A DNA stretch of 64,000 nt from Polytrichum commune (Eukaryota; Streptophyta; Polytrichopsida; Polytrichales; Polytrichaceae), in the NCBI GenBank assembly GCA_950295325.1, contig OX485803.1:27094001-27158000 (forward strand), in the 5' to 3' direction. The notes below the pieces were generated by a model, which did not search any database, was not told where the DNA came from, and worked only from the letters and a program-made list of their open reading frames with translations. The first letter of the stretch is position 1; the number at the start of each line of letters is the position of its first letter. Below are positions 1 through 64,000 of the stretch, piece by piece. The translations under genes and the position numbers were made by a program.

Positions 1-1050
1 CACAAATGAATGTCATTTACAATCTAAGTAGGCTATAACCAATAACCCTTATACAAACTCAAGTTGGGTAGACACACTTGTCAAGTTGAGGTTGGAGAAT
101 CCGAATTAGTATATTGAGCTTAGAGCAAAACAAATGAGCAACCAACCTATAGGGGTCAAATTTTTACTATCACCCCTTCCAAAGGTGTTAGGATATTGAA
201 TTGCTACATGTCCTTCAATTGGTAAGTGCACAATATCTTAAACACACTTTCACCTTAATCCCATAGAGGGCTGTCTATTTCGACAAATAAATAGTTGTAA
301 TAATAATAATAATAATAATAATAATCCCCTCACATTATGCAATTTTCATTTTAAAATTTTGCTTTGCCATTCATATTATCTTCAAAGACCTAAAATATGA
401 TACATGCATGTTAACAAATGATTTAACGTGGTCATGTCACTTAGAGTGCTCTCCTTGATTTGCCATGAAACACCAAGTCTCTCTAGTTGCCACCTCATGA
501 TTTCAAGCCAATTGCGCCATTTATGGTATTTAGTGTCACATGCATAATAATGTCAACTATTTTATTGCCAAGGCAATGCTAGGTTACAATAATAGCCAAC
601 AACTTGACCAATAGTGTAACCTCATGACACTTGGTGTTAGTGTGCTCACCATATATTGGCATCAATATGCTCAATCAAATTGTGAGCTCTATGCCTAGGT
701 TACACAATGGTCAATGAGTTGATCATCCCCTTGCACACTAGAATGCAAACACATGACACTTGCCATGAGTATGTTCTACAACATTTTCCTCTCGTATACT
801 AAAACATAAAACTATCAACTCAAGCGCTCCAAAATGATATTTTAAATATTATTTCATAAATAATGATGCACTTCAAAAAGTTACTTATGTCGACAAATAG
901 GACTATATTGACAATCAACAAATAAGACACTAACTAGGCCTTTAGACCTCTAGCTTAGGCCGTTTGCCGAGAGTGTACGTGACACTACATACCATGAACA
1001 ACGTAGTGTGGGTTGATGATAAATTTTATGGGCCACAACAAACCACACAT
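1..1050. other. Intergenic, no gene seen
   Basis: AT-rich DNA with stop codons in all frames. The only structure found is a TAA trinucleotide run at about 298-325. Confidence 0.7.
298..325. repeat. TAA microsatellite
   Basis: About nine uninterrupted TAA units. Confidence 0.95.
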
Positions 1051-1053
1051 TTA

Positions 1054-1449
1054 GGGCCGGTTTACTCAACGGTATAGAAGTGCATCGATCAGTCAAAAAT
1101 TCCAGCCCAAGACAAGGTTATTTGAGGCAACAATTGGTATGGCAGACAAGATGGAAATAAACAATCCTAAAAAAGAAAACCTCAATTTGGAGTTCTTTGG
1201 AGGCCAAATTTCTCGTCCGAGGGTTTGAGATTGCCACCAGACACTCGACCTCTGGAGACATCCCCAACCAAAAGCATAGCCATGTTGACACCCATGTCAT
1301 TTCCTCATCCGTGCTCGAAATCCTCCACCAGAGAAGTCTTGCCCATTTCAGAACCAGCTGATAAAGAACCCATTTCATAGCCAATCACATTGCTGCATTC
1401 TCCTGAACTCTCAACCGATGCACTTCTCCACCGCATCCTCAATCGGCCC
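1054..1449. mobile_element. MITE, GGGCC family (copy A), 396 bp
   Basis: Starts GGGCCGGTTTAC and ends in the inverted form. The inner parts of the arms share CGGT..AGAAGTGCATCG. TTA lies directly outside both ends (1051-1053 and 1450-1452). The 3-bp TTA/TAA duplication and G/C-rich ends fit a PIF/Harbinger (Tourist-like) MITE. The interior resembles the elements at 43889 and 60575. There is no coding capacity, so movement would need a transposase from elsewhere. Confidence 0.85.
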
Positions 1450-1452
1450 TTA

Positions 1453-1949
1453 GTTAATGAAGCACATTTGAGACGAATCACCCTAAAAGACAGGGTTTTA
1501 TGAACACGGATAGAATACGAGGTCCGTTAGTATTAGGTATGCCACAATTCCCTCTCACCGGCACCTAAGTTCGTGGTTCCTTTGTTTGGGTTGTAGAGTG
1601 GCAACAGTTGACTTGGGAACGCGGACAAATATCCACCCGCCCACGTGTTTCTTACTTAGATTCCATGTGAATCTTTTTTTCTTTTTTTCTTTTCCCCTGC
1701 CAACGGAAAGTCGTCCTCCTACTGGCCGTGCTAATGAGGGGCACCGTCCAAACCGCCCTTCAAGGTTTTCAGTTGCCTCTCTTGTGCCCTTTACAAAGCT
1801 TATAAGTACAGTACACACAGGTGTTGTCAGTGGCCCAAAACCGACCAAAAAACTCTTGAAAAAAGGCCGATCGTCCTCCCCCGCAAACGCATGATTCCAA
1901 GGCCCTTGGGTGCCCATAGAAAGTCAAGCTACTAAGTTACACGGCCCTC
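1453..1949. other. Spacer, no gene seen
   Basis: Open frames of about 100-120 codons occur on both strands over the same bases and read through T-rich tracts. Neither resembles a known protein, so none is called. Confidence 0.6.
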
Positions 1950-2312
1950 CAATGGTTACTTTTTCCCTTCCCAAGTAGCCCACTTCTCCTAGGATTTGAA
2001 CCGTGCGATTAGTATAAGATGGTTAACCAAATCCAAATCGAGACCGTAGGCCGCTTTCCTCGTAGTTTTTGGAGAGTCGTTTGGACCTCTCATTCATTGT
2101 CACGAAGATTCTCATGCTCATCAAATGGTCATATAGGTCTCCCCGTCGCCTTTGTTGGTTGCTGAGGTTAGAATGGTTATCATGTTTTCAGCATGCATTC
2201 CAACTTTTTTTTCTAATAAACACGTGTCTTTTTGTGTGTGTCTGTTATTGGAGCCGCACCAAATATAGGTGTGCTAGAGAGAGGAGTCACCGAGTACGGG
2301 TTGTCTACCTTG
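1950..2312 (-). repeat. Family R interspersed repeat, copy 1
   Basis: Shares with the other R copies, in order: the TCCTAGGATTTGAACC-like start, the CTCGTAGTTTTTGGAG block, AAATGGTCATATAGGT, and an end reading GTCTACCTTGG. Strand is given relative to the copy at 20321. Confidence 0.75.
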
Positions 2313-5300
2313 GAGGTGATAATTATCACCGTGCTCTATATGAAATGTCGTAACATTTTGAGAGTCAACCGCGTCGAGTAGGCCCAAGCTCCAAGAAGCA
2401 AGGGTGATGTATCCCTCCCATATTTGTTTAGGATGCTTGTTGTTCATGTTTAGATAATATCCCGCAAATTCCGTGGCCCACAAATAATCCAAGTTGGGTA
2501 TGGTATTGCTATGTTCATGCATGATATTTGCAATCAACGATTTTATGTTAACCCCTGGGTGTCTAAAGGGGGTCCAAACTGGGTCTCTCCAAGCAAAAAA
2601 ATAACATGTTCAAGCTACATACTTTCATTTCTAGGTAATCGTGTCAACAATGATGCTATCTAAAATCAACTTATTCTTCAAGTGCACTATCTAAGTAGGC
2701 TAAGCATTCTGATGTCATTGAAGATCCAAGTTTCAAATATGTAGCTTGGATGCCTTTTGATGCAAATACATACGTAGCATGTTGGTCATCAATGTCTAGT
2801 ACGAATATATTTTAAATTTTTCAACGACATAAGACAATGCATGTAATAATACTTTAAACACATAAATGTATAAGACACGGTTTACGAACTTGGCAAAGCC
2901 CGTATTTTTTTTGGGTTTGTACATGGCCATATATTGAGACTCCACATGCTTTAAGGGTTGGTGTTGAAGTCTTGTGGATTTTCTTATTGAGGCAATTGTT
3001 CATTGTTGTATCGTCCCTTGACTTTGAGACCTTGACTATAGTACTTCTTTCTTTTCACAATCTGCAAGGAAACCTAATTGGCAAGCACTATTGAAGTATT
3101 GACAGTCAATTACATCTTTTAATAAGTGAACGTGATGGAAAATACACATATTCATCCACAATACGGCAAATTCATCAAATGAATCATTTTCTAAGGGAGA
3201 TATTGAGTCATTCCATCCATCCAAAACAAAGATTCAATAATAATTTTATTATTTCATTAAATACGGCCCGATTTGTCCCCATAACGCTCTTGAAAGGAAA
3301 TCAAAGGGTTGCCCATTTTGGTATTAAGGAGGCAACAAGCCAACATGTTTTTTTGGCATTTGATCACAAACTCTATCCACACATGAAAAATCCCAACAAA
3401 ATTCCAAAGGAAGTGTTGAGCACACCGCTTGCTACAAGAAGAGCATCCGAATAATGCCCTATGAAAGCAATATAATAGTAACACTTTTCACACGATAACG
3501 TAACCATGGAGGCTTTGGTTTTTGTGATATGCGAGAATCCTTTTGTTTTTGTTTGAGCCCTCCCTCCCATGCATCCTCGCCTTAGAGCTAAGTAGTCCAA
3601 AAATTCTCAAGACCCACACCCATTTGGAAATATCCTCTCCCCTTTCATGCATGTTCAAAGCCATAATAAGGAATGGACCATAGGTTAGCCAAAGGACGTG
3701 CTAATGCCTCTACTACTTGCTATCTTTGCAAACTATTTCAACTACCTAGTAGTTAGGGGCACCTATACGACATGTCTAGTGAGATGCCCAAAAAATGAAC
3801 ACAAAAGCTTAGCTTTATATTCGGACAAAGCTATGCAAACCTTGCCCTTCCATGTGTGCACATGTACGCATGACACCCAAAAGAGAATACAAGCATATCC
3901 ACACTAGAAAGCTTTAGTGTACACTACTTACAAGTGGCTAATGTGTTTCGATCTTCATGCGAATTGCATGATATTGTGTGATAACGTATGAATCGACAAA
4001 CTTCGTTGTTGTAGGCTCACATGGCCCATCAAGGTATTACGTAGATATTGCATCACATTCTTTTGGAGGGCGGAGTCAAAAAGTGGTCCAACTTGGAGGC
4101 AAATGGTCATTCACTTGGTGAGCCGGAGAATGACCACTATCGGATAGGATTTGAAAGTATGAGGTCACCACATTGTTCTCCTAACTCTTGGTAGGATTTT
4201 AACTCTTGAAAGTTTTCAAACCATTTTCATGGTGTGACGCCATAACGTATACTAGATTGTTTCACTTTCTCCAAGCCTATACATGACCTCCGGTATGTGT
4301 GCTATTCATATTCAAATCACTTGAGCCAACCGCTTTGTTTACATCCACATTCACATAAGGTATACTTTGGCCCAATTGTGAGCATTTCCAAATTTATATA
4401 GTTTTTGAATCAATTTGGTGTCAGATTGTCTCTTCTAGTTAACAATTGTAAATCACGAGCATTGGAGTTGAGATGCAAAAACTGCAAGAATAAAAGTGGA
4501 TTTTTGAATTCTCTTTTAACTTTCAAAAAAACGAGGAGTCCCCTTGGGGCTTTTTGTTGATCAAACTTGAATTCCACCTAGAAGACAATTCCATTTGTTT
4601 TTGAGCTCAACTATCAAAATGAAAATCTTGAAGTCTACTTTATGTTCCACTTTGGAAATTTGGGAAAAATAAAACCCAAAATTCAAACCTTCTATTGCAT
4701 TTGCAAGCTCTCTAGGTACTGAATTGTAACTGCAATATATTACATGGGTTTCCATCTAAGTTCCAATTTTAGATACATATTTAATTTATAATTGAAATTT
4801 TGTTAATTTTTGGATTTGATTCAACATTTCTAAGGTTTTATGAATCATGTCTTGTTGCACTTTATTTTGTTTAAAAAAAACTCTTTGACTAAAACTATCA
4901 AAAAAATCATCAACATACTTATTCTTCTATATAAAATAAAGGGGTAAATATCATAAATTAGTGATGAAATCGTGGGTGCAAGATATAGTTGATCGCATGG
5001 GAAACATGCTTAGGCAATAAAGGGTTGTGTGATTACATAGGCTCTCTTAGTTGTGTTGACTGGAACCTAAAATACTTACTATATTTCGAGCACATAGTCC
5101 AATCTTATCATAACATACGTCTTTTTCAATGTCCATTTTTGAATCTTCCCTACACGCCTTACCAATGATAGCACTCAAAAGACAAAAAGAGTGACCACGT
5201 TAGGCCTCCATATCTTAGATATGCTTATAAACATGAACAAAGAAGTTTGATGGGTTTGTTTCAAGGAGTTTATTATGTACAACCCGTAGAAATATACTTG

Positions 5301-7086
5301 TGGGTTAATTTGCTCTATCCTTTGAGGCTTGAGTTCTCTTTGAATGTCATGTTTCTCATGGTTGACACATGTTTCCTTCATAAACTTATTGAGGCATGTC
5401 CAGTAAGATTGAACCGCCTGGCACATGTTGTCAAATTTATGTTGTTATGAAAGGCTTTGCAAATGAAATAGACCAATTAATGGAAAGAATTGATCACTAG
5501 TTAAGATTAGGGCATCCATTTTAACCACTCACTAGGGTCATGTAATGTCGACATGAATGAGATCTATATATTTGGGTAAACGGAGTTAAGGTTTATGTAG
5601 TAACGGTTTGTGATTGATTACCCTCATAAGAGTTTTGACATCTGTCATAGCCAAGCATTCAAATTTTAGATGTGTGGTTATGGGTGAACCTATAGATTGA
5701 CTATATGTAACCCTAACTTTACCACTTCAAAATTTATAGCAATTTCCATATTCATTGAAATTTTATTTTATTTTTTTGTATTCTCCTTAGAATTTTTTCG
5801 CTTTGCAAGAAAAATACCTCCTCCTCAACAAATGCAAACTCTCTTAGTTTGTTTATTGGTTATATATGCCTCCTCACATATGGATTGGTTGAGGTTCAAG
5901 ACTTTAGGAGAATTTACCAATCATTTAGAGGAATCTATAGAATATACTTCAAATTACTAAAGATAAATCCAAAAGATTACAACATGTAACCAATTGGACT
6001 TGGAAACACTAGGATTTTGACTGATTGTGACCAAAAAATCTCTCTAGACTCTGATATAAATGCCGACGTGTAATATGGGCCAATCCAACTCTCTTCATCA
6101 ATTCCTAAGGTAGCACCACCTTAAAGTAATGCCTTCCTTTCGGCAACACTTAGTTTTCATCCTTAAGCCATCAACACGTGACTGCAATGGTGCCATCAAA
6201 TAAGTCATTGTTAAAATTGATCAATCATATGTGGCATTGATTATAATAATACAATGTTACTTTTGGTCATTCATAGTAGCGATGTGAGAGGGATGCAAGA
6301 ACAATTTAAGAAGAGCACCGACTTTGGCCCATTACAATGATTCTCACCTAGCAATCCAACATCAATGAAACCCTCTAGTGAAGAGTAAAAAGCTTGTTCC
6401 AAAAACCACTTTATGAATTCTTATAGGTTACATATGAATTTATATTATATTTTTAAATATTTTGTTGACTCTATATAGATTTGCTATTCTATGGAATTAA
6501 ACAAAATTCAAGCTATCTAACATGCATGGAATAGCAAAACTTTCTTAAAGTGTTGCATTAAAGCTCAACTACCAACTAAACCTCATTTATACTACACTAA
6601 ATATATGTATTTAGTGTCGCCAAGTCGTCCTGCTCTAACACTATTCGCAAACTGCTTGTGTAGTGTCACCGACACTAAATGTAAACCTAACACTATTTGT
6701 CATTACTCGTAAAAAGCATTGTCATTATAGATTTACAATGTCGCAATTACCAACACTTATGAAGTGAGATATCATCCAAATTTCACTCATCCATGACTAT
6801 ATTTCATTACACAATGTTAGGATGAAGAATATACCAAACTTTATTTCAATGATTGGCATGGATTTCATCCACATTTTGATCATCAATCATAGTACTTGTA
6901 AACTTGGTCATAAGAAGTGTCAGTAGAAAAGTTACCACAATGACGTGAAATACCATATGACAATAAATACCGTGTTTAATGTAGTGGGTTGAAGTCTCTC
7001 ATGAGCAACTCTAGCACATGTACAATTGTGCCTTGCATGTTTGAGCAATGGTGCCCTACATGCTCTACTTATCATGTGACATGTGT
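2313..7086. other. Long unassigned AT-rich stretch
   Basis: No reading frame here resembles a known protein. A short family R fragment (GAGCACATAGTCCAATC) lies at about 5090. A small inverted repeat of the TTTAGTGTCG type (about 6610 and 6680) brackets roughly 60 bp. Otherwise I see only ordinary AT-rich DNA. Confidence 0.6.
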
Positions 7087-7840
7087 TAAGGTAGATGTTC
7101 CTTATTCGGTTACTTACCTCAAGATAGATAGAAAGATAGATAGAAACTCCGGTCCCTTTTTAGCAAGGGGCCGGCGTGAATAAAGTGTCCGTTCGTAATG
7201 CCAATGACCCGATGCCCACTGGACAAGGGGACATTGGGACAATACTACTCTCCCCTTTCGAGGATGGACACTAAAGTGACACACTATACTAGTTCCTAGC
7301 TAGCCACTAGTGCCTTGAAGATACCGGACATGGTATCCCCCCAAAGGGCTTTGAGGTACCCATACAACAAGGTCCAAGGACCCCCACCATAGTTGGGTGG
7401 ACTAAGGTGGTGAGCACCACGCCGGCATGGGGAATAGAACCCACAACCTCCTCATTGGGGGTCATGAGCCCTAACCACCAAGCCAAGGCCCGTGGTGCCT
7501 TTACTTACCTCAATTGGATACCGGTACCTATATCCGAGTGGTATGTGTTAAGAAAAGATGAGACTACATGCTCAAATATGACAACCATTATAGGTTTTAT
7601 AGTTAACATGATATTGGGGGGGGGGGAGGGAACCATGGACCTTAATGACCATTTAATGAGCAAATGAATCTTCACTTTGATCATCAACAAGATGTTCATA
7701 CGAGTTTCAAATATTTTGAGAATGATGGCTACAGCCTCGATTCAAATTTGTTGACTATCTCGTACTAATCGCATGTTTCATATCCTAGTAGAAGTGGGTT
7801 AGTAAGGGAAAAAAAACCATTTAAGACCCATGTACCTTAG
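7087..7840 (+). repeat. Family R repeat, copy 2, split by a SINE
   Basis: Begins TAAGGTAGAT and ends TGTACCTTAG, so the termini are inverted relative to each other. The left arm runs to 7122. After the SINE insert the element continues at 7514 with TTGGATACC, then the usual GAGTGGTATGTG block, ATGCTCAAATATGACAACC, and TGAATCTTCACTTTGATC. The copy at 20321 shows the undivided arrangement. Confidence 0.8.
7123..7500 (-). mobile_element. tRNA-derived SINE with 13-bp target duplication
   Basis: On the minus strand the element starts at 7500. It carries an RNA polymerase III box A-like TGGCTTGGTGG (7485-7475) and a box B-like GGTTCTATTCC (7441-7431) at tRNA-like spacing. A tRNA-unrelated body follows, then a TCTA-type tail ending at 7123. 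The 13-bp TTACTTACCTCAA occurs directly on both sides (7110-7122 and 7501-7513) and is perfect, which indicates target-primed insertion and fairly recent arrival. SINEs are non-coding and depend on a LINE. No second copy was noticed in the window. Confidence 0.88.
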
Positions 7841-10800
7841 GTTAGGGGAATCGCTTGTGCCATTTCAATTTCAGTGTACTCTAAACTCCGCAATATCACT
7901 CTTGTGGCAACCAAAGTGCATGTGATATTAAGGAGTTGTGTAGTGCTAGCATGGATGCACGATAAAAGAGGATTAATGTAGCATGTTACATTACGGATCA
8001 ACACCAAGCCAATATCGCATTAATGATAATAATTACAATGATGACAACATGATGTGTACAAGCATGTGGTTGTATTCTTTGGTGATTCATTTGAATGTCA
8101 AAACCCATGATATATGGGAACACTAGGATCTTAATTGGTCATGCCCAGAAATTAACCCGGACACTTATCCAACCCAACCCTTGGCATGCAACCTAGGGCA
8201 TCAAGCAACATGGAGGTCCCTCAACATGAGTATTCCATGACCATGAGTCTTCTTCTTCTCCTCCACTTTTCTTTCCACCAATCACAATGCTTGAACTTGG
8301 TGGGACTTATAAATAGGGACGCAATGTGAAGTGGCCCTAACATGGAGTCCTTTAGTGTCCACATTAAAAAGGAAAAAGAAAAAAGAAAAAAGGATGATAT
8401 GGTAATTCTCTCAAGAATAGGGTGGACCATACATGTAGCACGGCTTGGTAGAGAAGGGAACTCATACTATTTGCAAAGGGGAGATGAGTCTCGCACACTC
8501 AAGCTATTGGCTTGATGTTTATTATCATTGTAGGTATTATTCTATAGGTTCTCGGTGTGTTTTTTAATCCCATAATGACACATGCAAACACATTATAATC
8601 TTATACCCCCTCCCCCATCCTCAAATAATGGATCTCCCTACTTTGTGAATCTGTGGGACACTAACAATATGAATAGTGTATATTTATTGCCTTTGTCGGG
8701 CTCATAACCATTATGTTTGTCATGTTCTAAGTTATATACCATTGGAGAGCTTGTGAGGAATCCTTGCAAAGTAGCTCAATAGGCTTAAAGTGTTGGTCCA
8801 AGCTTTGTGCCGACCTTGCACTTGGCCGCCTCCAAACTTAATCTCCATGGGCTTCCTTGGTTGGCTCTAGGGAATTAGTATGCACGGTTGGGGCAACTCC
8901 TTGGTATTGCCTTCTTCCATGACCATTCAAACCTCTTGGCGGTCACCACTACCTTGCATGACTTGGGTAACATTTGAGGTTTTTCTTTTTCTTTTTCTTT
9001 TAGAGAAAGTGAGAGATATTTTTGGCTTCTTCTTATTGTTATTTTAAACTATATATATATTTATGTTTTTTTTTTGGGGGGGGATGTAGTACAAATCATT
9101 GCCACCCTCTCGGTGTGGAGTTTGTGGTTCAACCTCTCCAAAACTTATGGAGGGGAGATTCATGATTTAGAAAGAACTATATGGATGTTGTCCAAGGTTC
9201 GGTCCCACCCTACACATGGCATGTTGATGAACACCATATGCTTTATATGCATGAAGCAAATGTAAAAATGTGTTACTTTTATGATCATCTTCCCTTGACG
9301 TTCATGTAGCCATTATGTTGTTGTGGTGGTAGTTGTGCACGCATGTGTATGTGTATTCTACCCAAAATGGTCACAACTCAATCTAGGAGTTGCCTCTTGG
9401 GGAGAAACATTTACAAGTCTTGTTGGAGAGTAACCAAAAAGCTTGCAAACAAATAGTCTATTTCATCTGTTATGATACCAACCATTAGCAATTCATATCT
9501 TGTCCCATAACTATTATATTTCATGGGGAATATTGGAGGCATAAATACACATAACACCAAGGTTGCCTTTTGCGAGGCTTGAGAGGCAAATTCATAGAGC
9601 TTTGTACGGTTTGAGGAGTAGGATGGGTCAATAAGTTAGCCTCTTTACAGGGTGAAGGAGAATGGATACTCCACCTTTACCATTGCACTTTATTATAGTT
9701 TGAAAGGAACAAATTCAATTTCACTTGGCACCATATTTGAAGGGGCATTTTGTCTCACATAAAATATTTGAAGCTTATAGCTTTGTCAAGTTCGTGATCC
9801 ATGAATCCAAGAGGGCTCAACGGGGGTGCAAGTATGGGACCAACATCATTTGGAAGTTGTTCTCCCATCCCAAATATTTAGGTCCAAAGAGGAGTTTCTT
9901 TATTTTGTGAAGAATTTTTGACATGAACGTAGCTAAGAACCTTTTGTCCCCTCAATTAGGTTTGACTCTATTTGTGTAGCTCTATTGTTTGGCTCATGTG
10001 GAAAGAGATGAGTGATATGGTGTTTAGGTGATGATGAACTAGGACAAATAGCCCATTTAGGAGGTCCAACATACCATTTGGAATGCTTTGGTCGAATGTA
10101 GTAGGATTAGGTGGTAGAAAGCTAAGAATGTGTATGCCAAAGTTCCTCCAAGTGCTAGTACGATGTCCTTAACGTGTTTGATTGGAATTCGTCATTGCTT
10201 AAAGGAACAATCTTCTCATTTGGTGGGATAAAGGTGCAGTCGTGGGTATTGTTACTTAGCAACCTTGAGGGCCTCCGGTGTCGGGATGCCCCTCATGTGG
10301 TTGTATATATTCCTATAGCAATTGAGTTTCTCATAATTTTCAAACAAAATACTATACAAATAACATTATACATGAATCCTATGAACTAGTATAGTATTCA
10401 TGAAAATGTCACATTCACATGTGACAATTTTTTTTGAGGTCGATTCAGTTTCTAGTCTTGTGAAATGCACTTGAACTTTGGAAAAGCAATAGTTGACAAA
10501 AACTTGTGTAGTTGGCAAAAGTTGCCTCCAAAGACCAATTCAAGCCGGTCTTCCTTGCAATCCATAAAACAACATAAATGACATTTTTATGTGCCATGTG
10601 ACATTTTCACAAATTCCATGTTAACTTTAGTTTATACATGCACATGGTGCATGCCATGATTAACTAGAGATGTCCAATTCCAAAAAACCCTAGAACAAAA
10701 TTGTGATCTCCAAGGCCTTAGGGGTTAAGCATGAATGGAGCGCTACTTTGAAGTACCTAATGTACTTAGTTGTGGACATATAACAAACATTATTAACCCT

Positions 10801-12362
10801 TTCTTTCTGAACGGAATTCGTAGGGCCTCTCCATAAAATCAAATCAAAATAAAGTCATTGTGGAGCCACTTCATGTCTTTATCTAGGGGCCCCACTCAAC
10901 ATAGAGATTATTTAATATTTAAAGAATAAATGGTTGCAAGTCCCATTCGACTTCATTATAAAGGAGACCAATGCTCCAAATTTTTTTGGAAGCTCATAGA
11001 AAGTCATTAAGGCTTGAAGGAGGAAGCATGTTTTTCATACCCTAGGTGTTGTCCATTGCAAAAATCAACATCTTCTAGTAGTTAGGGCAACACCCCAAAC
11101 CAAACACGTCTCAAATTTGACATTCAAACTCATTTCAAGATGCTCTCATTATCCAGTCAAGGACCTTTGACTACCTTTCGACAAGGCAAGTGAACTCCAA
11201 ATTTGAAATTCTCACCTATGTGTATTCTAAGAAAGTTTCTATATTCTTGAAACTCCCTCATCCATCGCATCATTAAAATTAGAGAAATAGAATATCACTA
11301 GTTGCTCCAACTCAAGAACATAAATGTTGCATCCATTGGATCTTCTCAAGTTTTGGTCAAACGAAGAGAATTTTCTTTGCATGTCTTCATAATGAATTTG
11401 GTTCTCACGTCCAAGTGATTGATTGTACAATATGTTGGCGATAGTGGGATGAATTGCCCTCGACATCAAGGCTGGTATGAAAGTTCCAAGTTCATTGGAA
11501 TGCACCCATTGGCAACGAAGGGTTAATAATGCTCTAAGGATACATGGATACAACTCACTCTCTTAAATGGACCAAAGTCAACCTCTCGAATTCCAGTTGT
11601 GCTATCCATGAAGGAGCCCTTTTGTCTCACACTAATTTTTTTGGAGATTATAACTTTATCTACACTAATTGTCTTGTTTAGTGTGGCCCACGCTATCCAT
11701 CCTCAACCCACATAAATCATCTGACAATCACGGGGTGGCAACCAGAGAGGATGTCATATGACACCTGGTGCTACATGACAAGTGATGACGAACACTCTAA
11801 ATTCCATGGCACACCAATTTCAACGCTAAGCTAACATTTCGCAACCACAACTTGGATGTTTAGTGTACCTAGCTAGTTGCATAATCCACTTGGAATGCTA
11901 ATCACAAGAACTTTAGAATGTGTTCATGCACCCTTCCAATGCAGGCCGCCTCGATTAGTTAAACATGTCGGGTTATGGGTCACCCAAACTCAAGGTCCAT
12001 AAGTTCTCAACTTGAAACCCAACGAATCTCTCTTTCATTGGCCAAGTGATGTAGGTCGACAAAAAGCTTCTCATTCATGTGGCTCTGTTTCTTCAGTTGG
12101 CAAGCAAGCGAGTTCGCTTTCTGGGCGGCGCATCAAAAGCTTTCCTTGACAAAACAAAAACAAAAACAAAAACAACAAAACAAGAGGCAGTTGATGCGGA
12201 CATTCTCTTTGCCTTCTGCACTGGCATTCTCTCAGCCCTTCTATTATGCGGCAATGAATGAGGTGGTCAGAATTTGCGCCATTCGTGTATGGATAGTTTA
12301 ACACTTGGTCGGGGTTTCATGCGATGTGCCTCGTTTCCACTGAGAATGTCAGCGGATCACAC
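7841..12362. other. Unassigned AT-rich stretch
   Basis: No protein-like reading frame, tRNA or clear TIR element recognised. Homopolymer G runs occur at about 7617-7626 and 9076-9083. An A-rich CAAAAA repeat lies at about 12155-12180, just before copy 3 of family R. Confidence 0.6.
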
Positions 12363-13288
12363 GTCGATGTGTGTTAGGGCCGCTTCACACTATGGCTGTC
12401 CAAGTCGAGAGGTCGTGGGATTGACTGGCCAAACTTTGTTGACAGTCCAAACAAATGGGCTGAATATACATAGCCAATAAAATATAGGAATTGGAGCCTT
12501 CAGCCATGCATACTGTGAAGCTTCCAAAGGCCAAGCACATAGTCCAAACCCATACCTAAGGAAGAAGGAGCACCCCATTTTATTCCCTGCCCAAAACAAC
12601 CCCTCCAATCTAAAAGCCAAGATCTTGTCATTTTGATTTTTTTGATTTTTGATTTTGATTTTATTTTTATGATTGAAAAAAAATCGACGGTCTCTCGACC
12701 ATAGTTTGGATTTCCACTCCTGTCCGACCCAAACTTCCTTCGAGAGTCCTTCGCCTTAGTCAAAAAGTATTGTCATGTAGGCATTTTGGAGAGCGATGAG
12801 CTTTAGACTTTGGCCTCTAGTGTGAAGGGTCGAGAGGCCGAATTCTTTGGTTTCTTGCAATATGATTGGTGGAAATCGACAACCTCTCGACCTTCGGCTA
12901 TAGTGTGAAGCGGCCCTTATTAGGATATTTTTCTCTCTATGCACCCACTTCTCAAAGGATATGAACATGCAATTAGTGCAATATGATTAGCAAATCCAAA
13001 TCCTACCCGTAGCCATTTGCCTCGTAATTTTTGGAGCTAATATGAATATCTTACTCATTGTCAAGGTGAATTTTTGTGTGCTCGTTAAGTGGTCATATAG
13101 ATCCCCTCCCCAATCATGTTGACTATTGAGCTTAGAATGGTCAACATATTTGGGGCAAGTCCAGTTTGGTTTTTTTAACAAACAAAATTCTTTTGTGCTG
13201 TCCAATTTGAGATCCATGCCCAACCACATACCACTCAAATATAGGTATCCAAATTATGGTTGTGTTCGATGTAGGCACGTTGACCTTA
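12363..13288 (-). repeat. Family R repeat, copy 3, split by a MITE
   Basis: The right part (12920-13288) carries the GGATATTTTTCTCTC start, TAATTTTTGGAGC and GGTCATATAGATCCCC blocks, and an end reading TTGACCTTAA. The start, GATGTGTGTTA, lies left of the MITE at 12377. Copy 5 (22438) has these two parts joined. Confidence 0.75.
12377..12916. mobile_element. MITE, GGGCC superfamily (copy H), 540 bp
   Basis: Long TIRs of about 45 bp begin GGGCCGCTTCACACTAT at both ends, followed by CGAGAGGT. TTA flanks both sides (12374-12376 and 12917-12919). A third copy of the arm-like motif (TCTCGACCATAG) lies inside near 12695. Interior T-rich GATTTT runs surround 12640. No coding capacity. Confidence 0.88.
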
Positions 13289-14032
13289 AGTAAGTTGAAG
13301 GTGGACACATTGGGAACTACTTGTACTTATTCTTGGAACAGTTGGTTTTAGCGTATTTGATCCCAAAATAAGCATCAAAGAATTTGAATTCGTCTATTGA
13401 CATTAAGTTTGGATAAATCAACATGTCAATGATACTCTTTATAAATAGTCATAGCAATGTGTAACTCCAAATGGTAACCCACACTAATAGGACTATGTAG
13501 ATACTCTCCATTTATGAGCTTTCACGCTCGAGTCCAATGTAGAGTTCAATTTGGAATTTTTTTTTGAAGGTTTGCAATAGATGCTAGCAAAACATGTGCA
13601 CTAAGAATGTTTTCTAGTGTGTATCCCATTGGTATATGAATTAATCCAACACTCTTGAAGTAGAATGCATTTAGGATCGGTTCATGTGGCATAATGAAAT
13701 GAAATTGATTTCGAAGTTTGGGAAGCCAAAAAGGCTCATGAAGTGAAAAATAGTGTCAAATCTCATGTACTCATCCAACATGTCCACAATGGGGATGTGG
13801 ATGTGATTGTGGATGTGATTGTGGATGTGATTGTGGAGGTCATTAATTTAAACAAGTTCCACCCATTTTTGGGTCCATGTTTATGGGGTACTCTAAAGGG
13901 ACATGTCCCACCCATCTATTTCTTGATCCCACCATGTACATAGGCATTGGAACCATAATCGATTCTTTATGTATCCCTCTATTTTTCTAAGAAAAATGGA
14001 TGGTTTGATGGGTACATGAGATTTGATCCTTA
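13289..14032. other. Spacer with a 12-bp minisatellite
   Basis: No gene seen. Three tandem GGATGTGATTGT units lie at about 13799-13834. They give a short Asp-Val-Ile repeat in one frame, which is not evidence of a protein. Confidence 0.6.
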
Positions 14033-14485
14033 GGGCCAATTCACACACGAGACTGAGAGCCCGTGACCATTACCCTTCAAGCACTCTCATTGGTGGAAAA
14101 GGCGGAGCCGATCCAAGTATATAAGCTTCACACTACGCTTGAGGGACCAATGGAGTATATAAGTAAATGCAAGATGGATGTAAAGTCTACATGGACTCCT
14201 ACATGTCATCAAATGGATTTTCAAAAACCATGAGACCATGGCACTCCGAATGCTCGCAGTTGTTGGTTTTTTATTTCATCATGTGTGAGGACCCACATGA
14301 ATAAAAAAATTCCTTGAAATAGCATTTGGTTGAGGTCCCCATCACATATGACTTCAACACTACACTTGAGGGTTCGTGACCACACTACATGATTTTGGAG
14401 GTGTCTTGGGATGGCCTTTGGACACTTTCTTTTGGGCTCTCACAATTTCATGCTCATGGCTCTTGGCTCGTGTGTGAAGTGGCCC
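14033..14485. mobile_element. MITE, GGGCC superfamily (copy D), 453 bp
   Basis: Ends GGGCCAATTCACACACGAG and the inverse of GGGCCACTTCACACACGAG. Flanked by TTA at 14030-14032 and 14486-14488. The subterminal GAGAGCC is also inverted. Non-coding. It abuts copy E, which starts at 14489. Confidence 0.87.
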
Positions 14486-14488
14486 TTA

Positions 14489-15174
14489 GGGCTGGTTTAC
14501 ACTATGGACCAATAAGCCGTCCCAAGGCGCTGTAAGAGCACTAATTGGTTGCAGAACTTGTCCCGGGACCATTTCGGTTTACACTAAGAAAAAAATGGCA
14601 AAGTGATAATGAAGGTCGAGGTCCCCAAAAGACATATTTTAAAGCTTGATTAATACACTGACATGGTCCAATGGGTTTTGCGGTGAGAGAGGCGCGAGAG
14701 GTGGTATGAGCCCAAAATGAGTGCTCATATTTGTTTTATGTTTAGAACCTACTTAGAATTGCATTTGAAGTGTGTTAAAAAAATCAAAAGTATAAAAAGA
14801 ATGAGGATTGGTGTGGATTTATGTTTAGGCCTAAAGCCATTTTGTGTGGTGAATTAGAAGCTTAGTGACATTAGGGAGTGTTTTGATTAGAGGAGTAGTG
14901 CTTGATGAGGCAAGGGGAAGTGCCTTTGATTTAAATGTTTGAATTAGAACATGTTCTTGTCGGTTTAGGGGGTGAGGGTTTACATAGCACATTCACTTTT
15001 TGGTGCATGGTCATTCTTCTTGGTCCACATTCGGTTTACATCTAGTGAGGGGCCCAAGACTTTCAAAACTAATGATTTAAGAAGTCGGACCATGAAAGTT
15101 AGACCATAAACTCGGATCATTGAAAAAGGCCCTCTTTATGGTCCGACTTCATGGTCCATAGTGTAAAGTGGCCC
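14489..15174. mobile_element. MITE, GGGCC superfamily (copy E), 686 bp
   Basis: Ends GGGCTGGTTTACACTATGG and the inverse of GGGCCACTTTACACTATGG. TTA lies on both sides (14486-14488, shared with copy D, and 15175-15177). The interior shows no long reading frame. Parts of it (GAGCCCAAAATGA and downstream) weakly resemble 23600-23860. Confidence 0.85.
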
Positions 15175-15177
15175 TTA

Positions 15178-15796
15178 GAATTACCCCATAACCACGCCAA
15201 GCTCAAACCTATTTTATGATTATAAATAAACATGGTGTCACTGGCTAAGGCAACATTCAATGGCAGTGGGCCCAAGGCCTAGTAGTAAATGCCAAGGGGT
15301 TGGGATTCTTATGCTTTGGGACCTAAACCCATCTCTGAATATGATATTGAATTGTTTAATTATTCTTCTTTTTGGCGATGGTTGGGTTCTCAAATCCGTG
15401 CTTGCATGTTTATAATTGACAATGACATCACTACATATGTTGCTTTGTTGAACTTTGCGATGATACTTTGCTCAAGGGTTAATGATGACCCCACACCCTT
15501 GTGAAGTAAAGTGTGAATTTGAAGTGTTTGTGATTGAGATATGGGAGTAATGTTTTTGAAGTTTGACGATGTTAGTTGTGGGCTGCTTAGATGGATTGTA
15601 TAGCACCGCTTTCACATCGGTCATACAGAAAGCGCCACACCTTATTGCAGGCAATATACATTCAATCTTAATTGCACTCATTGAGCCTCACATACATAAT
15701 GTAGATGAGGCTAATTTGCTTAGCTTCTTTAACCGGACACCTATTGTTGGCTCCTAATCCGCTAGGTACAATTGTTTTAATTCAGTGGGTGAGTAA
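15178..15796. other. Spacer, no gene seen
   Basis: Short open frames occur on both strands but none resembles a protein family. Confidence 0.55.
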
Positions 15797-16198
15797 AGGT
15801 GAGTTTCTATGTGGGCCGTTTACCCACCATATTCTAGTGTGAATAAGGACAAATCCTCCCCAATGTACAAGGGATCTAGTGGGGTAGGGTTCATATGTGC
15901 CAACTAGCTACTTCCATCTTTTCAAATTTGGGCCAATCTATTGACCTCCTCCTTCATGTTAAAACCTCCTCCTTCTTCTAAAACGGGTCTTCAATCCTTT
16001 GGTGCCTGGCATTTGTAGATTAAAGATTCTTCAGTGGGGCGTATTAGATCTAGTGGCACGTGTCCACGGCCTTCCACATTCTAGCGGCTTGCCAAAATGT
16101 GGTTGGATGGTGGCTTGTGCTTAACTACATGCGAATACATCCGACCCACTTATTTTTCTAGAATCTAGTCGACGAGTGGCCTAACTGGAAACTCACCC
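15797..16198. mobile_element. TIR element with GGTGAGTTTC ends, 402 bp
   Basis: The left end AGGTGAGTTTC and right end GAAACTCACCC are inverted copies, with further partial pairing over a GGCC motif about 18 bp inside. TAA lies directly outside both ends (15794-15796 and 16199-16201). The ends differ from the GGGCC family, but the target preference is the same. Non-coding. Confidence 0.65.
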
Positions 16199-16201
16199 TA
16201 A

Positions 16202-19200
16202 TCTACATTACGGTGATTTAGCCGCCACCTTCATCATATTTGGGTTAGTTACCTTCACAAAAGTCAAACTACACCTACCATCCTCCATAATGAGGAGTGC
16301 TATCCACCGAGCTATGACACGCTTGATTTTTGGGCCCGAGGTGAGCAAATTAGGAGGCGGCATGTGGTTGTGAGGTGCCAACCAATTTGTATTGTGGGTA
16401 TTCTATAATGAAAAAACAATTTGGCAACATTTAATCTTACATGTGACCACTTTAGAGACACGACACAACCAATATTGGCATCAAACTTGGTTTACATTGG
16501 CAAATGACCCATGTAGAATTTGCTCATGATATTGTCCACTTACACAACATTGAACAATAAAAGACCCCCCCCCCTCTCCTCTATAACACCACATTGGGAA
16601 GTGGAGAATCTTGATTCCGGACTCTAGATCAACACCTTCCTCAACTCCGGTTTCAACGATTTCAAAATTTATGATCATGATTTACAATTGGTAACCTGCT
16701 CAAATCCATCAGCTGGATGATTCCATAAAGTTGGAGATGTCCACATTAGCCTCATCTACCTTAGGAGCCGCCATCAACCTACCGCACAAGTGCATAACCT
16801 TCCAAAGGAAACAATTCAAGATACTTTGGTAAGCACTTTAACCTATTACAACATTTATTAAAAAGTGGCAACGTTGAACACTGTAAATGATTGCAACCCA
16901 CCTACAACCTCTTTGCTAGCATTTCAACCCTCAACTACCATGCCACACTCATTTCCCCTGCTCAAAATCACAATTTATTTTCTTCACTCATTAAATTTAC
17001 TGCAAGCCTTTCCATAGTTTGTGATTCAGTAAGTGTTTTTGAACTCTCGTGGCATTTGATAATAGTATTCAACCTCAAGTATGTATAAAGCATAGGAAGC
17101 TTGCTCATGAAAACGTATTTTTGCATATACACATCACTTATATGTAATCGTTGATTTGGATGATGAACATACTTCGAGGATGCTTGAAACAATCTACACA
17201 AACATTTGGTACTCCTTGTTCATCTACACAAACCCTTGGTGCTCCTCAATAAACACTTTGATGGAATAGAAAAAAACCCCTTAAATCATGATGTTGGCCC
17301 CTTGCCCGAGTTGTTGGAGAAGAATGGCTTGCCCACACTAACATGCGCCAATGGACATTGACAAGTTTGGCTAGTCTGCCTAATAGTGGTGGTGAACGCC
17401 AACCAAGATGAATATGACGAAGAAAGGCGTTCATCATGCCTGCCCACTCATGTCTACAACAATGCCGGGGGTTCTTGGGATTTAAAGGATGCTAGTCCCA
17501 TCACCCAAAAACATGGAATTTGTCGTTACCCAACACCTTGGCGAGGTTGTTGGGGTTTTTGTTTTCACACCCTACATCTTAAGTGTTGCAAGAAGTTAGG
17601 TGGAATTATGAATGAAAGGAAAGATAAAGATGTAAGGCAATATGAACGATCAACCCATTCCTAGCTACATATAATACAAAGAACTAAGTGAGTGATATGT
17701 GGCGACCTATCTACCAGTTATTTCATCAACTCATACACCCTCTACCTGCAAACCTACCTAGACATTGCATGTCTACCTATCACAAGGCACGGGCATCACA
17801 TCCATAGGCCAAGCTAAAAGATTAGTAAAGGATGGCCTTGGAGGTAAAATACAAGTTGCACTACAAAGTTGTCAAAACCAAGTATGCTTTGGCCTACAAC
17901 TCTTGCCACTTTGTAATTTACATGCACAAGTGCCATGTTTTGGGTCCAACCTATTTTTGGTTAAAAAACTAAATGAAAATCTAGTTGCAACGGCTACATT
18001 GCACAAGGTAGGGGATGAGGTGGGGGATGTCTAGTGATGATGATGTATGTTTTTTTCTTAAATTGCTTGGCTTCAATAAAACGATGGCGAGATCTTTGGG
18101 GATTGTGGTGCATTACTATGGCTTTGTGCAATTTTTGTTGTTGTTGTTGTCTACTTGGCTACAAACCTTTTCTCTAGTGGATTTGTGGCCTCATTATCAA
18201 CACATGTGTCAACCATACGGCTACTTCAATCCAAACAAGAGCATAAGGCCACAAAATTCACATGCAAAATGGGGTTGGCTGCTCCAATGGACATTACATA
18301 ATATGAGAATATTATGTGTTCAAAACATTATGATTTTCTATAAGAGTGTTTTACATCTCCAAAAGTGTAATTTATATTGTTATTTAAAAATTAAAAAAAA
18401 ACACATGATGCCTCCATTCATCTCCTTCCATCCAAATGTCATATGTATTGTCATACAAGAAGTGCATAAGATTAACCAACCCTTGTAAATACATTCCCGT
18501 AACTAGGCCAAAGTGCGGGTCCAAATCATTCCTCAATTAAAGAAGCTCAACGACGAGAATCACCACAATGATACCCACAACATGAACATGTGCAATTATG
18601 GCTAACTTTACATGTTTTGGGAAGAAGTGACAAAGAAAGCTACTATGAAGGTATTGTCCTCTATAGCTGGGTCATTGAGTTCAACTTGAAAGGGCCCTTC
18701 CATTGTAGCCTTTGTGTTGAACTTCATGCACAATGTGAAGATCCGTTGTTGAAATCCAAGTCCCAATGGCTCAAGAGGCCATGCACGTGCTTCATAAAGT
18801 CGTCGCTACCTATGGTGTACATATTGCAATAACTCGTTTTCGTAAATTCCAAATGCTTTGCAAATATTTCATCATCACCTTCTTGCAATTCATATTGTGG
18901 GTGCTCAATTTCCATTGAGTGCATGAGCCAAGCATATGATCTCCAATTTTGGCGCAAGCTACTCACAAAAACCAATGAAGAGGTGGGCATCAAGCAAAAG
19001 TCAATTATGGATCATTACATAAAGACAATCCTCAAACCACATACCATAGCCTAGGTACCTCAAGGGCCACAATATCAAAATTAACATGTCAATTGTGCAT
19101 TTGCAACTTCATGTCCAACACCAATGCCTCAAATGAATCAAGTGTGTCTATAAATAGCTCTTGAGGCATGTTCTCACAACCTCTAATATATGTACTTGAG

Positions 19201-19675
19201 GAAAAACCTTCTCAACTGTTGATGATAAAACGCAACTTTTGCATGTTGAGATCCATTATCTAAATGGAATATGTATTTTTTAAGCGAGATGTACTCAAAG
19301 AGTTCCAAAACATGTATGTGTTGTACCATGAGGCGGAGCCCACACACAATGTATAAAGTTTCCCTTAGCATACTTTAATTGCAACCATCAACAAATGTGA
19401 AAACATGGCAATTTTTAGCAAAAGTAATGAGTTGTTCCGAGACATCAAGAAGGGGCGATATTGTTGTCATTCCCACTAGTATCTTGGGCTCACATAGGAG
19501 AGTGAATTGTCATGAAGTGCCTGTAAAATTGCTCCATTAGTATCACATTTTAAATTTGGCTTAGCCTTACAAATAGTAGTCAACCTTATTTTTTTAAACA
19601 GAAAAAATTAACTATCAGATCGTGTTTAACCAACATGATTTAACAATTGATATTTATGATTTTGTAAGACAACTA
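16202..19675. other. Unassigned stretch
   Basis: The longest open frame (18015-18488, plus) is hydrophobic and resembles nothing I know. A minus-strand KHLEFTK-containing frame at 18724-18993 could be a downstream piece of the hAT-like relic beginning near 20230, since that motif occurs in such proteins. The match is too short to call. Confidence 0.45.
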
Positions 19676-20232
19676 CTAAATAATAGTTGACATGGGGATT
19701 GACCATGCTAGTTTACCCCTAGGTACACTATTGGTCCCCACCACTTGTGGCAACGTGACATGTTTGGGTCCACTGTCACAAGTTGTGATGTGACATAACG
19801 TGCAATTCATTCTTACCACAACTAATGAAACATGAGTTTTGAGGGCCAAACTACACCTATGTGCCATGCAATGCACCTCAATGCAATAGGGGGCATGATT
19901 GTTGGTGATGTGCTTGGTGGCTCCAAATTTTGCCCCTTGACATGTGGAAATGTCATCGTTTGATCTTCTCCTCTTGTTATGGAGACAATACAAATCCTCA
20001 TGTGCGTCAACATTATGAACTCCACACAAGTGATCTCATCTTCCTTAGTAACATTCTTTATAACATAATAAGTGAGAACATGTTTTGATGAAAACAATGA
20101 CCCAACTCTTGTGTGTTCATCTTCACAATTAACGAAAACAACCTTCACTTCAAGTTCATAAGGTGTTGCACACAATTTGGGCTCAATTATATTTTGCACA
20201 TCATTATTCTTATAGAACCTCTTAATGTGCAT
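19676..20232 (-). pseudogene. hAT-like transposase relic (ZNF862/DUF4371-like)
   Basis: Two overlapping minus-strand frames (20232-19822 and 20029-19676) carry degraded pieces of one protein. The recognisable part is about 19945-19823, reading TCQGAKFGATKHITNNHAPY then VHCMAHRCSLALKT. It matches the FQG..SGVT.....HAP...GVHC.AHR.NLA signature of plant hAT-type transposase-like (ZNF862/DUF4371) proteins. A frameshift separates it from the upstream part. No zinc finger or C-terminal dimerisation domain was seen. It is a dead fragment, and its boundaries are the limits of the open frames rather than of the element. Confidence 0.6.
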
Positions 20233-20320
20233 TCATGTATGGTTCCACTTGCATTGAAGGGTGCACTCCTATGACTAATTGAAAAGGACCAGGTTGGACA
20301 TGCTAAGAGTCCTAGATGCC

Positions 20321-20690
20321 TAAGGTAGACCTACCTTTGGGTTACTTATCTTAATTAGACACCTATATTTGAATGGTGTGTGATTTCATGTGGCTCCAAG
20401 AACGGTTACCAAACATATATGTGTTTGAAAGAGATTGGACTACATGCAAAAAGTATGATAAACATTCTAAGTTCAAAAGCCAACATATTGGGGGAACCTA
20501 CATGACCACCATAATCTTCACTTTGAAAATTTACTAAGATATTCATATGAGCTCCGATCATTATGAGGGAAGTGACTATGGCCTCAATTTGGAATTGCTA
20601 ACTATCTTGTACTAATTGGTGTTTCTTATTCTAGGAGAAGTTGGCTAGTCAAGAAAAGTAACCATTTAAAACCCATCCAATCTTGAGGCA
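20321..20690 (+). repeat. Family R repeat, copy 4
   Basis: Begins TAAGGTAGACCTACC. It has the GAATGGTGTGTGATT, GAAAGAGATTGGACTACATG, TAATCTTCACTTTG and CTAACTATCTTGTACTAATT blocks in the order used here as the reference orientation. It appears uninterrupted. Confidence 0.8.
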
Positions 20691-20789
20691 ATATTCAGAG
20701 GCCTGCTTGCCAAGTCTGGGTCCGGGTGCACATGGAGGTAGGCCCCTTAGGCGATGGAGGAGGAGCGTAGAGTGGAGAGTTAGCCCCCC

Positions 20790-22430
20790 TTGCTCACCTT
20801 CGCATCCATGACTAGGCTCAACAACTCCTCAACAAGATTTGCATGTATGGCATCACAATCCTACCCCAATTCCAAAACAAAGATACCCTTACTATACTCA
20901 CCCCCAAAAGAATTTTGCACTAAATACAAACACATACCCAAAACCATCAAAGCCCACATATTCTTTCCACCGCCCCCATTGCCCGCACCCGCAAGACCGC
21001 AACCCTCGCAACAACCACTACCAAATAACACAAACACCCCAAAGACACTCACATGCCCCACCCTAGGCACAAAAAATGACGCCATAATGACAACAAAATC
21101 ACCACCTAAATAGACAAACGGGAGGCAAAAGTCATCAAAAGACACTACCTAAGTCAATGGCAAACCGTACAAAGCACCAATCACCAATGACATAAGGAAG
21201 AAGCACTCCACAACCTAAACAACATGCTACTAGACCACAATCTACTCCTCCTAACACAATACCATACAACAACCCACACAAAAAGAACCTTCAAAACATA
21301 CACAAATTGCTTATACCACATCCAATCCAAGGATAATAGATACATATACCCCCCCCCCCTTCCCTTCTACAAATAACCAATTTCATACTATCCACCCAAG
21401 AACGTAACCCGGACAAGGACATCCACACAAACAAACCAATTATACAAACCCTAGGCACATAATCCCACATATACGACTAAAATGGGAACTACATGGTCTC
21501 CATCACCACCGAAAGATTGCTTGGCTATGGAATTGATTCTCCCACAACAACCTCCCACAACTAGCAAACTTCCTCCAACCCCCACCACAAGACTTCACCA
21601 CTGAAATTCTCCAGCTTATACAAAGGCATATAATTGTACTACCCAAGGAAAAACCAAAAAGCATCCAACCCATCAACCGACACCAAACCTTAAACTATGA
21701 AATTACAAGACTTCTAATTAACTCCTTCAAACTCACACACTCCTACTACTCATCCCCCCTCACATGTTCCAACCCATTCTCTTGGCTCTTTGGGACATGT
21801 CATATCATCCAAATGGTTAGGAATAGGCCTACCATACCCCACCAATCACAACAATACCCTAGAAGCTTTCCACTGGGCTAGAATGGCCGCCAAGGAAGAC
21901 AACCACACAATAACCAACCTAATAATCAACCATGAAGATTGGTCATCACAACAACCATCCCACCACACACCATAAAATGTAATCCGACACCGGAATGGCC
22001 AAAATACTATCAATACACAAAACCATCCCTCACATCCATAGTATGCATACACTACCAATCAAACCCCCCAGGAAACACACAACCATGCATGATGTTCAAA
22101 GAATCATACATAGGAATCCATAACATTTAGATGGACACATACCAAATTAAACCCACCCCCACAAATATAACATCAGATTCTCACATACATGGAAAACTAC
22201 TCCCAAAGTAACCTCCCTCTAGAAACCATCTCCATGACACCCTTACCAATTGAATATAACCACGTACACCCCTCCCCCAAAAAATCTACCCACAACAATG
22301 CAGGTACACGGCCACATCCTTCATCCCTCCCATCAAAAACTCCAAAGGACAAATAGGTGGCTGAAGCTCGAAAAAAATGTGTACCAAAAACATCAGCAAT
22401 CTCATAATACTCACACAAAATTGGGTGTAA
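20790..22430 (+). pseudogene. C/A-rich coding-like relic, possibly of a retroelement
   Basis: The plus strand is strikingly C- and A-rich and G-poor for 1.6 kb. It can be read as Pro/Thr/Asn/His-rich protein pieces broken by many stops and frameshifts. The best stretches are at 20790-21113 (PPPPLPAPARPQPSQQPLP), 21790-21975 (EAFHWARMAAKEDNHT, then a LIINHEDW piece) and 21939-22130 (PEWPKYYQYTKPSLTSIVC). The same composition marks the minus-strand LINE at 59430-64000, so this may be another part of such an element. I cannot name the protein family. Confidence 0.4.
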
Positions 22431-22437
22431 GTTAACA

Positions 22438-22740
22438 TAAGGTAGACATGTGTTAATGGGATATTTTTCTCTCTACACCCAATTCTTGTAGGATATGACA
22501 TGCAAATAGTGCAAGATAATTACCAAATCCAAATTGTTTATGCAATCATTTGCATCATAATTTTTGGAGCTCATATTTATATCTTATTCATGATCAAAAT
22601 GGTCATATAGTCCCCCCTCAATCATGTTGATTATTAAGCTTAAAATGGTTAGCATATTTTGAGCATGTAATCCAATCTCTTTGAAACACATTTCTTTTTA
22701 AATGTCCATTATTTATGTCATCTTCCCAACATCTTCCTAC
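22438..22740 (-). repeat. Family R repeat, copy 5
   Basis: Starts TAAGGTAGACATGTGTTA then GGGATATTTTTCTCTC. It continues with the CATAATTTTTGGAGCTC and GGTCATATAGTCCCCCCTC blocks and ends near AATCCAATCTCTTTGAAAC. It preserves the uninterrupted junction that copy 3 has lost to a MITE. Confidence 0.78.
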
Positions 22741-23870
22741 ATTAATGTCAAAATGCACAATATAGTAAGAAAAACAATGAAGTGCATGATAAATAATGAA
22801 AGATCAAAGTCACCACATTAAAGTGTGAAATGGAAGGGGACATATTAGGAGAAGAGTGGGTTGGGCAATAGTGGACCCAAGAGCACTCCGCACCACAAGG
22901 GTGGACAACCTTAGGGTTTCTTAATTCTTAAATTAATTGCATTGCTACTTAAATTACATGTTGACACTTGCAATGATGCTTTGATTTAAAAAAAATTTGA
23001 GTGTTTCCTTGCTTAATGTGGCGCTCTCAGTGTGTGTAAAACATATTGTTTACAAACCATGACTAGATGGCGTTGTTAGTAAGTATGGATTTCCATACAC
23101 TAAACAATGTTGGCATACATATAGAGTAGCATACGCTACAACCGGATTACAAGACTAGCCCACAAACTCAAATGGAGCTAGGAATAAATCTTTGGGTGAT
23201 GCGGCTAGGCATTCGGCAAGAGATGCAATCAACCCTCCAAGATTCATTGTGTCTATTGTGGAGGAGACTCAACAAGTTAACGATGTCTACATGATAGAAG
23301 TAGGTGGAGTTGTGTCGAATTTGAAGGTTCATTTGGTTTTCAAGGTGAAACTTTTCCACACAGAACCTGGTGAATGTCTCTTGCCTGGATTTAGCCACAA
23401 TGCTAGGGGTTAATTTTTTTTGACTAAGAGCAACCTCGAGAGCTCTTGAACTCTTCATTCACAAAGTTGAAATCAATTTTCTTAGACACCACATGATAAT
23501 CGTTAATTTTATTGGACCTAAGCCAAAGATCAACTTCCTAGTTCCTTGGCCCGCCCAATTAAACCATGCATTTAAAATTGGGCATGTTATTGTGAGCCCA
23601 AAATGATGCCCACATGTGTTTTTAACCCTTGAAAAGTTGTTAGGACTCGTTTTTTAAAATTATGATTACTATACAAAAACTAAAAAGAGTGCATACTTTA
23701 GGCTTTGGTTTAGATTGAGTCTAGTGAGAGTGGCGTGGTTTAATTTGGGTTGTGGGGTGAGATTGCGTTGGTGAGAATGTTGTTAGGACGATTAAGTTGA
23801 GCTTGACTTAATGTGTTGGGGTGTAGTGTTTGAATTGGGTGGGTTAGCGTTGGAATTAGATAGGTTAGGG
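22741..23870. other. Spacer, possible decayed relative of copy E
   Basis: No gene seen. GAGCCCAAAATGATG at about 23596 and the following 250 bp loosely follow the interior of the element at 14489. The ends are not recognisable. Confidence 0.35.
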
Positions 23871-23879
23871 TGTGTTCTT

Positions 23880-25160
23880 TTGGGCGGAACAACCACTGGT
23901 TAAGGGTTGGGTTATTAACCTATCGGGGAAGGAGGGCTATCCGAATTAGACTAGAGGGTACTGTACCCTAGTTATTTTCGGCCCAGGGGCTTGGAGGGGC
24001 TAAGGTGGAGCAGTCGCCTCGAGAGCCCTCTCTCTCTCTCATGCTTGAGGCTTCAAGGCGGAGCTCTGCCGAGCTTTGGCGGAATCTGGAGCTGGATTCT
24101 GGTGAATCCTTGAGGCAGTGGGCCTCATTCACCACCCACTGGCCGAGCGAAGCGTCGGCACAGTCTTGCAGGTGCCCGGAGGCGCGGTTTTAAGGGGTTG
24201 AGTGAAGCTTAGACAAGGCATGCACTGGTGCATGGTTGGAATCTGAATTGGCCAACAAGGTGGTTCAGGCGCGGCATTCTAAGAGTGGCAACCAACAATG
24301 CGAGAATGGAGGAGGATAAATTTCTCACAGAGGGAGAGGGTGACAGCCACCCAAGGATGGATGGTGTCAAGAGGAGAAAAGCAATGCAGTATTGCCACAA
24401 GTTCGGGATGTGGAATGAAAGGGAAATTGACACACTGCATTTGCAGTGTTGTGTAATGAAGTGGAATTGCGATTCAGAATCATGAGCGGAAGGAAAAAAA
24501 TGGTTGGCTCCAGGATTGATGGGAGTTGTGCTGCCGAGGGAAGGATTCAGTGTTGCAGCGGAAGGAGGGTGGCAGGGACTTCAGTCCTTGCTTGGTGCAT
24601 ACACGTGGCTGGTTACTGGTCTTCCCAGTAAGGCCAATGCCGGGACTGTGGGCTGAACAGGAGCAGCAAGGGTGAGCCAGAGGCTTAAAGGAGCGGAGAG
24701 ACCTCCAACAGGAGGTAGCTGGACTTGGGACTGGGTATGCAGTCTCTCCATCAGGAGGAAGGGCTGCCGGAAGGGGTATGGGTTCTTAGGATGGGGAAAT
24801 TAGTTTAGTGGCGGGGATTAGCATTTTCTGAGATTAGCTTTAGGTGAGGGGAGTAGTGGAAATCTGTAATAGGCATTGGGCTAGGAAAGTAGTGCCATTA
24901 CGGCATTAGTAAGTAGCCGGGAATTAATCAGATTAGGGATGGGATTTGATATGTGTTATCATGTGGTGTTAATGATGATCTCAAGGACTTAAGCATTTTT
25001 TAATGCTTAGGTTCTTTTGGTATTTTGGCCTTGATTCACATTCTTCTTATGACCACACGGGAAACAAGAGTTTAAGTCATCAGGGTTGACTGAGGTGAAT
25101 CATATGTGTGGGTTGTAAACCTTCCCCTGGACCACGACACACACAAAGGGGGGGGGGGGT
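23880..25160 (+). other. G-rich block, possible LINE leader
   Basis: From about 23880 the plus strand turns visibly G-rich, with many GAGG, GGCG and TGGAGC words, before returning to AT-rich sequence near 25000. Short frames at 24005-24193, 24228-24485 and 24446-24631 are open but resemble nothing known. It lies directly upstream of the L1-type LINE, so it may be that element's 5' untranslated leader. An unrelated dead gene is also possible. A run of about 13 G sits at 25147-25160. Confidence 0.35.
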
Positions 25161-25249
25161 TTAGGCCTCACAGTTATCTACAAATCATACTCTCAATACG
25201 GTTTTGTCTATCTTAGATTGGATTTTCTTCAAACTACCAAGCGTTTATT

Positions 25250-25250
25250 G

Positions 25251-25286
<36 letters not shown>
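25250..25286. repeat. TAA microsatellite
   Basis: About twelve ATA/TAA units at the front of the LINE-like region. Confidence 0.95.
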
Positions 25287-25299
25287 TACCATTTAGAAG

Positions 25300-28200
25300 T
25301 GATTTTGGGGCGTGCATTTTCCAACCTTGGGTGCTAGCTTTCAATCATGGCAACCCAATTGGCCTTCAATTACCAATGTGGATCACAATTAAAAGGTTGC
25401 GTTTGGAGTACTTACTCACTACTCACATTGTCGTTAAGCAAGTGGGATTGGTATTGGACAATGACATTTTGCATGTTGTTATGAAGAATCCATGTTTTGC
25501 GTGGCTGTGAATGTCAAGAATGGTTGGAATTCCAAGGTCAGGCTTTGTCCCACTACCCCCAAGATAGCTAGTTAATGTTTTGGTGCATTATGACACATTA
25601 CCGAACCATTGTTGGTTCACCTTTGCAACAAATCATATGGTTGTGGACTCTATGGAATTAGGAGGTAGGAAGTATGGCAATCAAGGCAGCTTGCTTTCAC
25701 CCAAATATAATTAAGCTCCCCGAACAAAAGGAGATTCACAGGAAGGATCACTCAACATCACGATTCATAATACTAGGGGTGAGCAAGCTCTACCTAAGGC
25801 TCAACTTAAGATGGGTAGGCAGAAAGATCCTAATTCATGCAACACTGCACCAATTCATGTTAATCCACCAAATCTTTTGGATAATCCAAAAGAGATCCTC
25901 GAACTTATAACCTTTGATTGTGGATGATAAGGTGTTTACCCTTTTTGGAGCAAGAACAAACTCAAATCCAAGGTGCCAAATTAAGGAGGTACAAGAGCCT
26001 ATTAGTCTGCAGCCTATTCATCCTAAGTTTGGCCAATGGGGAGCCCAATTCATACATTGCATGTGAACTCAAAGATGTCCTTGGCCTTCTCTGAGCAAGG
26101 CAAAAACATTCCCGGAAAGGCTATTGGGTTACATGAATCTTATGGTGTGGTAGAAGTGATCACATTGCAGACCTCCATGTCCCCTAAATCTCCCAACAAC
26201 CCCAAGTGGAACACCCTAGACTTGATAGAGGATGAGCAAGGAAATGCACTTATGAAACGGTCTGCTTGCAAGATATTAAGGAAGGAATAGCATGCAATTG
26301 AAGCCAGTAGGAGCATTGGGAATGGAGCTGGCAGCTTCCTTTCAAGACTCGGAATTGTGCCTCTTGAACTTTTCCACTCATATATGGCCTTGGCCGCCAC
26401 TAGATACACAAATGCTCTTGATGATGACCGTGTTTCTTATTGCATACCAGAAACTTAAAGCCAACAATCTTTAGTAAAATAATATGGGGAAGTCATTACT
26501 ATTTGCCAACCTTCAATCTTTCACACATATAACTCACCCTCTCCGGATTCCTATGGCCTCTCGATGGACTTAGTTGGTGCTTCACAAAGGATTGGATCAA
26601 GGTTTGCGTCCTTAATGAAAGACATTGGGTTAGAAGTTGACAATGAAGGTGTAATCTATGTTGATGCTCTAGATTAGAGACCAACTCTTCCTCACATGTT
26701 CAAAATGATCACTGGAAGAATACCCTCTCTTTGTACAACTCCATTTCTTTGAGTGTGTGATGGCTACCCCGGCTCAAGAACATGGCAAGGAGAACGGTGT
26801 GCAAGGGATTAAGTTAAATGCGCAGTGGTGAGCCCATCATAAAGGAGAGGTGGATCTCATTTTTAACCTTTGGAATGAATTTAGTGGGGTTTTTTCAAGT
26901 GACACGGATGAACAAAGCCCAGGTAACCTCCTCCAATTTCCGCACCCTCCTTCGTGAATCTCACACTTTTATCCTACAATACGAGGCATAAACAATGCCA
27001 AAAAAAATTGGGACCATTCAGGACTACCTTCATAGTCTCACCCCAAGAGTTGATATTTGGTGCATACCAATGCATAAGTTGAGAGGGGATAATGTGGATA
27101 GACTCTCAAAGATGTTAAGAAGGAATGAATGTTTTTGGGCCCTAGAGGTAAGTCTAAATAATGATAAGGTAGACATAAGGTTTGGAGTGGGCCACAGAGA
27201 AGTGGCCGTGTGCTTCCATCCGAAGCTTCGGCCACATATCATGATAAGGGTTCATTGCTGAAAATAGGGTTCACTGGATTAGGTTCACTAGTTTGGAAGG
27301 GGGTACATGGGAGTCCTTAATGTTTAGTCGTTCAATTTTATGCGTGAGAGGTGTGCAAACATGCTATGTGGGAAGACATCCTCATCTCCTTCCCTTGGAT
27401 TGTCGTTGATTTTTGCAAGGGATTTTAATATGGTAGAAAGTGTTTTCGATAGGCCCTTCACATCATGCAATCGTTTAATGAGATTGCGAGAGAAATTGGT
27501 ACGATCTCAAGTCAAAAATGAGTTTGGGTTGGAAGACCTCTTCATTAGAGACTTTAATCATGTATTCTCATGGGATAATAACCTCTGAGAGGATGGATTT
27601 CATATTCTTGCGAAACTGGAGAGAATTTTTGCCACATGCTCGGTTCAACCTCCCTCGGCTCATGTTGTTCACTGCAAAATCATGAGGTATTTAAATTCTT
27701 TAACCACAATCCAATGTCCTTACATATTAATCTAAGTAGAAACAAGCATGGAGGTTATACATGGAAAGTCAATACTAGGTACTTATAAGAAGTCAACTCT
27801 AAGGTTGTGAAAATTTGGTCTCAATAATCTCCAACTACTCCTTTATTTGCAAAGGTGTGCAAAATCGTTCGCTTTTATCGTCAATTTTGTCTTGCAAAAG
27901 CTACCAAAAATAGGATGGAAGAAAATATGATATGGGAGTTCTTAGAAACTCAATAGGTTAGACTCCATTTGGATTTCCTCAATAACACAATATTCAGTAT
28001 TTTGAGAAAGTGGGATCCTCTCAAAATAATATTGGCCATTTGGACACCTAAAAGTCATGTTGGGTTGATAAATATTAGATTATACTTCAGACGTGTAGTT
28101 TTCATTAAAATGAGAGTATGTTAAGCTAGGAAATCGACTCATTTAGGTTGAGTCGACTCAAATGAGGACAATATTTTGTCAATTTAGGTTGAGTCAACCT

Positions 28201-29457
28201 ATATGAGGACAATTATGTTAGTCAATTTAGGTTGAGTCGACCTAAATGGGGACAATATGTTAGTCAATTTAGGTTGAGTCGACCTAAATGAGGACAATAT
28301 GTTAGTCAATTTAGGTTGAGTCGACCTAAATGAGTCGATTTCCCAACTTAACATACTCTCATTTTAATGGAAACTACGGAAAATTTACGGCGGAAAATCA
28401 AATGTTATTTTTTTACTTGTACTCTACAACTTTCCAGTGGTTTTCATTTCATTCTTGGATTAATAGTTTGCTTTATGTACTCTCAATTCACTGGAAAACT
28501 CTCATTTTAATGAATATTGTGTTCAATGAGGAATGTCAAAAGAAGGTCAAGACTCTAAAGGAGTATTTGTGCATGCTTCATGGATAAGAAAAAAGAGGAT
28601 GGGAGATGCATATGTTCATGGACCAAATGGATGCAGACCGGGATCGTACAAAGAAATATTTTTTCTCCATAGTTTGTGAGCGACCAACAAGAGAACTCAT
28701 CATTGAGTTTGCTAATGAGGATGACGAAGTGGTGTCATCAAGGGAGGAGTTGGCTCGGGTGTGTAACTCTCTCTACTCAAAACTCTATGCGGAGCTAGTA
28801 TTGGGGCTGAATTGTCATATTTTCTTTGTTGATATTCTTCATCATGTTCTGCATAAATACTCAAGAGAGTTCACCTACTCCTGAAAATGCCTATCATTTA
28901 GGAGGAGCTCATTGTTGCGGTGATGGTGCTTGCCAAGGGGAAGACTCATGGCCTAGATGGCTCACCGTGAAATTTGTAGAGCATATTGGAATATTTCTTT
29001 GCAAGGTTTTTTGCACTATGGTTGATGAATCCTTGTTCAAAGGTTTTTTCTCCCATAAAGGCAGATAGGGCTAATGTTGCTACCTTGGTTTGGATTGTTA
29101 AGCAATTTCAAAGCGCATCATGTTTGGAGGTAATTGGACCAAGAGTGTGGCTTACCTAGTGCAGACGAGGAGATGCTCCGGCATGATTGACAACATACCA
29201 GTGGAAGTGGGCAACAACTAACAACCTCTATAGACTTTTGGGCACGCCTTTTGGCTAAATATGGCATCCAAGATATTGATAATCTTCTAGTTGATTGGAT
29301 GAAAGGGAAACTCAAACATTGAGCATGTACTCACCTCTCTTTAGTTGGGCGTACTCTCATTGTGAATCACATGCTCATGTCCTCCTTGTGGTACTCAATT
29401 ACGGTTCATGCAAGCTCGAAAAAGATGTTGTGCAAAATCAAGGCCTTACTATGTAAT
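25300..29457 (+). pseudogene. L1-type LINE retrotransposon, decayed
   Basis: Plus-strand fragments follow the order of an L1-like element. An ORF1-like region (about 25400-26950) precedes an endonuclease. The latter shows NVDRLSKMLRRNECFWALEV (27091-27150), GVGHREVAVCFHPKL, the ARDFNMVES motif (GDFN in active enzymes, near 27420), GLEDLFIRD..FSWDN, and HNPMSLHI near 27700. The reverse transcriptase begins with VMVLAKGKTHGLDGSPVKF (about 28922-28980). The catalytic palm (YADD) is missing. The sequence jumps by about 29240 to the post-RT region, where LVGRTLIVNHMLMSSLWYS lies around 29345-29400. Frameshifts and stops are numerous, and a fold-back insert occupies 28101-28514. It cannot be functional. 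The left boundary is uncertain, and the right end is cut by an LTR-like segment. Confidence 0.75.
28101..28514. mobile_element. Fold-back element with five 42-bp repeats
   Basis: The 16-bp TTCATTAAAATGAGAG at 28101-28116 recurs inverted and perfect at 28499-28514, and again inverted with one change at 28356-28371. Between the first and the middle copy lie about five tandem units of about 42 bp (about 28137-28345). Each carries TTTAGGTTGAGTCGACCTAA, a near-palindrome centred on GTCGAC. The outermost 40 bp of this inner block are also mutually inverted, so the whole can fold into a long hairpin. It sits in the linker between endonuclease and RT of the LINE, so it is an insert. No coding capacity. 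It is not a CRISPR array: there are no unique spacers. Confidence 0.75.
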
Positions 29458-29987
29458 TGTTAAGGGTGGAATAGTTATGGAATCTTTGTTTTTTATTTAG
29501 TAGTAATATTCGGTTCATTAATAAGTTTTGGACCAATAACTGATTTGTATCCCAATCAATGTTTTATGACCAACAATAACTTACTACTTTTACCTACCAG
29601 TAACTTATTGACTTACTACAAAAGTAACTTATTGGCTTATTGACCAATAACTTTTGGGTATACTGTTGTAAATTTGGTTTTATTGGTGACTTCTAGTAAC
29701 TATGGTAATTTCCACTTAGGGTTAGATTTAGGGTTTTGCTACATAAGTCAAAGGCAAAGGACTTAGGAGGAGTTAAATGCTAGTGTCTATATGAGCTAGT
29801 AGTTGGAGTTAGTTGTTAGAGGTACTTCAAGTAGTCTCGGATTTGAGTATTGGGGTTAGGCTATTAGCTCTTAGTAGTGAAGATGTTAGAGGATACTTGT
29901 GAAAGAGGATCTCATATCCTTGTAAGAAGTTTTGAGTTGCATATGGAAGTAAAGGTTTAAGGCTACCAAATCTAAGGCACTTTCACA
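29458..29987 (+). mobile_element. Possible LTR of an LTR retrotransposon
   Basis: Begins TGTTAAGGG exactly where LINE similarity stops and ends TTTCACA. The next bases, TTGGTA, match the start of the usual initiator-Met tRNA primer site, though the rest does not. It contains repeated TAACTTATTG words. No second LTR was found in the window, so this is a tentative call. Confidence 0.35.
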
Positions 29988-30540
29988 TTGGTAGTCTTCT
30001 TGAAAATAAGGGTGATGCTTAGGATTAGCAAACTCCCTTCTCGGATCATTATGATGGCATGTAGATTAAAATGATTTAGATGTTGGCATGGTAGTGGTAG
30101 AGGATGTCTAACTTGGGTTGTAGGAATTTAAAGCTTGAAATGTAAATCTAGGCCATATTATGGCAGATCCAAGACCAACAAAAATTAGGATGGGTAGATC
30201 AAGACTGGGTGTAGCTTAAGGAAGAAAAGCGCCTCCCAATCTACCATTTAGGATAACAACGGAAGAAGAAAAGAGGCTCATGGTTAGGTGTAGTTCATAC
30301 CAGAAGGCGGAGTTGCAACTCCTTGTAGACTAGGTTGGGATCTACCATGACAATAGGACGACAAGGTGATGTTGACCAAGACTAATCACATCTTAGAAAC
30401 TTAAGTCACCTCTCAAAGAACCAACGACCTAGATTGAGCGGTAAGGAGGCTAGGACCACAATTAACAAGGAGAAAATCATGACCAAGAGATTGAGGGCGT
30501 GAATCACCGTTAACAATACTACCTTTGATCAAGTGCATAG
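29988..30540 (+). other. Possible LTR-element internal fragment
   Basis: Purine-rich sequence with broken frames follows the LTR-like segment, for example from ATGGCAGATCCAAGACC near 30164 onward. It could be a gag remnant, but no CCHC knuckle or protease was seen. Confidence 0.25.
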
Positions 30541-33500
30541 ACCATTGTGAGGCATAGTTTAGCTAGGAGGATTGTACCTTGCAACTTGAGCTTACACATT
30601 GATGGAAGTTGCTATGCATGCACTTATGTCCAAATAGACGTTAAATGTATCCAATATTTCCTAGACAATTTAATCTCCAGGTGTTCCTTAGGTTTAGCAC
30701 TAATGCCCTCCACACATGGTAGGTGGCGTTCATCACCATTATGGATTTTCACTCTTAATTTCACATCTAGGGGAGGCACTGAGGTTTGACATCATAACAT
30801 TAAATCTTGGTGTAAAATAAATGTTGATGTGCAAATTTTTCCACCTACTAGGGAGGAGGAGATTCTCAACCTGAATCTTTGGTGGCATGGAGAGTACCAT
30901 GGACAGAGCATTTCTAATGCACAAGAAAGGTCTCTATGCATTTGCAAATATTTGGGATGAGGAGATGCAAGAGTTCATTCCATGGCACTATTAAACCTGC
31001 ATAATATAATTGTTAACACTACAAACCTCCTTAATCTAACGTGCACTCTGGTTGCCACATGCATGATATTAGGGAGGTTAGAGTGTAATGTGAGCCACAC
31101 TAAATCACATAATATTAGTGTTGTGCATGGCAACAGTAAGAACTGTGTTAAACAAGGTACCACAAATGGCCTCGTAAACTTACTACAATCGTAGACGGAG
31201 TTACAATCTACAATTTTCCGCACTTTCATTAGAAAGACAGAAAGAAAGAAAAGCATGTTACCTCGAATCTAGTGTCGGTTGGTGGTGGCCAGGCTTGGTT
31301 TGCGTGGGCCTTTAACTGGGCGGACATGCATTTTCCGTGTGGATGTTAAAGACTGGGATCGATGGTTATGCATGTGGGTTTGCTTGTCTTCTGTCGACTC
31401 ACTAGGATTTCCCATAAATGTGATTTTCCCACAAGCTTAGACCTGGCATCCATTTGTTTCAAGTTTTTATTTTTATTTTTATGTTTATGTTATGTTTGGG
31501 GGAGGGGAGGGGAGGGTCCGTTCCCACCGACTCGACCAAAATCTGGTGTCGACGTAGAACTTCCACGAAGGCTGAATCTAGGTGCCACATCTGAGCAGGC
31601 CTAACTCTTACAAGTTTTTGAGGCCCAGTTAACAGGATGTGCCTCAGTTTATTGATTGTATATGACGACGTAAAAATAAGATGTTATAGAAGCTTTAAAG
31701 TGTAATTGAGAGAATACAATGCGATAGGGTACAAAAAGTACCATTATATTGATATTTGATGTGCGTCTTATGTGCACAGTTTCATGTGAAAGAATTTAGG
31801 GATTAATAGTACTGGAGGGAGAGTCAGATCATAGTGTTTACCCAAGAAGAAGTTGTTGCTTTCCACTGATTTTGTGTAGGAGATGGGTAAGCTTAGTTGA
31901 AGAGGCATTTCAGAAAGGGATTGGGATGAGGACAGGAGCCCAAGTTACTGACACCAAGAATCCAATGGTGTTCAGGGCAATTACACTTGTCTGGTGTAAA
32001 AATCAAGCATCCCCAAACTGCTCTGTTTGTTTTCAAACATTTCAGCTTGTTCTTAAAACCCTTTCATTTGTTCTCATCAAGGACGCTCCTCGTCTGCTTA
32101 CGAATGTCCGTTCCATCCTCTAAGATTCCTTTATAACCAAAGAGAAGATCCAACTGATATCATTCTTCAACTCTTCTTTTCCTCCTCTTTCCCATTTCTG
32201 GGTACCACCTTGTATTTTTTACAGTAGATGGACAATACCGAATTCGTTTCAATCATAGATCTTCACCCGAATTCTAGTAGAACCGTCCACATGTCCCTCC
32301 CATGCTACAAAGTTTTCATATATAGATTGAATTTCTACTGTGTCATGACACTATATACGGGCATCAGTAGCTCCATGTACCAGGGCCCATACATTCCACT
32401 TATGGATGCTCTTCCATGATTTTGCAACAGTCCAGGAGTTTCATAACATTCTCATAATGTTCAGTGACAATGCTTCACATGAATCTACTTACTAAGAAGC
32501 ATCTGCGAGATGTAATTCCAGCACCTTATATGACATATTCTCGGTCCCACCCAACCTAGACACTCAGCTGAATAATGTTATGTTTCAAAGATGGACATTG
32601 ACGAATGAATTGATAGTTGCAAGATGGATTACATGAGAGGATCCAGATCCTTCAACCTCCTTGCAAACCAAAGGTGTGTTTACACACAACCACCGCAATG
32701 GTTGAGTTGCGATTCATGACCACTTTCAACCTCAACTATTATTTTTTCCAATTACACGACCACCACACTAGTTGACGAATGAATTTGTCCTCAACAATTG
32801 TCTCTCCCAGTCGTATAAACTTTGAACTTGTATAGAGAATGTAGAAGTAATCGAGATTCAAATAAGCATTCAGAATCCTCACATCAAGTTCTCCCAATCG
32901 TGGAGTGGCGGTTGCATGAAGTGCACACATTGCAAGCAAGTGAATATTTTTCAGCTTGAATTGATTGATGGAGTGATTACAATATGTGTGCCTTTTGCAA
33001 GCACTTTTCTTATGTGGCTGGTTAAATTTGGGGTAGTAATTGGACTTTAGGCACATGTAAGTTGATCAAATTCTGATTACATGCATATTATTTGTGAACA
33101 TGTCAATATAGGCATAAAAGCAGAGCCTCTCCACAAATAATCACTTGTAATCATCGAGTGTTCATGAGGCAATTGAAAAAACATGAGCTCTTATTTTGTA
33201 AGCAAGTCCAAAGACACCATACATTGCTTATTTAGTAGCCATGTTGGGAACAACTTTCATGCACATTAAATGTGCCTCATAAGCACATGCCCTACCCACA
33301 CTTATAGGTGGGCATAGCTAGTGGATGGCAGCATGGGCCATTTTTCCATCGCATTTAGCCAATGACCAGATGTAACGAGTGAAGATTTGCTTGTTTGCTA
33401 GCTAAAAGCAAACAGGAAAGCTCCATAAACCAGTCGCAGCCATCTACTGGCTATGCCTGACATTAAGTGTGGGCAGGGCTATGGCTTCAAAGGCAAAACG

Positions 33501-34599
33501 TGTTCCTTTAGATGCCTACTCACACCATGGCACATGTAAACCTCCAATTGAAAACAAGTTTACTTTTAAGATGTGGTTGCAAACAACACACGCTTTGTAT
33601 TATATCCTCTCCCTTACAAATTCCATTGGAGAGAGATTCATTCTCGTGTTTCCAAATGCAGTGCAAGGAAGCCTAGAGTCTTTCTATCACCTTCATCATC
33701 ATGTCTATTGCCCATTCTCTCAAAGGCCACACTATATTATGTTACTCTGGGGAATTGGCCCGCAGTTTCCAAGCATTGAAATCTATTTCATTGCAGAACA
33801 GGCTCAATTAGAGGTCAGAATTAGAAGTGAGAAGTTGGTACAATGGAGGCTTGTTTTGGGGCAGAGCAGATGACTCAAACCAGGCACTTCTCAGCCAGTC
33901 CGACAGATTCAATGCCTGTTCAAACAAACGGTGACTTAGGCAACTTGAGGATTCTCTACATGTGCTAAACGTTTAGCTCATCATCAACGTCATGGCTGTG
34001 AACCCAAGTGACATCAATGTGACCCTAAAGATGTGTGATGAACACTTATAACAATCATAACGGACACCCTTCTGTGCCTCTGACAGACTTGCAGAAAACC
34101 AGAAAGCCCTCACGTTCATCAGTAAATGTGAGCTCAGAACAAAGCCTCTCAGGAGCCCTGCTTTTCTCCTCCCCCTGTGGGTTGTACAGGTGCAAAGTTG
34201 CACTCCATTATGAGCAATAAATCACAGCATGAAACTCAAATGATTTCCTTCCACCAAAGCCAATCGCCCAACAACCAATTACTCGAGTGTTCACCAGTTT
34301 CAAACAGAGGCCTCCCCCTGCAGAATAACGCGTAAACCAGCATTGATGGTGACAATTGAAAGAAGATCACTAGTTATATCAGTTCCTCCCAGGTGGATGT
34401 ATCGATTGAGCTTTTCTCAAAGGATCCTGCTAACTTCCACCAAATTCCTGATGTAGGTAAGCTAAAACTGAGGCAAATCACTGCCCCTACATGTATGATG
34501 CCACAGAGCCCTCTTAAGTTAATTTTGTGTACAGATGCACAATTAATTCCCACCCCACAGGCATCACACACAACCTCTACCTGCACAGGATTACTTAAA
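30541..34599. other. Low-copy-looking stretch without a recognisable gene
   Basis: No frame longer than about 134 codons, and none resembles a known protein. The 33469-33873 frame lacks codon bias or any motif. G-rich GGGGA repeats lie at about 31498-31515. Nothing here matches the R or GGGCC families. Confidence 0.5.
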
Positions 34600-35599
34600 G
34601 AGTTGGGTGTAGAGCAATAATGTCATTTAAGAAAGTATAGTACAAGATCTTTTCACCAATGTATTGCTTCAGAACCCAGTACCCGTGTAACTGCAATCTG
34701 TACCATGAAAAGGAAGATGTCCAGCCATTGCAAACCTGCAATGTTGGATCTGATGTATCCCTTTCCATGGCCCTGTATAAAGACTGGCAGGTATCCGGGT
34801 GCAGGGATTTCCAAAAGAAACACCTGATCCTGCCAGCTAGAAGTAAGCCAGCAGTGCTCCACATTGTTGTCACCCCACCTGACAGGAATTTAAAAGTGGC
34901 AAGGACAGGATATAAGGACTGAAAACACAAAAATTATAAACAGTAACTGAACATCTCAGTGTTACATTGTGAGGATGGGGAGGGCCTCTGAACTAGAATT
35001 TTGCCATATTAGGCATAACGAGTTAAGCTGCCTCCCTCTCAAAGAATACTACCCAAGAGGACGTAGCTATAGGGCCTGACATCGCACGATGGAAGACGTC
35101 ATGTTAACAGCACAGGCTGCTGCGTTCTGCACTACGAACTCCAAGCAATAAAGATACCGGATTCCAATGACCACTTATCATACTTGTCGGCCTGTACATA
35201 CCACTCACTACCGATTGGACTTCAAGGAAACAGAATCTCCACACTTTTAAACTCCAAATAAAGCACTGAATGTGTGCCGAACTGCTGCCTAGGATGACTG
35301 ATGCTACTTCTCACACAGGTATGGCACAGCTCTCTTTGCTAATAGGGGAAGATTGAAACTTTCCACCTGAGTGGTGCACCATAAACAAGGCTAATGGGGC
35401 CAGACTGACTAGGAGTGTCAGCCATAACTAAGGAACTTAGGCAAAAGATGTTGGTGATGCTTAAGGCAGACTATGGCAGAAGTGAAAAGCTGCAAATTTC
35501 TCGCTCAGAGCGGTTTTGCCAAGCATGAAAAGTAGTCAGAAGCCCAAATTCACTACTTTGAGGAACAAAGTATTCTTCAAATAGAAAATTTCATCTGAA
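34600..35599 (-). other. Probable CRK 3' UTR and downstream flank
   Basis: This sequence follows the CRK stop codon (TGA, 35602-35600). It has the low-copy, balanced look of the gene's introns and lacks the repeat families seen elsewhere. No canonical AATAAA was found on the minus strand close to the stop, so the 3' end of the transcript is not defined. Plant poly(A) signals are loose, so this is not informative either way. Confidence 0.4.
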
Positions 35600-41181
<5,582 letters not shown>

Positions 41182-42000
41182 TGCATCGGACCTCCTCTCG
41201 TCTTCCCCTCCTCCCTCTCCCCCCTACTCCCTACCACCACCACCACCGCGACCACTACTATTCCTCCTCTTCCTACCGTTGCCTCCACTCCCTTCCATCG
41301 CCGTCATCCCTCCTGCCGCCGATCATTCCACTTAATTTTCTCCATCTTGCCTCACCGCCGCTTCACGAGCCCACTCCACCCTGGGGTTTGCACACCCCTG
41401 GGGTTTGGTGGAGCCTGCTTGCTAGGGGCTCAAGGGAAAACAGAAAGCCACGGAGACAGAGACACAGACACAGAGGAGACACAGACAGGGAACAGAGAAA
41501 GAGGAAGTGGGGAATGGGACCAGGAGGCGAAAAAAGAGAAAGCGAGAAAGAGACAGAAGAGAGGAGAGGAAGAACGGAACGGAAGGCAAGCGAAAGGGAA
41601 GGGAATGGGAAAGCGAAGGGGGGTCTTCGGGCCTTCGGTGGAGGCCTGGTTTCTAGGTTTTGAATCCTTCCTTCCTCTTTTGCCTGCTGCCATTCCGTCT
41701 TGCTTCCGTTCCGAACTCACCGAGCGAGCCTGGACTCCACTGGACTCCCACTGGACGACGCCTTCATGCGTTTCTTCATCCCTCCCCCTTTTCATCCCCC
41801 CCCCCCCTCCCTTCTTACCCCTCCACGGATGGATGGATGCGTGGATGAACGAACCAACCAACGATCACTCCCTCCAGATGGATGGCCAACGAACGGACGA
41901 ATGGTCACTCGCACCGGACGGATGGATGGATGGATGGGTGGATGGAGATCCAAGCCACTTTGGGATGGTGTGTGAATGTGTGTTTGTGTACATGGGTAAG
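41182..42000 (-). promoter_or_regulatory. CRK 5' leader and proximal promoter region
   Basis: Read on the minus strand, the few hundred bases before the CRK ATG are strongly pyrimidine-rich (CT and TCTG runs, opposite 41440-41600). This is typical of plant 5' leaders and Y-patch promoters. The block is clearly more GC-rich than the rest of the window. No TATA box stands out and the transcription start cannot be placed. GGAT-type tetranucleotide repeats lie at 41825-41850 and 41918-41945. Overlapping plus-strand reading frames here are low-complexity antisense shadows. Whether the leader contains an intron is unknown. Confidence 0.55.
41825..41945. repeat. GGAT/TGGA tetranucleotide tracts
   Basis: Two short GGAT runs (about 41825-41850 and 41918-41945) just upstream of the CRK leader. 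A similar run is at 44812-44832. They produce Met-Asp-Gly-Trp strings in translated frames, which are not genes. Confidence 0.85.
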
Positions 42001-42029
42001 TAAAGGTTTCTTAGACCGGTGTTCATTCA

Positions 42030-42586
42030 ACATAGCAATAATTTGGATACATGTATCGAGTGGTGTGTGGTTGAATGTCGATCTAATAAGAAGGGATACC
42101 AAGAAAACATCACGTGTTTAAAAGATATTGGACTACGTGCTTGTGATATGGTAACCATTGTAAGTTTCACAGTGAACATGAATTGGTTGAGGGGGTGGGG
42201 GGAGGATGGTAAATGAGGTGGTCTGGTGGTATTGGTTTGAATAAATAGATTTGAGTGGTGTGTGGTTAGGTGGGGATCTAAGAACGGACACCAAAAAAAG
42301 GCATCACGTGTTTGAAAGAGATTGGACTACGTGCTCGTAATATTTTAACCATTGTAGTAGGCCTAATAGTGATTATAATTGAGGGAGCTAGCTTATATGA
42401 CCTTAAACAATCACAAGAATCTTCTCTTCACTTTGATGGTGAATAGGATATTCACATGATATTCAAAATTAAGAAGAAAATGGCTACGCGCACAAATTGG
42501 ATTTGTCAATCATTTGACATTGATTGCGTGTTTCATATCCTATGAGCCGATGAGAAAAATTGTATGAATAACACAGGTCTACCTTA
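42030..42586 (+). repeat. Family R repeats, copies 6a and 6b in tandem
   Basis: Two same-orientation copies. The first (about 42030-42235) has GAGTGGTGTGTGGTTG, then CACGTGTTTAAAAGATATTGG and ACTACGTGCTTG. The second (about 42245-42586) repeats the same blocks and continues to the full end, AGGTCTACCTTA. The first is truncated after the GGGGTGGGGGGAGG stretch. Confidence 0.78.
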
Positions 42587-42649
42587 TTTGAGCGTGCTCG
42601 CAAGTGAGGGTGGGGGTTGGTTCATTGAACCAAGCAGCCCTAAAATGGG

Positions 42650-43005
42650 CAATCCTCACTTCTCCTAAGATATGAAGCATTGCATTATTGACAAATGATT
42701 AGCAAATTGAGGTTCTAGTCATTCTCCTCATAATTTTCAGAGCTCGTACCAACACCTTGTTCACTACCAGAGTAAACAAATATCCTCTTATGAAATGGTC
42801 ACGTGGGGATTTCCTTATTATAGTGACTCTTGAGCCTGGAATATTGATTGAACACTTTGAGCACAAAGTCCAATCTCTTTTGAACACATGAGGCCAGTTT
42901 TGGTGTCCATTCTTAGACCCACACATCACCACACGCCACTCGAATATAGATGTTTAGCTGAAAGTATGTTTCCGAAATAGGTCCTTTTTACCTTATATTA
43001 GATTT
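42650..43005 (-). repeat. Family R repeat, copy 7
   Basis: Inverted relative to the preceding pair. CTTCTCCTAAGATATGAAG start, CATAATTTTCAGAGCTCG, GAAATGGTCACGTGGGG and CAAAGTCCAATCTC blocks, and an end reading TTTTTACCTTA. Confidence 0.75.
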
Positions 43006-43888
43006 GTAGAAATTGCGTTAGCCTTTTTACATGACTATGAGGGCATAAAGATTTTTTTTGTTCAAGATGTTTTGTAAAATAGAAATTCCAATGAGATTTT
43101 TCTTAAGAACTATTACAAAAGAGAAGTTACGAGACTCCAACAACGGATCACTTTCTTGTGGATAAAAGTACAAAACAAACAAATTGGTCCTCCTATAACG
43201 AATTTTAAGAAGTACAAATGCTTTAAGAGTTCACCGTGTCCCAAATCTCGTTATTTTGAGAAGAAACGTGATGTGATTGGTATGAAATGGTGGAATGTTG
43301 CAAGCATGTATGTGAACTCTGATTGATTCAATTTTGAGAGTGTCTTTTTGAGATGTGAGCACTTCATGAGGCATAGAGGATCATCATGCATGCAATTTCA
43401 TGGTCGAGGTTTGGGAAGTGACGAACAATTTACATTGGTTACATGTGGGGCAAAAACACATGGAACGAAAACATGTCCAAATTTTACTTAATTACCAACA
43501 ATGTTCAAGGGACTTTTAAGTTACGGACAAAAATATCATCATATGTATACATGACTTTGGGGATTTACATAAGCCATGATCCCCAAATGTAAAAGGCTTA
43601 TTCATCCCAACTTAATCAAAATATGCTATAAAACCATCCAAGCTATAAGGGGTTCCCAATGCTTTCACCTTCAAACTACATGGGTACAACAAACCCGAAC
43701 CAAATCATAGGCTTCATGAATTATACTCGCGAAGCACTTTAAGAAATGAGAAGACACATTGGGATATAGAGAAGGAGCAGTAAAAGGCGGGAACAATCTC
43801 TCCTTGCCATTTTTAAAACCATGTTATTCTACGTGCTCTTCTTTGTCATTGAGGAATGAGCAAGTGGACAAGGGTTTGCTTCTTCTAA
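43006..43888. other. Spacer, no gene seen
   Basis: AT-rich, with no recognisable structure. Confidence 0.55.
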
Positions 43889-44279
43889 GGGCCAGTTTAG
43901 GCTACAGTGAAGAAGTGCACTGGTCGGTCAAAATTTCCAACCCAAGACATGCTTATTTGAGGCAATGGTTGGTATGACAAAATGATGGGAAAACATTCAA
44001 AATATATTAAAAAAAACCTCGAGTTGAAATTCTCTAGAGGCCAAGTTTCTTGTCCAAGGGTTTAAGGTTGCCCAAGAAACTTCGCCTCCCATAGCAAAAA
44101 GTGTTGCCATGTTGGTAGCCATGTCATTTGTTTATCCATGCTTGAAGTTCTCCACTGGAAAAGTCTTGGTTGTATTGTAATCACAAGCAGGTGAAGAACC
44201 CCTTGCATAGTTGATATATTGCTCCATTCCCCTAAAATTCTTGACTGGTACACTTCTTCACCATAGTCTCAACTGGCCG
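43889..44279. mobile_element. MITE, GGGCC family (copy B), 391 bp
   Basis: Left end GGGCCAGTTTAGGCTACAGT; right end is the inverse of CGGCCAGTTGAGACTATGGT. The arms continue GAAGAAGTG on both sides. TAA flanks both ends (43886-43888 and 44280-44282). The interior follows copy A almost throughout (GGTCGGTCAAAAT, CCCAAGACATG, TTATTTGAGGCAA, GCCATGTCATTTG), so A and B are one subfamily. Confidence 0.86.
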
Positions 44280-44282
44280 TAA

Positions 44283-45110
44283 GTTAGTGCCTTCTCTTAA
44301 TGGCCTACATCCACGGGGAGGCTTGAATTTTTGCATGTAAACTAACTATTCTTTGGGAATGATGAAGGGATCGATCCATCTATACGATAAAGGCCATCTC
44401 CCAAGAGCATTCCACATGTAAGACACTAAATGGACTCCCAATTGCTTATATTTACATGAAATCTCTTCATGGCATGGCCTAACACAACACATCAAGTCAA
44501 TCATTCATGTAAGTTGAAGGTGAATACATCGGAACCCATTGTAACTTTGAGGTTTTTATTCTTCGCAATTTCAATCCCAAAAGTAGCATTAAAAACCCCA
44601 AATTAGTGTAGTGAGGTCAAGTTGGGCCAAATCGGGGTTGAATCCGCTACAAACTTCTAGGGGGTTATGTTTCTATGAGTGGCACTCGACATGATATGCA
44701 CATCATGCCCATCGTATGGATGGTAGCTTAATTTTCTTTTCTTTTCTCTTATTTTCTTGAGCACATGAATTTGTCATGGATGACTTACTTGGATGCATGA
44801 ACTTTTGGTGGATGGATGGATGGATGGATGGTGGCCCTAAGTCACATATAAGTTGTATTATTTTCCTCCACTTTCAAGCATCGTATGTACAAATGGCAAG
44901 TTCATGAATTGTGTATACACATACAACAATGGCTTGTAGCTTCACGATGTTCACATATACACATCCACTTTGAAGGGAGAAAAAAACACAATAAATCTAT
45001 TTGTTGTGTACGAATATTGATTACATGGAAATGGCATCAAAGAGCCCTAATTACTATGTCGGATCCCAGTTGGAATGAATTTGATCCTCAACTATGAGAG
45101 CCTTGTTTTT
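44283..45110. other. Spacer, no gene seen
   Basis: A GGAT run lies at 44812-44832. No coding signal. Confidence 0.55.
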
Positions 45111-45721
45111 TCCTAGAGTCCCTTCATCCATGACTGGTGAGGTTTATGTAGACACCACAAAGCTTCAAGCAACTTCCCTACACAAGAGTCACATTAGGTG
45201 TGCATTTATTGTTCTCTCGTTTCTTTTTTCACATCTTTTTGATGGAAATATACCAAAAATGTTGAATCAAACAATCGCGGAACAAGTTTACATGATATTG
45301 AGGAAGTCGCTTAAAACAAACAAACAACCTTTTTTACTTGTACTCGCATGCATCGAACAATGTTTGACATCTATGTACATGTTAAAAAACACCATGCAAT
45401 CGGCCTTGATACCCACTCTTCCCTCAATCAATTCACTCATAACTTGTCAACGCACACGCGTCATTTCATCCATGATTTCAACATCCTCAAACAACCTCTA
45501 AAGTGCTGAAACATGAAAGCGCACATAAACTTCTCTAAACCCACGTGCTCAAAACCTTTTTTATATTATCATACGAGTCTTACGAAACCGATTACCAGTC
45601 AAAAACACGCCCCAATCAACCTACACAAACAGTAATGTAATGTGCGGACATGTTATACCACCCAGGCTTGGTGGAGGTGGCGTCTACGTAAGTTCATCCA
45701 CCGTGGATGAAGGGACTCTAG
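45111..45721. repeat. Inverted-repeat pair, arms about 45 bp
   Basis: CCTAGAGTCCCTTCATCCA followed by GGTTTATGTAGACACCAC (45111-45158) recurs inverted as GTGGCGTCTACGTAAGTTC followed by GGATGAAGGGACTCTAG (45677-45721). The same arm motif occurs at 55809 and 56028. Which side of each arm is the element interior is not settled. Confidence 0.6.
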
Positions 45722-47300
45722 TAAAAGACAAGTCCATCCGTACAAGATTGAAGGCCGATTCATTTATGTATGCCTAGTAGAGCTTCGTATATACAAATGT
45801 TATATAATGCCCTTGCCATGTACCAAGTGAAGAGTTGGGTACACTTGTAAGATATAGTTTGTCTCATGAACCATGAGAATATACGTGTATTTTATATTCC
45901 CGCATTGATATGCCTGAGGAGGCTCACTTGGCCCGCTTGTCCTTTTGTTCTCCTTCCGGGCCTTCACGTTATGATCGTGAGAGCGCTCATTTATCATCCA
46001 TGTGTGTTGTGTGTGTAAGTTGGCTCCCAAAAACAAGAAGGGAAACGGTGGTGGGTCTCATAGACGAATAGACAAGGGAAAGGAAATAGTGCCTCCTTTT
46101 TCATTGCAATCAGCTAGCAACCCTACCAACCAACTCCAACAACCGGACCTCGAGGCAACCACCCAAATACACTACAAGCAAAGGCTCCCCTCCATACACT
46201 TTCCGCCCCTCTTGTGACGGAAATTGAACACTAGGCAATCGCCATGCATCGGTGAAAGGAAATATGCAAATCTACCACTCTGGTAGATTTCATCTAGTTT
46301 TTGTCGCACATGATCAATTTTCAGCGATGTAGGGATCGTCTAATATCTATATGTCTAGCTAGTATTTAAGTAAAACTAGACTAACTCCAAGTCCATAAAC
46401 ATAACATGTTGAATTCTACCATATGATCCTATGATAGGATTATACTGTAAGATCCTTTGATATGTTGATTATGATAGTATTATAGTAGTTGTTTCAATTG
46501 TATTCTCATTGTTTAACCTTTTCTTTATATAGGTTTAACATCTAGAATCATATATTTGGTTTTTAATGAACATATTTGATTAGCATAGCATTCATGTTAT
46601 CACTAAGAATTCACATATCTCCCATCAAGTTTAGGTGTGTCAAAATTGTATTGACAAACCGGTCCGTAGCTCAGTGAAGCAACCACAAGTCTAGATTTTC
46701 ATAATATGTCCATATATACTTGAATACGAGTTGGTCACATGTGAAGTTATTTCAGTTTGTTACTTTCCCCTCTCCCTCCATGATGTAATGAACCAAAATG
46801 CAGGCCTTACGCGAGGATTCTTCCTAATCTGTTACCTACAATTGAGTGGTATATGTTGGGAGTTGTGATTAAGAACGGACATGGTGAGTGATACTATAAC
46901 ATGTAACTTTGTGTTATTAGACATTTTGATTCCATATATGACATCATAGACCCCCCAAAAAAATTAGTCTAGCAAAGCCCGATCGAAATGATTGAGCCCT
47001 CGACTACCTAAGAAGGAATTTTGTTTGACTAAAGTGCCATATGTACATCCATGACGAATGAGTTTACCAAAAACTCCGTTTCCATGTTCTTCGTCGAATA
47101 TACCGACATGTAGGCAACGCCGCCAACTCCACACTTCATTGGTAATACGATATGTCCAATGTTTCCTAGATGTTGGAAGGAGCAACAAGTGTTGGAGTTG
47201 GACCTACCTCCATATATCTATCTAACTGCTTCCAAGAGAAGTACACACGGTCACTTGATTCCATGCATCCTATTTGAAATATTTCAATGTTAAAAGTGTG
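45722..47300. other. Spacer with a family R fragment
   Basis: GAGTGGTATATGTTGGGAG followed by AAGAACGGACATGG near 46840-46880 is a short R fragment. No gene seen. Confidence 0.5.
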
Positions 47301-47690
47301 ACGTGGTAGATGGGTCTTAGATGGTTGCTTTTTTCCATCTAGCCTACTTCTCATTGGTCATCGAAAACACGAACATTTAGTACAAGATGGTTAACAACTA
47401 TAATCCGAAGCCGCACCAACTTTCCTCATAATTTTTGGAGCTCGTATGAATATCTTGATCGTCGTCAAAGTGAAGATTTTTGTGCTTATTAAATGGTCAT
47501 ATAGGTACCCCCTCCCGACATCAATTATCGAGTCTATTGTAGAATAGTTGATAAAAATGTTGAGCACGTAATCTGATTTCTTCTAAACATTTTGTTTATC
47601 TTTGTGGTATTTGTTATTGGATTCACACTTGCTCACACATTACTCCAGTATAGGCGTTTGATTGAGAGAAGTAACCGAAGTAGACATGGC
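47301..47690 (-). repeat. Family R repeat, copy 8
   Basis: GGTAGATGGGTCTTAGATGG start, CTCATAATTTTTGGAGCTCG, AAATGGTCATATAGGTACCC and GAGCACGTAATCTG blocks, and an end near GTAACCGAAGTAGAC. Confidence 0.75.
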
Positions 47691-48089
47691 ATAAAACATA
47701 TTGATCACTAGTAACATATAAAGCATCTTCTATGGTAGCTCCAACAAATATATTGTGAATATAACATGAATAGAATTAGAATATGTATTTTGTATAAGTT
47801 GTAATGGGTTGTCCCCTGGGCTTGTCACACATTCTGCCTTGCCTACCTTCAAGAATAGCCTTTAAACCCCCTCGTACAATTCCATGTGGGATTCCATGTA
47901 GATTTTTTCATTCGCTAAAAATTTTATGGGTTGTAGTCCAAAATTGCCCTCATGTAAACCTAAAGTGGGGGCCTGCTCCACTCTCAACCGACGAGATTAT
48001 TAAGGTTTCTCAAGAGCCATTGCCTAATTACTTTCATGTAAACGTGCCCTCACACTAGGGTTCAAGACCAAAGAAACTAAAAAGATTTG
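47691..48089. other. Spacer, no gene seen
   Basis: No recognisable motif. The frame at 47804-48058 is unsupported. Confidence 0.5.
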
Positions 48090-48440
48090 AGCAATCCTAA
48101 CGATTGATAGCATAATTTTCAACTCAAGGAGATCAAGCATGATAAAATGAAGTGGCATTATTGTGGCATCGCTTTCCCAAGAAATCTCAACGATCCCTGC
48201 TCAAGAAAATATTCATGCTGGTTTGAGGAACCAATCTTCAAACTTGGGCCGATCTTGAGGTCAAAAATAAGGTCCGTTAAGAGGGTGTTTTGGACCTCAA
48301 GTTTCTTGCACCCCATATCTTATGTAACCTGACCCTAGGGGCAATGCCATAAAGAGAGACGACACTAGCCTCCAAGGTTGGCGTGAATGAGGGATGCTTC
48401 ATCTTGATCATGGCCATGAGCTCATACGTGAACCCAACAC
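48090..48440 (+). repeat. Interspersed repeat S, copy 1
   Basis: Contains ATGAAGTGGCATTATTGTGG, CTTCAAACTTGGGCC, GGTGTTTTGGACCTCAAGTT and ATCATGGCCATGAGCTCATA. The first three recur in the same order at 56260-56510, and the last near 54197-54225. Degenerate; its nature is unknown. Confidence 0.55.
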
Positions 48441-49049
48441 ATGTTCACCAAGCAAGACTATGGGATGAATGCTATTGCCTCATGTCCGAGGTGATCCCTG
48501 TTGGTAACAAATGACAAGGGCATTGTGGACCCATTTGAGAGGATACAAGTTTTTGATTGTAGATGTTGTGTATCTCAAGGGTTCTTGTTGTGAGGACATG
48601 GTGTCTTGACTCGTTGCAAGTTGTGTTAGCTTCGATTCTCGGGAGATACCTCCTTGATACCTAAATTTGGCCCCTTACACCTTTTGTAGGGATAACGAAA
48701 ACAAGAGACAAGAACGAACAAGGTTTGACCGGTGGTTAATGTTCTATGTGTTGAGCTCCGGTAGCATATTCTTTATTTATTTTGATTAGAAAATAAGAGC
48801 ACGATATAAAAAAGGAGATTGTCAATCGCATAGGTGGAGGAGGGGACAAAGGAGGTGACACAATATTGGGGGCAAAGGGGCAAGGCTTGCCAACTATCAC
48901 CAATTCCAATAGTTTCCTTAAATATGCATAGCCTCGAGTGAATCGATTGAGGGAAATGTCAATGAATAACTTTTTTGGGGGGGATATATGTGTGGTGTTG
49001 CCCTAAGCCAAAGTAGGTGGAGTTATTCACATATCTAAAAAATGTGGAC
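48441..49049. other. Spacer, no gene seen
   Basis: Nothing recognised. Confidence 0.55.
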
Positions 49050-49052
49050 TAA

Positions 49053-49552
49053 GGGTCACTTTACACTAGAGTGTGAGGGTCCTTGACCCGTGATATACAA
49101 ATTTTGTGATTGATTGGAGACAGTTCAAGTGCACTTTATACCATACCACAAAGGCACAAGGCATTTGAGTGAATGAAAAAACCTACATGACGTCTTACAT
49201 GACAACAAGTGGTTATCATTTCATGGTTTACCGGATATAGTGTTAGATTCACTAAAAAGAGGTGGGTCTAAAGCAAAACTAGGGGCATGGTAATCAATTA
49301 AACCATCATTGACTCTTAGAAATATTATACTTTTGAAGGCGGGGTCCCGGACTACCTACTGATGTGGATCGTTTATAAAAGATTGAATACTTTGCAATTC
49401 CTTAACATGGTCCACTCTCACTTTACACTGAATTCGAGGCCCCATCAATTGCATAATTGGATTTCTATTTCCCACAGTACAACCTTTGGATGATTTTCAA
49501 GGGCCCTTGGAATTTCGTGGTCGTGGCACTTGATCCGTGTGTAAAGTGGCCC
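49053..49552. mobile_element. MITE, GGGCC superfamily (copy G), 500 bp
   Basis: Ends GGGTCACTTTACACTAGAG and the inverse of GGGCCACTTTACACACGGAT. TAA flanks both sides (49050-49052 and 49553-49555). Its end sequence is closest to copies D and E. Non-coding. Confidence 0.83.
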
Positions 49553-49555
49553 TAA

Positions 49556-50147
49556 GTTTTTGAGATTGCCTAACTTATAGCTTATGGTAGCAGTTGGGTG
49601 TGCCGGAGAACCATGGATTGGGAGTTGTGTATGGTACTTTCTTGTACGTGAGCATGACACCGTTGAAAGCAAGTTGGATTCACCTACCTATTTCCTAACC
49701 CTAATGTCTATGACATTGAGCAATATTGAATCCCAATTTTATCGCTCAACCCTAGATGATACTTGACTAAGAGTTGTAACTTGGAACCACACTATTTCCG
49801 GTGGTTTGTGTGGAACACGCTAATTTCAATCCGGAAATTGCTATGGGTTCCGTGGCATGTAAAATGGGTATGCGACTTCTCAAAACTTGACCAACCACAT
49901 ATTGACTAATGTGAAAAGTCTCATTGAGTCTAATATAAAGAGCACTTGGGAAGGGCAACAAGGATCCATAAGGAAAACATGTCTTTCATGGTTAGTTTTC
50001 TCTAATTTGCCATGATTCTCAACTTGGAATCCAAAGTTAGGTTTTATAATCGGATTTACAAATGTGATATGAGATTTTAGCAACAATTTGTGGATTTGCT
50101 TTGAGCTTTCTTCTTGTTGTTATATTTTGTCAAAGTCAAAAGTGTCG
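49556..50147. other. Spacer, no gene seen
   Basis: Nothing recognised. Confidence 0.5.
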
Positions 50148-50345
50148 GAGACATAAAGCGACCAAATGGGACCTTCCATCCCAATCCCCCCAAGAATGAT
50201 GTTGACTATCGAGCTTATAATAAAATACAAATTATAAACACGTAGTCCAATCTCCTTTAAACTTGTGTCTATTTGGTATCCATTCTTAGCTCCACATCTA
50301 GCCACACACCACTCAATATATAAGTGTACGATTAAGTTGAGACAA
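50148..50345 (-). repeat. Family R repeat, copy 9 (partial)
   Basis: ATGATGTTGACTATCGAGCT, CACGTAGTCCAATCTCC and CCACACACCACTCAATATA blocks in R order; about half of the unit. Confidence 0.7.
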
Positions 50346-53300
50346 TAGATCAAATCAAAAGTAGACAAAAATTACTTTGCATGAACAGTAGATCAAGAGG
50401 TAGAAGCAAACAACCAATTGTTTTGGTCTGCCAATATTTTATGTGCTAATTTTTTGACACTTCTTCATTGTAACTTTCTCAACTCTCATGAAATAACCAA
50501 ATGACATTTCTTACCAACACACTGACATTAGTCAACAAGCTTAGGCACTTAGGTGGGCCATAATTGAGGAATCTCGTAGGTTGTCACTATATGCAACCAC
50601 AATGTTAGCTTGATGTGGATTCAATGGCACGGAAACTCATAAGCTTGCTAACTAATGTTATGACCATTGCAATACATTCATTTAAATTGGATCGTTTATC
50701 GCATTCTAAAAATGGGGTGAAAAACTAGCCTAAGGCTCAAGTTCGGTTTCACACCGAGGGAATATCCACATCCCAAGCCACAAATTTCAACATCAATTGA
50801 CCTTGTCCTCGGAGCCCACTTGTCAAGATTGAGTTGTTGAACTCATGAAACCATTTTACATCCACAAATAAACCGTCCATATTGGAATTTTCAATCTTAA
50901 ATGATTGAATTTTGCTAGACGGTCAAGTGTTTTTGTGATGTTTCGCAACAAGTTCCCTTTTCAAATGTAGTTAAGGGTTGTTTTACATGCGTGGCCAAGG
51001 TTGTGAGAAAAAAATAATTTGGGATCTCTCATGGTCATGGGTAGCTGTATGAAGACCATGACTAAGAGATATTCACATCACTTTTGAAAAGCCTTGTTCA
51101 TTAAGCATAATGTTAACAAATTTAGATCGAGATGTGGTTTTTTAATGAAAATGAAAATGAAACATGTGCTAAAAATAAGTTTCACTAAAAGCATGCATTT
51201 ATGAAAATATAACGTGGATAAATTTGTGTTTTTCTCATATGACATGATCATCTTGTTTTCCACTGAGACAACCTATTTGGGTTCTAATGCTGCAAAATTT
51301 AAGTGACCACCAAACATTGTCCATTTATGAACAAGTAGGATTTCATTTCATTTTCGCATCCATAGTCACTTTTATTTTTGGTGATGTTGTTTAAAGAAGA
51401 AAAAATAACGTCACTTGTTTCTTAATTTAATGAGCTATTTAAGAATGCATTGGTCAAGGTCATGGTCACTGGAGTAAACATGACCTAATTAGATTATTTA
51501 CTGCCCCCAAAATGGCTATCGTGAATTTTCATGATTGTCATCCTCTGCACCTCACCTCTCAAGAGGCGTTTTGATAGCTTGATCATTTTAGATTCATATG
51601 AGTGCTCACAACTTTCCACCAATCTATAATATTGCAATTTAGCAAATCACATATACTATTTCCTATCAAAACAACAAGATATGTGATTTCAATGGATTGT
51701 TATAAGTTTATGAGCCTCAAACCTTGTTTTTTTTTTGAGAAAATTGAGACAAGTGTATTTCAATGCCAAGTAACCATACAAAGTCATTGGGGACCCGACA
51801 AGGAGAGTGTGGCGAGCTCTATTGGGTGCATATAGTGAAACCACAACATACCACGACCCATACAAACTCTATACATGATTGACTAAGCCAATGTTAGGCA
51901 GTCTAATGCTCCATTGTTTATGAGCCTCAACACATTATGAGAAAACTTGAAGTTTATTTGTCCATTTCTAACTATATCAATACAATCCTTTGTGGTGTCT
52001 TTGAGGTTCTCTTTTGTGATATATCTTAAGAAACCCTTTCAAATGCTTCTTATAATTCATCTTCGATAATGCTTTGCCCATTTAGTTGGAAGGGTTCTCA
52101 AAGTAATTTATCATTTGAAAACCACATAATGAATTATCCATAATAGACATGGTCATCTCCTCCACTACGTTGAGTAGTCCCAGTGTTATGGGTTACCATT
52201 TGAAGTTGCATGTTGCCATAACTTTTGTTTTATCAAGAATATCATTTCTTACCAAGTAAAATATTTAATATTTGCCGGGGGGTGCACCCTTCAATGCATG
52301 AGAAACCATACTTGAGTGCACATGAAGGGCTTTTAAAGTGACATCAATGTACATAATATATTACTAGTCTATGCATAGTGTGAGATGTAGAAATTTACGT
52401 ACATTGGAGGGCTTAATGTGCTAAGGTTAAATTGTAATAATTTGGTAGGACTTAACAACCTTAATTTTATCTATCTATCTATACAAAAAAGAAAACGGGA
52501 TGGAGAGTTTTGAGCATAATAGACATGGAACATGTTCAAAGAGGAAGACCATTAGATTTAGGGCTAGAGGGGGACGATGATCTTGACTGTTGTGAAGGCG
52601 AACTACATGTGACCGCAAATACTTTGTGCTTCTATGATATGCATATGGCAACAATCTCTTTCATGGGCCAGATAACTCTTGTAATTCTTCCACTACCCTC
52701 TTTTCTATTGATCGTTTTCTTTTGCGTTTGCGTATTTCCACCTATATAACCTCGCTTCAAAATGTATGTATATTACTATGTTTCAACCCCTAAATGTTTT
52801 ATACGGGTGTGTTTGAAAGGGGGCAGTGAATGCATATGTTTCTAGGATGTTATAAAAGTGCACCCCTGCCATGCCCATTGACATGTATACCACTTATTTG
52901 TCTCACAAGAGTGGGAAATGACAATCTCGTTAGAAAACAAGTATATCTCCGAGTGGTAACCTGCATTGATGGGACTATTTGGTGAACTTTTTGGAGTTTT
53001 ATTAACTAATGAAAGGAAAATGATAGTTTGGCGTACTATTACATCACATTAACCATATTTATAGCAATGTTTTGTGAGACTGGCAATATTCCATGTAATA
53101 TTCCCGGATATTCCCCACATTCAGACTACATCTCCTCTACATTTTGAATTTTGTTGAGTCTCTTTATCCAAAGTATGAAGTTTGCCTTTCGTTAGTCATG
53201 CAAACGAACCTAGAATAACTTGGATGTTAGATAATGCTCATAACCAATATTTTGAAACGTGATGATGCGCATTCATAACATACTTTGATTGCCACATGTG

Positions 53301-55808
53301 GAAAGGTCGATGAATAAATATCAAATGCCGGCTTGGACCATTCCTTATGTTGGTTGAGAGCCACTTTATTTCCATGTGGTTTCTACATTCTTGCATTAAT
53401 GTCCCTTCACGAGCAGTTCTCAACCTAATATTGCCCCAAAAAAAAAAAAAAAAAAAAAAAAACACTTTGAAAAATATAAGAATCACTTTTTTTCCTCAAA
53501 AATGTATTTGTTAAAATGTCGGTCTTGTAAAAAAATAGTTATGTAAATTGTTGTAGTCATGAAATAAATAACTTCCATCAAACGTTACTAGGTAGAGCGG
53601 TAATAGAGATCAAGGAGAGCGGACTCTATGGTATTGATAGCTATGACCGTGTTCTTGCACCAAAGGCATTCAAATGTAAAAGATAAATGATGTCGGTGGA
53701 GAACAATCACAATTGCTATTTGCATTGAATCCAAATGAAAACAAATTTTGACAAGTATATACCTTTCACCCCAAATCTTTTACACCGACAAACCAAAAAT
53801 CAATACACATCACTTCTAGCACTTCAAATTGCAGCATTCCATCAATGTCTTTCAAATGCAATATTGCAATTCAAGTCTCTTGTTTTTGTACTCCGTGAAT
53901 GATGAATCCAATCTAGTAGGTGGTTATACATGTGTTCAATTTCATTACTTGTTGACAATATAAACATAGCGAGGATTACTAGGTTTTGTCTTCTAATGCT
54001 ATATATCTCTTTCAAAGACCAACACATGTTTAATACAAAGACTGCATGAATTGAACGTCAATATTTTATCTCACAATATTAAAATTGTGTCTTATACTTT
54101 GAATGGACCATAAAATTGGGTTGTGGGAACATGACCTCAAAGGTGATTTGGTATAACAAATGTGCTTTCGACTAATCTTGAGAGAGAGAGTTTCACCTTG
54201 ATCATAGCCGCAAGCTCATATGTGAAACCGTAGTGGGTTTATTGAGCATGACCTGATATTTTAGATACATTGGTACTCAAGTTGCTTATGACAAAACCAT
54301 TATGATCTCCAATTAAAGATGGAAGAATGTGGCAGTGACGTTTTGGAGAGTTGGTACACTATCTATTACTCTACAAAGTCCCCATCCATTTATTCTTATT
54401 TGCGTTACAATGTCTTTTTAGTCACTAGATAGTTGTACCTCGACATCATGTGAAGTCCATAATTTGATCATAAATTCGATGTCACGAATGAATGATAATG
54501 CCAATGCATAGCGTGTTGTGAAATCTAGAGCCTTTATTGTGAACCTTCTCAAAAAGATATGAACTTCATACTTAATGGGTTTAACACAAAAGAGCGTCAC
54601 AAGTGCAAAAGAAAATGTAATGGGTACAATGTTGTTTCAATATCGTAAGCATGATAATGGCGAACATATTGTCAAAGATTTATTTGGTGGTGAACCAATG
54701 TACAAACTATTGTTTCACTTGTTATGTATTGTTTAACAGAAGTCAGTTGCACTAGATGTAAATATTGTTTTAATGTATTGATGATAACAAGTCAATGCTC
54801 TTTTTGATATATATTTCATTATTTTTGCTACAAGGACCATTGTTGTATCACGTGATTTAGTTCAAAAGTGAATAATTTATAGTAATATTCATACTTGAGG
54901 ATTAATGTAAGATGTTCTTTTTCTTTTTCTTTTCTTTTCTTCAATATGTGTAAGAAGGTTCCCAATTTGACTACCAACATTTGACTCCTAGGTGATTGTC
55001 TTACATCGGTGGAGCAATATGCAAATCTATCATTGTGAAAATTTTACATTTATTTCAGTGTCATAGGACAATTTCTTAGTGACGCAAGTCAATTTACCAA
55101 GACTTGTATGCTTGCAGTGTTTGTGAAATAACATCATGGTTGTGCAGTTGAGTTACAAAGGGAATTTCCATATAGTATTTAACAAGGTTCAAGGTTGAAA
55201 CCCAACTAGTTTTGTGAGACATCTACTAATGAAAGTAGGCAAAATTCTCCAAAGCCATAACCAATGTCTAGTGACATAGTGTTCTTATGGGGGGGATGTT
55301 ATAGGGCAATTTCAATGACCACACTTCTTAAAATTCATTGAAATGCAAAGCATACAATGGCCATACAATAGACTAAAAAAAAGAAAATGTTGGACCAACA
55401 TACATGTGAATGCATGGGTACCGATAACAATATCAAAGATTCTAATGCCGGCATACTAGTCAAAAATTGATATTGGATGGGTATCTCAAGTCGAGAGATT
55501 TCTTACATACACAATTTGTTAATATCATTCCAAACCATATTGATACTAGGGTGATTAAACTTAAATATGAAGGTTCTTGCGTGATGTATGTACATACATA
55601 AAGGATACAAAAAAAAAAAAGCTTCAAATATCCATACCCTATTGGTATTAAAAAAAAGTGAAATTCTCATAACAAATACTTGAATGGTATTTATAAAAAA
55701 AAAAACCAACAACACCATTCAAAATTTGGAAAGAAAAATCATTGATTGTATATATACATACATACAAATGTTCAAGAGTGTGCAAACCAAAGACGGCTTG
55801 GGATTTAT
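50346..55808. other. Long unassigned AT-rich stretch
   Basis: No gene, tRNA or clear TIR element recognised. A 25-nt poly(A) run lies at 53438-53462, and shorter A runs lie near 55608-55620 and 55697-55706. A piece of repeat S lies at about 54190-54260. Confidence 0.55.
53438..53462. repeat. Poly(A) tract, 25 nt
   Basis: Uninterrupted A run. It could be the tail of an old retroposed copy, but no body or target duplication was recognised. Confidence 0.9.
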
Positions 55809-56028
55809 GGTGTCTATGTAAACTCATCCCTCGTGGACAAAATGACTCCAGTATTAAAAAATCCCCCTCAAAATTGAAAGCCGATTCATTTCAAATTCAC
55901 TCCTCTGCACTAAGTCACGGTCTACGACTCTGTTTCCATAGTCAAATCGTCAAGACATAACGATTTACAAGTTATCATGTAGTTCACTCCATTTTCACCT
56001 TCACCAATGGATGAGTTTACATAGATAC
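55809..56028. repeat. Inverted-repeat element, 21-bp arms
   Basis: GGTGTCTATGTAAACTCATCC at the left recurs inverted, with one change, as GGATGAGTTTACATAGATACC (56008-56028). About 180 bp lie between. The sequence after the left arm (TTGAAAGCCGATTCATTT) matches that after the arm at 45677, so these are related copies. Confidence 0.6.
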
Positions 56029-56259
56029 CACGAATGCCTAGCCCCAAAAGACACCATGAAAGCAAACAAGGAAACGAATGCACGAACCGAACATCCAACC
56101 TTGGTGATGTAAGACTTGATGATTATAAAGCGGAAACCAACAACGTATGTCATGATGATCGGAAAAGCCAACGTGAAACACGACTTGGGTGAGAACCTTC
56201 TTCGTCACTAAGAAGGGGGTTTACGCTAGTTCCGAGACCACCGAAGCATTAAAAAACCA

Positions 56260-56510
56260 AACGATCCTATTGGTTGAAATCAACAATATGGATCCAAGCA
56301 GTTGACACTAGAGTTCGGGTCTTGAGGTATGAAAATTTGAAGTGGCACCAATGTGGTATGAATTTATGCAAAATCTCATTGGCCTCCACTTAACAAAACA
56401 CTCTCGATTGGAGAAAACATTCTTCGAGCTTGGGTCTAACCTTGACTTATAAAGAAATCTAGTCAATTAAGGGGTGTTTTGGACCCCAAGTTTCTTGGAT
56501 ATGGATTTTA
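56260..56510 (+). repeat. Interspersed repeat S, copy 2
   Basis: GAAGTGGCACCAATGTGG, CTTCGAGCTTGGGTC and GGTGTTTTGGACCCCAAG match the copy at 48090 in order and spacing. Confidence 0.55.
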
Positions 56511-56599
56511 ATCTACCACCCACCCTAAGATTATCGTCACCTTTCAGTGAAGGGATGTGAAGGTAAATTATACTAGCAACGCACATGCTGCACACATAG

Positions 56600-56620
56600 C
56601 AACAACAACAACAACAACAA
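56600..56620. repeat. CAA microsatellite
   Basis: Seven CAA units. Confidence 0.95.
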
Positions 56621-56999
56621 TGAATCACCTTGTTGTGCAACAAACAGGGCTAGCTGCCGGTGTGTTTAAAACCTTTGCTTGCTTTCAACATATTCGTGGT
56701 CGGGCTCGTTCCCAAACTACTAGCGGAATGTGAGGGGGTTTGGACATTTGTCTTGCGCTTCTTTACAAACTTTGCCACATGGAAGCAAAACATGGGAAGG
56801 TGGTTGTGAAAGATGGATGAAAATTGGTCGTCATGAAAACCCAACACTCCTCTTGGACGCAAACGTGACCATCCACGTGGCAATGTGTAGTTCATAATAT
56901 GGATGATCCAATGTCTACAAATTTTGTTCACTTTGGTTTCTACCATGCAAGACATTCTTCTTCTTCTTCTCCCCAATGTGAAGGCCCCGCATAAGCTTA

Positions 57000-57336
57000 G
57001 AGCCACTGCACACACGAGCCAAGGGCCATGACCATGTAGTTGTGACGACCCTTGATTTTCATGCAAAGGCTATGTCACTGACATGGTATGCCATAGTTTG
57101 CTTCAAGCCTACCTCTTGGAGACAAACCCAACGCAAATTTCTCACAGACCATGAAACATTATCTATAATAAGCAATGTAGAAATGCATGTAGAGTATTCA
57201 TCCATGATAATTTCTTCGAGCCCTTGGACCTTCGCCTTCTAGTGTGAAGAAAACTTGGACGGTCTCCGGCTTTTCGACCAATGAATAATCTCAAAATGCA
57301 ATGGTCACGGGCCTTCAGTCTTGTGTGTGAACCTTG
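57000..57336. mobile_element. Degenerate MITE of the GGGCC superfamily (copy F)
   Basis: The left arm GAGCCACTGCACACACGAGCC resembles the ends of copy D, and TTA lies just outside (56997-56999). The right arm is worn: GTCTTGTGTGTGAACC, preceded by GGTCACGGGCC, mirrors GGGCCATGACC of the left arm. An extra H-like end motif (GACCTTCGCC then TAGTGTGAAG) lies inside near 57240. The right boundary is approximate. Confidence 0.45.
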
Positions 57337-59429
57337 AAACCCATGATGCGGAAAGGGTGCACATTGGGTCTTTGACAGCTTTACTTTTTTCTTCTTCTGG
57401 CAATGATAGCCTGTAGTAACTTCAGCTGCTTGTTACTGGAGTCACAGTTTCTGTTAAGTAAACAGAATAATAAATAATAAATACAGTAAAATAAAAACAA
57501 AAACAAAAAATAATAATGATGAGCTCGAACTAGTTGAGGGTTCTGGTGTACTGCCTGATTACATAATCTCTCTCTATCATGAGAGTCACTTACATTCCCT
57601 CCAAGGACGGGCATGGATTTATTGAGGCTACTACGCTTTCACTCGTAGTCTCACGGTGCCACTGCACCAACTAATACCCCAAAACACCCCAAAAACATAT
57701 TCACCCAGAATCCAGTCTCAGTAATAACATGTGAATAACTACAGTACAGCGGCCCCAAGTACTAAGTACCGTACTTAGTTATGACTGGGTTTGACTTCGA
57801 AGCGGCAAAAAAACATTGCTACTTCAAGTCTCACCGTGTACGACGGTGAACGATTTGTGGCAGTGGAAATGACATATAATTGAAACCCATTTTAAAGTCC
57901 CAAAAGCCTAAAGACCGTGTGGGACTACTACAAGTACATCAAGATGGTGTGAAAAAAATGGCTAATTCCCTAGAGTAGCGGAGTGTAGTGACCTCTACTA
58001 TCGCTTTGATGGTCCAGTTGGAAAAATTGAGAGACTCGAGACAATGTAGTACGGCATTTTGATACAAAGAGATATGACTTATTTCTAATGGAGTTGCAGT
58101 GTGGGACCCATGTAAGTTGGAGTTAAAAACGTTGGGAACCTTTTTTGCCACTCAATTTGTTTTTTTGAAAGGTTGTATTGACGTCGAAATCAACGTGAGT
58201 GATCCAAAATTAGTGTAATGGGATTGAGTTGGGATGAGTTAGTCTGAAATTTGCATGGAGTAGGTTTATATCGGATCCCATTACCTAAATGTAATAAATT
58301 CTTAGCCAATTTGTACCAAGTTATACTAGGTTTGAAATACTTTGCAATATTTTCTTTATGTGGATTGACTTAACCCCTAATGTCTTATGTGACCATAATT
58401 TGGTCGTAAGCAAATCGCCTTTGACCACTTTGACATTAATGCGGATGGTTTCTTGATTGTTTCAACTAAATCTCTTGTTCATGTTCAAGTCTCCTATGTT
58501 TTGCCGCTTGGATATTTTTTATTCAACAAAGTTAGTTATTTTTTGATTAATTTCAAACATGGAGGTATGCTCTCAAGTGGTTTACAATGGAATTGGTTCA
58601 CAAACCAAAACTTCACATTTGTCACATTTGCAGTTTAGGGGCAACATATCCTCAACATGTTTTTTTGTTGATCCATGTGTGTAGATGCTTCCCAATTGAT
58701 TTGAATACTTGCATGACACTCAAATGCAGCAAATCCTAAACATCAAGTGGTGGACTCCTTAGTTGGACATGTGTTGGTGGGTGTAAATCGATGTGAAAGG
58801 TGCGCAATTGTGGCACCACTCCCTCAACAATTGCAAAGCTTCCCAAAACATCACAAAATAATGGTTTTGAGATTTGAGAGCTAATTTGAGTAGGTGTATT
58901 GCCCCTCTTTGTACGAGGGTAGCATTTTGTCATTTGCAGATGATTTGAGTGGAGGTTCGATCAAACAACCAATCCTAATTTAATTTCCAAATCGTTGCCC
59001 CTCATGACCATTATTGACATTCCTAATATAATCTCCTACAAAATAGAACTTCTACATTTCAAATTTCAATTGTGAGTAATCATTTCTAAACTTGCAAACA
59101 TGTACACGATTAGATTTATTTTTATAAAAAATCTTCAGATACGGTCACTGAAATTGAGGTCACATTTTCTAGACAAATTTGAAGGAAACTGGGCGTGGAA
59201 AGTTAGGGGTTAAGCTTAAAGGAGACATGTCTCTCGTGAACTTTGAATTACATTCATCTTCCACTCAAGACCTCCTCTCAGTTTCAGCAATAGGGATTCT
59301 TTGCATAAGAACGTACCTTGCATTTATCCAATGCATATGCAATGTAATAGTGTGTATGTCATATGTTACTATTCATAAATAATTAGATCAAAAATAACAT
59401 TGGTGTTTGTGTTTACAACGACATGAATG
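57337..59429. other. Unassigned stretch
   Basis: No gene seen. A near-perfect palindrome, ACTAAGTACCGTACTTAGT, lies at 57761-57779. A-rich CAAAAA repeats lie near 57490-57510. Confidence 0.5.
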
Positions 59430-60574
59430 GGTGCCCGTTCTAAGGTTTGGGGGGGGGGGGGTTCTATCGGGTGGGTCTATGGGGCCTTGTTTATTATCTA
59501 GTTTATGTTTGTTTAATGGCTATTTGATGTTGTTTCATGAGTTACTTTATCTCATTTGAGGGCATTTTGAGGTTTTTTAGTTCTTGTATTGAGCGTTCGT
59601 GAATGGCTCCTCTTATTGTAGCAATGATTGTCGTAAGAGAGTTGATTTGCCAATGTGTAGTTCTAAGAGTTTGTATTAGTCGGTGGTATTTATCTTGTTG
59701 TTTGGGTTGCATTATTTAGGAATATGTCATTGCAATAGGTGAATTTGATAAATTGTGTTGTGGTTAGTGGGGAGGCCATGAGTGAGGGTTGGCTATCATT
59801 GGGGGCATCGAGTACGCATAGGATGTCTGGTCGCAATCAGGCTAGATGTGTGCACGGGGCAATGGTGCATGTGCATCGGAGTAGCCATTCAAGGACCGTA
59901 TTGGCTTGCGGTTCATAGTGATGATTTCTTGCACTAATAAGGGTGTAGTATTTGGTATGTTTATGGGATTGGAGTGTGTGTGCAATTTGGTGGACTGCTT
60001 TGTTCAATCACATTATGCAGACACCTCTGGTGTGCGGATCTGAGCATGTAGATAGCAGGTGTGGCCATGTGTCAACCATGTTATTTGGGCATAGTGTGCA
60101 ATTTGGTTTTGAATGTGTGGTAGGCCAAAATATGTTTTTTTCTTTTTGGTTGCTCATGTACAAAGAATATCAAAACTTGAGTAGTTGTGCAACTGGTGCA
60201 TCATAAATATCATGGGTTTTCCATTAGTGGTTTGCAAGTTAGGGTTAACGTGGTCATTTGAGACCCATTTGTCAACGTAGGCACCTTTGTTGACTGCTAG
60301 TGCAAGTTTAGTTTTGTGATGAATTGTATTGATGGAAGCATGTAGGTTGCATATTTTTTCCGTAGCGTTCTCCTGTTGGTACTCCATTTAGCCAATGAGG
60401 TGTGTTGTGTGCAATGTGGATGCGTGGTGTGGGAGTAGGTTAAGCTAGGGTGGTTATGTCATAGGCTACTTGGTCGGCCATTTCATTTCCTATTATGCTA
60501 GTGTGTGCTTGGATTTTTTGGATCATTATTTTGTGGGAGGACCATTGAGTTTGATTGACTATGGCTGACATTAA

Positions 60575-61569
60575 GGGCCGGTTTACACTACGGTGGAGAA
60601 GGCCTCCGGTCGGTCAAGAATGCTTAGCCAAGACATGGTTATATGAGGCAAATGGTGGATGTGCCGGAGAAGAATTAAAGGCAATAAAATATTTCGTAAG
60701 GAGTCTTGACCGGTTGAAGTCTAAACACCTAGAGGAGAAGTTTAGCGGAGAAGTCCACCGGAGAAGTCCACCGGTGAAGAGAAGTTCACCTAATGGTGAA
60801 GATTTTTTGTGATAAAAAACCATTATTCTCTACATTCACATTGTATCAAAAGATTTTAACAAGAATTGTATTCATAAGAATTGTGTAATATAATGTTCAA
60901 TTTTATTCAAAAGATAATGAAAATTGCCAAATTGCCAATTGTCAAGTTTGGCCCATGTAGGAAATAAATGTCTCCTTGGGTGTTTAAGAATGAAGAGGGG
61001 AAAACCCATACACATTGGACAAAGCACTACTCTTTGGTATTATTTAAGACATGCTCTCCTCTTAATCATCCTCATCAATTTCTTTCTTCTTATCTTTGAT
61101 CTTCAATCATGGATAATCGAAGAAGAGATATTTTGTGCTCTCTTATGATCTTTATGGTTTTGAAGTAACCAGCCATTGCAAAAAAAAATTGCACAAAAAA
61201 AAATTGCTAAGGAGCTACTACAACAAAGAGAGAGAGAAGCTTGCCAACACCTTAGGTTTTGAAAAAAACCAGATCTGAAATCTACGCTCCAGATCTGTTT
61301 TTGAAAATTAAATTTTTATTGAGTTGGGCTTCTCCAGAGGAGGAGTTTCTTGTCCGGCCTCTTGAGGCCGGAGAAGCCCAACTCCAAAAAGTGCCGCCAT
61401 GTAGGCGGCCATGTCATTTTATCATCCATGAGAAAAGTTCACCACCATTGTTTTCTTCACCTAGTGTAAACACCCACCGGTCAAGAGTTGCATTTTCGAC
61501 CAATCACAATTGAGAAACACCCTTTTTTTCATGACCGGTGGACTTCTCCACCATAGTGTAAACCGGCCC
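60575..61569. mobile_element. Long MITE, GGGCC family (copy C), 995 bp
   Basis: Both ends read GGGCCGGTTTACACTA inward, and the arms match for about 30 bp with two changes. TAA flanks both sides (60572-60574 and 61570-61572). The subterminal regions match copies A and B. About 600 bp of extra interior is present. An internal palindrome, GTTGGGCTTCTCC ... GGAGAAGCCCAAC, surrounds 61324-61382. No transposase frame is visible, so it is a long non-autonomous form. It interrupts the RNase H region of the LINE. Confidence 0.9.
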
Positions 61570-61775
61570 TAAGTATTTATCAAGTTGGTGGCGTTGATAT
61601 GGTGGGTGGCGTTTATGATTGTTTATTGAGTATATGTTGTTAAGACAATATGTGACCACCATCCCACCAAATACAATAGAATACAACCCAACCTTGTTAT
61701 GTCCAAAGCAATGATATATGAGTGGAAGAGTGGGATTTCTGCAACCCATTTGTTGGTGTTGTGTGTGTGTGTGTT

Positions 61776-61791
61776 GGGGGGGGGGGGGGGG
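61776..61791. repeat. Poly(G) run after GT repeat
   Basis: Sixteen G preceded by a GT dinucleotide stretch. Similar G runs at 59450-59461 and 62495-62507. Confidence 0.9.
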
Positions 61792-62491
61792 TGAGCCATT
61801 GGCAAAAATATTGTTTTTAGATAGTTTGTGCTCCTCATTTTTTTTTTGGTTATGATTATGGTGTCTATGGTGTTTATGGTGGCATGTATTGGTTTGCCTA
61901 TGGCGAAGTCCTTGGTGACAAGGGTGGTCGGCCTCGGGGTTTGTGTGAGTGGGAACTGTTGGTTTTTGGTGTTTGCATGTATTTCATATTCCCTTTCAAT
62001 TAGGAACATAGTTATGGTAGTGGGGGATCTTGAGCATGTTTGGTATCATAGTTGTGGGAGGTAGTAAGATCTACCATATTTGATAGTTATATGTTTTGCT
62101 AGGCCTTGATAAACATGACCAAGTTGACATTGGTCGTTGAGTGCGTGGAGTAATTGCTTTCCAAAGCAATTTATGTAGTCAAGTAATAGGGAGGTAAAAC
62201 TGATGCCAAAATCTTCATGGGAGAGGTGGGTTAAGATGTTGGTTGTGTTTTTAGGTATTTTGCAAAAATATTTGGTTAGCTTGCTTAGGACTTTGTCTAG
62301 TTTATGGATTTCTAGTATAAAGAAGGGGACTGTATCGTAGGCATATGCTATACCGGGCTTTATTACAATGTTAAAGTTTTTTGTTATATGGTGGCATGGG
62401 ATGTTATTAATTGTTTACTTTGTTTTTGGGTTTTTCCCATAGTGATGTTTTGTTGGGTTTTCCACTTAAGTGATGGGAAGAGTTGTATGCC

Positions 62492-62827
62492 CTCGGGGGG
62501 GGGGGGGTAGTCATTGGTTGGAGTAGCAATATACGTGCGAACAAATGATAGGGTATTTTAAAAACATGGGAGCAAAATTTTATAATTGGGCTTAAGAGTA
62601 ATATAGGGTATCAAAAATGGCACTGGACATCTTTAAAGTACTATAGGGTATGGAATAATAGGTAATTTGAAATTATAAGTAATGCAAGCCATTTTTCTAT
62701 TAACCCAAAGTAGAAATTTACATAATGATAGCATGTGAAAAAAAAAATTGAAAGTAATACCCCCCTATAAAATAGTGGTTGTTCGCACTTATATCCTTAA
62801 CTTTTTAACACATTGCCCCCCCCTGAG
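62492..62827. mobile_element. 336-bp insert with 8-bp target duplication inside the LINE
   Basis: TGTATGCC stands at 62484-62491 and again at 62828-62835. Removing one copy and the insert restores the LINE reading from the YLGI region onward. The insert starts with a G run and ends with a C run. Subterminal GCAATATACGTGCGAACA and its inverse (TTGTTCGCACTTATATCC) face each other. The 8-bp duplication and short TIRs suggest a hAT- or Mutator-type MITE. Confidence 0.65.
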
Positions 62828-64000
62828 TGTATGCCAAGGTATGTGTAGGGTTTGTTTTGTGTTAGTTTGGGAAACGGTTTGTTCTTGAATTTAATATTTT
62901 GCATTTGGATGAATGCTTTGAATATGTTGGGTTTTAATTTGGATTTATTGGGGCAACATGTGATGGAATATTTGGTTAGGTTGAGATTTAGGTAGGCCCA
63001 TTTTGATTTTTTTATAATTTGTTGATTTGTGGTTGAAAATGTGCAAAGTTGTCAGTGATGATGGCAAGATTGTTTGTGTATGCCATAGTATTACATGTGG
63101 GAGGTGTTCAAGTGATATCCGATATCATATTTCTCAAGCCATTGTAGTAGTAGTATAGGAAGATGGTGAATAGAGGAAGGGGTTGAGCGTGTCCCCTTGA
63201 ATTGTGTCTCTCTTGATCTAGATGGGTGGGTTGCTCCAAAGTGCCATGGAAGGAGGTGGTGGAGTTGGTGTAGATGTCACCGATAAGTTTTACCATGTCT
63301 TTTGGGTATCCGAGATCAATCATTAAGGCTGGGAATCTTGCGTGGTCAATGGATCCGAATGCATTTTTGAAGTCAATGTATGTGAGGTATATATTGTTGT
63401 TAATGAATTTAATGTCTTCAAGTGTAGCTATAATCATTTGTATTTTCCTTGTAGTGTTCCGTTAAGGTCTAAAACCTTCATTGCTAAAGTTTAGTATCTT
63501 ATGTTTTTCACCAAAACTTGTGAGGAATGCAGTTAGTGCGTTTGTGTATAATTTATAAATGGTATTGGCCAAGGCTATGGGCATGTAATTGGTGAGGAGT
63601 AGGGGGTCCTTTTTGTGTGTAGTAGTATGGCTTTACTATTTTTCTAGTATGGTGGGATTTTCTTTTAGAGGTAGCAGTGAAATAATAAAAAAAATAAAAA
63701 TGTAATGGGTTGAGGATAGTGCTTTGAGGATAACAAAACAAAAAAGCATTGCTTTCCAAACATTGTGATATATTCTAAGATTTTGTTTCCAAAGTTCTTA
63801 TTGTTCATGAGGGAGGAAATTGTCTTGTTGTTGTGCATAGTAAGATAGGTTGGGGAAATGTTTTATTGAGGCATGTTGCTTCTATTGGAACTCAATAGGT
63901 CTAGAGATTAGATTGCACAAGCATATTACACATGCACAAAGGCATGTGAACAATGCTCAAAGTGAGGTAGTCTCCTACCCCCCTTGTCTTGCCCTTTTAT

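Follow-up and report, generated by a model that had tools for sequence, protein, structure and literature searches.

Foldback-type transposons are characterized by long inverted repeats that fold on each other, by tandem sub-repeats within those inverted repeats, and by the occurrence of several dispersed copies that have their ends in common. Among the closest described systems is MuTAnT, a Mutator-like foldback MITE of Medicago truncatula, whose 292 bp are reported to comprise 144-bp near-identical inverted repeats and four similar segments (PMC4486113). The same account describes 218 related elements, nearly all of them residing in (TA)n microsatellites, and indicates 9-nt duplications for the remaining 14. 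Tandem repeats in the arms have been described both for Tetris of Drosophila, a foldback element in which they seem to be derived partly from the element's own arm (PMC4079207), and for Tm1 of root-knot nematodes, a foldback element in which the number of repeats varies (PMC3169594); duplications of 8-10 bp are reported for both. FARE of Arabidopsis is also named among the foldback elements in PMC4486113 and PMC3169594. Finally, Stowaway MITEs are described as mariner-related, short, palindromic elements with the end consensus CTCCCTCCRT (PMC1925063).

The present locus, a 283-bp hairpin lying within a 64-kb window (the whole stretch of Polytrichum commune DNA that was analysed; Table 1), shares features with MuTAnT, with Tetris and Tm1, and with the Stowaway MITEs. 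Its size (283 versus 292 bp) and its layout as an end-to-end hairpin of repeated modules resemble those described for MuTAnT, and this match in size and layout favours a MITE as the origin of the hairpin. Unlike MuTAnT, the hairpin carries no 9-bp duplication at its ends, does not lie in a TA array, and is present as one full copy in the window. Like Tetris and Tm1, it combines long inverted repeats with internal tandem repeats, but whereas the repeats of those elements lie within each arm and are set apart by a separate middle, the array here has no separate arms and runs, as one self-complementary series, through the centre. Like Stowaway MITEs, it is short and palindromic with TA at its ends (a feature that is uninformative here), but the Tc1/mariner (Stowaway) terminal consensus is absent, the ends reading GTTTTCATTAAAA after the TA, and no tandem array is mentioned for Stowaways in the account of them used here (PMC1925063). 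The locus is probably one decayed, moderately old, non-autonomous foldback-type DNA transposon (MITE) residing in decayed LINE-like sequence. Structurally, such elements are well known, and a single copy offers no grounds for erecting a new category.

Table 1. Features of the hairpin and its immediate surroundings (positions within the 64-kb window).
Feature	Position	Strand	Remarks
Left side of a possible outer inverted repeat (LINE-like sequence)	27975-28007	+	Partner 28500-28533
Whole self-complementary (hairpin) element	28095-28377	.	283 bp; self reverse-complement alignment
Left outer arm, outside the repeat array	28095-28140	+	46 nt; 43/46 matches with the reverse-complemented right arm
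TA at left hairpin end, possible 2-bp target duplication	28096-28097	+	Matched by TA at 28375-28376
Tandem array of quasi-palindromic 42-bp units	28141-28334	+	4.6 copies; Tandem Repeats Finder score 330
Unit cores 1-5	Starts 28141, 28182, 28225, 28267, 28309	+	Core alignment
Right outer arm	28332-28377	-	46 nt; part of the 69-nt inverted repeat
Degraded further arm-end copy, outside the hairpin	28471-28497	-	21/27 identical to the right arm
Third arm-end copy, outside the hairpin	28498-28514	-	17 nt, no mismatch with the left end; inverted repeat 100%
Possible outer inverted repeat, right side, overlapping the third arm-end copy	28500-28533	-	Alignment

The first-pass annotation of this DNA had recognized a fold-back structure bounded by inverse copies of a 16-bp end motif, and had placed its termini at 28101 and 28514. 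The fold-back structure itself was borne out. Positions 28095-28377 align end to end with their own reverse complement at a score of 245, against a maximum of 36 among dinucleotide shuffles (n=200), and the best 283-bp stretch off this locus reached a self-complementarity score of 51 (3186 stretches, taken every 20 bases across the 64-kb window). The inverted-repeat arms (28095-28163 and 28309-28377) are 69 nt long with 88% identity, and all three differences between their outer 46 nt, beyond the array, are transitions. In silico folding, which had been proposed as a check, gave -82.6 kcal/mol for the hairpin as single-stranded DNA, with 10 bases of flank included at either end; z was -16.55, and none of 100 shuffles was as stable. 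The hairpin is therefore real and striking, its long inverted repeats fold on each other in the manner of a foldback-type transposon, and the end-to-end palindrome and its fold favour a MITE. The three differences in 46, all of them transitions, suggest separate ageing of the two arms, which would be expected of an old insertion but not of a read-chimera artefact; in suiting an old insertion, they too weigh on the side of a MITE.

The proposed extent fared less well. The end motif spans 17 bp (28101-28117) and not 16, its perfect inverse copy occupies 28498-28514, and the near-identical inverse copy that had been placed at 28356 is present at 28355-28371 with one mismatch. Overlooked, however, was that this motif belongs to longer arms and that 28095-28377 constitutes one palindrome: in the extended-arm alignment, complementarity starts at 28095 and stops at 28377. 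The hairpin thus ends at approximately 28095 and 28377, leaving the 28498-28514 copy outside of it, and the termini 28101/28514 were dropped on these grounds and because 7-10 bp duplications at the third copy did not rise above the control.

A fold of this kind could also have been kept for a function of its own, with a LINE-like transcript forming long double-stranded RNA that gives rise to small RNAs. The transcribed strand would indeed fold strongly (-218.8 kcal/mol, z -16.7, for the RNA of 27965-28545), and plant miRNAs derived from MITEs have been published. The differences between the arms are nevertheless simple transitions that show no compensatory pattern, and the window yielded no Rfam match at the gathering score, such that a hairpin RNA locus appears very improbable.

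The interior of the hairpin had been described as about five tandem 42-bp units, in agreement with the array found here, in which matches between units amount to 92% and unit spacing is 41, 43, 42, and 42. Each unit is made up of a 23-bp core and a spacer of 18-20 bp, and core and spacer each align imperfectly with their own reverse complement (core, 18/21). The motif that had been ascribed to every unit, GTCGAC inside TTTAGGT..ACCTAAA, is present in cores 3, 4, and 5 (three of the five), but core 1 ends in GACTCAAAT and core 2 has GTCAACCTATAT. Likewise, the close similarity claimed for the units applies to units 3-5, which are nearly identical (their cores are the same, and units 3 and 4 show 1 difference in 42), but not to units 1 and 2, which are 5 substitutions and 2 gap positions apart. 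Core 1 departs from cores 3-5 at a pair of neighbouring positions, and core 2 likewise departs from them at two. Cores 1, 3, 4, and 5 correspond, with no mismatch, to the perfect 28-bp palindrome ATTTAGGTTGAGTCGACTCAACCTAAAT less 5 bases, and core 2 does so with one mismatch more, this palindrome being a construct derived from the core and not a string read in the sequence. Deletions within a palindromic unit may explain the core pattern, as would a few substitutions (two in the case of core 1).

The similarity of the units had been attributed to a young insertion or to ongoing homogenization. Neither is borne out by a comparison of the arms (3/46 differences) with units 3-4 (1/42), which do not differ significantly in this respect (Fisher p = 0.62). 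Slippage turnover among units 3-5 is plausible and is made likely by the 5 substitutions and 2 gap positions that separate units 1 and 2, but nothing points to a recent insertion. The sequence ATGAG...TATGTTA is common to the unit spacer and the arm, and since 20 of 1000 shuffled pairs align equally well, this likeness weakly suggests that the unit may have descended from the arm. The precedent of Tetris, with tandem repeats drawn partly from its own arm, is a further point in favour of a MITE, although the corresponding likeness between spacer and arm is weak here.

Target duplications had also been proposed as a check, and none of 7-10 bp was found at the hairpin ends. Within 12 bases on either side of these ends, no exact 7-mer occupied the position of a target duplication, nor did any 8- or 9-mer with at most 1 mismatch or any 9- or 10-mer with at most 2 mismatches. 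By the same criteria, no 7-10 bp target duplication accompanies the outer inverted repeat (27975-28007/28500-28533), and at the third arm-end copy none was above control (two 9-mers with 2 mismatches, versus a control mean of 1.26). The hairpin ends therefore show neither the 8-10 bp duplications of Tetris and Tm1 nor the 8-10 bp target-site duplication of a Mutator-like (MULE) foldback element. The insertion into a LINE put forward in the first-pass annotation is plausible as such, but no target-site duplication of 7-10 bp marks it where the hairpin ends. The TA found at both ends is uninformative, because TA is self-complementary and any palindrome containing it will automatically carry it twice; a TA target of the Tc1/mariner-like kind is allowed for the hairpin. 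PIF/Harbinger (Tourist-like) MITEs, for their part, have a 3-bp TTA/TAA duplication and GGGCC-like ends. Ends of this type are absent from the hairpin, and no TTA/TAA direct repeat occurs at symmetrically placed boundaries (28080-28114, each with its partner). Membership in a named transposase superfamily is not established.

Several shorter or misplaced repeats were considered as target duplications and rejected. The flanks contain five exact direct repeats of at least 7 bases, the longest of which is the 9-mer GTTTTCATT (28098-28106/28440-28448); the other four, AATATTG among them, measure 7 bp each. The left copy of GTTTTCATT is inside the arm, and the pair would bracket 28107-28439, thereby cutting off the outer arm and leaving no terminal inverted repeat (the duplication control for 7-10 bp repeats covered the hairpin ends, the third arm-end copy, and the outer inverted repeat). 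This 9-mer repeats the arm end and does not represent a target site; it belongs to a direct-orientation match (28437-28448, 11/12) to the outermost 12 nt of the arm, which is at chance level in that 89 of 2520 real stretches are as good. AATATTG (28028-28034/28513-28519) was set aside because the flanks, compared in direct orientation, align little better than chance (34 of 1000 shuffles do as well) and their best alignment lies elsewhere. TCATT at the boundaries 28107/28501 was discarded as one among many candidate pairs, and TTAA (28109/28363) as a self-complementary word within the arms.

Target duplications are detectable in this window where they are present, as is seen in four other miniature elements with GGGCC ends (1053-1450, 14028-14490, 43885-44283, and 60574-61570), each of which has identical TTA or TAA adjoining both ends (4/4). 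The assessment covers five of nine rows of inverted-repeat stretches, the fifth row being the right arm of one of these elements. The lack of a 7-10 bp duplication at the hairpin ends, as compared with the 3-bp duplications in all four of these elements, speaks against a MITE, as does the single full copy within the 64-kb window. The other MITEs themselves, however, count in its favour, and their presence suggests past mobility of miniature elements in this genome.

Both the absent target-site duplication and the single full copy would be expected of a non-mobile palindrome made in place, in which a fork or repair template switch at short inverted repeats in LINE-like sequence would have been followed by inverse copying and then by slippage expansion. 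The slippage instability of palindromes that such an origin calls upon has been described (PMC1925063). A local donor is not seen, however, as the arms and units have only weak matches of 20-26 nt (E 0.08 and 0.28) in the rest of the window, and arms and array together are compact and within the usual size range of MITEs. An origin in place is thus rather unlikely, if still deserving of serious consideration, and an inserted MITE is preferred.

To the right of the hairpin, the degraded arm-end copy (28471-28497) and the perfect 17-mer (28498-28514) adjoin one another, and both are inverse. Real stretches scoring as well as the perfect copy numbered 0 of 2512 under one scoring and 3 of 2512 under two others. 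For the degraded copy, three scorings gave 3, 7, and 5 equally good shuffles per 1000 and 0, 6, and 1 equally good real stretches of 2520, the first of these scorings aligning just 20 nt (28478-28497). On sequence grounds, the pieces at 28471-28514 could be the remains of a neighbouring second element that has been mostly lost, or they could be the scars of rearrangement. Degraded and perfect copies of its own arm ends adjoining the hairpin are in keeping with a MITE, and the same stray inverse pieces, together with the direct one at 28440-28448, may be the leftovers of template switching in a palindrome formed in place. Because they are compatible with either origin, they leave the balance between the two unchanged.

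Farther out, the inverted repeat 27975-28007/28500-28533 reached a score matched in 0/1000 and 1/1000 shuffles (two runs), yet the window itself offers 30 equally good placements among 1916 real ones, and an outer inverted repeat around the hairpin is suggestive only. To the extent that it is genuine, it would agree with template switching in place, for which its frequency among real placements is in turn a weakness. It would also agree with a larger nested element of approximately 560 bp (27975-28533), having a 34-bp inverted repeat as its outer ends and the 283-bp hairpin as either its middle or a second insertion, and the extra arm-end copies would then lie inside this element or at its right end. 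Set against these points are the same 30 of 1916 placements, the apparent reading of both outer arms as LINE-like coding sequence, and ends that are without a target duplication, which together render a nested element quite improbable. It should be noted that one simple insertion of a MITE leaves unexplained the end copies at 28471-28514, the 9-bp repeat at 28440-28448, and the possible outer inverted repeat.

No second full copy of the hairpin is present in the 64-kb window, where only the end fragments beside the hairpin were found. An exact scan with the 22-bp unit core returned 0 occurrences in viral contigs and 0 in prokaryote genome contigs, and blastn at E 1e-5 returned nothing in plasmids or phages, all of these being collections in which a plant element is not expected. 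An 18-mer of the arm that occurs in 9 viral stretches was dismissed as a chance match of an AT-rich word, since a 601-bp query gave only matches of 14-21 nt in these 9 stretches. In literature text, the 12-mer GTCGACCTAAAT produced matches that concern unrelated subjects, as judged by title; sequences are seldom printed in such text, and this result has little bearing on novelty.

As for how an inserted MITE may have come to its present form, a gene-less element would presumably have been moved in trans by a transposase recognizing its ends. Following insertion, the centre would have expanded and turned over through replication slippage or unequal exchange between palindromic units, and the inserted element would then have decayed. 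Such turnover of the centre would leave units 3-5 near-identical and units 1-2 not. It is tempting, though doubtful, to suggest that the hairpin represents a family of foldback MITEs with a self-complementary minisatellite centre, in which length changes by whole units without loss of the hairpin. Members of such a family would vary freely in length while their foldability stays constant, as every 42-bp unit is palindromic in its own right and may derive from the arm. Further copies that differ in unit number, should there be any, would provide a natural series for how MITEs seed minisatellites, a link between the two that has been argued from Tetris of Drosophila (PMC4079207). As it stands, the locus is a single old hairpin that most likely arose by insertion, and it matters little.

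The sequence around the hairpin has been degraded by stops and frame shifts. Its translations include stretches resembling the final part of a LINE-type endonuclease and the linker that precedes the reverse transcriptase. Apparent LINE-like coding signals lie on both sides of the hairpin, and their position is one more reason to favour an inserted MITE. No Pfam LINE or reverse-transcriptase profile matched any of six long frames at E 0.001, nor any of nine shorter frames at E 10, where only two unrelated matches far below cut-offs were obtained. The LINE host proposed in the first-pass annotation thus fits the translated flanks but lacks a profile match, and the LINE identity of the flanks is putative. 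One weak, 33-residue viral-contig match to the LINE-like sequence was also observed and was not used. Approximately 9 kb away, on the minus strand, is a protein kinase frame (37427-37813; Pfam Pkinase, E 3.5e-23). Two further frames, 35952-36302 and 40516-41181, are without a Pfam match and presumably represent additional parts of the same kinase gene. Together with the MITE content, the kinase is suggestive of a plant genome. The best solved-structure match of the 37427-37813 frame is calcium-dependent protein kinase 3.

Four GGGCC-ended miniature elements lie elsewhere in the window, and all four carry an identical TTA or TAA at both flanks; we take them to look like PIF/Harbinger (Tourist-like) MITEs. 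Beside the self-complementary hairpin, TTTCCAGTG reads in the sequence as the inverse copy of CACTGGAAA, and the two pair with each other in the predicted RNA fold; they are perhaps the termini of a small element since lost.

Two sets of interspersed repeats also occur within the window, the first matching its three partners at 72-75% identity and the second its own at 76-87%, these latter matches being partial. Because two partners of the second overlap partners of the first, the two sets may constitute a single family. The long inverted repeat has sequence in common with 50239-50320.

A Pfam search returned no match for the frames neighbouring the kinase-domain exon, although these frames resemble parts of the gene to which the exon belongs; the exon itself is closest to calcium-dependent protein kinases.

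Further features of the window
Feature	Position	Strand	Details
GGGCC-ended miniature elements (n=4)	1053-1450; 14028-14490; 43885-44283; 60574-61570		
Inverse pair adjoining hairpin	within 28425-28500		TTTCCAGTG (28430s) / CACTGGAAA (28490s)
Interspersed repeat, ~200 bp	7638-7840		partners 1932-2139, 20513-20676, 47305-47500
Interspersed repeat	12917-13151		partners 20517-20641, 22453-22659, 42427-42546, 47421-47523
Long inverted repeat	42246-42948		arms: 51-nt at 84%, 43-nt at 81%
Kinase-domain exon	37427-37813	minus	perhaps part of 35952-41181
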